A stretch of 64,000 nt of DNA, taken from NCBI GenBank assembly GCA_027923505.1, contig BROI01000004.1, positions 682,001 through 746,000 on the forward strand, written 5' to 3'. Of the stretch, positions 1 through 64,000 are shown piece by piece (position 1 is the first letter of the stretch; each line of letters begins with the position of its first letter). Source of the DNA: Mayamaea pseudoterrestris (taxonomy: Eukaryota; Bacillariophyta; Bacillariophyceae; Sellaphorales; Sellaphoraceae). The position numbers and the translations under genes were made by a program. Under the pieces are notes generated by a model. That model worked only from the letters and a program-made list of their open reading frames with translations. It was not told where the DNA came from and made no database searches.

Positions 1-914
1 TTCCATTGCCTCCACTGACCAAACCAATGGCACAGTGTACTGCCCAAGACTACTACTACACGTACAGTCCAGTCATGCAGCAGCTACTCTACTATCTACC
101 ACAAAGTCCTTTGCTTTCGGAGCGCAAAGCAATCATTGTGTTTGACTCTGGGTTGTACCTGCACCAACCACTCCAGGACGCCCTCGTTCGCATATTGCTC
201 CACGTTGTGCAGTGCAAGGCCGTTTCCTTTGTCAGCAACATGCTCATGGTGGGAATGAGTCTCATGCTACTGCCAGAGTCGTCGGCGTCTGCTGATTTGG
301 AATACAGTTGCTGCAACGCCAACTCCACCTGCTTGGCGGTGCACTTGACCAATCAAGAGGCGCAATGCATTGTGTGTTCGTCGCATCAAGCCTTGCCATT
401 CACGTATCAATCGACGGGCAGTGCTGGCAAGGAGCAGCAGCAGCTATACTGGAATACACCTATCGGTACGGCAAGAATTGTTGCAAGTATCCTCCATTGT
501 CTACACGCATGTCCACGCGACTTGCGCAAGCAGGCAATCCACAATTTGTACATTTGCGGAGGTGCCGCCAATGATGTCATGGCTGTCAAGATTGCCAAGC
601 AGCTGCAGGAGACGTTGCTGCGAAACGATAGTGATGATCAAGTAACGATGAGTGCCGTCATGACAAACAACGACGACGATACAACTGCTACGACAAACCC
701 TGCAGCAGACGAAATTTCGTATATGCAGCTCTTGACCGTCGCGCCAGCCAATGTATCCGTGCTACAGCCACTGGCCGACTATGTTTCCGTCGTGGCGCTG
801 CCGCAGTTGATGCGACCAGACTTGGCAGTTTGGATGGGAGCCTCCTTGTATGCGAACCATGTTTTGAACAAGAATGCAGACTCTGATTCGTTTACATGGA
901 TAACGCAATGCTAA
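1..914 (+). CDS. Actin-related protein, ARP10-like (5' end outside window)
   Basis: The reading frame is open from the first base and the first start-like codon (position 6) is TTG, so the true start lies upstream and roughly the first 80 residues are missing. The visible 302 residues follow the actin fold as seen in ARP10/ACTR10. A stretch RKAIIVFDSGL...ALVRILLHVVQCKAVSF matches the subdomain 1 region where ARP10 proteins recruit the neighbouring strand and helix. Near the end come IHNLYICGG, the actin nucleotide-cleft 'NL..CGG' turn, and LAVWMGASL, equivalent to the actin WIGGSIL segment. ARP10 is the pointed-end partner of ARP11 in dynactin, the dynein adaptor in the cytoplasm. The acidic stretch near residues 205-235 (DNSDDQ, NNDDDTT type) is an insertion in the fold. 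Another divergent ARP is possible; the family call is firmer than the number. Confidence 0.6.
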   Translation, partial: PLPPLTKPMAQCTAQDYYYTYSPVMQQLLYYLPQSPLLSERKAIIVFDSGLYLHQPLQDALVRILLHVVQCKAVSFVSNMLMVGMSLMLLPESSASADLEYSCCNANSTCLAVHLTNQEAQCIVCSSHQALPFTYQSTGSAGKEQQQLYWNTPIGTARIVASILHCLHACPRDLRKQAIHNLYICGGAANDVMAVKIAKQLQETLLRNDSDDQVTMSAVMTNNDDDTTATTNPAADEISYMQLLTVAPANVSVLQPLADYVSVVALPQLMRPDLAVWMGASLYANHVLNKNADSDSFTWITQC

Positions 915-1050
915 CTATGTATCTTACGTTTACTTTAAGTATATATCCTCTCTATCAGCTTGGAACGAAGGCAAAATTAAATCTCCGCGCTCGATGCACT
1001 ATCCGTTGAGTGCTGATGCGACTATCACAAAGTCGTCGGAGATCGCAAAT

Positions 1051-1058
1051 TTTGGCGC
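1051..1058 (+). promoter_or_regulatory. E2F-type site upstream of the BTB gene
   Basis: TTTGGCGC matches the E2F core TTTSSCGC and continues as GCGCC. It lies 93 bp upstream of the start of the BTB/T1 gene. A single octamer can occur by chance, so function is inferred only. Confidence 0.25.
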
Positions 1059-1150
1059 GCCGTTGTGGAAGCGAAGGCGCTTCTCGAACGCGGCACAACT
1101 TTCGACGCAGCGCAACAAACTGGACCGCTGAAAAACAACCATAGTACATC

Positions 1151-2158
1151 ATGAGCGACGAAAATGCTTTGAAGCGAGTTTTTGAAAAGATCGATGCTTT
1201 GTCGTCAGATGTGGAACGCCTGGACCGCGAAAACAAGCAGTTGAAGAATGAAATCGCTGCGACCAGCAAGGCAGGAGCTCTCAACAAATTTGACACACCA
1301 AGTAAGGAGGATGTTCTCGAACTGAATGTTGGAGGAGGAGTCTTTCATGCCCTTCGTGGAACGTTAACGTCAATTCCAAGCCTTTTGGCGACTAAATTTA
1401 ATGGTGATTGGGACTACAAGCTTCCGAGAGATGCGCATGGTCGCTTCTATTTGGACGAAGACCCGGAATTCTTTAGTTCGCTTTTAAAATACCTACGCGA
1501 GTACAATCGCATGGCCCTTCCGGTAGCAGGTGGTCAGAGTCCCGTTATTCCAAGCTTCAAGGATCCCACAATGACGCAAGGATTTATTCGCTTCCTGGAG
1601 TCACTCCATTTGACTGAGCACATGTACCCCATGAAACTTTACAAGTATGACTATACGAATCTAGATCAGCCTAACGAACTGGGTTTTCTCGCTGGCAACT
1701 GGTGTGATACTCAAATAGTGAGCCAGGATAATCGTTACGTCTACGTCTTCAAGAATAACAACGCGGTGAAGCGTCGAATACATTCCTTTGAGGTGGAGTG
1801 CCTTGAGGATAACGAGGACATACAAATTGGCTGGATCGAGTGTGATATTGATAAATATCATCCCCAGGCCGATTTTGAAGGGTCAATCATCGTTTTGGAC
1901 GTACGTCGCAGTCATATTTCTATAGATGAGCGTTTCGGGACCGTACACAATGAGATTGGAGTTTCCTTTCCAAAGACTGGTAATTTATTTATTCGCACTG
2001 CAAATTATGGAGCGCAGTGGTTTGTCAATGAAACGCTCATTGCTGACACCTCGGAGGTTTGTGAATTATTGGCCGAGGAAGGAGAATGGATGTCTCCGTG
2101 GATTCTTCCTAAAGGAAATTTCCGCATTGTGAAATTGGAGTATGATGAGATCGAGTGA
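1151..2158 (+). CDS. BTB/POZ (K+ channel T1-type, KCTD-like) domain protein
   Basis: The protein has 335 residues and an ATG start. Residues 8-38 are a heptad-rich coiled coil. Residues 54-120 are a BTB_2/T1 domain with the hallmark LNVGGGVFHALRGTL, the acidic YLDEDPEFF turn and LLKYLREY. In animals, KCTD proteins pair such a domain with a variable C-terminus and often serve as CUL3 ubiquitin-ligase adaptors. Here residues 150-335 are a soluble beta-rich C-terminal domain I do not recognise (it includes LAGNWCDTQIVS and several hydrophobic strands). There is no transmembrane segment, so this is not a channel. The coiled coil before the BTB is unusual for animal KCTD proteins. It is likely cytosolic; the adaptor role is inferred from family only. 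Confidence 0.75.
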   Translation: MSDENALKRVFEKIDALSSDVERLDRENKQLKNEIAATSKAGALNKFDTPSKEDVLELNVGGGVFHALRGTLTSIPSLLATKFNGDWDYKLPRDAHGRFYLDEDPEFFSSLLKYLREYNRMALPVAGGQSPVIPSFKDPTMTQGFIRFLESLHLTEHMYPMKLYKYDYTNLDQPNELGFLAGNWCDTQIVSQDNRYVYVFKNNNAVKRRIHSFEVECLEDNEDIQIGWIECDIDKYHPQADFEGSIIVLDVRRSHISIDERFGTVHNEIGVSFPKTGNLFIRTANYGAQWFVNETLIADTSEVCELLAEEGEWMSPWILPKGNFRIVKLEYDEIE

Positions 2159-2204
2159 AGAAGAAAAATACAATTACATGACAATAAAAATCCTTCGTTA
2201 CTTG

Positions 2205-3074
2205 TTACTTATTTACATCTCCATCTCGCTTTGCTTTGGCTCGCGAATGAATCACCCGTAAATACTGCGAGTGCAGTAAATCGAGAAAGCGATCATCCTG
2301 AATCAGTGACAAGAGCGCCAGCTGCAGCGACTTTTTGTCCAAGGCAACTCCCGCTCCGGCTGGTGATCCGTGTCGGGGTGGCGTCGGTGCAGATTGTAGT
2401 CGTTGATGATTAGATGCAGCTGCCGGAGTTGCGGCTGCTGCAACTGGCGCAGATGCAGCCTGCACCGCCGCGGATTCATTGTTCAAAAAAGCCGGCGGAC
2501 TTGAAAACGCAATAGGTTCCGCAACATCAGAATCATTGCCAGCGGTAGCAGCATCGTCCTCTCCCGTCAAACCCATGACTAGCAGCTTGGAAGCTAGCAG
2601 TTTGGTAGCTTCATAATCGATAGCCGGCGCGCTTGAAATACTATCTGGCGGTACCTCTGGCGCAACCTCTGGCACAGGCACCGGATTCTTTAACCGCTCC
2701 ACTGTTTCCAACAAGCCATTATAAAACGATTTTTGCTCATCCGCCGAAGGAAACCAATTACCCAAGACTTGCATTGTGCTTGGGACCTTGACTATCAAGT
2801 AGGGCGGCTGGTCCTGCAGCTGCAGATTGGCCGTCACTTGCAGCGTGAAATTGTTCGGCGTGCTTCGATTCAGTATAATGCAGTCAAATTCAGCGCTGCT
2901 GCTGCCTTTCGAAACCAAAAAGATGCTTCCCTCCACGCCCATTTTGGTCCATGATGCGCCGGTGAACTCGTAGAGCACCACGTGGGTGGATGATGCCAAA
3001 ATGTCATTAATGGAGGCGTCGCAAGTTCGCGTTAAAAGCTTTAGATTGGCAGCTTTGCGAGCAGAATTGTTCAT
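2205..3074 (-). CDS. DCP1: mRNA-decapping enzyme subunit 1 (DCP1-like, EVH1 fold)
   Basis: The protein has 289 residues and an ATG start. Residues 8-130 match the DCP1 EVH1 domain: NLKLLTRTCDASINDILASS, then VVLYEF, then W.KMGVEGSIFLVSK, an ILNR.TPNNF loop, and a closing LIVKV...LGNWFPSADEQK segment. DCP1 activates the DCP2 pyrophosphatase that removes the mRNA 5' cap in cytoplasmic P-bodies. The middle (150-240) is low-complexity Ala/Pro/Ser-rich linker. The last 40 residues (LDKKSLQLALLSLIQDDRFLDLLHSQYL) form an amphipathic helix in the position of the DCP1 trimerisation helix. It is divergently placed to the next gene. No intron is needed. Confidence 0.8.
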   Translation of the reverse strand: MNNSARKAANLKLLTRTCDASINDILASSTHVVLYEFTGASWTKMGVEGSIFLVSKGSSSAEFDCIILNRSTPNNFTLQVTANLQLQDQPPYLIVKVPSTMQVLGNWFPSADEQKSFYNGLLETVERLKNPVPVPEVAPEVPPDSISSAPAIDYEATKLLASKLLVMGLTGEDDAATAGNDSDVAEPIAFSSPPAFLNNESAAVQAASAPVAAAATPAAASNHQRLQSAPTPPRHGSPAGAGVALDKKSLQLALLSLIQDDRFLDLLHSQYLRVIHSRAKAKRDGDVNK

Positions 3075-3397
3075 AGTGATATCGATTGTGTATTCTATAA
3101 TTTCTGGTTACTGGTGAATGAAAGTGTTGCTTGCTGCAGCTGGGCTAAAAGGTTGGAATTGGTTCCGTCATGGCCACTGGAAATTGTCGGCTGTCAACAA
3201 AATGTCGCATCGGTCAAACGAGTCCCATCGGTTTTCAGTTCCTCCGAATTTGAAAGCCGTTTGGAGCCAAGATACGCTTCAAGCCGATCATTGGAGGGAG
3301 GACATCCCCATCATCGCTCGCCGGACCAAAAGAGACACTCGCCTTTTTCATTCAAAGGATCATTGGAATCTCCTTTTTATCTATTGCGCTAGTCATC
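3075..3397. other. Divergent intergenic region
   Basis: This 323 bp gap lies between the divergent starts of DCP1 and the targeted protein gene and must hold both promoters. I see no RNA gene or repeat. Open frames here are short and lack coding features. Confidence 0.5.
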
Positions 3398-4198
3398 ATG
3401 AAAGCCTCATCGACTAGTACAGTTCTACTGTTGCTGCTAATAGACGCAGCTTCATCCTTTCAATCGCGACCGACCTTTGTTTACAGCAGCAGCAGTCGTT
3501 GCTGCTCGTCGTCGTTGTCAAAGGCAGTCTCACACCGCAACTATCAGCAGCATCAATCCACTCGTCTCTATAATAATGCCATCAACTTGGTCGATACGGC
3601 TCTTCCAACCATTCTATTCGCTGGAGCCATTGCATACACGGTCATGAAGGATGAAGATTTTCAAATCAAATTTCCAAATCAATTCAAAAGCAGTTTGGAA
3701 CAACAGTCGGCGCCGCCGCCGCAACCAATCTCCGTGACGGTCCAACAAGAAACGGACGGCAATACCGTCGTCACCAAGCAGCCGGCAACGATTGCGGAAG
3801 CAGCTGTCACACCAGTCGCGAAAGTGACGAGTCAACAAAAACCACCAGCCGTTGCCACACCAGTCGCTACCAAACCTTCCCCGGCTATTTCCGTTCCAGT
3901 CTCCAAACCAGTCTTGACAGTGGTGGATGTGGCATCCACCGTGGAGGAGCAGCGGGCGACGCGAGAGTTGGTGGAACAAAAAAAGAAAAAGCAGCAGCAA
4001 GAACAACAAGGAACAAAGGTGGCAAATGATGCAACAAAATCGAATACGCTAGCAGCGTCGTCCACATCGAATACCATAGCCGAATCCGCCAACGCAAACG
4101 CCGCCGATTCCAAGGCCAGCGGCAAGAAGCGAAGAATGGCACTGCGGGTGCTGAAAAAGGTGGTGGCGCCGTGGCGCAAGTGGGAAAGCATTGCGTGA
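3398..4198 (+). CDS. Signal-peptide-bearing membrane protein, probably plastid-targeted; function unknown
   Basis: The protein has 266 residues and an ATG start. Residues 1-20 (TVLLLLLIDAASSFQSRP) form a signal peptide ending in an A-x-S-F junction, followed by a Ser/Arg/Tyr-rich stretch like a stramenopile transit peptide. Residues 66-82 (TALPTILFAGAIAYTVM) are a probable transmembrane helix. Residues 100-235 are low-complexity Val/Thr/Pro/Ala with a Lys/Gln-rich patch near 195-206. The final 25 residues are basic and compact (KKRRMALRVLKKVVAPWRKWE) and look like the only folded or binding element. I recognise no enzyme family. Plastid rather than ER or vacuole is inferred from the phenylalanine at the signal-peptide junction. 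Confidence 0.55.
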   Translation: MKASSTSTVLLLLLIDAASSFQSRPTFVYSSSSRCCSSSLSKAVSHRNYQQHQSTRLYNNAINLVDTALPTILFAGAIAYTVMKDEDFQIKFPNQFKSSLEQQSAPPPQPISVTVQQETDGNTVVTKQPATIAEAAVTPVAKVTSQQKPPAVATPVATKPSPAISVPVSKPVLTVVDVASTVEEQRATRELVEQKKKKQQQEQQGTKVANDATKSNTLAASSTSNTIAESANANAADSKASGKKRRMALRVLKKVVAPWRKWESIA

Positions 4199-4778
4199 AG
4201 CAGCAGTCAGTAATTATCATTTACATATAACAACTTCAGAAAGCAAGTTATAGTTCCTTTTTGACTTTGAACGTTTGAGTGCAAGGAAAGCAACTAAGCC
4301 GCTTGCAACGTCTGTAGGTGTTCTACGCGTAGTTAGATAAGCCTCAACCCTAACTCCTTCCGTCTATCCTTCGCGGTCGCCGCGCCGTTTCAGCCGCACA
4401 CCTCTGCACAATGGCGTCCATTGCTTCATTTTTCCCTGCAGCAATCCTTTTTGCACATTGAAAGATAGATTGACATTTGTTTCCATTGAAGCAAGCGTAG
4501 AGACGGGTTGGTAAGTACATGGTGGCAATGCCCGATGAAACTGTTCAGCAAGAAGCACGGGTGCACTTGCCAGTGCCACTTGCTGTTACTTGATGCTGGA
4601 TGCATTGCGGAGCTAAGCCGTGACCTTTCGCTTGTATTCATTTATTCATTCTAACCTTACTGTTTATTTTGTATGCAGGTGGTAGTCATTGATAGTCTCA
4701 GTAGTCATTGACAGTTGCAGTAGTTTGAGTCCCTAACAACCAAGAGTATCATTTGATTACACATCGTCATCATTCAGC
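4199..4778. other. Intergenic region upstream of the retinoblastoma-related gene
   Basis: This 580 bp gap lies between two plus-strand genes, holding the 3' end of the first and the promoter and leader of RBR. The only structure noted is a short direct repeat of AGTCATTGA near 4684-4711. No convincing gene is visible; two overlapping minus-strand frames of 71 codons look non-coding. Confidence 0.45.
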
Positions 4779-7700
4779 ATGCCACCCCGGGCCGTCACCT
4801 TTCCCTTGGGCAACGCGCACCGCGACGCTTGTTTGCGCTGCATGCACTTGGGGCCTAAGCCCCATCGCCTCTTGGTGCAGCGCATCTATGGCTTGCTATT
4901 CAAAAAGCTCACCAAGAATGCACCGCCGCCGGAAAGTGACGACTCGAACAAGGAACCATTGGCACTTGGTTGTGCATTTTTGCTGCTGGTGGTTTGGAAG
5001 TCTTTCGAGGAGCAGGAGCGAGTGCGACTCGAACAGGAGGAGGAGGCACCAGAAAACGACGCTATGAACAACGACATCCATGCAGCACCATACACGGCCA
5101 GCACGGATCCCTACTTTTTGCTGCGCCAAGTCACGACCGACTACGCGCGGCTGGTCCGCCTTTTGGCGGGTGGGCAGCAGCAGCAACATCCTTATCCCAG
5201 CTTGCTCGTGGCGGCCAAGGCGATTTTGTCGCAGTACTTGGAGACGTGCGAAAAGATTCCAAAGTGGATGCAGATTGCAGCGAGTAAAGTGACGGCGGAT
5301 GCGTTTCTAAATGAAACTGCAGCAGCAACATCAGTGGACAAGAAGACCAGTGTCGATCCACCTACTGCCGCCGACGAGGATGACGACGAGGAGGAGGACG
5401 ATGAAGACATGGACAATGACGACGAAAACGACAATGCGCAGACGGAAAAGAAGCAAAACAAACGCCAGCTCGTTGCCAATGCTACGGGTCCACTGCTGCA
5501 GTTTTTGCGCTCCGTGTTGCAAGGATTGGTGGAAAATACGACGATTCTAATGTCCAGCTACTGCCTCGACTTTGGTCCGCTGTGGGACCGCACGGCGTGC
5601 AACTCGCTGGAACCGACTGTTTGGACGCGCTACATGCAGCAGCTGGTGACACATGATGCAGATCATGATAATGAAACGTCAACGCCAAGCAGTCGCGATG
5701 AACCTTACGTCATCATGCTGGGTGAGCATGCGATTCAAAATGACGCGCAAGTCATGATGCAACTGCAAACGGTGGCGTGGAAGATGGCATGCTATCGGGC
5801 ACATGTGTTGCACTCACAAAATACTGCGAGCGGTTTGCCGAGTCGGCACGAGCGACTCTTGGCGTCGTGCGGATCATTGTCGTTTGTCTTGGCGTTGAAT
5901 CGCATCATGATGGATCACATCATGGCGGAAAGCGATGGCGACGAGGATCGCATGAGCAAAAAGTTTAGAAAGGACAAGCTGCTGGAAACGATTCGGGATG
6001 CTGTCACTGATTCGAGAAACTTTTCGCGGTGGACACCGGAAGGTAGTGACGACAATAAAATAGGGTCCGAGCTAAAGGCGGATGAGCTGCAGGAGGAGGT
6101 GACCGCACTCGCCACGGCTGTATACGCTGTTGTTGCTCAGGAGGCACCATTGAAACCAAAAAGTGACGATTCGCAACCGAATTCCCCAACGAATGACGAT
6201 TCTCGGATTCAGCAACTACTGGAACTAATGCCGGATGGTGTCGATCCACACAAGGTTGTATTTTATTTACCTTCAACGGCCGACTTGTTGTACAACTCGA
6301 CCCTTGAAAATTTGAAGCTGAAAGAGTTTCATCCAAAGGACATTGCTTACATGAATGAGGCCGACTTGGCGGAAATGAACGCCTTGGATGCGATTGTCGT
6401 TGGCGCGCACGAGTTTCGCAAGATTGAGCCGCAGGATAAGGGTCTTATAGTCTCGCCGGGTGGATCAACAGCTCGTCGTGTTGTGACGCCTCCTGTATTG
6501 ACGAGCAATATGGAGCTCAATGAATGGACCGTGTCACTTCTCTACCTGGAGACTGTGAAACCGAGCAAGTTGCTGATGGACTTTTTGAACTTGGCAAATA
6601 GTTTTACTACGAACGAGAAAAAATGTTTCAGTGTCGTCTTCCCAATCTTGAATCGCATTCTTTTGAGATTATCCCAAGAAAACATGCTTGAAAAGACGAG
6701 TCGAGTATCGCCTATCAATGTCAATTCTTCCACTGGTGTGGTCGAAGTAGCCGGTGAAGCAAGTCCCGACAAGCAGCTTTGTACTGCTGTTGTTGCCTTT
6801 TACTACCACGCCCTCGAAGCCATTCTTTATAGCGAAACAATTCGCCTACCCAACTTCTCGCACCAGCGACTAGTCTTTGATCCGGGCTTCCATAAATCAT
6901 TGCTGGCCTGCTGCATCATGTGCGTGGTCAAGGCTGTTGGCGTAACTCAAAAGATACGCCCAAGCGGCAACATACAAAGTCTCCAGATTTTTGGTGTCTT
7001 ACCAATTGCTGAGATCAGTGCGTACGACTTTTTAAAAATATCTGAATCTTTTGTTCGTGCGCTGACGTCCAGTTCCGCGCGTGGAAAGATCGGCTCGCCT
7101 CTTGTGTTTGCCTTGCCGAAAATTCTCGTCAAGGATATTAAGCGAACTGAAAGCGTTATCATGGATTCTTTACTTTGGGTTCGTGACAAGAAATCTCCCG
7201 AGTCTATGATAGATATGATTGAAGATTTCCAGGAAAAGACAGACAAAGGCTCCAGCTGTCTATGGCCACCACAAGTGCTAATGCCTGCTGCACACGAACC
7301 TCCCGAGTTTGATTGTATTGATCTGCCCGAGCGGAGATATCCAAGTTCTGAACACGAGGACTACGCTGATTACCGATGTGTTTCCTACCTTCTGCGTCGT
7401 CTGCTGAAAGTTGCAAAAGACCGCATTCAAGCCTTGTGTAGCTTTTTGGGTATCCCTCATCATCTGCCGGTTGCTCATCAGGTATGGGTAGCCTTTCGTT
7501 ACATTCTTCGCAACCATGTCGACTTGCTGTATGACCGACATTTGGACCATTTGATTCTATGTTGCTTGTACGGTGTTTGCCGAGCGTTGAAGTACGATCC
7601 AGATCTTACATTTGCCCGCATAATAGACGCCTATGTTGTGATCAGAGGGCCAGATTTAGGCGATGTTACCTGCCAGCGCATCGTACGGCATATCAAGATC

Positions 7701-8018
7701 ATGGACGCTGCTCCGCAGCCTATCGCCGACATCATCTACCTATACAATCATGTTTTCTTGTGGAAGGTCCATCAGCACTTGCTGCGAAGTAAATCTATTC
7801 AAGTGGCTTCGGAGGAAATCGCAAATGTGTCTCGCACACGTCATATCCAAGTCAACTCTAAGTCGCTTGATTCTCATCTAAAAGACACGCAGGACGCCCT
7901 TCGAGGACGCAGTGAGAAACAAATCACACAAGCAGTTATTCAGATGGGCACGCCGGTTCCTGGAGAACTTTCGTTAATAGGTAAGGCTGGCGGCGATTCA
8001 ACGACTACCCTACCTTAA
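4779..8018 (+). CDS. RBR: Retinoblastoma-related protein
   Basis: The protein has 1079 residues in a single exon, within the usual RB/RBR length. The N-terminal region (about 60-180) has the cyclin-like N domain, with CAFLLLVVWKSFEEQERV and an LLRQVTTDY..LVRLLAG helix. A spacer at 185-225 is almost purely Asp/Glu. Pocket A spans about 577-790 (NEWTVSLLYLETVKPSKLL, FYYHALEAILYSE, FHKSLLACC, FLKISESFVRAL). Pocket B spans about 862-1000 (YLLRRLLKVAKDRIQALC, HQVWVAFRYILRNHVDLLYDRHLDHLILCCLYGVCR, IIYLYNHVFLWKVHQHLL). Pocket B holds the LxCxE-binding cleft in this family. RB proteins bind E2F/DP in the nucleus and repress S-phase genes until CDK phosphorylation. Several SP/TP sites lie between the N domain and pocket A and in the A-B spacer. 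The acidic spacer is the main oddity. Confidence 0.93.
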   Translation: MPPRAVTFPLGNAHRDACLRCMHLGPKPHRLLVQRIYGLLFKKLTKNAPPPESDDSNKEPLALGCAFLLLVVWKSFEEQERVRLEQEEEAPENDAMNNDIHAAPYTASTDPYFLLRQVTTDYARLVRLLAGGQQQQHPYPSLLVAAKAILSQYLETCEKIPKWMQIAASKVTADAFLNETAAATSVDKKTSVDPPTAADEDDDEEEDDEDMDNDDENDNAQTEKKQNKRQLVANATGPLLQFLRSVLQGLVENTTILMSSYCLDFGPLWDRTACNSLEPTVWTRYMQQLVTHDADHDNETSTPSSRDEPYVIMLGEHAIQNDAQVMMQLQTVAWKMACYRAHVLHSQNTASGLPSRHERLLASCGSLSFVLALNRIMMDHIMAESDGDEDRMSKKFRKDKLLETIRDAVTDSRNFSRWTPEGSDDNKIGSELKADELQEEVTALATAVYAVVAQEAPLKPKSDDSQPNSPTNDDSRIQQLLELMPDGVDPHKVVFYLPSTADLLYNSTLENLKLKEFHPKDIAYMNEADLAEMNALDAIVVGAHEFRKIEPQDKGLIVSPGGSTARRVVTPPVLTSNMELNEWTVSLLYLETVKPSKLLMDFLNLANSFTTNEKKCFSVVFPILNRILLRLSQENMLEKTSRVSPINVNSSTGVVEVAGEASPDKQLCTAVVAFYYHALEAILYSETIRLPNFSHQRLVFDPGFHKSLLACCIMCVVKAVGVTQKIRPSGNIQSLQIFGVLPIAEISAYDFLKISESFVRALTSSSARGKIGSPLVFALPKILVKDIKRTESVIMDSLLWVRDKKSPESMIDMIEDFQEKTDKGSSCLWPPQVLMPAAHEPPEFDCIDLPERRYPSSEHEDYADYRCVSYLLRRLLKVAKDRIQALCSFLGIPHHLPVAHQVWVAFRYILRNHVDLLYDRHLDHLILCCLYGVCRALKYDPDLTFARIIDAYVVIRGPDLGDVTCQRIVRHIKIMDAAPQPIADIIYLYNHVFLWKVHQHLLRSKSIQVASEEIANVSRTRHIQVNSKSLDSHLKDTQDALRGRSEKQITQAVIQMGTPVPGELSLIGKAGGDSTTTLP

Positions 8019-8405
8019 ACGAAGATTCGAAGAAAGAATCCAAATGTGGCACTGACACGAACGATTGCAGTCAATGGTGAGAGTGGATTGGCCGTTATGA
8101 TTGATTGATTGGATATTTCTTGATCGGGGTATGATCACGATGTTACGGGTGGTCTCAAGGTATCATATACACATTTTGTCGAGACATTGTTTGTTGCTGC
8201 ATGTCTTTCTATGTTATGACTACAATTTACAACTCTCGACGATATTTTACATACCAAACTGGCTCATGTGATTCAGAAGGATTCAGTAAATGTTAATGCG
8301 ACGATATTGTTTCGTACAATATCGGAATCATAGCAATGAGCAAATATGTAAAACGCGTATTTAATTGTAGCCACTGTTAACCTTCTAGTAAAAGTAATGG
8401 GGCGA
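8019..8405. other. Convergent 3' intergenic region
   Basis: This 387 bp AT-rich gap lies between the 3' ends of the RBR gene and the minus-strand phosphoglycerate mutase gene. It should hold both polyadenylation regions. No gene, RNA or repeat is seen. Confidence 0.5.
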
Positions 8406-10984
8406 TCACCGACTTGCTGCTGTCGGCGCTAGTTCAGGCGTCGGCCTTGTGATTTTGGGCCGCGTAATGTAGTCAATCGTCTCCCGCACTTCATCCGTCA
8501 TAGAGAAGTCCCTATCGGTCATGTACCGAATATCGCATTCATCGTCGAGCGACCCATCCTCCTTTTCGCATGGTCGAAAGAGATAACCTGCCGCCTTGCC
8601 AAAATTATACACATCCAGAGGATCCTTGCCAGAGCCATCGTCAAGCAACTTGACGCACTTGCTTTTAATGTCAAAGATGATTGGGAGTCCATTCGGAATT
8701 TCCAACTCAACTATTTTCTCCTCGGGTATCTCACAGAGATGCATCAGTAATCCCCGAATGGCATTTTCGCTACTTGAAATTAGCACTCGCTTGCCCTGGC
8801 TGACAGCCTCCGGAATGATTTTCTCTGTGAAGAAAGGAATTGTTCGGTCCATGCAATCTTTCAATGACTCTGTTTTGGGAAGTTTGCGATGAATTATTGG
8901 TCGACCCTTCTCAATGCTTCGTATAGCACTCTCCCGAAAGCCCCAACGAACATCATTCAAGTACTTTTGATATCGTCTATCATTGCCGGGATAGTGCTGT
9001 GAGAATGACGAGACAGCAGGAGGCCTTGTAGTAAAACCTCGGCGCCAAGCTTTAAATTGTGTCTCACCATGGCGCTGCTTTACCATCTGCTTGGACAACC
9101 CTGTCAGCTCCCCGTACATTCGTTCATTTAAACGCCATGTCTTGATCATCGGCAACCAGAGCGAGTCGAGCTCATCCAAAACGTACAAAGCAGTCTCGAT
9201 TGCGCGCGAGAGCCAGGACGTGTACACCACATCAAATTCAAATCCATGTAGCTTCAACAATCTGCCCGCTGCGCGGGCCTCTTCGACACCATCTCTCGCC
9301 AGAGGAGCATCTTCCCAACCTGTAAAAAGTCCTAACTTGTTGTGCTCTGTCTTGCCGTGACGAATAATAACAATGACAGGGTCTCGTCGGATCGGTGTTG
9401 CTCCAATGCCTGGAACGAGCGTCGCACTTGGTATGGCCGTCACACAAGGATTGTTGCTGGACATGAGCGGCCTGATAAACGTATTTCCTTCACCATCACG
9501 AGGTCCATTTGCAGCACTGGCGGCCTGCCGAAATGCGTGCTCCGGACTAAATTGTTCACCCGACTTTAGCTCTTGCATACCAAGCTCCCATATCTTGTCT
9601 TCTACCAATCTGAGCGGCTTGCCGTTGTTACCGTCGGTTCCGTCATCTTCTGCCGCAGAAGGATCAAAAAACTGTCCCGCCCAAGTTTGAATTTCGCGCT
9701 CGGCCATGAGCTTGTAAAGACTCCGTTCCAAGGCACTCATTGGGGTCTGCGCGCGTAACATCTGCTCAGTGTAGCCAGGCACTTTCTTGCACCACTCTTC
9801 TTCGCGTTTCAAGGCCTCTTTGAGTAGGCCTGGCTTTTCGAGAAACAGTCCGTTCATGTGTACCTGAGCCGTCGTTCGCTGGTCGATATTGGGTGGAATG
9901 GATACCATTTCCTTGTTGAACTTGTAGATAATTGGAATTCCAGTCGGTATGGCAACTTCTTGAATGTCTTCGTCGTCGATATTATCAATAACTTTGACCT
10001 TAGGGGGATAATAGAATGTAAGAATTACAGAGACAAAGTGCAGATTGGTTTTGATCTACTTACCAATCCGCGAAGAGTATTGGCATGCGCAACAACCATG
10101 ACATTCTTCCCTCGACGTAGCTCATACACAATCTTGCAATCCCAGAGCGGCTTGACGCGCTCCATGCAATCCAGCAGCGATTCGGTGCGAGGTATTTGCT
10201 CAGAAGTTAAGTCAGCGTACTTACGATCCTTGCCTGGCCAGTATGCATCACCTGGCTTGACTGCGGGCGGCCTACTCTTGAGACTGCCTCGCCATTGCTG
10301 GACAAGATCTGGTCCGAGTTGAGACGCAGTATCCTTCTTGCCAAGCCCAGTCAATGCACCGTACATGCGCTCATTAATCCTCCAACTTTTGAAAACAGGA
10401 ATATACACGCTGTTCATTTCCTGCAATATAATCCAAGCACTGCGGATTGCCCGTTTCAACCTTGATGAGAAGACTACATCAATTTCATATCCTCCTTCCA
10501 GCAGCAACCGGGCAGCATGTTCCGATTCTCGTCGTCCCTTTTCGGTCAAATCAGGATCTGCCCAGCCTGTAAACGTTTGATTGGCGTTCCACGCCGACTC
10601 GCCATGACGTACAAGGATCAGTGTTCCCGGTTCCCTTGCCTGCGGAGAAATGAGTGCCTTAATGGGTGCACGGATCAGTCGCATTAGCAGGGAGCGCTTC
10701 TTTCGTCGCATATCGCCATATCCATCCTCATTGTCTTCTCCGTCAACTTGAGGCCAGAGGAAGCGAAAAAAGCTGCCTCGCTTGTCAAGTTCATTAGAAT
10801 ATTTGTAATTGGACGTGTATCCATTGATTTCGCCTTTTGTAAAGGGTTCTGCTGGTATTCGCGTTGATTGCTGTGATCGTTTCGTTATTGATGAGATTGT
10901 CGGAACGACAAAAGCATCGGCCCTCAAAATCAAGCTCATCACAGCTGCAAGAATAAACCGTTGCCATTTTGCAATCCTTGCCAT
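8406..10984 (-). CDS. Plastid-targeted tandem fusion of two phosphoglycerate mutase (dPGM-type) domains
   Basis: There are two exons, 10984-10064 and 9998-8406. The intron 9999-10063 (65 bp, GTAAGT...AG, phase 0) falls just after the catalytic motif of domain 1. The joined protein has 837 residues. Residues 5-30 are a signal peptide with the ADAFVVP junction typical of diatom plastid import. Domain 1 (about 120-335) has RHG (His127), the SRLKRA element, NERMYG with Glu205, and VVAHANTLRGL with His300. Domain 2 (about 513-740) has RHG (His521), the W..NERMYGELTG motif with Glu599, but ISSSENAIRGL where the second catalytic His should be (Ser717). A linker of about 180 residues joins them. dPGM interconverts 3- and 2-phosphoglycerate in glycolysis. 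Domain 1 looks active; domain 2 may be inactive, regulatory or altered in reaction. Confidence 0.88.
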
Positions 10985-11330
10985 GGCTGAAATGGTTGAT
11001 TGCTTGTAAATTGCGATCGCCGATATTAAGATAATGCAATAATGCGGATGATCTCGCCTGTTTTATCTGAGCTTCCATCCGCATCTGTTCTTCGGCAGAG
11101 CATCGAGCATCGAGCAATCACTCGTGTCCGTCTGGTACTGGAGACGTATTCACTCGTATTTCGGTCACACTTGGCTCGCCCGACTCGGGCGTTCCGTCAT
11201 CACTATAGCGTATAGTGTACACTCACCCATGTTGTTGTCCGTTCACCTCGAACAGCTCAAAATTGAAGACATTCAAGTCATTCATGTCTGGCTTGCCCAA
11301 ATTTCTGACACATACTTCAATAGATCGACC
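10985..11330. other. Divergent intergenic region
   Basis: This 346 bp gap lies between the divergent phosphoglycerate mutase and SGNH-like genes. The plus-strand frame is open back to 11124 (from a GTG or TTG-type codon), but no ATG with a better context occurs upstream of 11331. A short inverted motif, ATAGCGTATAGTGTACACTC, lies near 11205. No other feature is seen. Confidence 0.4.
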
Positions 11331-12692
11331 ATGACGAGTCCCCGGCGTCCCGCGGAGCATCGTATGCAGAGAAGAAGAAGATCATGGTTCATGAGCAGCA
11401 TATTACTGCTTGTAACATTCCTGCAAGTGCTTCGGCATCGAGCTAGTTCTGACGAGCAATTTATGGAGTCGAGGCATCCACTCGGCACGCGACGAATGAG
11501 AGCGATACCACAAACGAATATAGAAAAGGACCTACGCTATATAACATTTGGATCATCTATTACATGGGGTGTCGGATTGGATGATTTTAAACAAGCTTAT
11601 CCGTATCGATTGTCGTCCAAAGTTCGCAACGCTGCGAGCCGCATGGGAGGCGCGGCGCTTGCTGCCGCCTGTACCGAAACGATTGTCGGAGAGGATTTGT
11701 TTGATGTCGTGACTATTGAGTTTGTTGAGTTTGACGAGACGCATGTCATTTTGTCCAAGCGTCTCAGGCGGCGATTTCCAAATGCTGTGATTTTGTTTGT
11801 TCGGCTTTGGCATCCGGAAAACATTAGATATACTTCTGATTTTGGTGATATAATAGACTTAAATACTTGGCGAACAGTCAATGGGGGTCATTCAATATAC
11901 TCAAGTGAGCTGGCACTACTCATGATGGAAGCTGGGCCCGCCAAGTGGCATATACAAATCCCTGATGACCCGCTACTGAAGAATACGGTCGAACACATTG
12001 GCGCTCGAGTTGTCATTTTACCCATGCCTGATCAGGAAGCGTATGCGTTCCCGCAAAATCTGCTATCGTTTCTTACATTCTTTGATGAGAATGAGCACCA
12101 TTTACTGACAGCGAGGGGGCATGCTGCGCTTGCTTTGGAAATTTTAAGCGCTGTCAAAAGTGTTAGCTCTCTAGGGACGAGACTTGATGGTACCGTTGGC
12201 TCTTGGGGATCGGGTGATCAGTGCAACATGTGGTACTATAATGGTCAATTTCTTACATCGAGCGGCCAAAAACTCAAATTCTCGCAGGATGGTGACGGGT
12301 CACACAAACATGCGCTCGAATTCATGCCAGGTGGTGGAGCCTGGATTCGCGTGACAAACAAGTTTGAGAGTGATCGTATGCTGCATCTTACATATATGAC
12401 TGCATCGGACGAAGAAGACAATAAAGTCTACCCCCGAACACGAGTTCGAGTCAACAACCGGGCATTTGTTGTGTTGGAGCCTTACAATGAGGGAACCGAT
12501 GATGCTCACTTGACGCGCACCTCTGTGGTCGGCCGCATACCTCCCGGTGAATCTGTAATTTACATGGACCCGTTGGAGACATCACAGCTTTACTTCCGAC
12601 TAGTGGGTGCCAGCCTTTTGAGTGAGGAAGCAATTGAAGGTATTTTACCGATCGATTTTAAACTAGAGCCTGAGCCGGCTGCTGCCTTTTGA
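11331..12692 (+). CDS. SGNH/GDSL-hydrolase-like type II membrane protein
   Basis: From the chosen ATG the protein has 453 residues. The basic N-terminus (RMQRRRRSW) followed by SSILLLVTFLQVL makes a signal anchor, so the domain should face the secretory lumen. Residues 70-80 (YITFGSSITWGVG) match SGNH block I, with Ser76 in the nucleophile position. DENEHHLLTARGHAALALEIL near residue 250 resembles block V, with the catalytic Asp/His pair. Beyond about 290 is a beta-rich region (WYYNGQF, GGGAWIRVTNKF, YMTASDEED). Many carbohydrate or lipid esterases share this fold; the substrate cannot be told. An alternative start 207 bp upstream would add residues without family character and crowd the divergent promoter. 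Block III (GxND) is not obvious, so activity is uncertain. Confidence 0.6.
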   Translation: MTSPRRPAEHRMQRRRRSWFMSSILLLVTFLQVLRHRASSDEQFMESRHPLGTRRMRAIPQTNIEKDLRYITFGSSITWGVGLDDFKQAYPYRLSSKVRNAASRMGGAALAAACTETIVGEDLFDVVTIEFVEFDETHVILSKRLRRRFPNAVILFVRLWHPENIRYTSDFGDIIDLNTWRTVNGGHSIYSSELALLMMEAGPAKWHIQIPDDPLLKNTVEHIGARVVILPMPDQEAYAFPQNLLSFLTFFDENEHHLLTARGHAALALEILSAVKSVSSLGTRLDGTVGSWGSGDQCNMWYYNGQFLTSSGQKLKFSQDGDGSHKHALEFMPGGGAWIRVTNKFESDRMLHLTYMTASDEEDNKVYPRTRVRVNNRAFVVLEPYNEGTDDAHLTRTSVVGRIPPGESVIYMDPLETSQLYFRLVGASLLSEEAIEGILPIDFKLEPEPAAAF

Positions 12693-13292
12693 CTTGGAAC
12701 GCCAGCGCTTACAACTCGAAAGATGGTCGAGTCGGAGTTTGAGCAAATTAGTGTTTTTTGCACGAGGCCATTCTCAGGAGCAAAAACGGACCAAAGATGA
12801 AGGACTTCCTCGCGCTGCTTGGAAATAACGAAGAACTTGACGTTTTTGCAAAAGAAGGTGCACGAATTTGCCAGCTCTTTCCCCATGCCTGGCTTCGCCA
12901 CATCGACAATGAAGTACAATGACTGCCATGGCGCATAATTTTAGAACATTTCCTGTTACCTTTTGTTGATTTTTTGTTAGGTTAAAAGGGTGACAAATTT
13001 GCGTCAATTTCCAGTGTAGAATAACTAGATCGCTGGGAGTAATAGCCGAGACATTGCCTGGCACGCAATACTTTTAGCTATGATTTTTTTGCAAGATAGA
13101 CAATCTAGTTTAAAAATTCCTTAATTACGTGATTGACCGCAGTTTGCAAAGTGTCGTTATTGGCAATAGCCTCATATCAAAGTAGTCATGGCGTCGCATG
13201 GCGGAACGAAGACCGTTTTATACTCACGTTCGCAAGCACAATCGTGTGGCTCCAATATGCTGAAAGACTGCAGCTGAAGCTACCCTGAATGG
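12693..13292. other. Convergent intergenic region with weak coding hints
   Basis: This 600 bp gap lies between the convergent SGNH-like and F-box genes. A minus-strand frame (12919 downwards) reads a protein-like stretch, LANSCTFFCKNVKFFVISKQ, but it then runs into the 3' end of the SGNH gene. A plus-strand 42-codon frame from 12797 (start MKDFLALLGNNEELDVFAKE) covers the same bases. Neither has homologues I recognise. No repeat or RNA gene is seen. Confidence 0.3.
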
Positions 13293-15812
13293 TCAATGCT
13301 CTAGTGTATGTGAATGATCACGGGGGAACGGAATTACCAGAGGGACGGTTGTGCCGTGTCGAATCTGAACCAGGAATTTTGTAAAGTTGCTTCGCTGGAC
13401 AAACTTTGATATGGTGGAGCACCCTTGCGCATGTATATGCGTCTGGATAACAGCCGATTCGAAAAGTCCAAGCTGGCATATGACATTACCCACTGCAGGC
13501 CTTGGCCTCGACGACGAAAAGTGGACACTGCCGTCTAAATTGACAATTCGCTTGCTAAATCGCTCATCCCATGATATCTCCTTCATTTCCACTCCGCGCC
13601 TCCGAGTGGAAGCATCGACCGACTGCAACTGCTCTCGTATAATAATCGGATAGTCGTGTCGTCCAGTATTTTGCACGACGGTTCGCAGTTCAACAACTGG
13701 TAGTGACGTGAACGTGTCCTGGCCGTCAGAGCGCTTACAACTTCTCAATGTTTCTCCATTGCTTCGCTCCACCAGAAATGTCCAAGCGGAAACGACACCT
13801 TGCAATCGCGCTTCTCCGAGGAGGAACATTCCGTCGTGATTGAAGTGCGGCATTACATTCTCCGCATCCATACACTTGTAGAGACGAAGCGGTAGGCACG
13901 ATATCCCCTCATCAGCGTCCTCCAATTTCTCCCGCCATTGTCTAACATTGAAGAATCCAAAGCGCTGGATTGCCATGTCATTCCAAGCAACGGAGCCGTC
14001 AAAGTGCCGCTTGAACGTTTTCGAAACTTGTGTGCATCGGACAATTGTCTTTGGATCAAGGAACGATGCAATGCATGAATTGACGCGGGATGAGCTTCCA
14101 AGAATTAAATCCATTCCGTTGCGAATGGTAATGTCAATCGCCAGTCCCTGCTGATTGTGATGCAACACTTGGTCGACGCGGCAACGTTTCGCTTCCATTT
14201 CTTCCGTGTAAACGGCGCCATTTTCGTCCGCCTTTCGTTTGTGATCTCCATTCTTTAGTTCGTTCTTAGTTGAAACCAGCTCCCTCATGAGCAAGTCGCA
14301 CTGAGTGTTCAGGTATTCGACCATTTTGGCAGCGGATCGGACAAAGGTTGGCCTGTCCCATTTCTTGGCTTGCTCGGCAGTCAGCGTCGCTTCCGTCAAA
14401 CAAGTTGGAACACTGCTCGTTATGAAGCTAGAAGACGGTTTCACGACAGTCTGCCACTGATCGGCCCGTTCCTTGGACTGCGACCCTGCCACATGAATGG
14501 CAATGCTCAATTGCTCAATACTTTCGTTCAACTTGACGCGGGCAACCTTGGCGCGATGCTTTTTGCGCTCATAGGCATCGCCCGCGTTGACATTGTTCGC
14601 GTTGCTGCCACTATCGTCCGGGTCGTCGCCATCGTCGTGCGTGGCGGAACGCTTGTTCTTCACACTACCTCCGCCAGTCGTTGCTTTTGGAACATGCGAC
14701 AGTGGCTCCGGAATACTAGGCACCTTGTGCTTACGGCCAAAGCCATACTGGGACTTTTGCTGCGAGGCGCGCTCAATGGAGGCTGGAATGCTCTTGCTGG
14801 CAGACGCTTGATGATTTGCTGCGCTGTTGGTGGAAGCTTGCCGCTGCGCGTCAGTGGCCGCAAACGATCCACTGCGACCAGCATGGTCGGAATGCTGCTG
14901 CAGCGACAACTCTGGTGATGCCATGCCACCACTATCATTGACTATCGATCCTCGCATAAAGTTGATATCGCGCGCCCCATTGACTGGAATGGGAAGGGCC
15001 TGTTGCCGATGCTGTCCCGAGTGTCGTTGCAGCATGGTCGTTCGCTTGATTTCCTCCAGCGGCGTGGGATCGACGGAAAGTGCATCCAGCAATTGTTCGT
15101 CATTATCGTATAAGGCAGTCGTATCCTTCTTTTCATCTTGAATCGATGCCACGTAGTCCATCATTTGATAGTCAAAGAGTTGCTCCATGCTGTCGCCGCG
15201 GAGGCGAGGCTGGTTGGTCATGTCTTTGCGAATGCTATTGGTACTTGCTGTTGCTGTCTCCCTGTTGCCGTTTATCGCAGCAAAACTTGCTGCTGCTGCT
15301 GCTGCTTGTGCATCTTGTCCAATGGTATTGTAATTTCTTGTAGTTGTTGCTGCTGTCGTAAAGGTACCACGCGTCAACGCGCCAGCGTTGGCGTAACTTC
15401 CATGGTACGCGTGCCGGTTGCTTGATCCCAAGAAGGTTTCGCCCAAGTTTTCCGGCTTGTAGTCATTGGTATTAACGCTCCCATCTTGTTGCTGCTGCGG
15501 CTCGTGAAGGTAGTGAAGCTTGCGAAAGGACGAGCCGGTGCGATCCACGTTTTCCACAAAGGTTGGTAAACGGGCATTCTCCTGCAGCACCATGTGCACC
15601 GAGTTTGTCAAACGCCACGTCATGTCGTCATTGTCATGCATGTCATTGTGATTGGGACTATTCTGCAGTGAATGTTGTTGATCTCCGTCGTGATGCTGCG
15701 GAGAAGAGGCGCTCAGCGTATCGTCAAAGCTCGTCATGAGCTCGTCCAAAATGTCCATGGCGTCGATGGACTCGGCGCGACTGCGAAAGTTAGGCGATGC
15801 AGGTAGTGACAT
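13293..15812 (-). CDS. F-box-like domain protein with long disordered N-terminus
   Basis: I start at the ATG at 15812 (839 residues), because the 40 codons upstream look like translated leader. The opening region is a conserved-looking acidic helix (IDAMDILDELMTSFDDTLS). Residues about 60-500 are Gln/Asn/Ser/His-rich and disordered. Near residues 605-660 comes an F-box-like element: VNSCIASFLDPKTIVRCTQV followed by TFKRHF and WNDMAIQRFG. The remaining 180 residues are a beta-rich domain (MFLLGEARLQGVVSAWTFLVER, VELRTVVQNTG). F-box proteins link SKP1-cullin ubiquitin ligases to targets, so the C-terminal domain would be the substrate reader. The F-box is divergent and could instead be a generic helical motif; no leucine-rich or WD repeats are visible. 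It shares a divergent promoter with DPH4. Confidence 0.6.
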   Translation of the reverse strand: MSLPASPNFRSRAESIDAMDILDELMTSFDDTLSASSPQHHDGDQQHSLQNSPNHNDMHDNDDMTWRLTNSVHMVLQENARLPTFVENVDRTGSSFRKLHYLHEPQQQQDGSVNTNDYKPENLGETFLGSSNRHAYHGSYANAGALTRGTFTTAATTTRNYNTIGQDAQAAAAAASFAAINGNRETATASTNSIRKDMTNQPRLRGDSMEQLFDYQMMDYVASIQDEKKDTTALYDNDEQLLDALSVDPTPLEEIKRTTMLQRHSGQHRQQALPIPVNGARDINFMRGSIVNDSGGMASPELSLQQHSDHAGRSGSFAATDAQRQASTNSAANHQASASKSIPASIERASQQKSQYGFGRKHKVPSIPEPLSHVPKATTGGGSVKNKRSATHDDGDDPDDSGSNANNVNAGDAYERKKHRAKVARVKLNESIEQLSIAIHVAGSQSKERADQWQTVVKPSSSFITSSVPTCLTEATLTAEQAKKWDRPTFVRSAAKMVEYLNTQCDLLMRELVSTKNELKNGDHKRKADENGAVYTEEMEAKRCRVDQVLHHNQQGLAIDITIRNGMDLILGSSSRVNSCIASFLDPKTIVRCTQVSKTFKRHFDGSVAWNDMAIQRFGFFNVRQWREKLEDADEGISCLPLRLYKCMDAENVMPHFNHDGMFLLGEARLQGVVSAWTFLVERSNGETLRSCKRSDGQDTFTSLPVVELRTVVQNTGRHDYPIIIREQLQSVDASTRRRGVEMKEISWDERFSKRIVNLDGSVHFSSSRPRPAVGNVICQLGLFESAVIQTHIHAQGCSTISKFVQRSNFTKFLVQIRHGTTVPLVIPFPRDHSHTLEH

Positions 15813-16249
15813 GGTTGATCGTTGTTTGTAAAGGGCCAAAAGGGAGCAGCTATAGCTATAGTAATGAATGAGCGATGAGGAAAGCTTTGCGGTCGGCCGA
15901 AGGCATAAGCAATATAGCTGCAAGCAACACAAAGTAGACTATTGGGCTCTCTCTCTTTCTAGTTTATATAAATGAGCTAGAACTTGAACTATCAAAATAG
16001 TATTGGCTATTGGAAAATGGACTCATGCAAGCTTGCTTGGTTCAGAGGATTGCTGTTCGCGGCGCACAGCACGAGGCGGTACCAAGTACCGGAACGACGA
16101 GAACGTTCAATGCTGCTACGACATGATGACGTTTGAAGTAGAAAAGTGCAGCAAACCACTCGCTTGCCTTGGACGACCATGAACATCATTCTTCCCATTA
16201 CTCCACTGCAGCACCGCGACCAAAGCTTGGTGACGACGACGACGACGAC
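15813..16249. other. Divergent promoter region (F-box gene / DPH4)
   Basis: A 437 bp gap between divergent starts. A palindromic TATA-like element TTTATATAAA lies at 15963-15972, about 150 bp upstream of the F-box gene ATG. The DPH4 frame is open back to 16169 but only from a TTG codon. No other structure is seen. Confidence 0.4.
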
Positions 16250-16726
16250 ATGAATCACTACCAAGTGTTAGGAGTCTCATCGACTGCGTCGAAGCACGAA
16301 ATCAAGCAAGCCTTTGTAGCATTGGCGCTTCAGCATCATCCTGATCGCTGTCAGTCTGCCGATAACGTTGATCATGATGCTCCACGAAAAGGCAACAGTA
16401 ATGACTCTGCTGAACCATTTCATCGCATCCAATTAGCTTGGGATTGCCTGCAAGACTTGCAGCTGCGACAGCAATATGATCAAGCACTCTTTCTGCAAAG
16501 GCAGCAGCATAACGGCAAGCGACAGTCAGCCGTTAGCATTCGCATTGAAGACTGCTATACAACAAGACCGAACAGTGACGACAACCTGAATGGCTGCTGC
16601 TTCTACAAGTGTCGATGCGGACAAGAGTTGGATGTTTACAATGAAGTGAATGACCTGCTCGACTGTACAGCCTGCAGTTTGGTGTATGACACAAAACTAA
16701 TCTTTCAAGATGAACAAGCAGCATGA
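16250..16726 (+). CDS. DPH4: Diphthamide biosynthesis protein 4 (J-domain + CSL zinc finger)
   Basis: The first ATG in frame (16250) gives 158 residues, close to DPH4/DNAJC24 proteins (about 150-170). Residues 1-80 are a J domain: NHYQVLGVSSTASKHEIKQAF, the HPD tripeptide in LQHHPDR, and a helix IV ending in LRQQYDQAL. Residues about 110-155 hold the CSL-type zinc finger: Y.CRCG, then LLDCTACSLVYDT, giving the four Cys ligands. DPH4 supplies electrons or iron handling with DPH3 for the DPH1-DPH2 step, which modifies a histidine of elongation factor 2 in the cytosol. A 25-residue insertion with Asp/Asn/Ser splits the J domain between the HPD loop and helix III. The alternative 185-residue frame starts at TTG and adds only low-complexity sequence. 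Confidence 0.9.
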   Translation: MNHYQVLGVSSTASKHEIKQAFVALALQHHPDRCQSADNVDHDAPRKGNSNDSAEPFHRIQLAWDCLQDLQLRQQYDQALFLQRQQHNGKRQSAVSIRIEDCYTTRPNSDDNLNGCCFYKCRCGQELDVYNEVNDLLDCTACSLVYDTKLIFQDEQAA

Positions 16727-16838
16727 ATGTGGCTACAGATATGATGCATCACTTACAACAACTTTTATGAAAACTTCAATTACTATGATAAAATGTAATC
16801 CGACATGATCCGTCCTCCGCATCGCCACTTGCACATGC

Positions 16839-19076
16839 TCAAAGTTCCAAACGATCATCCATGACCACCACCAACTTGGCCACGGACGGCTGTCGCGACG
16901 GTTGCACCGGCACACTAATGGGCGGACTATCACAAAACGGCGATCCCGGTCGCGTCGGCACACACGGTGGCTCCAACGAATCATCCGAAACATCCGGATG
17001 ATTCTTTTGCAATTTGCGATTGGCCTTGCGCAAAAAGGCCGCTTCGGTCATTTTCGACGATTTACCGGAGGCGCTGCCCGACTTTTCGCGGCAGTACTGA
17101 ATGTAGGTGGCGTCGCGTCGGGCCTTGCGAATGTCTTCGGGGCGGCAGTTCCAGTCCTGCAGCAGCAAGTCGGTGCGCTTGCCGGGCGCCAAGTAAAACT
17201 CGCGGCGGGTGCGGCCCGAGCCGCGGCGAGTCTCGTACTCGTCAATGGCATAGTCTTGGGCGGGTAAAAAGTTCCAGCCAATACTAATGGGAGCTGTGGA
17301 ATGTGGTAAATTTAGAGTCAAATGAGCGTGGGTCAAAACACAATTGTAACGGAATCACATTTGCAAACACCATGTTTTATACTCACGTCCACTCGAGCAA
17401 CTAGGATTGTCGCCCACCACGCGCTCATACTCGCGCACATGGATGCGATCGAATCGCACCGACAGTGGCGTCTTGTTGGGCGTCGTCTTGCAAATGCTCT
17501 TGGGCGGGGCCGCCTTGTCTCGCTCGGCCATCCACGACGCCATGATTCCACTCAGCATCGAGTAGGTGGAGCTGTCATCGTCCGTTCCGTAGCCAAACGA
17601 GTCGTCGTGATGGTATTCGTGCGACTGCTGACGCTGCGGCGGCTGCGGGGGAACGACAATCAATGGTGTAGACGTGTCGGCGTCATTTGTCTTGCTTTCA
17701 GTGTCGTCGTAGGTGTTGTTGCTGGAAGATGCGTGATGATAGTTGCTGCTTTGCGCCGCATCGTCGTCATGTATGAGCCCCTGCAGCAAGTGATCGACGC
17801 GCTTCATTTGCTGCATGAGCTCCTGCCGCTCCTGCAACAAGTTGCTCTTGGAGACGCCGCCACCACCATTGCTAGTAGCGCAAGCAGCAAACTCGTCCTC
17901 ATCAAAGTCATGCTTGAGCGACTGCTGCCGGACCGGACGCTTGGGCAAGTCAATGAAACTGGTCAAGTTCATTTGCTTGTGCGTTTCGGGAACATGGTCT
18001 GGCACCGGCGACGGCGACCATCGGTCGACTGGATTGCGAAAATCGTCAGCGGTAACGCGCTGCTTTTGCTGCGACTCCGACAGCAGCGTCTCCGGAAGTG
18101 GAAAGTCGTGCGAGCTCGAGGTGGACGCCATGGCAATCTCCTCGTCAAAGTCGTACGAGCCTTCCGACTCGGTTTGGTTGTCATTGTCCGACACTTGGGG
18201 TGACGCTGGAAGAGTCGTCATGGTGGGCAGCGCATCGAGTCGTTTGGCGGCCTTGAGCTTGCGGGGAAAGAGCTTGGTAAAGATGGAACTGGATCGCGCA
18301 ATGAGTGGCGGCGCCGTGACTGCCGCTTCTTGCTTGCTGCTGCCATTTGCTTGCTGCAACACACTCGGCTTGGTATTGTTGTTACTGCTGCGACCAAAGA
18401 AGCCAGACTTTTGCCGCGGGAGTTGCGTCGACTGCTGCGGAACCATCGGTTCAAAACCATTTCCAACGTTCACACCCTGTTGCTTTTGTTCCACATTGCC
18501 TTCCGCAGGAGCCTGCGCGGGAGTGAACCAAACGCGACCAAAGAAGGAAGCCTTTCGCTCCGGCAAGGCAGCGGGAGACGGAGTGCGCATGCGATAGTCG
18601 CGTGACTGCTCCTTGGCAAAGTCGGCAAGGTCATACTCGACTGGCAGCTTTCGCTGCTTTGGCGTTGCTTTCGAATGAGCCTTGGCTGGAACGAATCGAC
18701 GAGATGACGAGCGAGAGCGAGCAATGGGTGGAGCTGCAGTAGTAGATTGGACATTGTCAAAGAACCTGTCGTCAATCTTGTATGACTGCTTGCTGTAGTT
18801 GGAAACGACGCGCTTCATTTGCTTCGTCTTGAGTTTGCTCGTCATGTTGCTCGAGGTCTTTTCCTCGTTATCCACCTGCGCCGTGTTTGACCCACGACGT
18901 TGGAACCAGGAGCCGGAGGATGACAAGACTGTCGCTTGGTCGGCTCCACGGGCTGGTGGAGTGACTGCTACGTTTTTGAAACTTGTTTCAAACTCTCGAA
19001 CGAGACGCCATCGATCCGCCTCGGAGCGAGCTCGATTCATTGTTGGAGTCGCAGTTGATGCAACTGTATTGGCCAT
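16839..19076 (-). CDS. Diatom-signature protein of unknown function
   Basis: There are two exons, 19076-17387 and 17293-16839. The intron 17294-17386 (GTGAGT...CACAG, phase 1) restores frame exactly and joins GDNPSCSSG to PPISIGW. The protein has 714 residues. Most of it is disordered, with Ser/Arg/Asp/Gln-rich tracts and several SxRF/FFGR short motifs (FFGRVWF, FFGRSS). The ordered part spans the splice: LSVRFDRIHVREYERVVGDNPSCSSG, then a Trp-ending PPISIGW, followed by a basic helical block (RTRREFYLAPGKRTDLLL, RPEDIRKARRDATYIQYC). I recall that VREYER..GDNP signature recurring in many diatom proteins of unknown role. It is probably cytoplasmic or nuclear; no signal peptide or membrane segment is present. 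Confidence 0.65.
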
Positions 19077-19445
19077 GGCTCCTATGTTCTGATCACTATT
19101 GAATCGATTTCTAGTCTCTCAATATGTGAATGAACCGAAGCAGTCGAGTCGATCGAAAGGATCGAGGCAACTTATTCGTTTCCTTTTTCGACCGCCGCGA
19201 ACATGTTCGGAGTTCGGTCAGTCCCAGTCACAAATGTCATGGGGTCGTGGATTCGTTTTCATGATCGTAAGCGAGTGTCGCGGGATCCGGGTTATTCAAG
19301 GTGAACCGATGCGACAGTTGATTTTGCCTCATCATCACAATCGCATCGACATTACAACATCACACAATCCTCGTCGTTTGAATCCCACAGAGGCTCCCAT
19401 CATTTCTCACACTCACTTGTCAATTACGATCGCCCTTGTTCCGTC
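19077..19445. other. Divergent intergenic region
   Basis: This 369 bp gap lies between divergent starts and must contain the promoters of the diatom-signature gene and PRP18. I see no TATA box, RNA gene or repeat. Confidence 0.4.
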
Positions 19446-20561
19446 ATGGATTTGCTGAAAAAGGAAATGGAACGGAAGCGACAGGCGCTCGCGTCGGCCA
19501 AGGCAGCAGCAGCCACATTGACGCAGAATCATCCATCCACCAACGGCAGCAACAACAATGGTAAACGATACATCAAGGCTAGCGACTTGCGACGCTTCCA
19601 GGAGCAAAATGAAGAGACAAACGTGGCCAATCGCAAGCGAGAGAGAGCGAGCAGAGAAAACGCGGACGAGCAGCAACACACTGACGAAACAATAACGTCG
19701 GCGACGAAGCATGCGAAAACTGATCCCGTCGACAAGGAACGGAGCACGAAAGCAACAGACAGCAGTAGCACCAAAATGGAAGAAGTAATTGAGAATTACT
19801 CGTCTCAAGAATTGACAATAAAGCTGCGTCAACTTGGTCTTGCCGTCCGCTTGTTTGGAGAAGAAAATGACAGCCGCAAACTGCGACTGCGCGAAGCAAT
19901 GACGCTGCAGCATGAGCAAATGGCATCCGTGACGGAACAAAACGAGTTTCGCCTTGGTCATGGGCATGGGATTCGTAATCCCTTTTTGGAGCGAAATGAA
20001 GATGCAGCATCTGCAGCTCATGATACTGTCGAACAGAAACCACGAGACGCCAAGGCGATGGCAGCGGAGGAGGAGGATATTTCCGATGATCCCAATAAGC
20101 GTATCCATCGCTACTTGAAAGGCCTATTGAAGCAGTGGGAGGACGATCTCGTGGGGCGGCCAGAGGAGGAAAAGCGATCCGTCGCTGGACGCAACGAAAC
20201 CAAAACGTACAAGCAATGCAAGGATTACATACGACCGCTCTTCAAGCTTTGCAAGAAGCGGCAATTGGAGGAAAGCATTGTCAGTCACTTGATCAAGATT
20301 ATTGACTTTTGCGAGCAGGAGGAGTTTGTCAAAGCAAACGATACGTACATGGACTTGGCGATTGGACGCGCCGCGTGGCCCATTGGAGTGACCATGGTCG
20401 GTATCCATGCCCGGTCTGGCCGCGAAAAGATTGCCTCTGGCAATGTTGCTCACGTGATGAACTCGGAGCTTCAGCGCAAGTACTTGACAAGTGTCAAGCG
20501 GCTCATGACGTTTGCGCAAAAGAAGAGTGACGTGGACCCAAGTAAAAAGGTTTCCATGTAA
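19446..20561 (+). CDS. PRP18: Pre-mRNA-splicing factor 18
   Basis: The protein has 371 residues in a single exon, near the usual length (about 340). Residues 1-12 (MDLLKKEMERKR) are the classical PRP18 N-terminal helix. Residues about 113-150 hold the PRP4-like SFM motif (IIKLRQLGLAVRLFGE-type: LTIKLRQLGLAVRLFGEEN followed by RKLRLREA). Residues 215-360 are the all-helical Prp18 domain: IHRYLKGLLKQWEDDL, YKQCKDYIRPLFKLCKKR, HLIKIIDFCEQEEFVKANDTYMDLAIGRAAWPIGVTMVGIHARSGREKI. This includes the invariant WPIGVT.VGIH loop that acts at exon ligation. It functions with SLU7 in the second catalytic step of nuclear splicing. Confidence 0.95.
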   Translation: MDLLKKEMERKRQALASAKAAAATLTQNHPSTNGSNNNGKRYIKASDLRRFQEQNEETNVANRKRERASRENADEQQHTDETITSATKHAKTDPVDKERSTKATDSSSTKMEEVIENYSSQELTIKLRQLGLAVRLFGEENDSRKLRLREAMTLQHEQMASVTEQNEFRLGHGHGIRNPFLERNEDAASAAHDTVEQKPRDAKAMAAEEEDISDDPNKRIHRYLKGLLKQWEDDLVGRPEEEKRSVAGRNETKTYKQCKDYIRPLFKLCKKRQLEESIVSHLIKIIDFCEQEEFVKANDTYMDLAIGRAAWPIGVTMVGIHARSGREKIASGNVAHVMNSELQRKYLTSVKRLMTFAQKKSDVDPSKKVSM

Positions 20562-20692
20562 TTGACTTGATGCTGACATGTTAAATTCGTCTACCGTACA
20601 CTTTTTAATACATCTACGGTATCCTGTACGGTACGCTCCCTTGTAGATATACGTACATCCAACCCGAACAATCTAATATGGCATTATATCAA

Positions 20693-22279
20693 TTAAAAGA
20701 TTGTCACCAAGACAAACGCTGAATAGAGCAGTGCAATTGGATACGCCATCAAGTATCGCTGCGCCCGCATGTTGCATCCAACCTCCAAGAGTCGCGTGCT
20801 GGCAACGGTACTCCAAAGCACCGTCAACACTCCCAAGAATCGTAACATGAGTAAAACAGTCGCGTTATGCTGCAACATTAACATGCTAAACAGAATCTTG
20901 ATTGCGGCGAGTACATTGACTGGTAGTAGCGCGTAGCCAAGAATACTCGTCGTGGTCCAAATGGAAATCGACACTGGCTCGTGTTGCTGCTGCACCATGA
21001 CATGGTCGTACGCACTTCCCAGCGACCCCTTCATCAAGTTCAACACCAAGGCCAGTGCGCCGCATCCAAACACGCTCAACCCGTAAATGTATCCAAACGA
21101 GTGAAGCTTGCCGGTCAGTAGCAGTTCCGCTCCCAGCAGCAAGGCAAACACCAACGGACCGGCCAAATCAGAGTCCTGCATCATGCTTGAAGTAGTTTCA
21201 GTGTAACCCGTCGGCTGCGACAGACTGTTTGTCTTCAAAAAGGGTAGTCGCGCGAACGGAAGAACCACCGCCTTGGTTTTGAAGAAAATATGCGACATGT
21301 TGATGCCGAGTTCCTCCAGCAGCGGAGGCTCGTCCAAAAAGTCGTTATTGTTATAGTAGCTACTGCTAGCGGTATTCGCTGCTGTCAGTTGCGGCGTAAA
21401 GTAGGCTGGCGTCGTGGTTGCTGCATCCATGCTGCCAGCAAATAATGATGATGCAGTATTGGCGGTGGCCGATGTGCTCATCCAGCCGGAGAAATCATTG
21501 TTGTTTTCAAATGTCGAATTGACATTGTAACTAGTAGATGCCGCAGTAGCTGGTTGCGCATACTGCTGCTGCTGAAATGGTTGCGTTTGCGAGTAAAAAT
21601 TGCTATTGGTAGCAGCAGCATCTGCAAAGGCAGGCGCTTGCGTCGGAGCTGCTTGCAATTGACTCGAAGAAGAAGCTCCTGTTCCTGCATTTACAATCCC
21701 GTTATATCTGGACGCAGAAGGATCAGATGGAGTGAAAATGGCTGGCTGCGGCTGCACGGAACTGAATTTGTTTGCTTCGTGCTGCTGCTGTTGCTGCTGC
21801 TGTTGCGAAGGCTGATAGAATCCAATGGGAGTTGGTGCAGTTGCTGCTGCTGCCGCTCCAGTAGGTTGCGGCAAGCGCGTCGAGGATCGATTCGTCGCCG
21901 TCGCCCTCGCTGGACGAGTCTGCATCATTTGGTGACGATTCGTTCGAACGCTTGTGGTTGCTGGCGCGTTGGTTCCCATGGGCCGAGGTCCAGTCGCAGT
22001 GACGGAACGAGTCGTTGTTGTTGCAGAGGCAGGAGTAGGAGCTGCTGCCGAGAGTTTTGTATCACTTGCAGCAGCAGCGGAATGGCTTTGAACTGTCGCT
22101 CTGCTCGCTGCTGCTGCTAGCGAGGAAGATGGTTGCCGAGGAGCTTGAGGAGGTTGCTGTTGCTGCTGCTGAGCTGGAGTAACTCGATGGGGAGGCGGTG
22201 GTGGAGGAGCCTTGGCGCGAGTGGCTCCAGCACCTGCACTTTTCGAGTCACTGAAATCATTGAAAAACTCGTCTGACAT
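20693..22279 (-). CDS. YIPF5/Yip1-family Golgi membrane protein with long low-complexity N-terminus
   Basis: The protein has 528 residues and an ATG start. Residues 1-315 are Gln/Ala/Ser/Thr/Pro-rich, with polyglutamine and polyproline runs. Then EPPLLEELGINMSHIFFKT matches the cytosolic motif that precedes the membrane domain of Yip1/YIPF5 proteins. Residues about 370-528 contain five hydrophobic helices (LAGPLVFALLLGAELLLTG, YIYGLSVFGCGALALVL, ILGYALLPVNVLAAIKILF, LLMLRFLGVLTVLWSTV, YLMAYPIALLYSAFVLVTIF). Yip1 proteins bind Rab/Ypt GTPases and act in ER-to-Golgi vesicle traffic. The N-terminal extension makes it about twice the length of the human homologue (257 residues); no second domain is visible there. 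Confidence 0.88.
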   Translation of the reverse strand: MSDEFFNDFSDSKSAGAGATRAKAPPPPPPHRVTPAQQQQQQPPQAPRQPSSSLAAAASRATVQSHSAAAASDTKLSAAAPTPASATTTTRSVTATGPRPMGTNAPATTSVRTNRHQMMQTRPARATATNRSSTRLPQPTGAAAAATAPTPIGFYQPSQQQQQQQQHEANKFSSVQPQPAIFTPSDPSASRYNGIVNAGTGASSSSQLQAAPTQAPAFADAAATNSNFYSQTQPFQQQQYAQPATAASTSYNVNSTFENNNDFSGWMSTSATANTASSLFAGSMDAATTTPAYFTPQLTAANTASSSYYNNNDFLDEPPLLEELGINMSHIFFKTKAVVLPFARLPFLKTNSLSQPTGYTETTSSMMQDSDLAGPLVFALLLGAELLLTGKLHSFGYIYGLSVFGCGALALVLNLMKGSLGSAYDHVMVQQQHEPVSISIWTTTSILGYALLPVNVLAAIKILFSMLMLQHNATVLLMLRFLGVLTVLWSTVASTRLLEVGCNMRAQRYLMAYPIALLYSAFVLVTIF

Positions 22280-22586
22280 TGTAGTGTATTTGATTAGCTA
22301 TGTTTAGCTGTGGAGCAGCTGAATAAATAGATAGCAACGCGTTTTAGATAAAGACCAAGATGCTGTTATTAGCGTCGGATCGTTTGTCGACGTCATGGTC
22401 ATTCTTTCCGTTCGCGCCTCGGGCGACGGACAGGTGGGGTGTGACGTAGCGGCACCCACAGTGCACGACCGAGCGGTACTGAATTTTGGCGAACTGTGTT
22501 CTTCCCGCACCTCGATTCGTTTGAGAAGCTTCTCTGCTGCTTACATCAAAGCACCATCCATGATCACCGACACATGCTCATAGATT
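22280..22586. other. Divergent intergenic region
   Basis: A 307 bp gap between the divergent YIPF5-like and DUF308-like genes, expected to hold both promoters. Nothing distinctive is seen. Confidence 0.4.
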
Positions 22587-23204
22587 ATGCCACCTGCAGC
22601 TACAACAGATACAACACATACAACACCCTTGTTGAACGTTGACGAGGAGATTGCCATTGCGTCTCACATTGCCGCCACACCCGAGGAAGTCGCCGGCAAT
22701 TGGCACTACTTGTTTCTCACGGGCCTCATTGACACTGTTGTTGGAGTTGCGTGCCTAGTGGCGCCCCTGCTGGCGACGCAGGTGGTGTCGCTGGTGCTCG
22801 TGGTGCTCGTCTTTTGCACCGGACTCTTCAACGTGTCCACCGTTTGCGTCACGGAACGTGGATACCAGCACCAATTCTTTTGGGTTGGAGTTGTGGAAAT
22901 TTTTGTTGCCATGATCCTCTACTTTCATCGACTTGGAACCATGACGTTGTTGACCATTTTGATTGCCGTTTCGTTCATGATCTTTGGTTCACTGGAAATG
23001 ACAGTGGCCCAGCAGGATGAGCGCATGGCTGCCCGCGGCTTGACATTCTTTTCGGGTATTTTGACGTTGATTTTGAGCATTCTGATCATTGTGGTCATGC
23101 CTATAACGCAGTGGGATACTGTGGGAGTGTTGCTTGGAGCGAATCTGATCAACATTGGCATTTGCCGGGTCATTGTTGCGTTGTATGGACGCAGCATATT
23201 GTAA
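22587..23204 (+). CDS. DUF308/HdeD-like multi-pass membrane protein
   Basis: The protein has 205 residues and an ATG start. Six hydrophobic helices are visible in two groups of three: YLFLTGLIDTVVGVACLVAP, VVSLVLVVLVFCTGLFNV, FFWVGVVEIFVAMILYF, TLLTILIAVSFMIFGSLEM, LTFFSGILTLILSILIIVV and TVGVLLGANLINIGICRV. The pattern of a W/F at the start of each odd helix and a GxxxL..G second helix resembles the HdeD/DUF308 repeat. In enterobacteria that family takes part in acid resistance, but its biochemical role is unknown. The first 40 residues are polar and probably cytosolic. No plastid presequence is present, so a secretory-pathway or plasma-membrane location is likely. Confidence 0.65.
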   Translation: MPPAATTDTTHTTPLLNVDEEIAIASHIAATPEEVAGNWHYLFLTGLIDTVVGVACLVAPLLATQVVSLVLVVLVFCTGLFNVSTVCVTERGYQHQFFWVGVVEIFVAMILYFHRLGTMTLLTILIAVSFMIFGSLEMTVAQQDERMAARGLTFFSGILTLILSILIIVVMPITQWDTVGVLLGANLINIGICRVIVALYGRSIL

Positions 23205-23538
23205 GCGTACGGGTAGTGCAAATGGAATTGATATCTGCAGTCGGAGACTAATCATATTGGTCTTTTAATTGCGTGAACTAAGCATGAATGTGCATCCATA
23301 TTAGTAGTCTTGTCGTGCGTATCAAAATAATGAAGGGCTCGGGCGAGCAAAAATAATTTTGGCAATGGAAATAGCTAAACCGTCGATGTCACAATGAGTC
23401 GCTGTCAGACACTTTTGACGCTTCGCGGCGACCGCAAAGCATCATCCGATCCTTGCCTTCACATATCAATTTTGCTTGACGAACCCATGCCTCTCATGAT
23501 CCTGTACCGGTAGCTCCAAACTTTGCCTTCTTAACAAT
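23205..23538. other. Intergenic region
   Basis: This 334 bp gap lies between two plus-strand genes and contains the 3' end of one and the promoter of the other. No gene or repeat is recognised. Confidence 0.4.
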
Positions 23539-24798
23539 ATGATGAAGCTCAAACACGTTTCAATATCTTGCTACTTTGTTGTCATGAATGAAACACTCTG
23601 TCACGCTCGCCATTGCCATCATGCTTCATCATCGGCATTTCTGCATTCAACATTTCGACGCATCAATCATCAACCAGCAATGCCGCCAGAGACGCAATTA
23701 TCGGCCAAGGCAAGCAGCAGCAAGAAACGCAGTGGATCTTCTGCAGCACTCAAAGGGTTTGGATCTTCCTTGAAAAACACAATACCTACCGACAAGAGTC
23801 CCACGACACGAGCCTTTCTCAAGTACTTGGACGACAAGGGCGCCGGCGACAATTTGAAACGAACGGCGCTTGGTTTCGTTCCCATGAAGGACGTTTCGTT
23901 GCGAGGTATCATTGCCATGAAGGACTTGAAGCAGGGTCAAGACATTATTGACATTCCCTATGAATTGGCCATTAACCTTGGCCCGCAGGGTGACGATCCC
24001 ACCATACCCGCCGTGCAGCTGCTGCGCGACTACTGCGAGTGCCATCACAATGAGAATGAACGCTTGGCGTACTACAAAATGCTTCCAGCGTTCAACGGAA
24101 CTGACTCGTTGGGTTCCACCGACGTTTACTCGAACGCGGCACTGGAAGCCTTGCAGTTTCCCTTGATTGTGGAGGAAACCTTGCAGCGTCGTAGATTGAC
24201 GCAGTTACGGTTCGAGAAGGATATTTCCAGTGACGCTAGCTTTCCAAAGTGGATCGATGGTGAAACATGCGTGTCGCTGCAGCATTTCACGTGGGCCGTG
24301 TGGATCGTCACGTCGCGCGTGCTCACCGTTCAAGATGACGACAGCAGCAGCGTTCGATTGCTCATTCCCTATTTGGACATGTGCAACCACGATCGATCCA
24401 GTGTGCACGTGCTGACGGGCCGCGCCTGTAGTGGCGGTCGACTCAGAGTGGTGGCGGGCTCCATGATCAAGGCGGGAACGCCCGTCAACATTTGCTACGG
24501 CGCGGAAACGAACGACCGCTTCATTCAGGACTACGGATTCTTGGACACGACCACGCCGCAAGGCTTTCGCCTGCTGGCGCAGCAACTAGTGGGAAAAATG
24601 CGCATGCGAGAGTTGGGCAGGTTGGTGACGATTTCCGACGTTGACCGAGACCGAACGTTGGAGCGACTGCGCGAAACGACCATGGCGGAGGATGAGGCGC
24701 TGCTGCAGCGGCAAGATTTGGATGCGCAAATGAGACTAACCATTGAGTTTCGATGGCGGCTCAAGCAGGCACTCTCCGAGTTTACAAATATAGTTTAG
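23539..24798 (+). CDS. SET-domain lysine methyltransferase (SETD3/Rubisco-LSMT-like)
   Basis: The protein has 419 residues from the first ATG. Residues about 95-330 match the split SET domain of the SETD3/RLSMT class: GIIAMKDLKQGQDIIDIP, LIPYLDMCNHDRSSV with the invariant NH pair, and AGTPVNICYGAETNDRFIQDYGFLD with the catalytic YG and the closing aromatic. The inserted iSET region carries ALEALQFPLIVEETLQRRR and FTWAVWIVTSRV. The last 80 residues are helical, as in the substrate-binding C-domain. Known members methylate Rubisco, plastid aldolase, actin His or ribosomal proteins with S-adenosylmethionine. The N-terminal 50 residues (SSSAFLHSTFRR within a His-rich run) could be a weak plastid presequence. 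A start at MPPETQLSAK is possible for a cytosolic form. Confidence 0.82.
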   Translation: MMKLKHVSISCYFVVMNETLCHARHCHHASSSAFLHSTFRRINHQPAMPPETQLSAKASSSKKRSGSSAALKGFGSSLKNTIPTDKSPTTRAFLKYLDDKGAGDNLKRTALGFVPMKDVSLRGIIAMKDLKQGQDIIDIPYELAINLGPQGDDPTIPAVQLLRDYCECHHNENERLAYYKMLPAFNGTDSLGSTDVYSNAALEALQFPLIVEETLQRRRLTQLRFEKDISSDASFPKWIDGETCVSLQHFTWAVWIVTSRVLTVQDDDSSSVRLLIPYLDMCNHDRSSVHVLTGRACSGGRLRVVAGSMIKAGTPVNICYGAETNDRFIQDYGFLDTTTPQGFRLLAQQLVGKMRMRELGRLVTISDVDRDRTLERLRETTMAEDEALLQRQDLDAQMRLTIEFRWRLKQALSEFTNIV

Positions 24799-24876
24799 CT
24801 ATAACGCGACATAGAGACATAGTAGGCTACTTGATTTGTAAATGTACTCTAATGTTTGCTTGGCAGCTCGACAAAC

Positions 24877-25314
24877 TTACACTGACAAATCCAAGTCGTC
24901 ACCATCATCATTCACATCACCAAACACTTCCGGCTCGAATTTGTTCATGCGCGGATTCTTGACATTAATACCCGCCTGCTTGGCCACTCCGAGCAATTCT
25001 GCCAGCGCCTCGCTCTGCTGATTGTCCTTTGCGGCGGACACTTGGCGCATGAATTCGCCACGATCCGAAAGTTTGTAGCCTTCAAAGGCCTTGCGCTCGC
25101 CGCCGCGCTTGCTGGCGAATTCTTCCGGGACCATGTGGCGACTGTTGCTCAAGCCCCAGCCGCCAGTGCCTTCGGCGTAAAGACGAGTTGTGGTAATGCT
25201 GATATGTCTTGTTGAGGTTGTGCTTAATCTATGAGGTTTATCTGGAGCGGTAAAGGCAAGTGACGCTGATATCAGACAGACGACGAGGAGAAATAGTGAC
25301 ATGTAGAGCGACAT
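24877..25314 (-). CDS. Small plastid-targeted protein of unknown function
   Basis: The protein has 145 residues. Residues 1-22 (LFLLVVCLISASLAFTAP) are a signal peptide ending in a textbook ASAFAP-type junction, followed by a Ser/Thr/Arg-rich transit peptide to about residue 48 (TTTRLYA). The mature protein is about 95 residues: GGWGLSNSRHMVPEEFASKRGGERKAF, then EALAELLGVAKQAGINVKNPR and an acidic tail. It has no membrane segment. I do not recognise a characterised homologue; the compact, polar and gap-free mature part suggests a conserved small stromal or thylakoid-associated protein. It is convergent with the SET gene, 78 bp away. Confidence 0.75.
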   Translation of the reverse strand: MSLYMSLFLLVVCLISASLAFTAPDKPHRLSTTSTRHISITTTRLYAEGTGGWGLSNSRHMVPEEFASKRGGERKAFEGYKLSDRGEFMRQVSAAKDNQQSEALAELLGVAKQAGINVKNPRMNKFEPEVFGDVNDDGDDLDLSV

Positions 25315-25571
25315 GGCTATTGTCTGTCTCTTTGAATCTGTACAATATGCAAGCTGTAATGGAAGCAGAAAGCTGAAGTCTTTGCTGGATTCAGTCGGCC
25401 ATGGTGGAAGCGAAGCGGAAACGGATGACGTGGTTTCCTCGAGTACCGGTACGACGTTTTGTCACGCTTGTTCGATTGGCAACGATTAGCCATCACAATG
25501 CCGACGAGACCTATCATGGATGATACTGCAGCAAGTTACGAAAATGTCACATTGAACATTTGCATATTACA

Positions 25572-26597
25572 ATGTTTCGCTACAAACTCATTGTTGCCTA
25601 CGATGGAACGCGATTCCATGGCTTTCAACGACAATTGAAGAATGAGGATGTCACTTCGTCGTCGTTGCCCACTTCTAATACCATTAGCAATAACAAGAAC
25701 AGCAAGAATCATCATCAACCACCAAAGCGACCTCACTGGCTGGCTTGCGGCCAAAAGAAGCCATGCAGTCACACCATTCAGCAAGTGTTGGAGACGGCAA
25801 TCATGAGTTGGACCAATGTAGCGAATGTGGCATCGCTCCAACTCGTCTTTTGCAGTCGCACCGACAAGGGAGTGCATGCGCGTCGTCAAGTGGTGGCAGT
25901 CAGTTTGCCCGTAGACGAAGTGCCAGTGTACGAGATACAGAGTAGCATCAATAGTCGACTGCCGTGGGACGTTTCGGTCGAGGCGGTGGAGCGTTGTCAC
26001 GAATCGTTTGATCCCCGGCTACATGTGCGCATCAAGCAGTATTCCTACACCATTAAATACCGGAAACGAGTCTACGACAATGACAATTCGCTGCTACCAA
26101 TCTGCCAACGCGGCCCGCACAGCTTTCGGAGCGCACTCGACCATCAGTGCCTCTGGTACGTGCCCTGGGCACTGGACGACGCGCTTTTGCCGCAACTGTG
26201 CTGTTTGCTGCAGGGCACACACGACTTTGGCGCCTTTGTCCACAAGGAAGACCGGCACGCCAAGTGTCAAATACTCAATGTGAGTCGCGTCGAGTTTCAA
26301 GTACTTGAGGAAACTTGTGACCAAGCACCCGTCGTCACGGGCCGGTTCATTTTTGAAAGCGTGGGCTTTCGTCGCACCATGGTGCGCAACTTGGTGGGCT
26401 TTTGCATTGACGTTTGTCGAAGCGCCGATCACGTCAAAAACTGGGACTGGGCCAAGGAGCTGTGGACAACGGCGCCGGATGAGGCTGGTGTGCGCGTGCA
26501 TGCGGCGCCGGCTAGTGGGTTGTGTCTGGAGTTTATTGATTATGATGAAACAGGTGATGGTAATGCGAAAGATGTAAATAGCAATGGAAGTATTTAG
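25572..26597 (+). CDS. tRNA pseudouridine synthase, TruA family
   Basis: The ATG at 25572 opens directly on the conserved first strand FRYKLIVAYDGTRFHGFQRQ; codons upstream in frame lack an ATG. The protein has 341 residues. The catalytic motif is CSRTDKGVHA with Asp98, flanked by SHTIQQVLETAI. The C-terminal half shows RIKQYSYTIKYRKR, THDFGAFVHKED (the TruA H..F..F loop) and GFRRTMVRNLVGF, which binds RNA. TruA enzymes convert U38-U40 of the tRNA anticodon arm to pseudouridine; eukaryotic Pus3 is the equivalent. A roughly 45-residue Asn/Ser/Lys-rich insertion separates the GFQRQ strand from the next helix. No organelle presequence is seen, so a cytosolic or nuclear location is likely. Its stop lies 14 bp from the convergent sulfotransferase-like gene. 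Confidence 0.9.
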   Translation: MFRYKLIVAYDGTRFHGFQRQLKNEDVTSSSLPTSNTISNNKNSKNHHQPPKRPHWLACGQKKPCSHTIQQVLETAIMSWTNVANVASLQLVFCSRTDKGVHARRQVVAVSLPVDEVPVYEIQSSINSRLPWDVSVEAVERCHESFDPRLHVRIKQYSYTIKYRKRVYDNDNSLLPICQRGPHSFRSALDHQCLWYVPWALDDALLPQLCCLLQGTHDFGAFVHKEDRHAKCQILNVSRVEFQVLEETCDQAPVVTGRFIFESVGFRRTMVRNLVGFCIDVCRSADHVKNWDWAKELWTTAPDEAGVRVHAAPASGLCLEFIDYDETGDGNAKDVNSNGSI

Positions 26598-26610
26598 CAG
26601 TTTCTATGTT

Positions 26611-29323
26611 TCAACCATTTAGTATTCCGCTGCGTGCTACGGCGAGTTTCGATGCCTCTGCCGCAAGAGCCTCACGCGATTTGATGACACGTTGCAGCAA
26701 TCCTTCCTTTCTCTGGCGCAATCGCTCGAATCGCTCCTTGAAGGATTCCGTCATTTCCGGTTCGGCAAGTGACTTGACCCTCATGCTTGTTCTCGTGTAG
26801 CGAAGCGGTCTGCCGGGTCCCTGGTCAATCTCACGCCGAATCTTCCAACCAAGAAAGGGTTCCCGCAAATCGAGCGGATCAACGTGGAGCGGACATTGCT
26901 CGTAGCCAAAGGTTTCCATCAATCGAGGACTCAATGTTTCGTGCGCGTACTTGCGGTCGATGGCGTTCAAGCCGCGATGACGGCCATACGTGCCGACTTG
27001 CTTCATGAGCGATGATATAAAGTCGGTGGGATTGCCGTGCACCTTGGAGCGGCTAATCATGTACTTGAAGGTGTGTGTGTCGTTCATGCCAATGCACTCA
27101 CGGATCGAGTTGACAACCTCCTCGAGTCGATACAGTGCATCCTCAAATCGAATCATGAGTCTCGGATAGTCTGTTGAACATTATTAGCGCGTGAGTAGTT
27201 GTGCTGGCAAGAAATCAAGCAACAGAGGCTGCAACCAGTCTTACCGGCGTCTAGATACTGCAAGTGCCAATCATTCCACATATCCGCGAGGCTGGTATAG
27301 TTATCTTTTATTTTGTAGGATGTCTGATGGGTGTTGCATTGGACCGGCCTGTGAACGTGAACGTGCATGGGTAAAAAGGGCGCCTCTTGAACGGAGCCGT
27401 GCTCCCATCGCATGCAAAATGACTCACCAAGTGGTCATGTTGTGTGCGTAGCGAATAAAATTGGGACAACGATTGTTTGGTTCCTTCTCCCACATTGCAT
27501 CGTAACGAGCCTTGCACATGGATTGAAACCAAAAGAATGGATCGCGCACTGGTAGCAGAAAGGAGAAGAGTTAGCGACAGACAGTAAGTGGATTGCTGGT
27601 AAGAATAGCACAAATGTCTGTACCTACCAATTACGATGGGTAACACTCGTTCTTGGTTCTCCATGTTGTCAATCGGAAACCTGTTGTGGAGTCGATGAGT
27701 ATCAGGTGGTAAATGTTTGCCTATACGTACAGTAATGGCACGAGACAAAACACAGTGTTGAGAAGCAAGCTTCCAAGACGCAGCAAATGCATGTGGCAGC
27801 AGCAGCACACACTCTTGTAACTTACCCCACGGAACTTCATGCGGCGAAAACTCCCGGCGCGGCAAGCGCTTGACGTTTTCGTTCAAGGATCGACACAGTG
27901 CATTCGTACCGCAGTGATACAAGCCCGCCACCCGCGGCATTGGCTCCAACTGCTCTCCATCGTTACGTTCCGGCATGAGCAAGTCTCGATACGCTTGGCA
28001 GGTATCCAGACCCACAATGACTGGTTTGGTTCCATATTTCTGCACCACTTGGGCGTGCGTCGGCAAGGCGTGGCATAGCGCGTCCCGCTTGGCGGCCGAC
28101 CGGCGAGCCATGGCGTCGCTCGCCGAAAGTATTATGCGCAGGTAGGGTTCCTTGTCGAAGCAAGCGTCGGGATACAAGGTCAACATCTCCTGGACCTTGG
28201 CTTCGACTGTCACTGGATCGGGAGCTGGAGGATACACCAGGCCGGTGCGATCCGACAAGCGATTCCTGCGGTATCGTTCACTCCGGTCTGGTTCAAACAA
28301 TATGCTCCTTTTCGATGCGTCTTGATGTTGATTGTTGACTGTGGTTGTGGTTGACGCTGCGATTGTGCTGGTGCGCCGTGCAAAGGGATTAAGGTTGGAT
28401 GCTTTGTTCCATATCCTTTGTGCTAGGGATGTGCTGGTTCGTTGATGTATTGTTGTAGCATTGTAGACTTCCGATAGTTGCAGTGCCGGTATTTCTTTCT
28501 TATCAACAGGCGATGATCCTTCGTCGTCCTCGCCGCTCATAGTCAGTGCATCAGCCGATGCAGGCGGCAGGGCGCTGTTGTTTGACTTTGGCAGACCATC
28601 TTCATGGTCCAATTCTTCCTCATTCTTTTCATACTCGCCTCCTTGTACATCGTCGTCATCGTCGCCATACGCTTCGTGGTTGTCGTCGTCAATATTATAT
28701 CGAGACTCGGACGCTCGCGCCACTCCGTCGCGGACAATGCTGAAGTCAAAGTCGGGCAGTGACACACTCGGTCGCTGAAAGAATTGATCCCTAACGTCGC
28801 TGCGTAAGTAATCACTACCATCGTTATCATCATTATCCAATACTTTTTTCGATTGCTTGATGAGGTAAAAGCTTCGATAGCAAAGTGCCACCAACAATAC
28901 TAGCAGAAGCACGGCAAACCTGGTCCGTCGTTTTCGTTTTCGTTTCTGCTGCGAGTGCTTGCTGGGTAACGTCATGGTGACCGTCATGGGCGCCGTTTTT
29001 TGAAAGGGTTGCTTGTTGCTGAATGATGGATGACTGTTATCGTTGTACCGCCTAGTGTACTGCAACGTTGGTGCAGGAATCCTCAAAGTGGGAGTACCTT
29101 GTTGACGTTGACTACTTGCATTCACAAGGTACGGACGATGTTGATGTTGCTGATGGTGACTCCTCGGAGACAGACTTAGATGTTCTACAGCAACCATGCT
29201 TGTCTGAACAGTATGGTTATTTTTGCCATCATGGTTGGAATGGCGCAGTTCGCCGTCTCCGCGTCGTCGCGTCGGAGATACGTTCGTCGTGCCTTTTGTT
29301 TGTGTGGAACTATCAGACGGCAT
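26611..29323 (-). CDS. Sulfotransferase-like type II membrane protein (five exons)
   Basis: Exons 29323-27826, 27720-27628, 27548-27428, 27348-27245 and 27170-26611 join in frame through GT-AG introns of 105, 79, 79 and 74 bp, giving about 791 residues. The ATG at 29323 is used; the frame upstream begins only at GTG. Residues about 136-155 (FAVLLLVLLVALCYRSF) are a signal anchor after a Lys/Arg-rich tail, so the catalytic part is luminal, presumably Golgi. A stem of roughly 300 Asp/Ser/Asn-rich residues follows. The catalytic part begins with VAGLYHCGTNALCRSL, a 5'-PAPS-binding loop, and VPWGKH. The 3'-phosphate motif LPIVIVRDPFFWFQSMC spans the junction of exons 2 and 3. It ends with RLMIRFEDALY. 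Such enzymes move sulfate from PAPS to glycans or proteins. The acceptor is unknown. Confidence 0.82.
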
Positions 29324-29660
29324 TCTTCCACCAATCACCTCCTCTGATAGATTTGTATAGTAGACAATTCATGTGCTAGATTAACTACCAGTCGCCGAGC
29401 CCAAAATGAGGCAGGCATGGAATGTTGTCACACTTTTCCAATCGCACTCACTGAGTAACGCTGCGACTTTAGTACCGCTACGAGATATCGCATTCGTCGA
29501 GGATTCGCGCGCGCCGTCGCGCGCACTTTTTTGGATGACCATGAAAAACTGAACGACGAAAAAGGTATAGAGAGGGCTCCACGTATGTAACAACAACCTA
29601 CTACTACAATCACTAGAACTACTAGTGTATCATTCATATACATCACTACAATTCACTCAA
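29324..29660. other. Divergent intergenic region
   Basis: A 337 bp gap between divergent genes for the sulfotransferase-like and acidic repeat proteins. No RNA gene or repeat is seen; it should contain both promoters. Confidence 0.4.
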
Positions 29661-32300
29661 ATGATGGCAGTCGCACATCGTCGCGCTGGTCAACCGAGTC
29701 GACCATCCAATCCCTTTCAGTCGGGCGGCACCAAGCTTTCCTACGCGGACCCGCGCTATCGATCGCATCAACAATCGCAAACTAGTTGCGTGCGACCAAT
29801 GACGGTGATTGCGCTCATGATACTCTGCGGCTGCTTGTATTTTTTAGGCGCGAGTCCAGTGTCGCCGAGCAGTCTCATGGCGAGTAGTAGCAACAACAAT
29901 GTAGTCAACGCCAAGACGGCGATCATTAGCAGCAAGCCTGGGAGTCTGTTGCAGCAGCAGCAGCAACAACAAACACCACCAATTCCAAACGAGCGAGAGG
30001 AGCAAGCGAATGAATACGATGCGGCGGTCAAGCAGCGACGCGAGGAGCAAGACCAGCAGCGTATGCCAGAGAATGCTAGTCACGATCGAAACGGATCGGA
30101 ATCAACCTTGGAACGCTCGGCCGGCTTTGAGCAAGCGGATTTTGCGAAGGGATCAGAAGTTGCAAGGTCGAATGCGAATGGGTCAGAGGCAGCAGGATCC
30201 ATTGAGAACAACGTTGACTCGGAGCAAGACGAACAAAATGCCAAGGAATCTGACGAAGGCACGGACGGTGAGCAAGATTCGTTGGTCGCATCCACCGAGG
30301 AGGAACAATTGGAGGAAGCGAGACGGCGTGCACCGCCGAACGTCAATGACGACTTGGGCAACGAGTCAACGGATAACGAGGATTCGCAGGAGGACGCTTC
30401 CGGCGAAGAAGGAGATGAAGGAAATGCTGCTGGCGAAGAAATTGACAATGCGTCGGATGAAGAAGGAGAAGAAGATGGGAATGCGTCCGACCACGCTGAC
30501 AACGAACCTGATGCTTCGGGCGAGGAAAATGAAAATGCGTCCGACCAAAATAATGACAACGCTTCGGGCGAGGAAAATGACAATGCGACGGATGAAGAAC
30601 ATGATAAGGCGTCTGGTGACAATGAGCAAAATGCATCCAATGAACAAGGTGAGAATGCGTCGGGCGACAATGAGAATAACACATCCGGTGAAGAAGTGGG
30701 AGATCAAGACGGCAGTCAAGAAAAAGTCGACGCTGCAATGGTGAATGAAAAGGATCAGGTGCAACAACCATTGGACGAGTCGGAAACGCAACTTGCCGAC
30801 AAAGTTCAAGTGACGGAAGGCGTTGCAGCGATTGATGCAGCCAATAGCAATGAAACTGAGGCGACGGGGTCCAACGTGGTGAATGATGCGCCACCAAGTG
30901 TTGAGGCTCAGGAGTTGGCGGCAGCGGACCCATCCAAAGAGTCAGACGCAATTGTTGGATCGGAATTGAATGAGGCCACACTGGAGGGACAATCAAACAA
31001 CGAGACTCAAGCAGGCGAAGCGTCATCGGTGGCCTTGACTGTCGATGAAAGTAGCACGAAGGATGTGAATGTTACACTGCCGGCAGATGACACAAAAGCG
31101 TTGGGTAATACAGCGGATAAATCTACTTTATTAAACGACGGTGACGGCGCAAATAGCTTGAAGGATGAGGTGGTCGCTACTGGCTCGAAAGCCAACGTTG
31201 TCATACCAACCGCGAATGACAATGAGGCCGGCGAGACGGCAACTAAAGACCAACCAGACGGTGATGCACAGCCTTTAAACGTAGAGGCGTCAACGACAAA
31301 TGCTACTGCGGATACTAAAACAGACAAAGAAGACGATCCAAATGCATCCAATGCTGAAGGGGCGGAAAGCGAAGTGGCGATTGCAGAAGAGACAACTGCG
31401 GACGCCTTGGTGACAAAGCCTGAACATGAGAACAAATTTGAAGCCGTCGATCCACTGGTTGAGCAGCAACAAGGCGAAGCTAAGCCAGTAGATGTTGGGG
31501 TAGATAAGGTAATACCGCCGAATTCTGATACCACCATTGCTGAGAAAAGTTCTAAACCTGAGGCAGGTCCCGAACAACCAGACGCTATGAACGAACAAGA
31601 CAAGAATGGCTCACAGAGCCAGAAGGTAGATCAGTCGAAGGACAACGAGCTCGTTAAAGTATCATTGAGAGGTGCGAAACAAGCCAAGGGGGATGGCGGC
31701 TCAACAATGACATCCGACAAGCAAATTTTGAAAGTTGACGCTACCGAAGGCACCGCTGTCAAGCCTGCTGGAACGAGCAAAGACAAGTCAGAGGATAAAG
31801 TGGAACAGACGGTGGACGCAAAGTCTGAAACGAAGACGGACAAGAAGTCTAAAGATAATCATGACAAGAACTCCAAGGACGACATGTCAAAAGTAAAGGA
31901 GGACGAGAAAGACATTATCGTATCGTCCGATAAAGTAAAGAAGGACGAAGAGGCATCTATTGACAAGGACTCAGTAGTAGCAGCCTCGATTGACGAAGCA
32001 AAACCAATCAAGGATGCAAAGAAAGAAAAGAATGTATCCAGTAAGACGGACAAAGCTGAATCTTCAATAGTAAATGTTTCCAAGTCTGTTGTTGCCGAAG
32101 AGGGCCAAGCAACGGTGGACGATCCAAAGAAGGATGACAAATTGTTAGCGAATGACAAGGATGTTGTTGCCTTTGAATCAGATGCGAAAGGTAAATTATT
32201 GAAAGGGTCGAAGGATGCCAAAGTTAAAGCAATCAAGCGCAAGGTAAAAGAGGGCGAGGGTGGCACTGACAAAGCAAAACACCGACGAAAGCTCCGTTAA
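29661..32300 (+). CDS. Acidic, Asn-Ala-Ser-rich membrane-anchored protein
   Basis: The ATG at 29661 is chosen because the frame upstream begins only at GTG. The protein has 879 residues. Residues about 47-64 (MTVIALMILCGCLYFLGAS) are the only hydrophobic segment, a signal anchor. Everything after it is predicted disordered. Residues about 245-350 are imperfect repeats rich in Glu/Asp, with NAS, NAT or NTS at nearly every unit. These are N-glycosylation sequons if luminal. The last 250 residues switch to Lys/Asp/Ser-rich sequence (KDKSEDKVE, KKSKDNHDKNSKDD) and end in a basic KRKVKEGEG...HRRKLR tail. Composition suggests a secreted or wall-associated polyelectrolyte, as in silica or polysaccharide matrices, but that is inference. 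No enzymatic domain is present. Confidence 0.65.
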   Translation: MMAVAHRRAGQPSRPSNPFQSGGTKLSYADPRYRSHQQSQTSCVRPMTVIALMILCGCLYFLGASPVSPSSLMASSSNNNVVNAKTAIISSKPGSLLQQQQQQQTPPIPNEREEQANEYDAAVKQRREEQDQQRMPENASHDRNGSESTLERSAGFEQADFAKGSEVARSNANGSEAAGSIENNVDSEQDEQNAKESDEGTDGEQDSLVASTEEEQLEEARRRAPPNVNDDLGNESTDNEDSQEDASGEEGDEGNAAGEEIDNASDEEGEEDGNASDHADNEPDASGEENENASDQNNDNASGEENDNATDEEHDKASGDNEQNASNEQGENASGDNENNTSGEEVGDQDGSQEKVDAAMVNEKDQVQQPLDESETQLADKVQVTEGVAAIDAANSNETEATGSNVVNDAPPSVEAQELAAADPSKESDAIVGSELNEATLEGQSNNETQAGEASSVALTVDESSTKDVNVTLPADDTKALGNTADKSTLLNDGDGANSLKDEVVATGSKANVVIPTANDNEAGETATKDQPDGDAQPLNVEASTTNATADTKTDKEDDPNASNAEGAESEVAIAEETTADALVTKPEHENKFEAVDPLVEQQQGEAKPVDVGVDKVIPPNSDTTIAEKSSKPEAGPEQPDAMNEQDKNGSQSQKVDQSKDNELVKVSLRGAKQAKGDGGSTMTSDKQILKVDATEGTAVKPAGTSKDKSEDKVEQTVDAKSETKTDKKSKDNHDKNSKDDMSKVKEDEKDIIVSSDKVKKDEEASIDKDSVVAASIDEAKPIKDAKKEKNVSSKTDKAESSIVNVSKSVVAEEGQATVDDPKKDDKLLANDKDVVAFESDAKGKLLKGSKDAKVKAIKRKVKEGEGGTDKAKHRRKLR
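30388..30700 (+). repeat. Imperfect coding repeat (acidic NAS units)
   Basis: About ten degenerate units of roughly 24-39 bp encode blocks such as DASGEE, DNASDEE, NENASDQ and DNASGEEN. Unit length varies by whole codons and the frame is kept, so expansion happened within a coding sequence. Confidence 0.7.
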
Positions 32301-32671
32301 GGCGCTACTTAATGGAAGAAGAAACAAGCCTACTCAACATTGACATTCACCAAATCGACACGGTCATTGAAAATTGTATTGGTAAGCGTCTGAAACAATA
32401 AAAATTCGAGACTTGGTGATGGCCACATGGAGCCTCCACGACAATTGTTTCTTTTTGAGCTTTAGGTTGCTGGCACACTATAGGTGAACAGATTAATTAA
32501 TTCTACCAGTAGTCAAAGATGTTTCAGTTAATCACAAGCTTAAAATATAAACACAAATTACCGGATAAAGCGCAGACACGCTCTTTCTCGCTAAGTGATA
32601 ATACGAATTGTCGTCGCTGCTCAATCACTTCCTCCGTCTCATCCACAACCATTCTTCCTTAATGCATCACT
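32301..32671. other. Convergent 3' intergenic region
   Basis: This 371 bp AT-rich gap lies between convergent genes, with an AATAAA at 32397-32402 about 97 bp after the acidic-protein stop that could serve as its polyadenylation signal. No gene is seen. Confidence 0.4.
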
Positions 32672-34777
32672 CTAGAGAATGTTGCACGAGCTGTCGGCAT
32701 TCGCACATGGCAAAAAGTCCAATGGTCCATTCATGTCAGCCTCCACTCCCTTCTCGCTCGAGATGAATTGGTCAAGCGGCTGTCCCTCGCGCTTGCGGTA
32801 CTGCGTCCACAAGTCATGTGAAATTTCCAAGATTGGCCGGGCCGAGCTTCCAGACTCCTTAATCTTGGCGGCAGCGCCCTTGGCACTCGCCTTGGCTTCC
32901 GGGCCAGTGCCGGCAACGTCAGCGTACGTAATAAGCATTTGCGCAATCTCGCTGGCAGCCTTCTCCGTCTGAACAGACTTGCGGGGAGGATCAGCAACCT
33001 GGAGAATGGCTGGAAGCATGGCTTCAATGGCTTCCGCTGCATACTCGGCCGACATGGCATCCGGAACGTACTTGGAGCCGCCTTCAGCGTCATCCGTCGA
33101 GGCAAGCACCAAGTCGGAAATGATTTGAAAGCACAAGGCGACAGCCGACGGGAATCCAAGTACCTTGGTGTTCGACTCACTGCCATCATCCGAATCAGCC
33201 TTGGCCGCCGCGATAGCAAGGTCGCGGTAAGCCTTGGTGGCCGTGTATAGCTTAAAGACGCCATAGGCGTACTGGCCATCCTTGCCCTTCTTTTCGACAA
33301 TGTTCGTCATGAGCTCCGCCGCCGCCTTGGACGCCGGATTGCCGCCATCTGGGAACGACGCCCAGTTGGCTCCGAGAAAGGCGCACGCCATGGTGGCCTT
33401 GAGTCCCTGCAAGTCACCCTCCGTCATGATTGGCTTGACAACTTCGACAGCGCCAGCGTTGATCAGGGCATCGCGCGAGCCCGACCACTGGGCCAAGTTG
33501 AGAATGACAAAGAGCGAAAAGTCCTCGAGGCTGTTGGACGTCCAGCGGCTAGGAGGAGCCGTCGTTGCGCGAATATTCTCCACAACGCACTTGGGAATGT
33601 CCGTCTTGCCAATCAAGGCGGCATTCTCCTCGCTCTTGGCCAAGTTCTTGATCAAACCACAGGCCCAGCGAACGCCTTCCGACTTGCCCGAACCAGACTT
33701 GGGGACGGCCGGCGAGTTGGTGAGAAGCTTTTCCAAAACACGAAGGAGCGAGTCCGGATTGTCAAGAGGAGCAAGGTTCTTCTCGCTCGGCGAATGCTGC
33801 AAAATGCTGGTAATGCTCGCCTCCAAGAACGAAAGGTTCATGAGGCAAATGCAGCAGAGATACGACTCCTGCTTGTCTTCGGCAATAACCTTGCAGAGAC
33901 CTCCAATCACATCCTTCGATGCAGGTCCAAGGGCCATGACGCGCTTATTTTCCGTCGGAATGGAAAGATTGTTTAAGGCCAAGCAAGCCAAATGGCGGCC
34001 GTCTCCACTCTCCTGCGTCAAGCACTTGGCCAAGGGCGTCAAAACGTCATACTTGCCAGAGCAAACCATGGGGACGCGGTTCTGCTTGTGGCCAACGTCG
34101 CAAAGCTCGTAAATGCGCTTGGTGGCAGCCGCACTCTTCTCGCCCTTGGAGTTGAGCATCTGCTCGACAAGCTCCGGAATGTCATCAAGAGTAGGAGGCT
34201 TGGTTGGAGCAGTCGTTGACTTGACAACGGGCTGTTAATAGTGAAAGAAGAAAGCGAGTGAGTAAACGCAAGCTATCTATGCAAGTGAAATGCTGACTGA
34301 CGATGACAGCAGCGCGTCACCCGCCAGCGCAAGACCAAGGACGATGCGGCAAACAAACACCAAGTAACGCTGCTGATCAGTCTTTCAATCAAGTCAAATC
34401 AAATAGAAATCGATTGAATAGCCGTGTTATCTTGAGGTGAAAGCTAGCTCGTTCCATCTTCCATCCACGGCTGCAGCAATCAATCAATCATTCAACTTCC
34501 ATTTTCAAAAACTCACCTTGTCCGCCTTTGGCGCCGCATCGTCCTTGGTCTTTTCGTTCTTGGATTTTCTGCGAAAGCTTACCCTAACGATACAAGAAGA
34601 AGATGGAGTGAGAATCATGTTTTGCATCGAGCGTGGATGCAGACACGAAAGTGTCCGCTGCTGCAGTTGCATCCGAAACGAGCCACCATTTTCGCGCAGC
34701 ATCGACAAGCTACAGCTCTTTGACTCGTCTCCATATATTCAATTCAATTGATTGCACGCAAGTTGGCTGACTTACAT
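32672..34777 (-). CDS. Armadillo-like helical repeat protein ending in CNIL
   Basis: The coding exons are 34777-34776 (A and T of the start codon), 34583-34517 and 34231-32672. The introns are 34584-34775 and 34232-34516. The join AT|G gives MVSFRRKSKNEK, then a Lys/Asp-rich tail and PTLDDIPELVEQML. The protein has 542 residues. Residues 40-500 are all-helical with armadillo-type units (GRHLACLALNNLSI, VRWACGLIKNLAKSEENAALI, FSLFVILNLAQWSGSRDALINAGAVEVV, ATMACAFLGANWA). Such superhelices bind peptides or small GTPases. The C-terminus CNIL fits a CaaX box with Leu last, as for geranylgeranylation, so the protein may be lipid-anchored. I do not recognise a specific orthologue. Without the split start, the first ATG would be far inside (34159) and would lose the basic N-terminus. 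Confidence 0.72.
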
Positions 34778-35293
34778 GGTGAACGTGTATGTAAGGTGGT
34801 TGTTGTTGCTTGCTGGTGTCTGGATGGAACGATCGCAATGCGTGAATTTTGTGTGTGAAAAATCGCCAATGCGGTTTGGCTTGGCGCGAATGTGCGCGAA
34901 TGTTGGCGATGATGGGCTTGGACCGCGCGCGCTCCCTCCGATGTGAACCGACACGCAAAACGAAAAATGGGCGAGTGTGCTTTTGACAGCGAACGCATGG
35001 GAGAAAAAGAACTCGCGAGTCGTGGAAGTCGTTTGCTTCACAAATTCACAATTTCGATGGCGAGGTTTGGTTGACAACAAAAATGATGATCGAAGCATCA
35101 CGACGAATCTTTGATATGATTGTCTGAACGAGTAACAGCTCGATTGTGGAAGACGGTGTCGAGAGTAAGTTAAAATAGTAGACGAAGCGAAAGCTTTCAT
35201 CATGCTCATTCATTGCTTTGTTCTTCGTTCATCATCTCGTTATCTCGTTCCATGCAAAGTCGGCATACTGGTCACCTCATATAAAGATCTTTA
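34778..35293. other. Divergent intergenic region
   Basis: This 516 bp stretch lies between the armadillo-like gene and the CLC gene and includes the leader of the former. It contains CTTGGCGCGAA near 34881, a near-match to an E2F element, and no visible gene. Confidence 0.35.
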
Positions 35294-38157
35294 ATGACAA
35301 CATCTACCATGACCGTTCACATGTCAACTCAGCACGAGTGCAATAAGAGCAATGGAAATGGTCATCGGCGTCGAAATTCTCCTCGGGAGGTCATTTTGCC
35401 GAGCAGTTTGGACTTTGAGCGCGTTGTGAACCTTTACTCCATCCAAGCGACCATTGATCAGCCAATGCACAGTCGAAAGGATACCTCATCACTACCGGAG
35501 GAAGTGCATCTACTGGGGTCGTCGCTGCAGGAGTTTTATGATTCGAATGCAAGCTCGTCGCTCAAGGACACATTTGCCCCTCCTCCGCCACCCCCACCGC
35601 CAATGCCACAAGTGCGAGAGTTGTCCCTCCTGTCGCAGAATCCCAGGCCGCTTGGATACACTGGAAGTGCAGCCACTCGATGGATACTTATTATTTTGAC
35701 TGGCTTGATGACTGGTCTTTCGTCCATTTTGATTGTCAAGTGCACCTCAGTGATTGAAGCTTGGAGGTCGTCCACCATGGACCGGCTTTGGCGTGAAAAT
35801 GCCTACTCGGCTACAATATTCTTGACGTTTGCATCACTAAATTTGATACTGGCAATGCTATCGGCAATACTGTGCGTCTATGTCGCTCCGGAAGCGATTG
35901 GGTCGGGCATTCCTGAAGTCAAGGCGTACTTGAATGGCGTCCGAGTCAAGCGATTTGCACGAGCGCGCTTGTTCTTTTCCACCATTGTCGCAACCATACT
36001 CTCTGTCAGTTCTGGTCTGGTAATTGGACCTGAAGGACCACTGATTAGCGTCGGGAGCTGCTTGGGGGCTGGTTGCACTAAGCTATACAGCGTTCTGCTG
36101 CGTCTTCCAAGAGCTTACCTTCCTGAGAGTGTCTTGTCCTTCATTGTGACAGATCTGTCACACTTTTCGAATGATGGCGAGAGACGAGACCTTGTGAGCG
36201 TTGGAGCCGCCGCGGGGTTTGCATCAGCTTTTGGTGCACCCATCGGTGGTCTATTATTCTCCATGGAAGAGGCTTCGAGCTACTTTGATCATTCAATGTT
36301 TCTAAAGACTCTTGCCGCAACAGCGGTGGCAACATTTTGCATTGCTGTTCATCACGGCAGTTTAAGTGATTACAGCATCATTTCGCTTGGCAGCTTTCAC
36401 TCGAACAATAGTAATATCTTCTTGAATCGAGTGGAAGAGCTTCCACTCTATGTGCTAATTGCCGTCGTTGGGGGCGTGATGGGCGGTGTGTTTGTCAGAT
36501 GCTGGACATTTCTTCAAAACCTACGCCGTAACACCTTTACTCAACGTCAAGCTCGGAATGCTTTCCAGCTTGGCCAAGTTGCCTTTGTGAGCCTTTTGAC
36601 ATCGGCGTTGACTTACTTCATCCCGCTCATTTGCTCTTGTCGAAAGATTGATGACGACGACGATTATGTCACCAAGCTCGGGTATGACTCGTGGAAAGAT
36701 CACGCTCATCAATTTGACTGCAATACTGGAGAGATCAATGAGCTTGCGGCCATCTTCTTTGGTTCCCGTGACGAAGCTATCAGCGCGATCTTGACTGACC
36801 CGAGGCAGTTCGAGGTGAAGTCGCTCGTTATCACGGGCATTTTATTCTTCTTTCTCATGACACTCACACTTGGAGTTGCATTGCCGAGTGGTGTCTTCAT
36901 GCCCACCTTTCTGATCGGTAGTTCACTTGGTGGCGCTGCTGGATCCGTTTTTGTGAATTGGTTGGGCCAAGAAGTCTCTCGGTCAACATTCGCATTGCTG
37001 GGCGCAGCAGCCTTGCTCGCGGGAATTCAGCGATCGCCAGTAAGCCTCTGCGTTATCATCATTGAAGGAACAGGGCAAGTTAAAACCCTTATCCCAGTGA
37101 TTATAACCGTCGTTATTGCGCGGTATGTCGGAGACTTGGTCAGTCGCCTTGGGCTATACGAGGCTGCTATGGAAATTAACCAGTATCCTTACCTCCATCA
37201 CGACGACTTGCGAAATTACGACATTATTGAAGTTAGCCGTATTATGAGTTCGCCGGTGGTAACTGTCGGTCCTCGTGAGCGTGCTGGGGATCTCGCCAGG
37301 ATTCTTCGTGACACGGATCATCGTAAGTTGTCATCGCTCGCTTGTTGTCGCTTACAGTCTTGCGCTTCAGAGGTCCTCGCTAATCACTGACACCAACTTT
37401 TACAGATGGCTTTCCGGTCGTAGACCCCGAGACAAAGGCCTTTCTTGGGCTTGTACGACGCAACCAGATCATCGCGCTCATTGAATGTGGACAGTTTGAC
37501 GATGAAAATGACGACGACAATGACATGGAATGCTCATATAATACGTCGACTTGTGACTCGAAGGACAAGCGGAACTGGACACCCAAGGCAGGTTTATCCA
37601 AAACACCTCTCATGCATCTTGCATTCGACATCAAGTCTGACAGGTACGAGCACATCTCTGACCCAAGCATTCCTCAGGAAACTACCGAAAGCATGCTTGC
37701 CGAAGACGATCACGACTCTCATGACTGGTTGGCGACGTTGAGCCGTAATCGCGATCGCTTACAGAGACTCGGTTTGCCTTTCGAAAGCGTGTTAAACTGC
37801 AGTCTACTACCACTTGAGAATCCCTTGCGCTCGGCAGGTGCGCAACGAGGAGCCGTTGTTGGCGTAAAAATGAAGGGGACTGTATACATCAAGTGGCTGC
37901 TACCGGCGAATCGAGTCAGGTATGTCAACATTGCGGCGGTGATGAATCGGGGCACGTACTGTGTCACAGAGTTTTGCCCGGTCAGCAAAGCGATTTCACT
38001 TTTTACAAAGCTGGGATTGAGACACCTCGTCGTACTTGGAGGGGTTGGAGGTGGCCAGGTGGTAGGCATGGTGACAAGAGTGAATTTGCTTCGGCAAAAT
38101 ATTAAGGAGCTAATAGCTGAACGGGCTGGCTACTATACGCAGAGAAAATATGGATAG
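35294..38157 (+). CDS. CLC-family chloride/proton exchanger with C-terminal CBS domains
   Basis: Two exons, 35294-37322 and 37406-38157, are joined across an 83 bp intron (CGTAAG...TACAG, phase 1), giving 926 residues. The membrane part (about 130-640) has all CLC signatures: GSGIPEVKAYLNG (Cl- site, Ser rather than the nitrate-type Pro), GPEGPLISVGS with the gating glutamate, and FSMEEASSYF, where the second Glu sits at the proton-glutamate position of exchangers. It closes with LPSGVFMPTFLIGSSLGG and IQRSPVSLCVIIIEGTG. CBS motifs follow: VSRIMSSPVVTVGPRERAGDLARIL and, at the end, HLVVLGGVGGGQVVGMVTRVNLL, split by a long acidic loop. Conserved gating and proton glutamates suggest a 2Cl-/H+ antiporter of an endomembrane, as in CLC-3 to CLC-7. 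The N-terminus has a polyproline run (FAPPPPPPPPMP). Confidence 0.93.
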
Positions 38158-38312
38158 CAACAAAACATGTAGTATGTCTTCTATTATGTTAATCAATCTT
38201 TCAACGAATAGTACGAGGTAAAACTGCAAGCTAATCGACCTCGTTATCTCGTTGTCCAAACAACGCCGCTATTTCGTCCACCATCGACAATTCGCTCCCG
38301 ATCGTCAGTTAT

Positions 38313-38570
38313 TTACTTCTTTGGCTGCTTTATTAGCTCTTCGCGAAGGTTCTTGGTAAAGTCGTCATCCATATCATCGTCCCAGTTGTCAACCCACATT
38401 TGATCCTCCATCTCCGTCTCGATCTTGGCCCAATTCTCTTGGTCAAATTCCTCAAATTCGTCATCCTCCTCCATTGCTTCTAAGATTTCTTTGGGAATTT
38501 GCGTTTTGCTGTCCTCTTTGGAAGACGACTCCTTCTTGTCAGCAGCGGCGGGTGTATTAGTCGTGCTCAT
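38313..38570 (-). CDS. SEM1: 26S proteasome subunit SEM1/DSS1
   Basis: Starting at the ATG at 38570 gives 85 residues, the normal size for SEM1/DSS1 (70-89). The C-terminal half is the family signature: two acidic-aromatic clusters, EEDDEFEEFDQENW and DQMWVDNWDDDMDDDF, then a short C-terminal helix NLREEL. DSS1 is a disordered acidic subunit of the proteasome lid that also binds BRCA2-type recombination mediators and TREX-2. The frame extends 38 codons upstream but that part lacks family character. It is followed on the same strand, 453 bp upstream, by RAD51. Confidence 0.93.
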   Translation of the reverse strand: MSTTNTPAAADKKESSSKEDSKTQIPKEILEAMEEDDEFEEFDQENWAKIETEMEDQMWVDNWDDDMDDDFTKNLREELIKQPKK

Positions 38571-39023
38571 GGTGAACTCTTTGTGCGTCGTCGTGCATCG
38601 TCGGATCCATGGTTTGTCGCAGAGGTTTTGCAGAAGCCGGTGTGACACATCAGCTACCTTCTGGTTGCGCTTGAGCGTCGACAAACAATGCGCGTTGACA
38701 AAGAAGCAGCAAAGTATTTTGTCTATGCAACTATAATAATAAGTAGTGACCGATTGAGTTTTGAGTTCGACTCAACGATTGGCACCTGTCACAGATAGCG
38801 GTGCACAGTATTGTAACGGTAGAGAGTCAAAGCATAATCAACAACAGCAGCAAGCTATATTTGAAATCTTTTTACTTTTACTAAACATGAAAGCCGATCG
38901 ACTACAAGGTGTAGGAACGAGCCTCAAGCAAACTCGAACGTTTGGGGTGCCCAGTCCTTCAAAGACATGGGTTCACCAACTACTTGGGCTCCAGCTGAAT
39001 TGGACGCTCAACCATTCGCGCGA
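38571..39023. other. Intergenic region between RAD51 and SEM1
   Basis: These 453 bp contain the 3' end of RAD51 and the promoter of SEM1, both on the minus strand. A plus-strand frame of 134 codons (38761-39165) runs antisense into the last RAD51 exon and is taken as non-coding. Nothing else is seen. Confidence 0.4.
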
Positions 39024-40452
39024 TTACTCGGTGGCGTCGCAAACTCCCTGCGGACCAATCGCAAACTGCGCGTCGGCTTCCGGAAGTGTCGGCGAGTCAA
39101 AGACGGTGCAAATGCGGTTCTCGCCGCGGCCCTTGCGCAAACGGAGGCGAGTCGTCGAAGCATGAGCAATAATGTTGCCTCCAATCGGTTTAGTCGCATC
39201 TGTTAAAATGATAAAGGAGATTTTAGTTTTAATCATTATCAAACACTGCATGGCAATGAAAATGGCGCGGCATGCCACTCACCTTTCGCGAACGACATTC
39301 CATCAGGGTTGGCGACCACCTGATTTGTAATGAAAACTGCAACCCCAAATTCTTCGGCCAAGCGCGTCAACTGACGAAGAAACTGCGCCATTTGCATTTG
39401 ACGCTCGCTCAACTCTCCACGACCCGTATAATCCGTGCGAAACAAGGCCGTCGCACTGTCCACCACCAGCAACGCGTAGCGATCCTGCGCCATGATTGCT
39501 GCCGCCAGCTTTAAAAGCTCCATTTGATGCTCCGAGTTGTGCGCGCGAGCGTAGGCAACATTTTCAAGCGTAACGGCCGGATCCATGCCAAAGCGTTCGG
39601 CAATTTGCTGCAACCGTTCCGGACGAAAGCTGCCTTCCGTATCAATGTAAATGGCCTTCCCTTCGGCTCCTCCATCCTGGACGCTCATCTGGCAAGTGAC
39701 GCAGAGCGTGTGGCAGAGTTGCGTCTGTTGAATGGAATGAAGAAAATATGAAGCGTTTTAGTCAGCCATGATCTACCCCGACGACGACAAACTTGCTTCG
39801 ATTAAACAACTAATAAAAACGTTACTCACTTTTCCGGTACGAAACTCTCCGAACACTTCAGTAATACTTGAAGTTTCAATGCCTCCTTCCAAAAGCTTGT
39901 CAAGCTCCTGCGATCCCGTCGAAAGCGTCACCATCGTCTTGCGATCCTCCAATGCGTCAGCCGCCGTTTTAAAGTCCATGGGGACAAGGTTCTTGGTAAT
40001 CTCCTTGAGCTTGAGAACCTTGGCTTCCGAAATGCCCTTGACTTCGGAAAGCTTGCGAATCGTGGCGTGAGCAATCTGCGAGAGAGAAGGATGGAGTATA
40101 AGAGAATGAATGGATGAGCCAATGACACTTGATTGTTCGTGGGTTTGCTCGTCCGCAAGCTCTCCGCATACGTACCGACTCGACGGTGTAGAATCCGGCA
40201 GCATTGAGCTTTTGAATATCATTCGTCGCGACTCCATGCTCCTGGAGGACATCCAAGGGTTGGTACGTAATGGTAACCTGCAAGCAAGGAGAAGCAGCAC
40301 CGTGTCAGAGGAATGGTTCCAAATGATTCCAATGAGACAAGCGATGCTCTTTTTTCATTCACTCTTCTTACCTCCATATCCTCGGCTCCTTGTAGCTGCT
40401 GGCCTCCAGCCGCCGCAAGGTCGTACTGAACTGCTTCTGCTGTCGCCGCCAT
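39024..40452 (-). CDS. RAD51: RAD51 recombinase
   Basis: Five exons, 40452-40372, 40277-40176, 40075-39830, 39724-39283 and 39199-39024, join through GT-AG introns of 94, 100, 105 and 83 bp, giving 348 residues. The helix-hairpin-helix N-domain is seen in [18 protein letters not shown] and [20 protein letters not shown]. The Walker A GEFRTGKTQ is split by intron 3 right after the Lys codon. Walker B is [16 protein letters not shown] and loop 2 follows [11 protein letters not shown]. The C-terminus ([31 protein letters not shown]) is typical of RAD51. Residues such as [15 protein letters not shown] and the lack of a DMC1-type insertion favour RAD51 over DMC1. It forms nucleoprotein filaments for homologous strand exchange in the nucleus. 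Confidence 0.94.
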
Positions 40453-40799
40453 GGTGAAAAATGATGCTCGTGGAAATGATGCTGCGAATTTGTGTGTGAT
40501 TGCTCGAGGAGCGATGCGTCCGATGCAGCGAGTATGAAAAGACCACGCCAGCCGCGTTTGCTCTGAGTTTGTGAAAGGCTAAATTATTCAAAACACAGTT
40601 TCGCGCCAAACAAGAGCGCGCGCATACTTGAAACACTGCGACATTACCGAGCCACGACAGACGGTGATGGCAGCCAAGAAAAAGATCTCGTTCCAAGGAT
40701 CAAGACAGCTTGCCGTCACACCAACTACAATCCATCGCAGCTGATCCAAACGTGCATGCAGATCGGATAGTCTCGTCACTTTACAGCAGCGAGACGAAA
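40453..40799. other. Divergent promoter region (RAD51 / dihydroxyacid dehydratase)
   Basis: This 347 bp segment separates the RAD51 start from the dihydroxyacid dehydratase start and contains the E2F-type palindrome listed separately. No gene is seen in it. Confidence 0.5.
40599..40610. promoter_or_regulatory. E2F/DP palindromic site upstream of RAD51
   Basis: TTTCGCGCCAAA reads as TTTCGCGC on one strand and TTTGGCGC on the other, both perfect matches to the E2F consensus TTTSSCGC. It sits 147 bp upstream of the RAD51 start codon and 190 bp from the dehydratase start. RAD51 is a known E2F target in plants and animals, so the site is credible. Binding is inferred. Confidence 0.5.
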
Positions 40800-42918
40800 A
40801 TGAGGCAGCAGCGTGACTGTTTGGTGGCCGCTTTGGCCATGGCAGCCGTAGTCCATGGCTTTGCTCCGCCGTCTGTGACAAGTCGACGCATGACGACGAG
40901 CCTTGCAATGAGCGACGCTAGCGAAGATGGTCCAGTTTTGAACAAGTACAGTCGGTATGTAATTATGGAGTGCGCTTGATCTGGGACATTGAATGCATTT
41001 ATCTCGTTGTGTACTTACATTCAATTGTACAATCATTAGCATCTTGACACAAACCAAGGTGCAGGGCGCCTCGCAGGCCATGCTTTACGCCACAGGCTTG
41101 ACGGAAGCCGACATGAACAAGGCACAGGTTGGCATTTGCTCCGTTTGGTACGAGGGCAATCCTTGCAATATGCATCTATTGGAACTATCGGCAAAGGTCA
41201 AGGAAGGTGTTGTTGATTCAGATTTGGTGGGATATCGCTTCAACACTGTTGGTGTCAGTGACGGCATTTCCATGGGCACGTCCGGAATGAGGTACAGTTT
41301 GCAGAGTCGCGACTTGATTGCCGATTCGATTGAAACAACCATGGGTGGTCAATGGTACGATGGTTTAATTGCCTTGCCGGGTTGCGACAAGAACATGCCG
41401 GGCTGCATCATGGCCATGGGCCGACTAAATAGACCAGCAATTATGGTGTATGGTGGAACGATTCGTGCGGGAAAGAAGCCTAGCACTGGAGAAGCCTTGG
41501 ATGTTGTCAGTGCCTTTCAATCCTATGGACAGTATATTTACGGAAAGATCTCAGAGGAGGAACGCATGGAAATTTTACAGCACTCATGCCCGGGTCAAGG
41601 AGCGTGCGGTGGCATGTACACAGCCAACACCATGGCCACGGCGATTGAAGCTCTCGGTACGTATTATAGTGAATGTCATCTCTATCTTATGTTTTGAAGA
41701 TCGACGGCACTGACTAAAACCTGCTTTCTCGCGCGATCAGGTATGTCGCTTCCATATTCCTCGTCGTCACCTGCCGATTCGACTGAAAAGGCCAGAGAAT
41801 GTTTCGAGGCTGGCAAGGCCATGCGAACCTTGCTGGAAATGGATTTAAAACCGCGTGACATAATGACAAAGGGTGCTTTTGAGAATGCAATTCGCATGGT
41901 CATGGTAACGGGAGGATCCACCAATGCAGTTTTGCACTTGATTGCCATGAGTCGGTCAGTGCAGGATCCATCGGTAGCAATTACCTTGGATGATTTTCAG
42001 CGCATTTCAAACATCACTCCGTTCCTTGCTGATTTGAAACCATCTGGTCGCTTTGTCATGGAAGACGTACAAAATATTGGAGGCACACCAGGTTTGATTA
42101 AGTTTATGATTGACAATGAATTATTTGACGGAGACCAGTTGACCGTTACAGGAAAGACGCACAGTCAAAACCTTGCCGACATGAACCATCCTGGTCTCAC
42201 TCCAGGACAGGAGATCATTCGACCGCTCTCCGACCCAATTAAGAAGACTGGACATTTGCTGATGATGTATGGCAACTTATGTCCAGGAGGAGCCGTCGCT
42301 AAGATAACTGGCAAGGAGGGCGAAACGTTTACTGGTACAGCACGTGTTTACGACAACGAGCCGTCCATGATGCGTGGGCTTGAAAACAAGGAAATCAAGG
42401 CTGGCGACGTTGTCATTATCCGGTACGAAGGTCCCAAGGGAGGCCCCGGTTTGCCGGAAATGTTGACTCCAACGTCGGCCATTATGGGCGCAGGTCTTGG
42501 TGATGTTGTTGCGCTTCTAACTGATGGTCGGTTCAGTGGAGGATCGCATGGTTTCTGTATAGGCCACATTACACCGGAAGCGCAAGTTGGAGGTCCGATT
42601 GCACTTGTAAAGGACGGGGACGCAATCCGCATTGACGCACGGCCCGACTGCAGGACCATCGACTTGCTCATTTCGGACGAGGAATGGGAGAAGCGACGGA
42701 AGGAATGGGTGCCGCCTCCTCTACGTGTAAACCAAGGAACTTTGTTTAAGTACATTCAGAATGTGGCAACGGCCAGTGAGGGATGTGTGACTGACGAAGT
42801 GGGAACCAAGTCGGCAGCCGAGATATCTATAGGCGCACCCAAGACTCCAGCGGTGGCAGAATTGGAAGCTAGAATCGCAGAATTAGAAGCCAAGCTTGGC
42901 GCAGGCGCGGTAGCATGA
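40800..42918 (+). CDS. ILVD: Dihydroxyacid dehydratase, plastid-targeted
   Basis: Exons 40800-40954, 41040-41656 and 41741-42918 (introns of 85 and 84 bp) give 649 residues. Residues 7-24 ([18 protein letters not shown]) are a signal peptide with the plastid Phe junction. The enzyme dehydrates dihydroxyacids to 2-ketoacids in valine, isoleucine and CoA-precursor synthesis. Fe-S and substrate motifs are visible: [59 protein letters not shown], and near the end [22 protein letters not shown]. The last 25 residues ([19 protein letters not shown]) form a coiled-coil extension not usual in this enzyme. The stop lies 58 bp from the convergent SHPRH-like gene. Confidence 0.95.
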
Positions 42919-42976
42919 GTAGACGTAACATATAAAAACGTTTGCTGACTTCCTGTTCTATTTTGTCGCGCTGAAG

Positions 42977-45900
42977 CTAATCATCTAATGAGAGTAGCTC
43001 CATTACTTCCGATTTTGAGCTGAATCCGCCATCTATTCCACCGCCGCCGATAACTGACTTGCGACCTTCGTTAAGTGCTTCCTCTAACGCCTCCTCGTCG
43101 ATCTGATGTTCTTCTCTTATCTTATCAATTTTTGTTTCAATCGTTCCTTCAATCAGGTATCTATGCACGTAAGTGCGGCGGCATTGTCCAATCCGAAAAT
43201 TTCTTGAAATAGCCTGTGCGTCCAATCCAGCATTAAGAATTGGTTCAACCATAAAGCAATGAGTTGCTTCAAGTATAGTCAAGCCCTCGGCTCCATGTTT
43301 CACATCTAATAGCAACAATGTTACACTTGGGTCTCTGAACCGCACCACACTATCGCCAATAGATCGTCGCGAATCTGCCCGCACAAACCCCACCTCATTC
43401 GCAACGAGCGCGCTCTGTACAATATCCAGCATATCCTCCCACTGGCTGAATACAATCCCTTTATCGCCTTGGTCACGGACATCGAGAACGTCGGCGAGCA
43501 AATGCGTTACTTTGGTACCGTATGACCCCTTTACTTTTCGCGTGCTAGACGAACCATCGACCTTGCTGGCGTTGGATGCCAGCATAATATCTTGTGGGTT
43601 TGTCTTCAATGAGCACTTCTTCGGGCAAGTGATGAGTTGCCCTTTGGAATGCGCTTGGAACTCATCCAAGCACTTCTTGCACATGGAATGTCCGCACCTC
43701 AGCACCGCGCGCTCATCAAACGCATTTAAGCAGATAGGACACTCAAGTTCTTCGGCCTGCCCGAACACAAGGCTTTGCAAGTAACGCAGCTTGTCCTGCG
43801 CTCGCCGTAAGTCGCCGAGTGCCATAGCTTCCTTGGCTGCATGGTCATGGTAACGGCGGTGAATATCCACAGCCTGTACAACAGCATTCTTCTCGTCTTC
43901 TGATAGCTTTGTAAGATCTTCTCCTTCTTCGGACAAGCGCATCGAGCTTTTCACTTGCGCCAGCTCGTCGAGATCATTCAAGAGATCCAAGTGCACTCGC
44001 CACATCCTGTACGCTGCAATCTTTTCTCGTTTTTGAGCTTCCAAAAGATCGAAAAATGACTTTGCCCTTTTGGCAACACAGCTTCGATCGTCGATCTCAT
44101 TGAGGATTGACGTTCCAAGACTACTCCGCACTATGTCACCAAGGACGCGAAGCACATTTTCGGTAACTTTATCGCAAGACAAATCTTCCAATTCGCTGCC
44201 CAAATGGCAATGCCGACATTTTGGTCCAGTCTTGTACCAATCAACTTTGCAAACAGAGCATTCACTGTTCATTCGCAAAAAACGAGGCATGTTAGAGCCA
44301 ATTACTGCATCTTTTTTATCAAACTTCATCAAATGCGCCACCTACCTATTTTCAAGTATTTCCGCTGTAGATGGGTCATCTGATAGCGCCGCAACAGCAT
44401 CCATACAATTGGCATGTTGCCCAGGTGTAAGCTTAAATCGCGTGCTGCGATACTCAAACAGCTGAGCACCATCAATAGTACCGGACTCATCTTTACGGTG
44501 AGAGTCAGCTGATTTGATAGCTCGCGACTTCGTGTCTCCTTTTTTACCACCTATACCCGAACGAATCGACTGGATACGGAAATCTAAAGCTGTCATGAAC
44601 CCATGTGTACTGTTGAACGGAGGAAACTTAGGAACCTATGTCCAATCGAAGAAGATAGAAAGTTCAGTGAGAACATGGGCGTTAATCTAAGCACAAACAT
44701 CAACCTAAACTTACGCCACGTGAATCAAAACCTTGGCTGTTGCCTTCAATGTAGATATGCAGTTCTTCGCTCAGTTTTGACAAAATAGCCTGCTTTTGCT
44801 GGTCAGAGCCAAAAATATGGACTGCGCTCAGAAAATCGCGCCACCAAGTGTCTTCCCAACAATCCGCGGGTTGCGCTTGACGGTCTATACTGTGCAGGTA
44901 TAAAGCTTCCTCCTTGTCAATGCGCTCCCCAGTCGATTGTTGGAGCTTTCTCTTCGTCTCGCTGTGTAGCGAGCGAGCGCGTCCAAGGTACAATGATTCA
45001 ATGATCGCTGCCTCGTCTTGAAGTGAGGTTATTTGCGCATCAGTAACTTTTCGCGTTGAGTCATCCTCCAATGCAAGAAGAGACTGACACGAAACAACCG
45101 CATTAGTCAAAGCGTGCAAACGCTGGATAGGGTCGTTGCTTATATCTGCTTCATACATTTCAATGGAAAGACCGACGAATACCCCAAAAGGTTGGCCGGG
45201 AATACAAGGACAATGATCTGCTAGCTGGTGAAACGAGCTTACCACAATTCGCCAAATTTTCGACTTGTTTGTCATGAAACCAGCTTTCGTGATCCAATTC
45301 TCAACTGCCGCTTCACCGGAATAGAGCGGCATAAAAAAAGTAGCGACGTTTACAAAATCACCTCCGACCGAGTCAACCTGAACCTGCAAAATGCATTCTT
45401 TAGGATGCAACACTTGCCAGACAAAGTCAACCGATGCATCATCCCTTAATGCTAGCGGAACGTCTGCAACAGTGAGAATGCGCAACTGGGTTACTTTTTT
45501 CGACGTCGTTTCGGAAAAATCGATCGTGGCGGATACATCGCTCGGAATGCGATCCATAAACTGCCAAGCAATGTATCCAATTCCGTTCTTCAAGTGGGAC
45601 ACCCGTGACGAAAACCCGATACTACCAGTGACAAGCCCATCACCAAGAATGAGATTGGGTGTCGCATTACCCTTAACAAGCTTTAAAGCCTCTAGATATA
45701 GATCGCGACTTTTTGACAAAAGCAGGAGATCGGTTTCAGGGATTTCAATATCCCTCTGTTTCGCTATAACCTTTAATCGCGAGATGGCGGCAACAGCGTT
45801 GCGGTGCATAATAGCTAAACGCTGAGCTTCTTCGCACTTTAGTCGAGCATCTTCTATAAAAGTAATCAATATCTGTTCCATCGACATCACACGACGGCAG

Positions 45901-48768
45901 ACACTGTTTGAGGCCCCGTCCGTTGACCGGCGTAGTCTTTTCGGGTGAAATACGCCGCTAGATCCCACCTGAGGATGGCAACACGCTGCTCGAAGGCGAT
46001 ATAGTCGGTCCGTGACAGCCAGCTGAACAGCCTTGCGTTTCTTTCCTTTTTTCGTATCGCCATCCAACTCAGCAACAACCGAAAGAGCCTCTTGAAGCTG
46101 TTGATTGTAAAAATGTCTCTCAATTGACGAAAACCGAAGGACGACCTTCTTTTGTATTTGATCTAACAAACCGAGCTGTTGAGAGACAATATAGGATGAC
46201 TTTGTTGATCTCCAGAGTATACTGTTAAGTAAATGTGCGATCCGTTTATTAACGCATCCAAAGCCCTGAAAGTATCTGTTGAATATCTGTTTGATTGTAA
46301 ATGGCTTCAAGCGCAAAAATAAAAGAAGACCATATAAATCGTCTAATTTCCCCCGACCCAAAGGCGTTCCAGTAACCGCCCACCTGTGGCAGCCGGTCAG
46401 CTTGAGCGCCATTTTCGCCGAGCTCGCCGTCGATGACTCAACCCGTTGCGCCTCGTCCAGAATTATACGCCACCACCGTATGCTGATTAGAGGACTTGCA
46501 ACAATGCGGTAACGTTTGCGCTTTCGCAAGTGGGCCTATTATACGGGGGGAGAATTAAACTGTCAGTGCATTGCCAGTTAAAACACGCTACCTAATGCAT
46601 GTACGCACATCTTGATCAGCCGCGACGAATCGGTTGTCATCCGAATGGCAAAGATCCGACATCAGGCTATCAAAGGTCATTAAAACGATATCCGCCTTGG
46701 CAAGAATAGAAGGATGTAGAAACTGTCGCGACGCTGACGTGGAGCGAGTCGACTGCAAGGCTTTCACTCCTTCATACACAACAACATTCAAACCGCCTTC
46801 GCGCGACGTATGCTGCGCAATTTCGTGTCGCCATTGATCCAGAATAGCAGGTGGAGTAATAATAAGAGTTGCGCCACTATTCAAATCGTTGCTCCCAGAC
46901 GCAATACAGCTTGGACAACTGCTGGCGTAGCAAGTGAAGCACGGAATGGCTTTGTTAGTGAATCGTTGTCGAAGTTTGTAATGACACTGGCTGTTGGTCC
47001 CATCATGTTTCGGCCAATTGGCGCATTCCATGTGCATCGGCTCTCTGCACGAGGAACAAACCACAATTGATTGTCCTTCGCAATCCGTAAACCCAATGAC
47101 TTTGCCGCATATGCATGATCCGAGCTCGTCGTCGTCAGCCCACTCCTCCCTGACAATATGGCGCACATCCATTAGCTTCTCAGGTGTGACAGGTGCGGCG
47201 CGATTGCTTGCACAGACCGTTGTTGGATCAGTTCGACTGTTCCTTGATAAAGATTCCTCATCCGAAGAATCTTCCGCGTCACCAAACTCGGCCAAATCTC
47301 CCACAAAACCGACATTGTCACCGGAAAGATCAATCATTTCGTCAGCATTCGTCGCCCGAAGCTTTTCATCACTAGTCGTAGAGTCTGGGCTAACTAGTTG
47401 TCGATCATTTGCAATGGTAGTGGCAGTTACCGATTGGTGCACTTCACCGAATTGCGGCATTCGATGTGCCAGAATGCAGGCTAACACCTCAACCGTCTTT
47501 CCAAGTCCCATGGATTCAGCCAAAATTCCACCGCGAACGACTAATGCTTCATCACCAACAGACATTGCCCTTGCATCCTCGTAGCTAGTCGCGAGCCATC
47601 CAGTGAATTGGTTGTAATATAACGATGCCATGGGTGCATTTTTTAAAGACGCAGCCATATAGTCCGGCAAGAACGTATAACCTCCTTGATCGCAGTCATG
47701 CAACACCACCCATCCCAACTCCCACTCGCGGCTTGGTGCCGCTTGCTCCTCCCGCTCCAGCATCCATTCAACGGCTGCTTGCTGGTACGGCCGCAACGTT
47801 GGCAGCAAGCCAGGAAACACTCGTCGTCGACAAGTTGCTTGCTCCTTTTCGTCGAGCCATGTTTGCAGTTGCACATTGTCAACGACCTTGTATATTTGAC
47901 GCGCCGTCACATCCGGTACACTTGACGACGGCGCAGTGTTTGAGAGGCCAGGAAAGAAGCTTGCCAATACGGTGCGCATTTGATCGGCTTTCTGACGCTG
48001 CTTGGAGTGCGGACTGTTGAGCAGCGACACTGGCAGATTTAATGCATGGCAGGTTTCCAACGCCGCGCGAGTCACGTGAACATTGAGTGTCGTCGTCAAA
48101 ATCGTTGTTGTTTGAATCTCAAAGCGCAAAAAGGCTTGTTTCAAGCAAGCAAGTAGGTTCGGCAGCGACTCGACGCCAGGCAACGAATAATGCTTCCAAA
48201 GGTCGGCCACCCCAAGACTTGTGCTAACGATAGATGCTGGCGGCAGCTTCGAGCCTACTTCATCAAACTTAACGATTGTGTTTGGCAAAACAAAGCTGCG
48301 AAGAAGAAACGTTGGCGCATCATCGGCAGACGTTGTTGCGGTTCGTGGCGAAACCTTGAGAACCGTCACCTCATCGTCATTTTGCGACAGCATTATTTCC
48401 GGAGGCAACATTGCCGTGACAAGTGATTCGGAGAAGGAAACATTCTTTATTCTTCTTGCCTTTTTCCTGCGGGGCGGAGAAGCGCGCGGTCGTGCTGTTG
48501 GAACGACTATAATGTCCTGCGAATCGTCGTCACTGTCTTCCTTCTCAGACGCATCGTTAAATTCAACGTCCTGTGAATTGTCGGCATCATCAACCTCAAA
48601 TAATTGTCGCCGCGTAGTGCGTCGTTCTTCTTGTTCTTCCATCAATTCTTGCCGCAGCAAATCTTGTGGTGAAGATCCAGACGCGCGTCGACCAAGCCAC
48701 GCATCGTCCGACGATTCGTTCGAATCCACCTCTCGCCGCTGTACTGGAACAGATTTTGATCGTCCCAT
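42977..48768 (-). CDS. SHPRH-type SNF2 helicase with PHD and RING fingers
   Basis: Exons 48768-46609, 46535-44715, 44635-44346 and 44264-42977 join in frame to 1852 residues. The acceptor of exon 3 could alternatively lie 9 bp downstream. The ATPase starts with LPTLRPYQQAAVEWMLEREE and has Walker A GILAESMGLGKTVEVLA near residue 420. A PHD-like Cys/His cluster (CICGKVIGF...VVCSSCREPMHMECANW) is inserted at about 550-620. The DEAQ box is WWRIILDEAQRVES near 745. A helical insert separates it from a RING (CPICLNAFDERAVLRCGHSMCKKC) near 1595. The helicase C domain is GIVFSQWEDMLDIV, then GAEGLTILEATHCF and RNFRIGQCRRTYVHRYLIEGTIE. SHPRH/Rad5-class proteins polyubiquitinate PCNA in post-replication repair in the nucleus. 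No HIRAN domain is evident, unlike Rad5/HLTF. Confidence 0.9.
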
Positions 48769-48984
48769 GTTTGCGAATGTTGATAACGCTTGCAAGCAAA
48801 ATGTAATGTAAAATGGCTGAGCCCTCGCCACAACCACGAAATTAACGCGGATGGGAGTTTCGAAAGAACATCAAGATGCGCTTGGGAACCAGGCTCAAAA
48901 CAGATTCCTCATTAACTACATGAAGAAGCTGGCGCTTGCAGAAAACTTTGGTTTAGCTAATGTGTCGGAACCAAAGCCTCCCCC

Positions 48985-49659
48985 ATGAACACGCTGACGA
49001 TCGGGCGGACCAAGCGCGGTCAATCGTCACGGCAGAAGCTGTGCTGTCCCAGGATGGGATGGTGCTTCTATAATTTGGTCTCGCGTGGTCGTGATCCAGG
49101 AATTATCAGCTGCAGCAACAACAACAATCCCAAAGGAGCAGACTGGTTCGTTGTTGGTGTAGCGTGTGCATTGCGAACAAATTTGGTCATAGTCAAGGTC
49201 ATTGTCGGTCTAGTTGGTTGTCAGTGTGCCCCGCGGGACATGCGCCACTCCGAACCGAAGAACAAGGAAAGATTGAAGAGGCTGTTCGCTGGCCATCACC
49301 GAGGTTCGACAGACAGTGGCGGCAGCAGCAGCTCTGGGTGGTCATCCTCCAGCATGGTCTCCTCGCCGCAGGATTCTTGCACAAGGTTTGCCGCAAGGAC
49401 AGCCGACGGACAGCGACAATCGGATAACCTTTCGTCGGCGCATTTGGAGGAACAACATCATCAGACACAATGCGCCTATCAAGTTTCTGCACAAAGAGGC
49501 TCTTTTCTTCCTTCGAACAATACTGATACCATGGAAGACGGCTATGGTTTCTTCGTAGACTTTGCCGAACCAATGATTGACGAGCGACAACTATTGACAG
49601 ACTTTGGAGGGCCTCTGAAGCGGTCGTCGTCGCACCTTTTCTCGATTCGCGAAGCTTGA
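48985..49659 (+). CDS. Serine-rich ORF in the left repeat; function unknown
   Basis: An ATG-initiated frame of 224 codons. From residue about 78 it is related to the ORF in the right repeat: CAPRDMRHSEPKNKERLKRLF, then HHRGSTDSGGSSSSGWSSSS, HLEEQHHQTQCAYQ and a conserved end, YGFFVDFAEPMIDERQ...RSSSHLFSIREA. Relative to the right copy, about 510 bp are missing exactly after RLFA. All small indels between the copies in the C-terminal 120 codons are multiples of three, and most differences keep the frame. The N-terminal 75 codons are not shared and may not be coding. I recognise no family. It is either a captured or host gene, or an accessory ORF of the neighbouring retroelement. Confidence 0.4.
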   Translation: MNTLTIGRTKRGQSSRQKLCCPRMGWCFYNLVSRGRDPGIISCSNNNNPKGADWFVVGVACALRTNLVIVKVIVGLVGCQCAPRDMRHSEPKNKERLKRLFAGHHRGSTDSGGSSSSGWSSSSMVSSPQDSCTRFAARTADGQRQSDNLSSAHLEEQHHQTQCAYQVSAQRGSFLPSNNTDTMEDGYGFFVDFAEPMIDERQLLTDFGGPLKRSSSHLFSIREA

Positions 49660-50222
49660 GAGAGTTGAGGGCTGTCTGTTACTGAGTTTGATGGTTTGAA
49701 CGAGACTGATTGAGAGAGAGAATTTTGCATTATTTGTACACTTCCCCTTCTCCTGCGTTTGTTCGCGAGAGAAACAATTCTATTCTTCAATGGCTGCACA
49801 GAAGCTGATTGATATGAGATCGCATATAATTACATAGAATTTACATTGTCATATTGATGAAGTATGTAGTTCACATGGTAGTTGCTACTCAATAGTCGCA
49901 GCTTTATGTTACAGTGCTGACTTCCCCAGGTAACGGCTGGCGAAGCGCTCGCTGCAGACAGCGAAAGAGACGGCGATATCGTGCATAGAATACTCTCGCA
50001 AACAAAGGATACCTCCCCTGCTCAGACGAATATATTGACAGGTAATTTACGGGAGACTTGCTGTGGATGGGCAATGCCTACACGTGCAATGCCCAACCAT
50101 GGAAATTATCGGTAGAAGGTGACACCTTCACGAACAAACACTGATCAATTGGCTTACAATATTCATGAAAGATGAATTTTAACCTGTCTTTTCTTGATTC
50201 TTTTGCTAGAGTAAAGATGATG
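49068..50222 (+). repeat. Left direct repeat flanking the retroelement
   Basis: Similarity to the right flank starts at TCTATAATT...GGTCTCG (49068 / 56090), runs through the shared ORF and its 3' region (for example GATATGAGATCGCATATAATTACATAG at 49811 and 57388; 18 or more bases identical around it), and fades at AGAGTAAAGATGA (about 50210-50222 / 57750-57762). It is diverged, with scattered substitutions and indels. The end falls inside the recombinase frame of the element. Boundaries are by eye, plus or minus about 20 bp. Confidence 0.65.
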
Positions 50223-50920
50223 GAAACTGAATCGGCAAAGTGTAGAGAGGAGCTATTGTGGGGTAGCTTTTTGCCGTCTTTCCAGAATGTTATATCGCAC
50301 GCGCGAATGGGCAACGTGCGGCGTTCGACTTTGTCGCCTTGATGGATCTTAAGGTACTCGCAAGAGCGCATGGCAAAGAAGACGGCAAGGCCAACTAAGA
50401 GCTGAAAATGACTGTAAGCTGGGTTGTCGGAGCGCTCCATGATAAGCTTGCGCATTAGGGACATCGGGAGCGCCATTTGATGACGTGTAGACGGATCCAA
50501 ATTCTTGTAGCCTTTGTAGAGTCGCTCGAGCACTAGGAACGTGTCGCCTCCTTCGTTTTTGCGGGGATCTGGATGCCGGCGGCTTTAAAGGCCTTAGCCA
50601 CACCATTGATGGTGGACTGGACAGATCCGGCAACCAAGAAGGGATTGCCGTTGCGTGGCGCTGAGTAGGCGCCGTTTCTGACGGATTGGACAAAGGCAAT
50701 GAAGAGGATGAGGCGTTGTGAGTTGCAGACCTCGAGGAGGAACGGATCCGTGGCAAAACCAGCTCTTTCAGAGAACTGTATCCAACGGTCCCAAGCCATG
50801 TCTTCTCTAGCGTGTGTGGCGCGTGTGACTCCGAAGAACTCGTTGTGAGCCGCATTAAGGAGGAGAGCGCGAACGTAATTCTGCTCGGTAGACGACGCAC
50901 GCGAAAGGACGCCGGTACCT
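50078..50920 (-). pseudogene. Tyrosine recombinase of the retroelement, frameshifted and truncated
   Basis: One frame (50920 to 50533) reads an N-terminal core-binding domain: TEQNYVRALLLNAAHNEFFG, AWDRWIQFSERAGFATDPFL and SVRNGAYSAPRNGNPFLVAGSV. A shift of one base around 50535-50550, next to a run of A residues, leads into FLVLERLYKGYKNLDPSTRH. Then come ALPMSLMRKLIM and FFAMRSCEYLKI, whose Arg is the first catalytic residue, followed by SLHFADSVSIIF. The downstream HxxR and the Tyr nucleophile are absent: at SVSIIF the frame enters the left repeat and stops 50 codons later. In family members these recombinases integrate the circular cDNA. As it stands this one could not be catalytic. It overlaps the end of the RT-RNase H frame, as usual in DIRS elements. 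Confidence 0.72.
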
Positions 50921-52553
50921 GTGATGCCAATGAAGGAATAGAGAGGATATGGGAGGTGAGATCGGCGTTTGAACGGTCCATATCACGTGATATCAAGTCG
51001 GGGACCACGTTATCCAATCCCATTCGCCACTGCGAGTTGCAGCAGATTCCGTATTCCAAGCAGACGGCGGACAACAGCCTCGCTAACAAGAGCGTTTGAG
51101 GACTGGCTGTTTTGTCTGAAAAGTTGGATCGACGCAACCAAGCTGCTGCAGTTGTATTGTCGCCGATTGCAAGCACGCAGTCCCCTGGATTGAGGCGTCC
51201 TTCGAAGGCGGCGAGCCAAATGCCGACGACGAAACCAAGGAACTCGTAAAAGTTAATGTGCTGCGGCTTTGCGCCTTTTGGAACGCGCCATCGCCATCCT
51301 CGTCCATCCAAATCGTAGCCGCCAACTTGATACATGCAAGCGTCCGTAAGGATAAAGGCGTCGGCAAGGCGAGTGACAATGGTGTTGATATCCACGCCAG
51401 CGTGCGCAGTCGCAAGGAGCTCCAAGCAGGCGAACAAATCGCGGCGTTCTGCTCGAGATAGACGAGCTCGCTTGTACTTTGCACCCTCTGCTCGTTGCTT
51501 TGCCGAATGGATCCTGCCGAGGCAATGGCTCATGGCTGTGACGACGACTGAAACGTGAACTAGTCGTCCGTACAGCGTGTTGAGGATTGCAAGAGGAACG
51601 ACGTGTCCTTCCTTGGTCAACAGCGCTCGAATATCCTCCGTATAGAGGCGATACTTGTCCTGTGGGAGGCGAATGATAAGCGTGCGAGTATCAATCTCCC
51701 AACCAAGGACCACTTGAATCTCTGTTAAACACCCTTCTGCAATGAGCTTGGAGACTGCAATTAAAGCGTTTCGCGGTAGAGGTTCGTCGGCACGCTCGGG
51801 GCGACCAAGCACATCAAGTAATAATGGGATGGCATGAGCACCACGGATCAATGCGTCGTTACTAGTATGGACAATGACGCCAAGATGATCATCAAGAAAG
51901 ACGTCAAAACAAGGGCTGCCATCAACAGGGATCATAGCACCAACTGCCATGGGGCGAGATGTTGCAAATGGTGTTGATGGCGTAGGATACACGACTGGTT
52001 CCACGCTGATGTTGGCATTGAACCTGGATTGGAGTGTCGCAGGGTGCCAGTTGCCGTCGCGGACAAGCTGGTTCGCCGCGTCTGTGACTAGTTCCGAGAG
52101 GTCACTGAAGACCGTTGGGCATGGCGAGCCACCGAAAGTCATGCGAAGGGCAATGAGCGCCAGCGTGGAGTTGGGTGTGATGCCTTTTGTGGTGGTTGCC
52201 GCTTGGACAAGTGTTTCGATGCCAAAGTGACAGTTCTTGTAGGCCGATTTCCAGTCATACTTGGGTAAATAGATCGCTTCCTGTTTATACTTGTCGCGTG
52301 TTGCAATGATGCGATGTAAAAGGTGTTTCAAAGCAAAGCCATAAAAGACTGGTGGTAGATCCTCTTTACGGACTCGTTTATTGACAGAGGTGCCAGCGTG
52401 GAGGCGGCAGAACGTTTGATCGTGCGTAATGCGACCAGCCTCCTTGCGGGATCCATCTGCCTGGAGCTTGAGTTGCTTAACGTATCCAAATGGAGCCACA
52501 GAAACGTTGGGAATGAGTATGTGAGTCCTTCGACTGGAAGAGGCAGATGCCAT
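50349..52553 (-). CDS. Reverse transcriptase-RNase H of the retroelement (5' part lost from frame)
   Basis: This 734-codon frame holds a DIRS-type RT: RITHDQTFCR, YDWKSAYKNCHFG with catalytic Asp100, RMTFGGSPCPTVFSDLSELV, and CFDVFLDDHLGVIV with the Asp221-Asp222 pair. RNase H follows: AFILTDACMYQVGGYD (Asp404), HINFYEFLGFVVG (Glu437) and LAIGDNTTAAAWLRRSN (Asp465), the DNT..A form seen in DIRS elements. RNase H ends near codon 530; beyond that this frame only overlaps the recombinase and reads no family sequence. Upstream of 52510 the RT N-terminus is in other frames, including the MVDYGNHKSA motif, so the ORF start is an artefact of a frameshift. The intact RT and RH core suggests fairly recent activity. 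Confidence 0.82.
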   Translation of the reverse strand: MASASSSRRTHILIPNVSVAPFGYVKQLKLQADGSRKEAGRITHDQTFCRLHAGTSVNKRVRKEDLPPVFYGFALKHLLHRIIATRDKYKQEAIYLPKYDWKSAYKNCHFGIETLVQAATTTKGITPNSTLALIALRMTFGGSPCPTVFSDLSELVTDAANQLVRDGNWHPATLQSRFNANISVEPVVYPTPSTPFATSRPMAVGAMIPVDGSPCFDVFLDDHLGVIVHTSNDALIRGAHAIPLLLDVLGRPERADEPLPRNALIAVSKLIAEGCLTEIQVVLGWEIDTRTLIIRLPQDKYRLYTEDIRALLTKEGHVVPLAILNTLYGRLVHVSVVVTAMSHCLGRIHSAKQRAEGAKYKRARLSRAERRDLFACLELLATAHAGVDINTIVTRLADAFILTDACMYQVGGYDLDGRGWRWRVPKGAKPQHINFYEFLGFVVGIWLAAFEGRLNPGDCVLAIGDNTTAAAWLRRSNFSDKTASPQTLLLARLLSAVCLEYGICCNSQWRMGLDNVVPDLISRDMDRSNADLTSHILSIPSLASQVPASFRVRRLPSRITFALSSLMRLTTSSSESHAPHTLEKTWLGTVGYSSLKELVLPRIRSSSRSATHNASSSSLPLSNPSETAPTQRHATAIPSWLPDLSSPPSMVWLRPLKPPASRSPQKRRRRHVPSARATLQRLQEFGSVYTSSNGAPDVPNAQAYHGALRQPSLQSFSALSWPCRLLCHALLRVP

Positions 52554-53674
52554 CCTTTTGCAGTCTCTTCTTACGTGTCGAGTACTGCGCGTTCCGTTTT
52601 TGCTGACTTGTGATTCCCATAATCGACCATGGCGTTGAGCTCTTCAATGCGCGTTTCCTCGAGAGGATCGAGAGGAAAAGCCACGCCTGTCGAGAGTGTG
52701 CTGCGAACACGCGGCCGTTAGGGTGGCCGGAAGATTGGATCGAGTAGTTCCACTGGGCGAAAGTTGGATCCCGGACAAGTTGGCAAATCCTTGTTACAAG
52801 AGCAAGTGGCGCAAATCCATGTCGTTGGCTTGGAGAATGGATAAATTGAACTGGCAGCTTCGGCGTAATTTCAAAACGGAATGGCGGCGGAAGTAAAGGC
52901 GGTGGCAACCACTGAGCGCTTGGAGGATGGACTGCAGCCAGGTGTCGTCGGTGACGGCCAAGGAGCGAAGGTCGATCAGTCCTGGATCGACTAGTTCAGT
53001 CGATAAAGCGAGTCCAATTGATTGTGTAGTGGATGTGGCGTTAACGTGGATGTTAATTGGGACGTTTGGTGGGTTTGTTGCGGACTCGTCCTGAACGGAC
53101 GAAGGGATTCGAACAGTCCATTTGAGGACTCGTTGAAAGGAGGACTTACTCATTTCGTTTGATATGGAAGAAGGGTGCAGGAAAGTGGACATCGGATGCT
53201 TATGTTTAATCCGTTTAGTTGCTGGTTCATTCTTTGTTGTTGTAGCGGCCGATCCGTTTGTGTCGCCGTCGTCTGCCTCCTCCTCTGAGTCGTCTCGCTC
53301 GGTACGAGCAGCGAGGCGACGCGCAGTCCAGGCAAGTTGATGTTTGCGCGCTGGTGTGAGCTGGCGTGATGGCGAGGCAAGGATTGCGGGAGCGACTGTT
53401 GGAGCGTTGATTGCAAACGTTGGCTTGGTAGGCGTCGTGGCGACTGTCGTGGTTGCCGTCGAGTCTGTAGCATGGCTTGTTGATGCCGCGGACTGATGAT
53501 TAATGGAATGAACACTGGAGGTGGCAGAGTCGTCGTCGGAGGAGGATGACTCGTCCTCGATGGTTGCTGTTGCTGTTGATGAAGTGAGTGAATCAACTTG
53601 TTGTTGGAGACGTTGCCATTGATTGTGAAGTTGACGCAGCCTTGGAGAGGTCGCAGTGGCTGCCGGTGGGGCAT
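52477..53674 (-). pseudogene. Broken leader/N-terminal region of the RT polyprotein
   Basis: Family-like sequence is spread over three frames here. One frame reads LDPLEETRIEELNAMVDYGNHKSA, a conserved pre-RT motif, followed by a TAA in VLDT-stop at about 52580 and then EETAKGWHLPLPVEGLTYS before the frame changes to the RT frame. Another reads SSISNEMSKSSFQRVLKWTVRIPSS and LVDPGLIDLRSLAVTDDTWLQ. The start (53674-53150) is Pro/Gln/Thr-rich. At least two frame changes and one stop separate the pieces, so the region is decayed. Confidence 0.55.
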
Positions 53675-53819
53675 GGACGTGTTCGTTGATGTTGTTGTTG
53701 ACGAGTCGACTAGTAGCGTTATTGTAGGGATTGGAACCTTGTGCTACTAAGTTATTGTCGCCGTAACTAGTAGAGGCTCCTCCAGCATGATCATCCGCCG
53801 ACCATGTGGAGGATCCTCC

Positions 53820-56066
53820 TCAGGACTCGTCTTCATCCGCGGCCGCTGGTGGGTTGGCGTCTCCATTGGGATTGGCCGCTTGAGCAGCGATAAACGCTTC
53901 GAGTTTTACTTTATCTTGAGGGCGCAATGGACCATGCATGTTTTGACAGATGCGGTAACGGCATTCGCCGCGAAGGTAGTAGTTCAAGCAAGGGCGGCCT
54001 GCCTTGTTGCCGATCTTGATCCGAGGGCTGCGACGGAAGCTGCCTGGAGGACAGAGGCTTTGATACGTATGCCCTGCTGGGATATCCAACTTGTTTGGAT
54101 TGATGCGAGCTTGAAATTGGCGAGCTCCTGCGCCACCTTCATCGCCGGTCTTCGCTTGCTTGATTACAGGAGGAGAGGCTCCTCCTGGTGGCTGGCCGGC
54201 GCCACGTTTGGCAAAGCGATGCGATGGAAGGCGCTCGAGCAGGAAGGATGGAATGGTGCAAAGGATGCTTGAAAAGCCGCAGTCCAAGTACTTGTCAAGG
54301 GTTTCCAACTCGTCGAGGCGAGTAGGGTCGAAGATGGCGTCCTTGAAACAATGGTTGAGGAAGATGTTGATCTTGGTGTCGATCGTGTTGGCGAACTGAG
54401 CGATGGCGTCAGGATCTTGATTCTGCAACGTTTGCATCTTGTCAATGCGATTCGCTAACGTGGAAGCCAAGGAGCGAATCTTTTGAGCGATGAGGGTGGA
54501 TGTGCCGCTGGTTGGAGAGAGGCCAGCGAGTACGTCAAAGTAAACGGCGTACTTGAAGAGGCCACGGACGAGCGCGTTGCCATCGGATGGAAACTCCCAA
54601 ACAATGTCGCCAGCAATCTTCTTCATGGTAGATCCTTCAACTTGATTGTTGGCTAGAGCTTGGCGATCGCAAAGGTCATCAGTAGAATGAACGACAACAA
54701 GACGTAAATTGAGGAGGAGATGTTCATGGTTGAGTCCCGGTTCGACGCGGGATGTCCGTGAGCGTGCGCAGCGACACCCCTTTGCCAACAACAAACTCAG
54801 CATTGTAGGCGCTCGCAAGCTTGCTTCAACAACGAGTGAGCCACATCTTTCTTGGACGCAAAGAAGTTTGTGTGAAACTCTGAAGGGTTCGACGCCATCG
54901 ATGCATGCCGCTAGGCGACGTATCATCAGTTGGTTTTCGGGAAGGAGCTTGGAGAAACCAGTTGACGACGACTCGCCTGACTTATACTTCTGTTCAATCA
55001 AAAGACGTTGGTTCTCATCGACGCGCTTGCGCTCTTCGTCGCGGCGTTTAGTTTCCTCGGCGTGGCGCCGTTCTCGATTGGCGGCGAGCTTGTCCTTCTT
55101 GGCATGAACTTTCGTGATCTGCGCAACTGATGTCATTAACGTCGCCAACATCGACCGAAGTTGGTTATTATTGTTCAAGTCAATAGGTGGTTGGTTTTTA
55201 GGATCCTCGTCGCTGTCGACGTCGGAGTCGTCGTCCGTTCGTGGTGTTGAGATGGCTGGTGTTGACGCAGCTGCCGTGATTCCTGCGAGCTTAGTTGCTT
55301 CGAGCAGATCCAACGTGACGTCTTCCGGGATGGTATTGGACTCAAGGGTGACTGGAGCTTTAGGCAGCTGATGGAGGATACTGAGTTCAGGTTTGGAAGG
55401 CTTCGTTGTCGTGAGGCGGACGCCCCACCAAAGCAGTTGAATGAAGGGGAAACACGACTGGATGAGCTTGTCGGTAGGGACTTGCTTGTCAAATTGATCC
55501 GGCCACGTCGCCAAGGTTGACATAAAGGCTGAAAGGATGCCTTCAATGTCGTATGGACCGTGCTTGGCAATAGCCTCAATGGCAAGTGGCGGGATGGGAA
55601 AACAGGCGGACGAAACAAGAGGCGTCGAAGCGTTGGTTTCGAGCTTGAGCAATTCCTCGAGGACTGGACGCTCCAAGTTCTTCAAATCGAACAGAACCTC
55701 GCCCAGAGGCGTGTAGACAGGCGTCGCCTTGTTGGTAACAAGCTCAAGAGTCTTGACGTCAATCAAAGTGACCGGAGCGGAAGCCTTGTGACCGAGGAAG
55801 GCAAACAACGTTGACGCGTTGCGAGGGTTGCTTTGATCCTTGGGAGCGAACGTGAAATGGTGAGCCACATGCACTCCAATCTTGTCTCCATCAAAAGAAA
55901 TGAGAGCAACTGGAGTCGCGGGAGTTGCAAAGAGCTTCTCCAATGAGCTCTCGACCTTGTGCTCTTGGAACGTCATGATGGTTTGAGCGAGTCCGTTGTA
56001 GAGCGGAGGAAGAACGCGGCGGTTGCGACTCGGGTCCGAGTAGTAGGAGAGCCAGTTGGAAGACAT
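53820..56066 (-). CDS. Gag-like ORF1 of the retroelement with CCCH zinc knuckle
   Basis: A 748-codon ATG frame begins 24 bp inside the right repeat edge. The N-terminal half is globular and helical (VRLTTTKPSKPELSILHQLP, LNNNNQLRSMLATLMTSVAQITKVHAKKDKL), followed by a charged coiled coil (RERRHAEETKRRDEERKRVDE). Near the end, GRPCLNYYLRGECRYRICQNMH gives C-x8-C-x4-C-x3-H, a zinc finger where Gag proteins bind RNA. Residues about 395-450 look out of frame: a neighbouring frame reads a better amphipathic helix (FFASKKDVAHSLLKQACERL), so a pair of compensating indels is likely. It is probably the capsid-like RNA-binding protein of the element. No homologue outside mobile elements is recognised. 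Confidence 0.6.
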   Translation of the reverse strand: MSSNWLSYYSDPSRNRRVLPPLYNGLAQTIMTFQEHKVESSLEKLFATPATPVALISFDGDKIGVHVAHHFTFAPKDQSNPRNASTLFAFLGHKASAPVTLIDVKTLELVTNKATPVYTPLGEVLFDLKNLERPVLEELLKLETNASTPLVSSACFPIPPLAIEAIAKHGPYDIEGILSAFMSTLATWPDQFDKQVPTDKLIQSCFPFIQLLWWGVRLTTTKPSKPELSILHQLPKAPVTLESNTIPEDVTLDLLEATKLAGITAAASTPAISTPRTDDDSDVDSDEDPKNQPPIDLNNNNQLRSMLATLMTSVAQITKVHAKKDKLAANRERRHAEETKRRDEERKRVDENQRLLIEQKYKSGESSSTGFSKLLPENQLMIRRLAACIDGVEPFRVSHKLLCVQERCGSLVVEASLRAPTMLSLLLAKGCRCARSRTSRVEPGLNHEHLLLNLRLVVVHSTDDLCDRQALANNQVEGSTMKKIAGDIVWEFPSDGNALVRGLFKYAVYFDVLAGLSPTSGTSTLIAQKIRSLASTLANRIDKMQTLQNQDPDAIAQFANTIDTKINIFLNHCFKDAIFDPTRLDELETLDKYLDCGFSSILCTIPSFLLERLPSHRFAKRGAGQPPGGASPPVIKQAKTGDEGGAGARQFQARINPNKLDIPAGHTYQSLCPPGSFRRSPRIKIGNKAGRPCLNYYLRGECRYRICQNMHGPLRPQDKVKLEAFIAAQAANPNGDANPPAAADEDES

Positions 56067-56089
56067 CTTGATGGGAGGAAGACTTAAAA

Positions 56090-57762
56090 ATCTATAATTA
56101 CTGGTCTCGACGGGAGACTCGGGGTGATCCAGGAATTATGAGCTGCAGCAACAACAACAATCAAAGGAGCAGACTGGTTCGTTGTTGGTGTGTTGCGTGT
56201 GCATTGCGACCAAATGGTCATCCACGATCAAGGTCATTGTTCCGGATGACCACGACTAGTTCGGAGTTGTCAGTGAATGCCCCGCGGGACATGCGCCACT
56301 CCGAACCGAAGAACAAGGAAAGATTGAAGAGGCTGTTCGCTGCGAACGCCGCTGGCGTGGCTTGAAGGAACTTGGAATCCTGAAAGCACCACCTCTCATT
56401 TCGACCAATCCAGAATCCCAAAACGCCATCGCCAAGATCGAGCGAGCCAACTTATCGCTCCGGCACTCACTTTCCGCTGCGCTGTTCGATGACGTGGCTG
56501 AATTTGAAGCTTTAACGCGAAAGGGTGCATCGGCACGCTCGTTGCGGCAGCCAATGGAAACGCTGCAAATGGCCACGCAATGCGGTCAACGGTTCACGAA
56601 AGCGAAAGACATGGACCCTCCAAGATGGCGATTGCTTCCGATGGTGGCGCGTCATGGTCGTTCCTCCGATTTCCATCAACGAGCGACAAATCCTGCATGC
56701 GGCCAAAGGATCCATTTGTCAATTGCAAAATAGCAAGTGCTTCATCGCATACAACTACTTCTTGTCTAGTCGAGCAGTGTCTGTCTCGTTTTGTCATGCC
56801 TCGCATCCTGAGTCGATCCGAACCTCTTGGTCTTCGCAAAAGCTACAGCTACCTTGGCCATCACCGAGGTTCGACAGACAGTGGCGGCAGCAGCAGCTCT
56901 GGGTGGTCATCCTCCAGCATGGAGTGCTCGCCGCAGGATTCTTGCACAAGGTTTGCCGCAAGGACAGCCGACGGACAACAATCGAGTAACTTTTCGTCGG
57001 CGCATTTGGAGGAACAACAACATCAGACACAATGCGCCTATCAAGTTCCCGTCACAAGAGGCTCTTTTCTTCCTTCGCATACAGATACCTTGGAAGACTC
57101 GTATGGCTTTTTTGTAGACTTTGCCGAACCAATGATCGAGGAGCGACAACTATTGACAGACTTTCGAGGGCCCTTGAAGCGATCGTCGTCGCACCTTTTC
57201 TCGATTCGCGAAGCATGAGAGAGTTGAAGGGTGAATTCCACTGAGTGTGATGGTTTGGGCCAGATTGTTTTCACCATAGTGATTGAGAGAGAGAATTCTG
57301 CATTTGTACACTTCCCCAGCTCCTGCGTTCTGTGTTTGTTCGCAAGAGAAACAAGTCTTATTGTTAAATGGCTGCTCAGAAGCTGATTGATATGAGATCG
57401 CATATAATTACATAGAATTTACATTGTCATATTGAAGTATATTGTTCACATGGTAGTTGTAGCCTTACGTTGCAGTGTTCAGTCGCCATGCAACGGCTGG
57501 CGCAGCGCTCGCTGCAGACAGAACGAAAGAGACGGCGAAATCATGCATAGATTACTTTCACGAACAGAAATATTCACATGTTTAAGACGGGGAGACTTGC
57601 TGTGGATTGGCACTGCTTGCGAAAGCATCAAGTGCAATGCATACCCATGGGAGACTGCCTGTTGAAGGTGACAACCTCGACGAACGATCACAAGGACAAG
57701 TAGCTTACAGAATTTATGAGCAGTGGACTCAATCTGTATCGTTGATACTTTTGCTGCAGTAA
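56090..57762 (+). repeat. Right direct repeat flanking the retroelement
   Basis: This is the counterpart of the left repeat, in the same orientation, about 510 bp longer because 56343-56855 has no match on the left. Similarity resumes at GGCCATCACCGAGGTTCGACAG (56857; left 49292). Its last 60 bp correspond to the part of the left repeat that encodes the end of the recombinase frame. Confidence 0.65.
56138..57218 (+). CDS. Serine-rich ORF in the right repeat, longer and frame-interrupted copy
   Basis: The copy opens with MSCSNNNNQRSRLVRCW or, more likely, MTTTSSELSVNAPRDMRHSE, and runs to RLFAANAAGVA-stop at 56365. The next coding-looking sequence is in another frame: LKELGILKAPPLISTNPESQ and IERANLSLRHSLSAALFDDVAEFEALTRKG. 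From 56580 a third open frame of 212 codons (MRSTVHESERHGPSKM...) continues to YGFFVDFAEPMIEERQ...LFSIREA at 57218. No GT-AG pair I could place joins all parts, so either two small introns or frameshifts are present. The C-terminal 120 residues match the left copy closely. No family is recognised; the protein is Ser-rich and polar with a conserved aromatic-acidic tail. Confidence 0.4.
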
Positions 57763-57961
57763 ACATTGACCACTCTGTCTGGTTTTGGCGATGGGGTTAG
57801 CTCGATTCGTGCCGGGTCACTACTTTCCTGTCGCACTGAGTACCGCTCTGCGTTTGCGGTCATGAAACCGTCGCTCGACGAAAGGCAAACAGCAAGGAAC
57901 CTTGTGTGCATTGCATCCTTGGCTCGTGCTATCTTACTCGCAACTTTGAAAGCACTAGAAA
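57219..57961. other. Tail of right repeat and PRA1 promoter region
   Basis: 57219-57762 is the non-coding tail of the right repeat, including the GCTGATTGATATGAGATCG stretch shared with the left. 57763-57961 is unique and should hold the PRA1 promoter. A plus-strand frame at 57766-57993 overlaps the PRA1 first exon in another phase and is not called. Confidence 0.45.
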
Positions 57962-58821
57962 ATGGCTCACCAACCAATCTCCGATGGAAGTAACAACGCC
58001 ATGTCGAGCGTACTGGGTCTATACAGCAGCGCGTACGTTTCAGTTGCTGTTGCTAGCATGCAACGGTCATTTCCGCACTCGAATTAACCGTTTGATATTG
58101 TAAAATTACTTGATTGACTCATACTGACTCATCATTCTCTTGCAATAATATAATATTACAGCAAGGAAAAGTGGGATGCCAGTGGCGCCAACGAGGCCGT
58201 CGGCCGCTTGAATGCCTCGATACCCGACTCGACCAGAACGCTGGTCAGTTCCATGTTCAAGCGAGAGCACTTGCGGTCAGTTTCGGTAGTCTTTGGACTT
58301 GGCGAGGAGCGTCCATTCTACGTGGAAAAGACGCCGTCGCTGCTGGTGGAGCGGCTGCGTCATAATATGGTGTTCTTCTACTTGAACTACATGTTCATTA
58401 CGGCCATTTTGTTTTGCTTGACGCTACTGATTAGTCCGGGAGCGATTATTGGAATTGGGCTCTTGGCCATGGCGTGGGTGGCGCTCATTCGGGCATCGCA
58501 GAGTGGTTCTTTGAGGATTGGAAGTACGTAGCAGGACTTGTGTGATGATTGATTGCCACCTTTGAACGACTTCACCTCACTTTGTATACAGGCATTTCAA
58601 TTCCACAAAAGACAGCAACCATTGGCATGGGTGGCGTATCGATATTTGTACTCTTGTATATCTTGTCGAATATCTTTTGGTGGACGCTCTTTTCGTCGGG
58701 TTTTATTGTTGCGGCGCACGCCTTTTTGCGAGATGCGTCCATGCACAAGGATTTGGACGACGCTGTTGCCATGGAGGGAGACTTGAACTTGGGCGAGGAT
58801 GCAGCCTTTTTGAATGCGTAA
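57962..58821 (+). CDS. PRA1-family (prenylated Rab acceptor) protein
   Basis: Exons 57962-58032, 58162-58523 and 58592-58821 join through GT-AG introns of 129 and 68 bp to give 220 residues starting MAHQPISDGSNN. The PRA1 core is visible: TLVSSMFKREHLRSVSVVFGL, VERLRHNMVFFYLNYMFI, then paired hydrophobic hairpins (ITAILFCLTLLISPGAIIGIGLLAMAWVALI; ATIGMGGVSIFVLLYILSNIFWWTLFSSGFIVAAHAFLRD). The family N-x-x-Y-Y-x-x-N-Y pattern appears as NMVFFYLNY. These proteins remodel prenylated Rab-GDI complexes at ER, Golgi and endosomes. The C-terminal acidic tail (GDLNLGEDAAF) is usual. It is the first intact gene after the retroelement region. Confidence 0.9.
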
Positions 58822-59142
58822 ATGGATATCACTATGTTTAAAGGCCGAGGCACTACTGACAACTAGGTTCATGTTTACTTTTCGGGCGAGGTGATTGCTA
58901 AGCTTGAATATATGAAAGTATCAAGCACTAACATCTACAATATAGGAAAAGTGTATGGTCCCTAGTCGACACTCTATAAAACATGTATGTAAACAAACAT
59001 TATTGTCACTGATGTGAATGTTGGAAATTTCTGGCAGCACAACACAGGTATGATAGCTAACCCGCGGTCGACTTAGTGTTGCGGGTTACTTCACAATGCC
59101 GCTCCTCGCGATCATTATTTTGATCAACCATGATCCATCACC
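58822..59142. other. Intergenic region
   Basis: A 321 bp gap between two plus-strand genes. CTATAAAACATGTATG at 58974 contains a TATA-like box about 165 bp before the next start. No gene is seen. Confidence 0.35.
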
Positions 59143-59949
59143 ATGTCGCTCCTTCCTTTGCTTGCTCCACGCCGTCCTCTCGACAGCGTCTCCTCGGATG
59201 AAGACTCTGCCGAGATTGTCTCATCACTTGGCATGTTTGTCTCGAATTTGGAGCGCGAAGCTTGCCTCACCGAAAAGCTTGGCATTGACCTTGCGCGTCG
59301 CCTGTTCAGCATCGTATCGGAACTGCAGGTCCTTGACTCAATTCAGCATGCGCGCAAGGCCTACAAAGCATCTACAATCATTGACATTATGCTTGATCAT
59401 CCCAAGAACGAGCCTGTTCAAGAAATGGCGCTCAAGGCGTTGGCGACTTTGTTGGATGAACAGTCAAGCCATGCAAATGTCATTGGATTCGTCAAGATGC
59501 AGCTTGCCGGCAAGAAGCAGACTTGCTACATGATTTTGGAGATCATGCTCAACTACCAAACGAGCGTTGCCATTCAGACGCATGGATTGGCCGTTCTCAT
59601 GGCGTATCCTTGCGTCACGCGAGACGCCGACGGGGAAGGCATTCACATTGAAACGGCCTTGACCCTTTTGACGGGAGTGGCTCAGCGCATCGTCATGGAA
59701 GCCATTTGGATTTCGACGCAGCAGCTTGGCTTGGAGAGCTTCATGGTCAAGCATGACGCGTGGAACTCCTTGCTTGGGCGATTCCACAACGTCATGGCCA
59801 TTTTGGTGGCCGAGCAGCAGCTCAATCAGAGTCGCGACAATGGCAATGACGAAGACAATGACAACGACGACGACGCCGCTTCTGCCGCTAGCATTGAATC
59901 GATTGTTCTTCTTAATATCGCCGAGGTTGATGCAGATGAAGAGTCGTAA
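59143..59949 (+). CDS. ARM/HEAT-like helical protein, function unknown
   Basis: The protein has 268 residues and an ATG start. It is all-helical, with repeat-like blocks: LARRLFSIVSELQVLDSIQHARKAY, STIIDIMLDHPKNEPVQEMALKALATLLDE, TCYMILEIMLNYQTSVAIQTHGLAVLM and TALTLLTGVAQRIVMEAIWISTQQLGL. The VQEMALKALATLL and IQTHGLAVL units resemble armadillo/HEAT repeats. A stretch of Asp/Asn (NDEDNDNDDD) precedes a short hydrophobic acidic tail. There is no signal peptide or membrane helix, so it is probably cytosolic or nuclear. I recognise no orthologue. Confidence 0.6.
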   Translation: MSLLPLLAPRRPLDSVSSDEDSAEIVSSLGMFVSNLEREACLTEKLGIDLARRLFSIVSELQVLDSIQHARKAYKASTIIDIMLDHPKNEPVQEMALKALATLLDEQSSHANVIGFVKMQLAGKKQTCYMILEIMLNYQTSVAIQTHGLAVLMAYPCVTRDADGEGIHIETALTLLTGVAQRIVMEAIWISTQQLGLESFMVKHDAWNSLLGRFHNVMAILVAEQQLNQSRDNGNDEDNDNDDDAASAASIESIVLLNIAEVDADEES

Positions 59950-60387
59950 TGCCTCCATTTCGCGTGTCGCGTGCCGCTGGGTATTGAGCCGACCTTCGAC
60001 TTTTTCGTTGCTGCTCTTGGCATTGCTGCAATTTGCAGCTTGCAGCGATGAAATTCCAACGCAAGTCTGATAGATTTTCACAGTAAATAGCTTGACTATT
60101 GCACCGCTTGTGCTGTATTTTATGTTCGTCTGTAGTTTACAACTGTACTGTATTGTACTACCGACTGCGGTAGTTGCCGCGACGGAGCAAGTTGGCGGGA
60201 AGCACCATGGGCTCATCGCAGCGTTACTCATGGTGTCACGGAGCGACGTCGACTCGCGCCAACAATTTCTTGGAACGATTCTGCCAATGTGAGAAAGGCA
60301 GTTGTGATCCCGTCGAATTATAGCCAGCTTCTTTAATCTAGTAGCTGTTGGAGGCTAGATCTATCAAAGTAAACTGACCAAACAGCA
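59950..60387. other. Intergenic region upstream of the AMMECR1-like gene
   Basis: This 438 bp gap holds the 3' end of the ARM-like gene and the promoter of the AMMECR1-like gene. Short open frames on both strands show no coding character. No RNA gene is seen. Confidence 0.35.
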
Positions 60388-61346
60388 ATGAGGTGCGTTT
60401 TCAAGCGAGGCCACGTTGACATGACGTTCGATTGATGTTTTGACAACTTCTCGAGTGCTGTGATGGCACTAACAAACGCCTTGTTCCGACCATTTTTCAC
60501 AGTCCGCACGACGATCAGCAACATATTGATGAAGTAAAAGCCACTGACGAGTTAAATGGCCAGCTTCAAGCTACGTTGGCCATGTGTCGACATTGCTTTG
60601 ACGTTGTCATACAACGACTACACGAAGAACATGAAAGTCTGAATGTGGGACAGCCTCGAAACCTTCCTTATACGAAAAACAACGATCAAGACACTGCTGA
60701 TGCTCAACCCGACTTTGTTCAAGACTTGCAGGATCCAAACGTGACTTGTCCCTTGTTTGTCACGTGGGACAAGCGACGTTCCGCTCGCTCGCATCACTCG
60801 TTTGAACTTCGCGGCTGCCTCGGCAGTCTTTCGCCTCAACCACTCGTGCCCGCCATTGGCGAGTATGCCTTGGCGAGCGCCTTTCGCGACAAGCGGTTTC
60901 CGCCCATCCAAAAGCATGAAGTGGAACACTTGCGGGTGGCAGTGTCGCTACTAGTCAACTATGAGAGTTGCATGAATGTTTGGGACTGGATAGTTGGTAA
61001 ACATGGGATTGTTATTTCATGGCACGGACCGGATGATCGACGCTTTACAAGTACATATCTACCGGAGGTGGCTTCGGACCAAAAATGGGATCAAAAGACT
61101 GCTGTCGAGTCGTTGATTCGAAAGGCAGGTTGGTCCGGGGCTGTGACGGAGGCCTTGCTGATGACTATTCAGTGTACGCGATATCAGTCATCCAAATTGC
61201 GATTAACGTACGAGGAGTACATGGCGCATTGTCGGGCTGGTGATGATGTGGTAATGTTGGATGTGAATGCGGCCCAGGGCTACCAGCGCCATGCAGACGC
61301 CCGGGAAGCATCAGGAGGCAAGGTCGACCATTGTCGTATATCATAG
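60388..61346 (+). CDS. AMMECR1-domain protein
   Basis: The body is 60503-61346. No ATG lies near the start of the domain until 60582, but the frame is open upstream to an acceptor TTTTTCACAG at 60493-60502. An ATGAG|GTGCGT at 60388 would supply a 5-nt coding first exon, giving MSPHDDQQHIDEV and 282 residues in frame. The first exon is inference; a start at 60582 (MCRHCFDVVI) is the fallback. The AMMECR1 domain shows CRHCFDVVIQRL, CPLFVTWDKR, the hallmark LRGCLGSL, LVPAIGEYALASAFRDKRFPPI, HLRVAVSLLVNYE and VAVSLL-type strands, and LIRKAGW. The domain is conserved from archaea to humans and resembles a nucleic-acid or small-molecule binder; its reaction is unknown. Confidence 0.8.
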
Positions 61347-61569
61347 ACGAGATGTTACCAATACATGGGTAAAAAAGTCATACGAGCTTTATATTATAAA
61401 GCAAGCGACTATCGCATGCCGTTCAGTCGAACGTGTTAAACCTGTTGTTTATGCTATTCTTAGCGAAATGTCACGTAATTTGACGCCGCTGCCCGTTTAT
61501 AAGTAAAGTTAATGACCATGGCTTCATGTAGCCACTTTTGATATGCAGATTGTGATGCTCTTCAATCGA

Positions 61570-63420
61570 TTAGTCATTCTTCATGCTCGGTGCCAAGGGA
61601 TCGGGTAGTGATTGCGCCAGTACTCGACATTGATCCGCAAACTCCTCTTCCGCAACATCCTTGTCCTCAGACTCGCCGCATAGCAGTTCATACGCAACTT
61701 CCACCATACTAAAATCACCTTTTTTGGAGCAGCTAATGATATCAGTCAGCAGCACTCGCTTCTGCTTTGGTGAAATGGCACCCTGTTCAGACAATTTTCG
61801 CAGCGCCGCAATGCAGGCTTGTCGCAAGGCATCCTTGGGAGCCCCCGTCACCATATTGTTACTAACGTCTTCCTTTTTGCTCTTGGTTTTCATGCTTTTG
61901 CTCTTGTTCCATCGCTTCAGCGACACTCGCTCCTCCGGTTCAATGTCAACGACTTCATACTCGTCGTCGTCGCCATCCTCATCGTCACTGTCATCGTCGC
62001 CGTCCAGCAAATGAAGCTCGTCATGGACATCGTCGTCGTCGTCATCATCCGTTTCACTTGTAATGCGAATAATGTTGCGAAGACTCTTATTGTTGCCGTC
62101 GCCTTCATCCTCCTCATCGTCGTCATCATCATCGTCATCCTCACCACTGCCTCCCAAGAAACCACCAAGGCTTCCATTCAGCAAGTCACTCAAACTTCCC
62201 ATGGCAACAATGCGTTTCGCAGGCTTTTTTCCAGCTCCGCTCGAGTTGAGCAGCGGTCCAACATTGAGACTACCAAGAATGCCATTCATAATATTGGCAT
62301 CAGCTGTTTCCAAATCCTGCTTGCTGTCTTGACTGTTGCGTCTCGACGACTTGCCGCCGCCACTAACATGACTGTTCATATGCCGCAGTCCCGTCTTACT
62401 CGCCTTGCTGTCGCAATGCCACGACGCGTGGTGATGGTGAAGCAACCACTTGCCATTGACCTTGCGAAAAATGTTGGTCGCCAGCAGCTTGTTGACCAGT
62501 TCCGTCTGCCGTTTCTGGCCCTGCACAAAACGTCGCGTGTAAACGTGCTCCTCGCACGTGAGAATGGCCGTCGTGGCGCCCTTGACGGCCAGTCGCATCT
62601 GGTGCGGCTCAATCATGGTGCGTTGATTGGTGGGATTAATAAACAGTGTTTGCCAGCTTGACAGTATTGCTTTCGTGCCAATCAATGCGCGACAGGCGGG
62701 ATGAATGCATGTGGCGGTGCCATCCTTGGTCCATAGTGTGGCCATGTGTGAGTAGTCTTGGTTCGAAAAGGCCTTGTAGAATTGCGCATTGACATACAAC
62801 ACTGATCCGCAGTCGTCAATGTGCAACTGCGAAATTTCCTTTTGGAGTTTGGCCGCCGCGTCAAAGTCGCGCTGCTTGGCGGCCAAGTACAAGTCTTGCT
62901 CGAGCTGCGACTCGTGCTGCTCCAATGAATCGTCGACGCTCGACTGCGGTTGCGGCGGTGCAATCAAAATTACCTTTTTCAGTTCCTGCTCCAAGTCCAC
63001 CGGAGCATCGGGACTGGCGAGAATTCGATCCATGTCGGCTTGGGCCTGCTGGAGACGCATCTTTTTGTGCAAGTCGTGCACCTTTTTGCTGTTCGTTTCA
63101 TTGTTTGCGTTAATTGTCGTTGATGCTTCTGTCACGTTCGTTTGGCTTGTCGGTTGGAGGCGCTGTTGTTCTTTCGGCGCCAAAGAGTGCTCGTCGTTGC
63201 TGAATTCATGATCGGAGGAAGACGACGATGCGTACAAAGAGACTGTCCATGCATTAGTTCGTTCTAATGGCGAGTATTGACTGTGTCGAGCCGAACAAAA
63301 CGTTCTTTCATTATGTTGTTGCTGATGCGTCGTGGTCAAGAAAGTCCATGCTGACGTTGTTTGCGCCAGAAACCCAAGCGATGAGCTCAGTAGTAATAGT
63401 TGTAAAGATCGCGTTATCAT
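61570..63420 (-). CDS. Plastid-targeted UVR/NTF2-like domain protein
   Basis: The protein has 616 residues and an ATG start. Residues 1-25 (LQLLLLSSSLGFLAQTTSAWTF) are a signal peptide with an aromatic junction, followed by a Ser/Arg/Tyr-rich transit-like region. A helical region follows, with SKKVHDLHKKMRLQQAQADM and a UVR-type hairpin (LEQDLYLAAKQRDFDAAAKLQKEI). Residues about 205-335 form an NTF2/SnoaL-like fold: VLYVNAQFYKAFSNQDYSHMATLWTKDGT, CIHPACRALIGTKAILSSWQTLF and the final strand FRKVNGKWLLHHHHAS. The rest is disordered, with long Asp/Glu runs (GSGEDDDDDDDD), and ends in a conserved helical bundle (LRQACIAALRKLSEQGAISPKQKRVLLTDI, MVEVAYELLC). This resembles SnoaL-like chloroplast proteins, but no enzyme activity can be assigned. 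Confidence 0.7.
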   Translation of the reverse strand: MITRSLQLLLLSSSLGFLAQTTSAWTFLTTTHQQQHNERTFCSARHSQYSPLERTNAWTVSLYASSSSSDHEFSNDEHSLAPKEQQRLQPTSQTNVTEASTTINANNETNSKKVHDLHKKMRLQQAQADMDRILASPDAPVDLEQELKKVILIAPPQPQSSVDDSLEQHESQLEQDLYLAAKQRDFDAAAKLQKEISQLHIDDCGSVLYVNAQFYKAFSNQDYSHMATLWTKDGTATCIHPACRALIGTKAILSSWQTLFINPTNQRTMIEPHQMRLAVKGATTAILTCEEHVYTRRFVQGQKRQTELVNKLLATNIFRKVNGKWLLHHHHASWHCDSKASKTGLRHMNSHVSGGGKSSRRNSQDSKQDLETADANIMNGILGSLNVGPLLNSSGAGKKPAKRIVAMGSLSDLLNGSLGGFLGGSGEDDDDDDDDEEDEGDGNNKSLRNIIRITSETDDDDDDDVHDELHLLDGDDDSDDEDGDDDEYEVVDIEPEERVSLKRWNKSKSMKTKSKKEDVSNNMVTGAPKDALRQACIAALRKLSEQGAISPKQKRVLLTDIISCSKKGDFSMVEVAYELLCGESEDKDVAEEEFADQCRVLAQSLPDPLAPSMKND

Positions 63421-64000
63421 TCTATTCTATTGTTGTATCGTTGTCTGTAAACTGTATGGTTGTTGCTTGGAGGAAGAAGAAGGAGCGTGATGGTGGCAGA
63501 TCGTTCGAACAAGCGTTTCGGTTGATGGAGCAGCTGCAACCGTGCGTCAGTCAACCGCGACCCAGAAGCGTGACTGAAAAGACACAAATGTAGCTCACTC
63601 GTTTGATGATAAAGTCAAGAACACCGCAGCGAACAACACATCATGCTGCTACTACATTTGCCGCTCCTCCATCAAGTTTTAGAGTTGAAATTTGCGAAGT
63701 ATCGTGTTACATCCGTAGCAGAGTGTAAGCTTGTAGAGTACGTGATTACAAGGAACAACACTCGGCAATGCTCGCTCGTTACTACTTGCGCGCGGGAATG
63801 GAAAGACGTTGCAAATAGCAGCGTGATGTATGTGGACTCCTTTCCGCAGTCTCCCATCGAACAAGCTACCGCAACGACCGAACAAGCCTCCGCGTAGAGC
63901 CAAATTCGACCGATCCCACGTTACGATCAGAGGCAGTACAGTACTAAGCAACATCGTTTCGGTTAGCTCGAAGCTGCGCGTTATAACACTCACCATGAGC
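63421..64000. other. Upstream region at the right end of the window
   Basis: 580 bp beyond the last gene's start. It should contain that gene's promoter. A plus-strand frame of 84 codons (63643-63897) and an overlapping minus-strand frame of 105 codons show no recognisable family. Nothing further can be supported. Confidence 0.35.

Follow-up and report, generated by a model that had tools for sequence, protein, structure and literature searches.

The tandem mutase gene and its surroundings

The window, that is, the whole stretch of 64,000 nucleotides of Mayamaea pseudoterrestris DNA that was analysed, carries on its minus strand a two-exon gene encoding a protein with two dPGM-type domains. 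The gene and its features are as follows.

8406..10984, minus strand (10984..8406): mutase gene; 837-residue product with two dPGM-type domains
10064..10984, minus strand: exon 1; 921 nt, 307 codons, residues 1-307; signal-peptide-like start, ADA/FVVP and most of domain 1; PF00300 (His_Phos_1) E 1.4e-28
9999..10063, minus strand: intron; 65 nt, phase 0, GTAAGT...CTAAG; starts with GTAAGT and ends with CCCCCTAAG
8406..9998, minus strand: exon 2; remainder of domain 1, then linker, domain 2, C-terminal tail and stop TGA (8408..8406); PF00300 E 8.1e-32
9885..10630, minus strand: domain 1; residues 119-345, split by the intron; all three triad residues present (H127/E205/H300), G233 in place of the second WRR Arg
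9384..9884, minus strand: linker; residues 346-512 (167 residues); conserved part around GLFLEKPGLLKEALKREEEW, predicted to be helical
8637..9383, minus strand: domain 2; residues 513-761; RHG and NER kept, Ser in place of the second His
10604..10606, minus strand: His127 codon; nucleophile position of domain 1; His in 108/109 class A and 0/59 class B chains (classes defined below)
10085..10087, minus strand: His300 codon; second His of the domain 1 triad
9357..9359, minus strand: His521 codon; nucleophile position of domain 2; His in 113/113 class A and 62/62 class B chains
8769..8771, minus strand: Ser717 codon AGC; within ISSSENAIRGL, aligned with the second catalytic His; Ser in 113/113 class A and His in 63/63 class B chains

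The reading frames of exon 1 and exon 2 both run into a stop within the 65-nt intron, and joining the exons rebuilt the domain 1 dPGM motif AHANTLRGLVKVIDN, in which AHANTLRGL continues into VKVIDN. The first-pass annotation had described a 65 bp in-frame intron; the rebuilt motif bore out the join, but 'in-frame' describes the intron only loosely, as its length is not divisible by three and stops lie inside it. In one relative, P0017 (540 aa, 90% identity across 72% of the query), we observed an apparent intron read-in right before KVIDN, and this intron probably sits at the same place as that of the window gene. Additionally, MMETSP ORFs tagged 'complete' (relatives P0007, P0018 and P0033) hold both domains. 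An error of the gene model or the assembly, in which a false intron fuses two neighbouring genes, is extremely improbable; the two frames do appear as separate entries in the ORF list, but the splice sites are canonical, the join restores the domain 1 motif, and tandem chains, transcriptome ORFs included, are present in many diatoms and other ochrophytes.

As evident from profile searches, both halves of the protein matched pgm_1 (TIGR01258), with 267.8 and 247.7 bits against a cut-off of 81.7, and both domains were assigned to the dPGM family by PF00300, TIGR01258 and fold matches. The single chain with two dPGM domains proposed in the first-pass annotation was thus upheld for the joined 837-residue protein. 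The AF2 model of a close relative (P0002, 858 residues) had a pTM of 0.80 and suggests, but does not prove, that the two domains are held in a defined packing; the model of exon 2 of the window gene had a pTM of 0.61. Plastid-targeted proteins of diatoms carry a signal peptide followed by an ASAFAP-like motif with an aromatic residue or Leu at +1. Read by eye, the N-terminus of the window protein showed ADA/FVVP after a signal-peptide-like start, in agreement with the plastid-type N-terminus noted earlier, and the protein may be plastid-targeted. An aromatic residue after the likely signal-peptide cleavage site was seen, again by eye, in the window protein and several of 22 printed N-termini from both classes of relatives.

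The neighbouring ORFs are of other kinds. At 4779-8018 on the plus strand lies an ORF of 1079 aa that matches the retinoblastoma A domain (PF01858, E 1e-15) and B domain (PF01857, E 1.5e-21); by these matches it is a predicted retinoblastoma-family protein, encoded tail to tail with the mutase gene. An ORF of about 453 aa, counted from an inner ATG, lies divergent from the mutase gene at 11331-12692 on the plus strand and had no Pfam match at E 0.01. Finally, an 879-aa ORF at 13293-15932 on the minus strand (839 aa scanned) showed a weak F-box-like match under the cut-off.

Active-site residues and two classes of tandem chains

The best 120 matches from each of three protein-collection searches (428, 414 and 653 matches) together gave 199 different proteins. 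Counting as full length those that covered at least 85% of both domains, we retained 176 of 200 rows (the 199 relatives and the window protein). The 24 relatives left out covered less than 85% of domain 1 or domain 2; 18 of them had Ser717, two had His717 and four ended before position 717. Residue 717 split the full-length rows into 113 chains with Ser (class A, including the window protein) and 63 with His (class B). Among the matches listed, class A comprised diatoms and, more distantly, the pelagophyte Chrysophaeum, the pinguiophyte Pinguiococcus and Chromera velia, so that the arrangement, which could have been taken for a one-off oddity, proved to be a widespread ochrophyte family that extends to Chromera. 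The nine readable names in class B among the matches listed were all diatoms (Attheya, Thalassiosira, Cyclotella atomus, Chaetoceros by its taxid, Stephanocyclus, Cyclotella meneghiniana, Nitzschia, Amphora and Cylindrotheca), the names of the remaining class B chains being lacking or cut off. Judged by name, Cyclotella meneghiniana has both a class A chain (P0065) and a class B chain (P0149).

In the dPGM mechanism, a phosphohistidine forms on the His of RHG, a Glu acts as acid/base and a second His lies beside the phosphate; mutagenesis of His181 in the yeast enzyme reportedly lowered activity strongly. Domain 1 of the window protein contained R126, H127, E205 and H300, that is, the nucleophile, the acid Glu and the second His. 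The corresponding residues in domain 2 were R520, H521, E599 and S717; the RHG nucleophile and the acid Glu were each present in 113/113 class A chains, and the second His was replaced by Ser717 in the same 113. S717 aligned with the second catalytic His of the E. coli (1e58), human (PGAM1) and Naegleria (5vve) dPGMs, and this His was retained in all five single-domain dPGMs compared. Since Ser717 was present in every full-length class A chain, chance can be excluded. The contrast of one complete triad (H127/E205/H300) with one incomplete triad (H521/E599/Ser717), as drawn in the first-pass annotation, was confirmed. The first-pass annotation had also asked whether the serine is fixed in relatives; it was in class A (113/113) but not in class B, where all 63 chains have His.

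We also looked for a different conserved His that could serve as proton donor in domain 2, a finding that would have undermined the earlier interpretation; across the 113 class A chains, none other than H521 was fixed. H617 was considered as a substitute and rejected; it occurred in 95/113 class A chains, yet it was also present in the aligned human and Naegleria dPGMs. A 22-residue insertion preceding KLPKTES was observed in domain 2 (residues 657-678, positions 8886-8951); the chains shown, of both classes, had it in domain 2, and it was absent from domain 1 and from the aligned single-domain enzymes.

Domain 1 was only partly as intact as first described; its catalytic His pair and Glu are in place, but the second Arg of WRR is missing. 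R232 was kept and the second position was G233, with Arg at this position in only 4/113 class A chains. The WRR Arg pair belongs to the substrate pocket of dPGMs. We would expect altered substrate binding in class A domain 1 from G233, and this domain may not be an ordinary mutase.

The two classes were also separated at the nucleophile of domain 1. It was His in 108 of the 109 class A rows with a letter at this position, the exception being P0092 with a run of Ser, and in none of 59 class B rows, which had Cys (42), Thr (7), Gly (6), Ala (2) or Ser (2). All six triad positions were filled in 167 chains, and nine further full-length chains were gapped there. Among the matches listed, exactly one triad was complete in 165 of these 167 chains, in domain 1 alone in 107 and in domain 2 alone in 58; no chain had both. 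The two chains with neither were P0012, in which the domain 1 motif breaks off, and P0092, and both look like faulty gene models. P0012 is a class A chain listed under the name of the ciliate Tiarina fusus, and it may stem from diatom food in that culture. Class B is one clade, and the clean split reflects few evolutionary events rather than 165 independent ones.

In the Mayamaea genome, an exon-by-exon search for a class B copy matched over both domains at the window gene only. Elsewhere, the class B query matched dPGM-like stretches on C6, C18, C22, C24 and C28, and PF00300 gave 34 matches in the genome. As far as the exon-wise search tells, Mayamaea has class A only. The stretch at C18:567950-568660 is a dPGM-like ORF; its second His lies in GHEN, and it sat on a very long branch in the tree.

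Conservation and possible role of the incomplete domain

We compared the conservation of the complete and incomplete domains. Mean pairwise identity in domains 1 and 2 was 0.631 and 0.700, respectively, for class A (55 non-redundant chains) and 0.574 and 0.760 for class B (35 non-redundant chains). Upon comparison of 15 dPGM pocket positions, picked on the basis of the dPGM literature, class A domain 2 was found to keep 14 in 112-113 of 113 chains, the second His being the sole loss. The first-pass annotation had called domain 2 decayed, a description at odds with these data, as the domain is more conserved than domain 1. In contrast, class B domain 1 had drifted at N16 (30/60), E88 (39/63) and N185 (38/63) (E. 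coli positions), and its second His was kept in 63/63. The identity values and the pocket positions together indicate that class A domain 2 is held by selection and that class B domain 1 is under looser constraint. Mainly because the pocket of class A domain 2 is conserved while that of class B domain 1 has drifted, we consider that class A domain 2 may still bind something. It also has the features of a pseudoenzyme domain, in that a catalytic residue is lost and the fold is kept; the AF2 block of domain 2 had a pLDDT of 88-97 and a predicted dPGM fold.

Given the dPGM mechanism and the yeast His181 data, domain 1 is expected to be catalytic and domain 2 to bind without normal turnover. We consider it probable that the protein is a plastid-type tandem dPGM with one complete site per chain, in which domain 2 of class A serves as a ligand-binding partner and the roles are swapped in class B. 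In class A, His127 of domain 1, the putative catalytic half, would be phosphorylated by 2,3-bisphosphoglycerate, with 3- or 2-phosphoglycerate, or else water, as acceptor of the phosphate. Domain 2, with its predicted dPGM fold, ligand pocket and phosphorylatable His521, would show little or no turnover with Ser717. Most likely, it would serve domain 1 as a partner subunit within the same chain and set the activity of that domain through binding of 3-PG, 2,3-BPG or 2-phosphoglycolate; ligand binding could report plastid 3-PG or 2-phosphoglycolate to domain 1. By their titles, entries 7n3r and 7n3s contain human BPGM with 2-phosphoglycolate. In class B, the diatom duplicate, domain 2 with its complete triad would be the active half and domain 1 would lack the nucleophile.

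Two other roles for class A domain 2 were weighed. It is rather unlikely, but conceivable, that this domain is still an enzyme, such as a phosphatase, with Ser717 standing in for the His well enough to allow a phosphohistidine and either slow hydrolysis or use of a different substrate. Such an activity would fit the retention of His521, Glu599 and six pocket Arg positions in 112-113/113 class A chains and the conservation of domain 2 beyond that of domain 1. However, the second His is kept in the five single-domain dPGMs compared and, as His717, in 63/63 class B chains, where domain 1 is incomplete, and the strong loss of activity said to follow mutagenesis of yeast His181 also argues against it. 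Less likely still is a purely structural role, in which the fusion would lock the dPGM dimer into a single chain, with the second pocket left as a ligand-free relic. The tandem model of P0002 (pTM 0.80) is in line with such a prop, but a relic pocket should drift, and the domain 2 pocket of class A does not. Class B domain 1 illustrates the contrast, with Cys, Thr, Gly, Ala or Ser at the nucleophile in 59/59 chains and Glu205 changed to Gln, Gly or Asn in 24/63.

Direction of the proposed active-site swap and comparison with known systems

Trees were computed with the catalytic columns excluded. The joint tree, containing both domains and five single-domain dPGMs, and the first rooted concatenated tree used 46 of 90 non-redundant chains; the second rooted concatenated tree used 87 of 90 (P0092, P0129 and P0149 left out). 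The concatenated trees were rooted with four single-domain enzymes, and the C18 enzyme of Mayamaea was included in the joint tree only. In the unrooted concatenated tree (90 rows), class B formed one clade (100/100), which was joined by P0183 (98/95). P0183 has Ser717, a degenerate domain 1 (NERNTG, THDD) and a class-B-like N-terminus; it is possibly devoid of any normal active site and may be a candidate intermediate between the classes. The joint tree placed domains 1 in one clade and domains 2 in another, with the base of domain 2 unresolved, and joined class B domain 2 to P0183 (98/82). In the rooted trees, other ochrophytes and Chromera branched first, then further lineages, then diatoms enclosing P0183 and class B.

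Because the rooted trees nest class B within class A beside P0183, Ser717 appears ancestral to class B and His717 was probably regained. In the reading that we favour, and that we think fairly probable from the trees, a duplicate of a tandem enzyme in a diatom ancestor regained the second His of domain 2 by a point change and domain 1 lost its nucleophile, which would amount to a relocation of the active site. A non-catalytic domain kept ready by ligand binding would have been switched back on, and the active domain switched off. The state before this regain would be the Ser717 found in every class A chain among the matches listed, those of Chromera and other ochrophytes included. We did not favour a single-domain dPGM as donor of a domain 2 segment carrying His717, as the flanks in class B (TSHENAIRGILMHLC) are of the domain 2 type, with the reservation that the single-domain C18 enzyme also has HEN, so that Glu718 alone is no marker of this type.

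An ancient paralogy, which competes with relocation on the direction of the swap only, is a possible but less favoured account. The ancestor would have had two complete sites, class A would have lost the second His of domain 2 and class B the nucleophile of domain 1, class B would have survived in diatoms only, and no catalytic His would ever have been regained. Both rooted trees oppose it by nesting class B in class A beside the diatoms (97/88, 96/71, 97/86 and 98/98 in the first; 97/89, 96/75, 99/88 and 99/97 in the second), and class A was one side of a branch in 0% of 200 bootstrap trees. When P0183 was removed, class A was again not one side of a branch, and diatom class A and B were separated from the rest at 100/97. 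The joint tree gave moderate support to a position of class B domain 1 within diatom class A (81/84, 83/47, 96/86 and 96/77). In the unrooted and the two rooted concatenated trees, P0183, with its Ser717, was sister to class B (98/95, 98/98 and 99/96). Ancient paralogy also requires that class B was lost in other ochrophytes.

However, none of seven AU tests rejected the rival topologies at 0.05 (p 0.06-0.47). Class A as one clade had p values of 0.236 (domain 1) and 0.22 (domain 2), and of 0.060, 0.362 and 0.223 in the rooted concatenated data; adding rows weakened the test (0.060 at 50 rows, 0.362 at 91). A diatom class A clade was likewise not rejected, whether P0183 was included (p 0.252) or left out (p 0.465), and the unresolved base of domain 2 in the joint tree also leaves room for ancient paralogy. 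At 17 columns separating diatom class A from class B, P0183 was A-like at 10, B-like at 2 and neither at 5, which favours ancient paralogy; at the same columns, the other class A chains were by majority A-like at 13 and B-like at 3. The N-terminal motif YSRCL, which lies before domain 1 and outside the tree columns, instead links P0183 to class B, as it occurred in 24/52 class B and 1/104 class A Met-starting chains (P0183 itself), the motif having been picked after P0183 was seen. The looser YSR[CDSYF]L occurred in 32/52 and 13/104 of these chains, respectively.

Compared with ordinary dPGMs (TIGR01258, PF00300), the window protein differs in having two domains per chain, no second His in domain 2, no second WRR Arg in domain 1, a plastid-type N-terminus and a 167-residue linker. 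Vertebrate tandem hexokinases are likewise a duplicated enzyme in one chain, of another enzyme family; in some isozymes one half carries out catalysis and the other regulates. The plastid PGAMs described for the diatom Phaeodactylum (cpPGAM1A, cpPGAM1B and PGAM2) are plastid-targeted and share PF00300 with the window protein, which has a plastid-type N-terminus; their alignments span 220 columns (PGAM1) and 235 columns (PGAM2), and the available text mentions no tandem protein (PMC11371179), though cpPGAM1B might conceivably be the tandem gene. Similarly, no tandem PGM is mentioned in the accessible parts of PMC6198282, PMC5715807, PMC2173943 and PMC5124317. Our literature search, which covered mostly open text, found no paper on a tandem, fused, double or duplicated phosphoglycerate mutase, and an earlier description may exist; the pseudophosphatase papers that it found concerned other folds. 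Receptor tyrosine phosphatases, with an active D1 and a pseudophosphatase D2, also combine a catalytic and a catalytically dead copy in one chain, the dead state being predicted in our case, but their fold and chemistry are different (PMC7320164). One member described there has two dead domains, which is not a paralogue with its site in the other domain (PMC7320164). The stramenopile TPI-GAPDH and UGP-PGM (phosphoglucomutase) fusions are sugar-metabolism enzymes fused in the same lineage; unlike the tandem dPGM, they are described as joining different enzymes rather than two copies of one (PMC2173943).

Taken together, the arrangement is real and conserved, and its mirror-image paralogue points to a moved active site. 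Pseudoenzyme domains are commonly regarded as irreversible losses. In the two sister families described above, which belong to a central carbon enzyme, each chain has exactly one complete site, in opposite halves, so that the role of the incomplete half and the question whether a lost catalytic residue was restored in nature are both open to direct test with small soluble domains. The tandem dPGM is also a candidate regulator at the 3-PG branch point of the diatom plastid, where Calvin-cycle carbon exits towards pyruvate.
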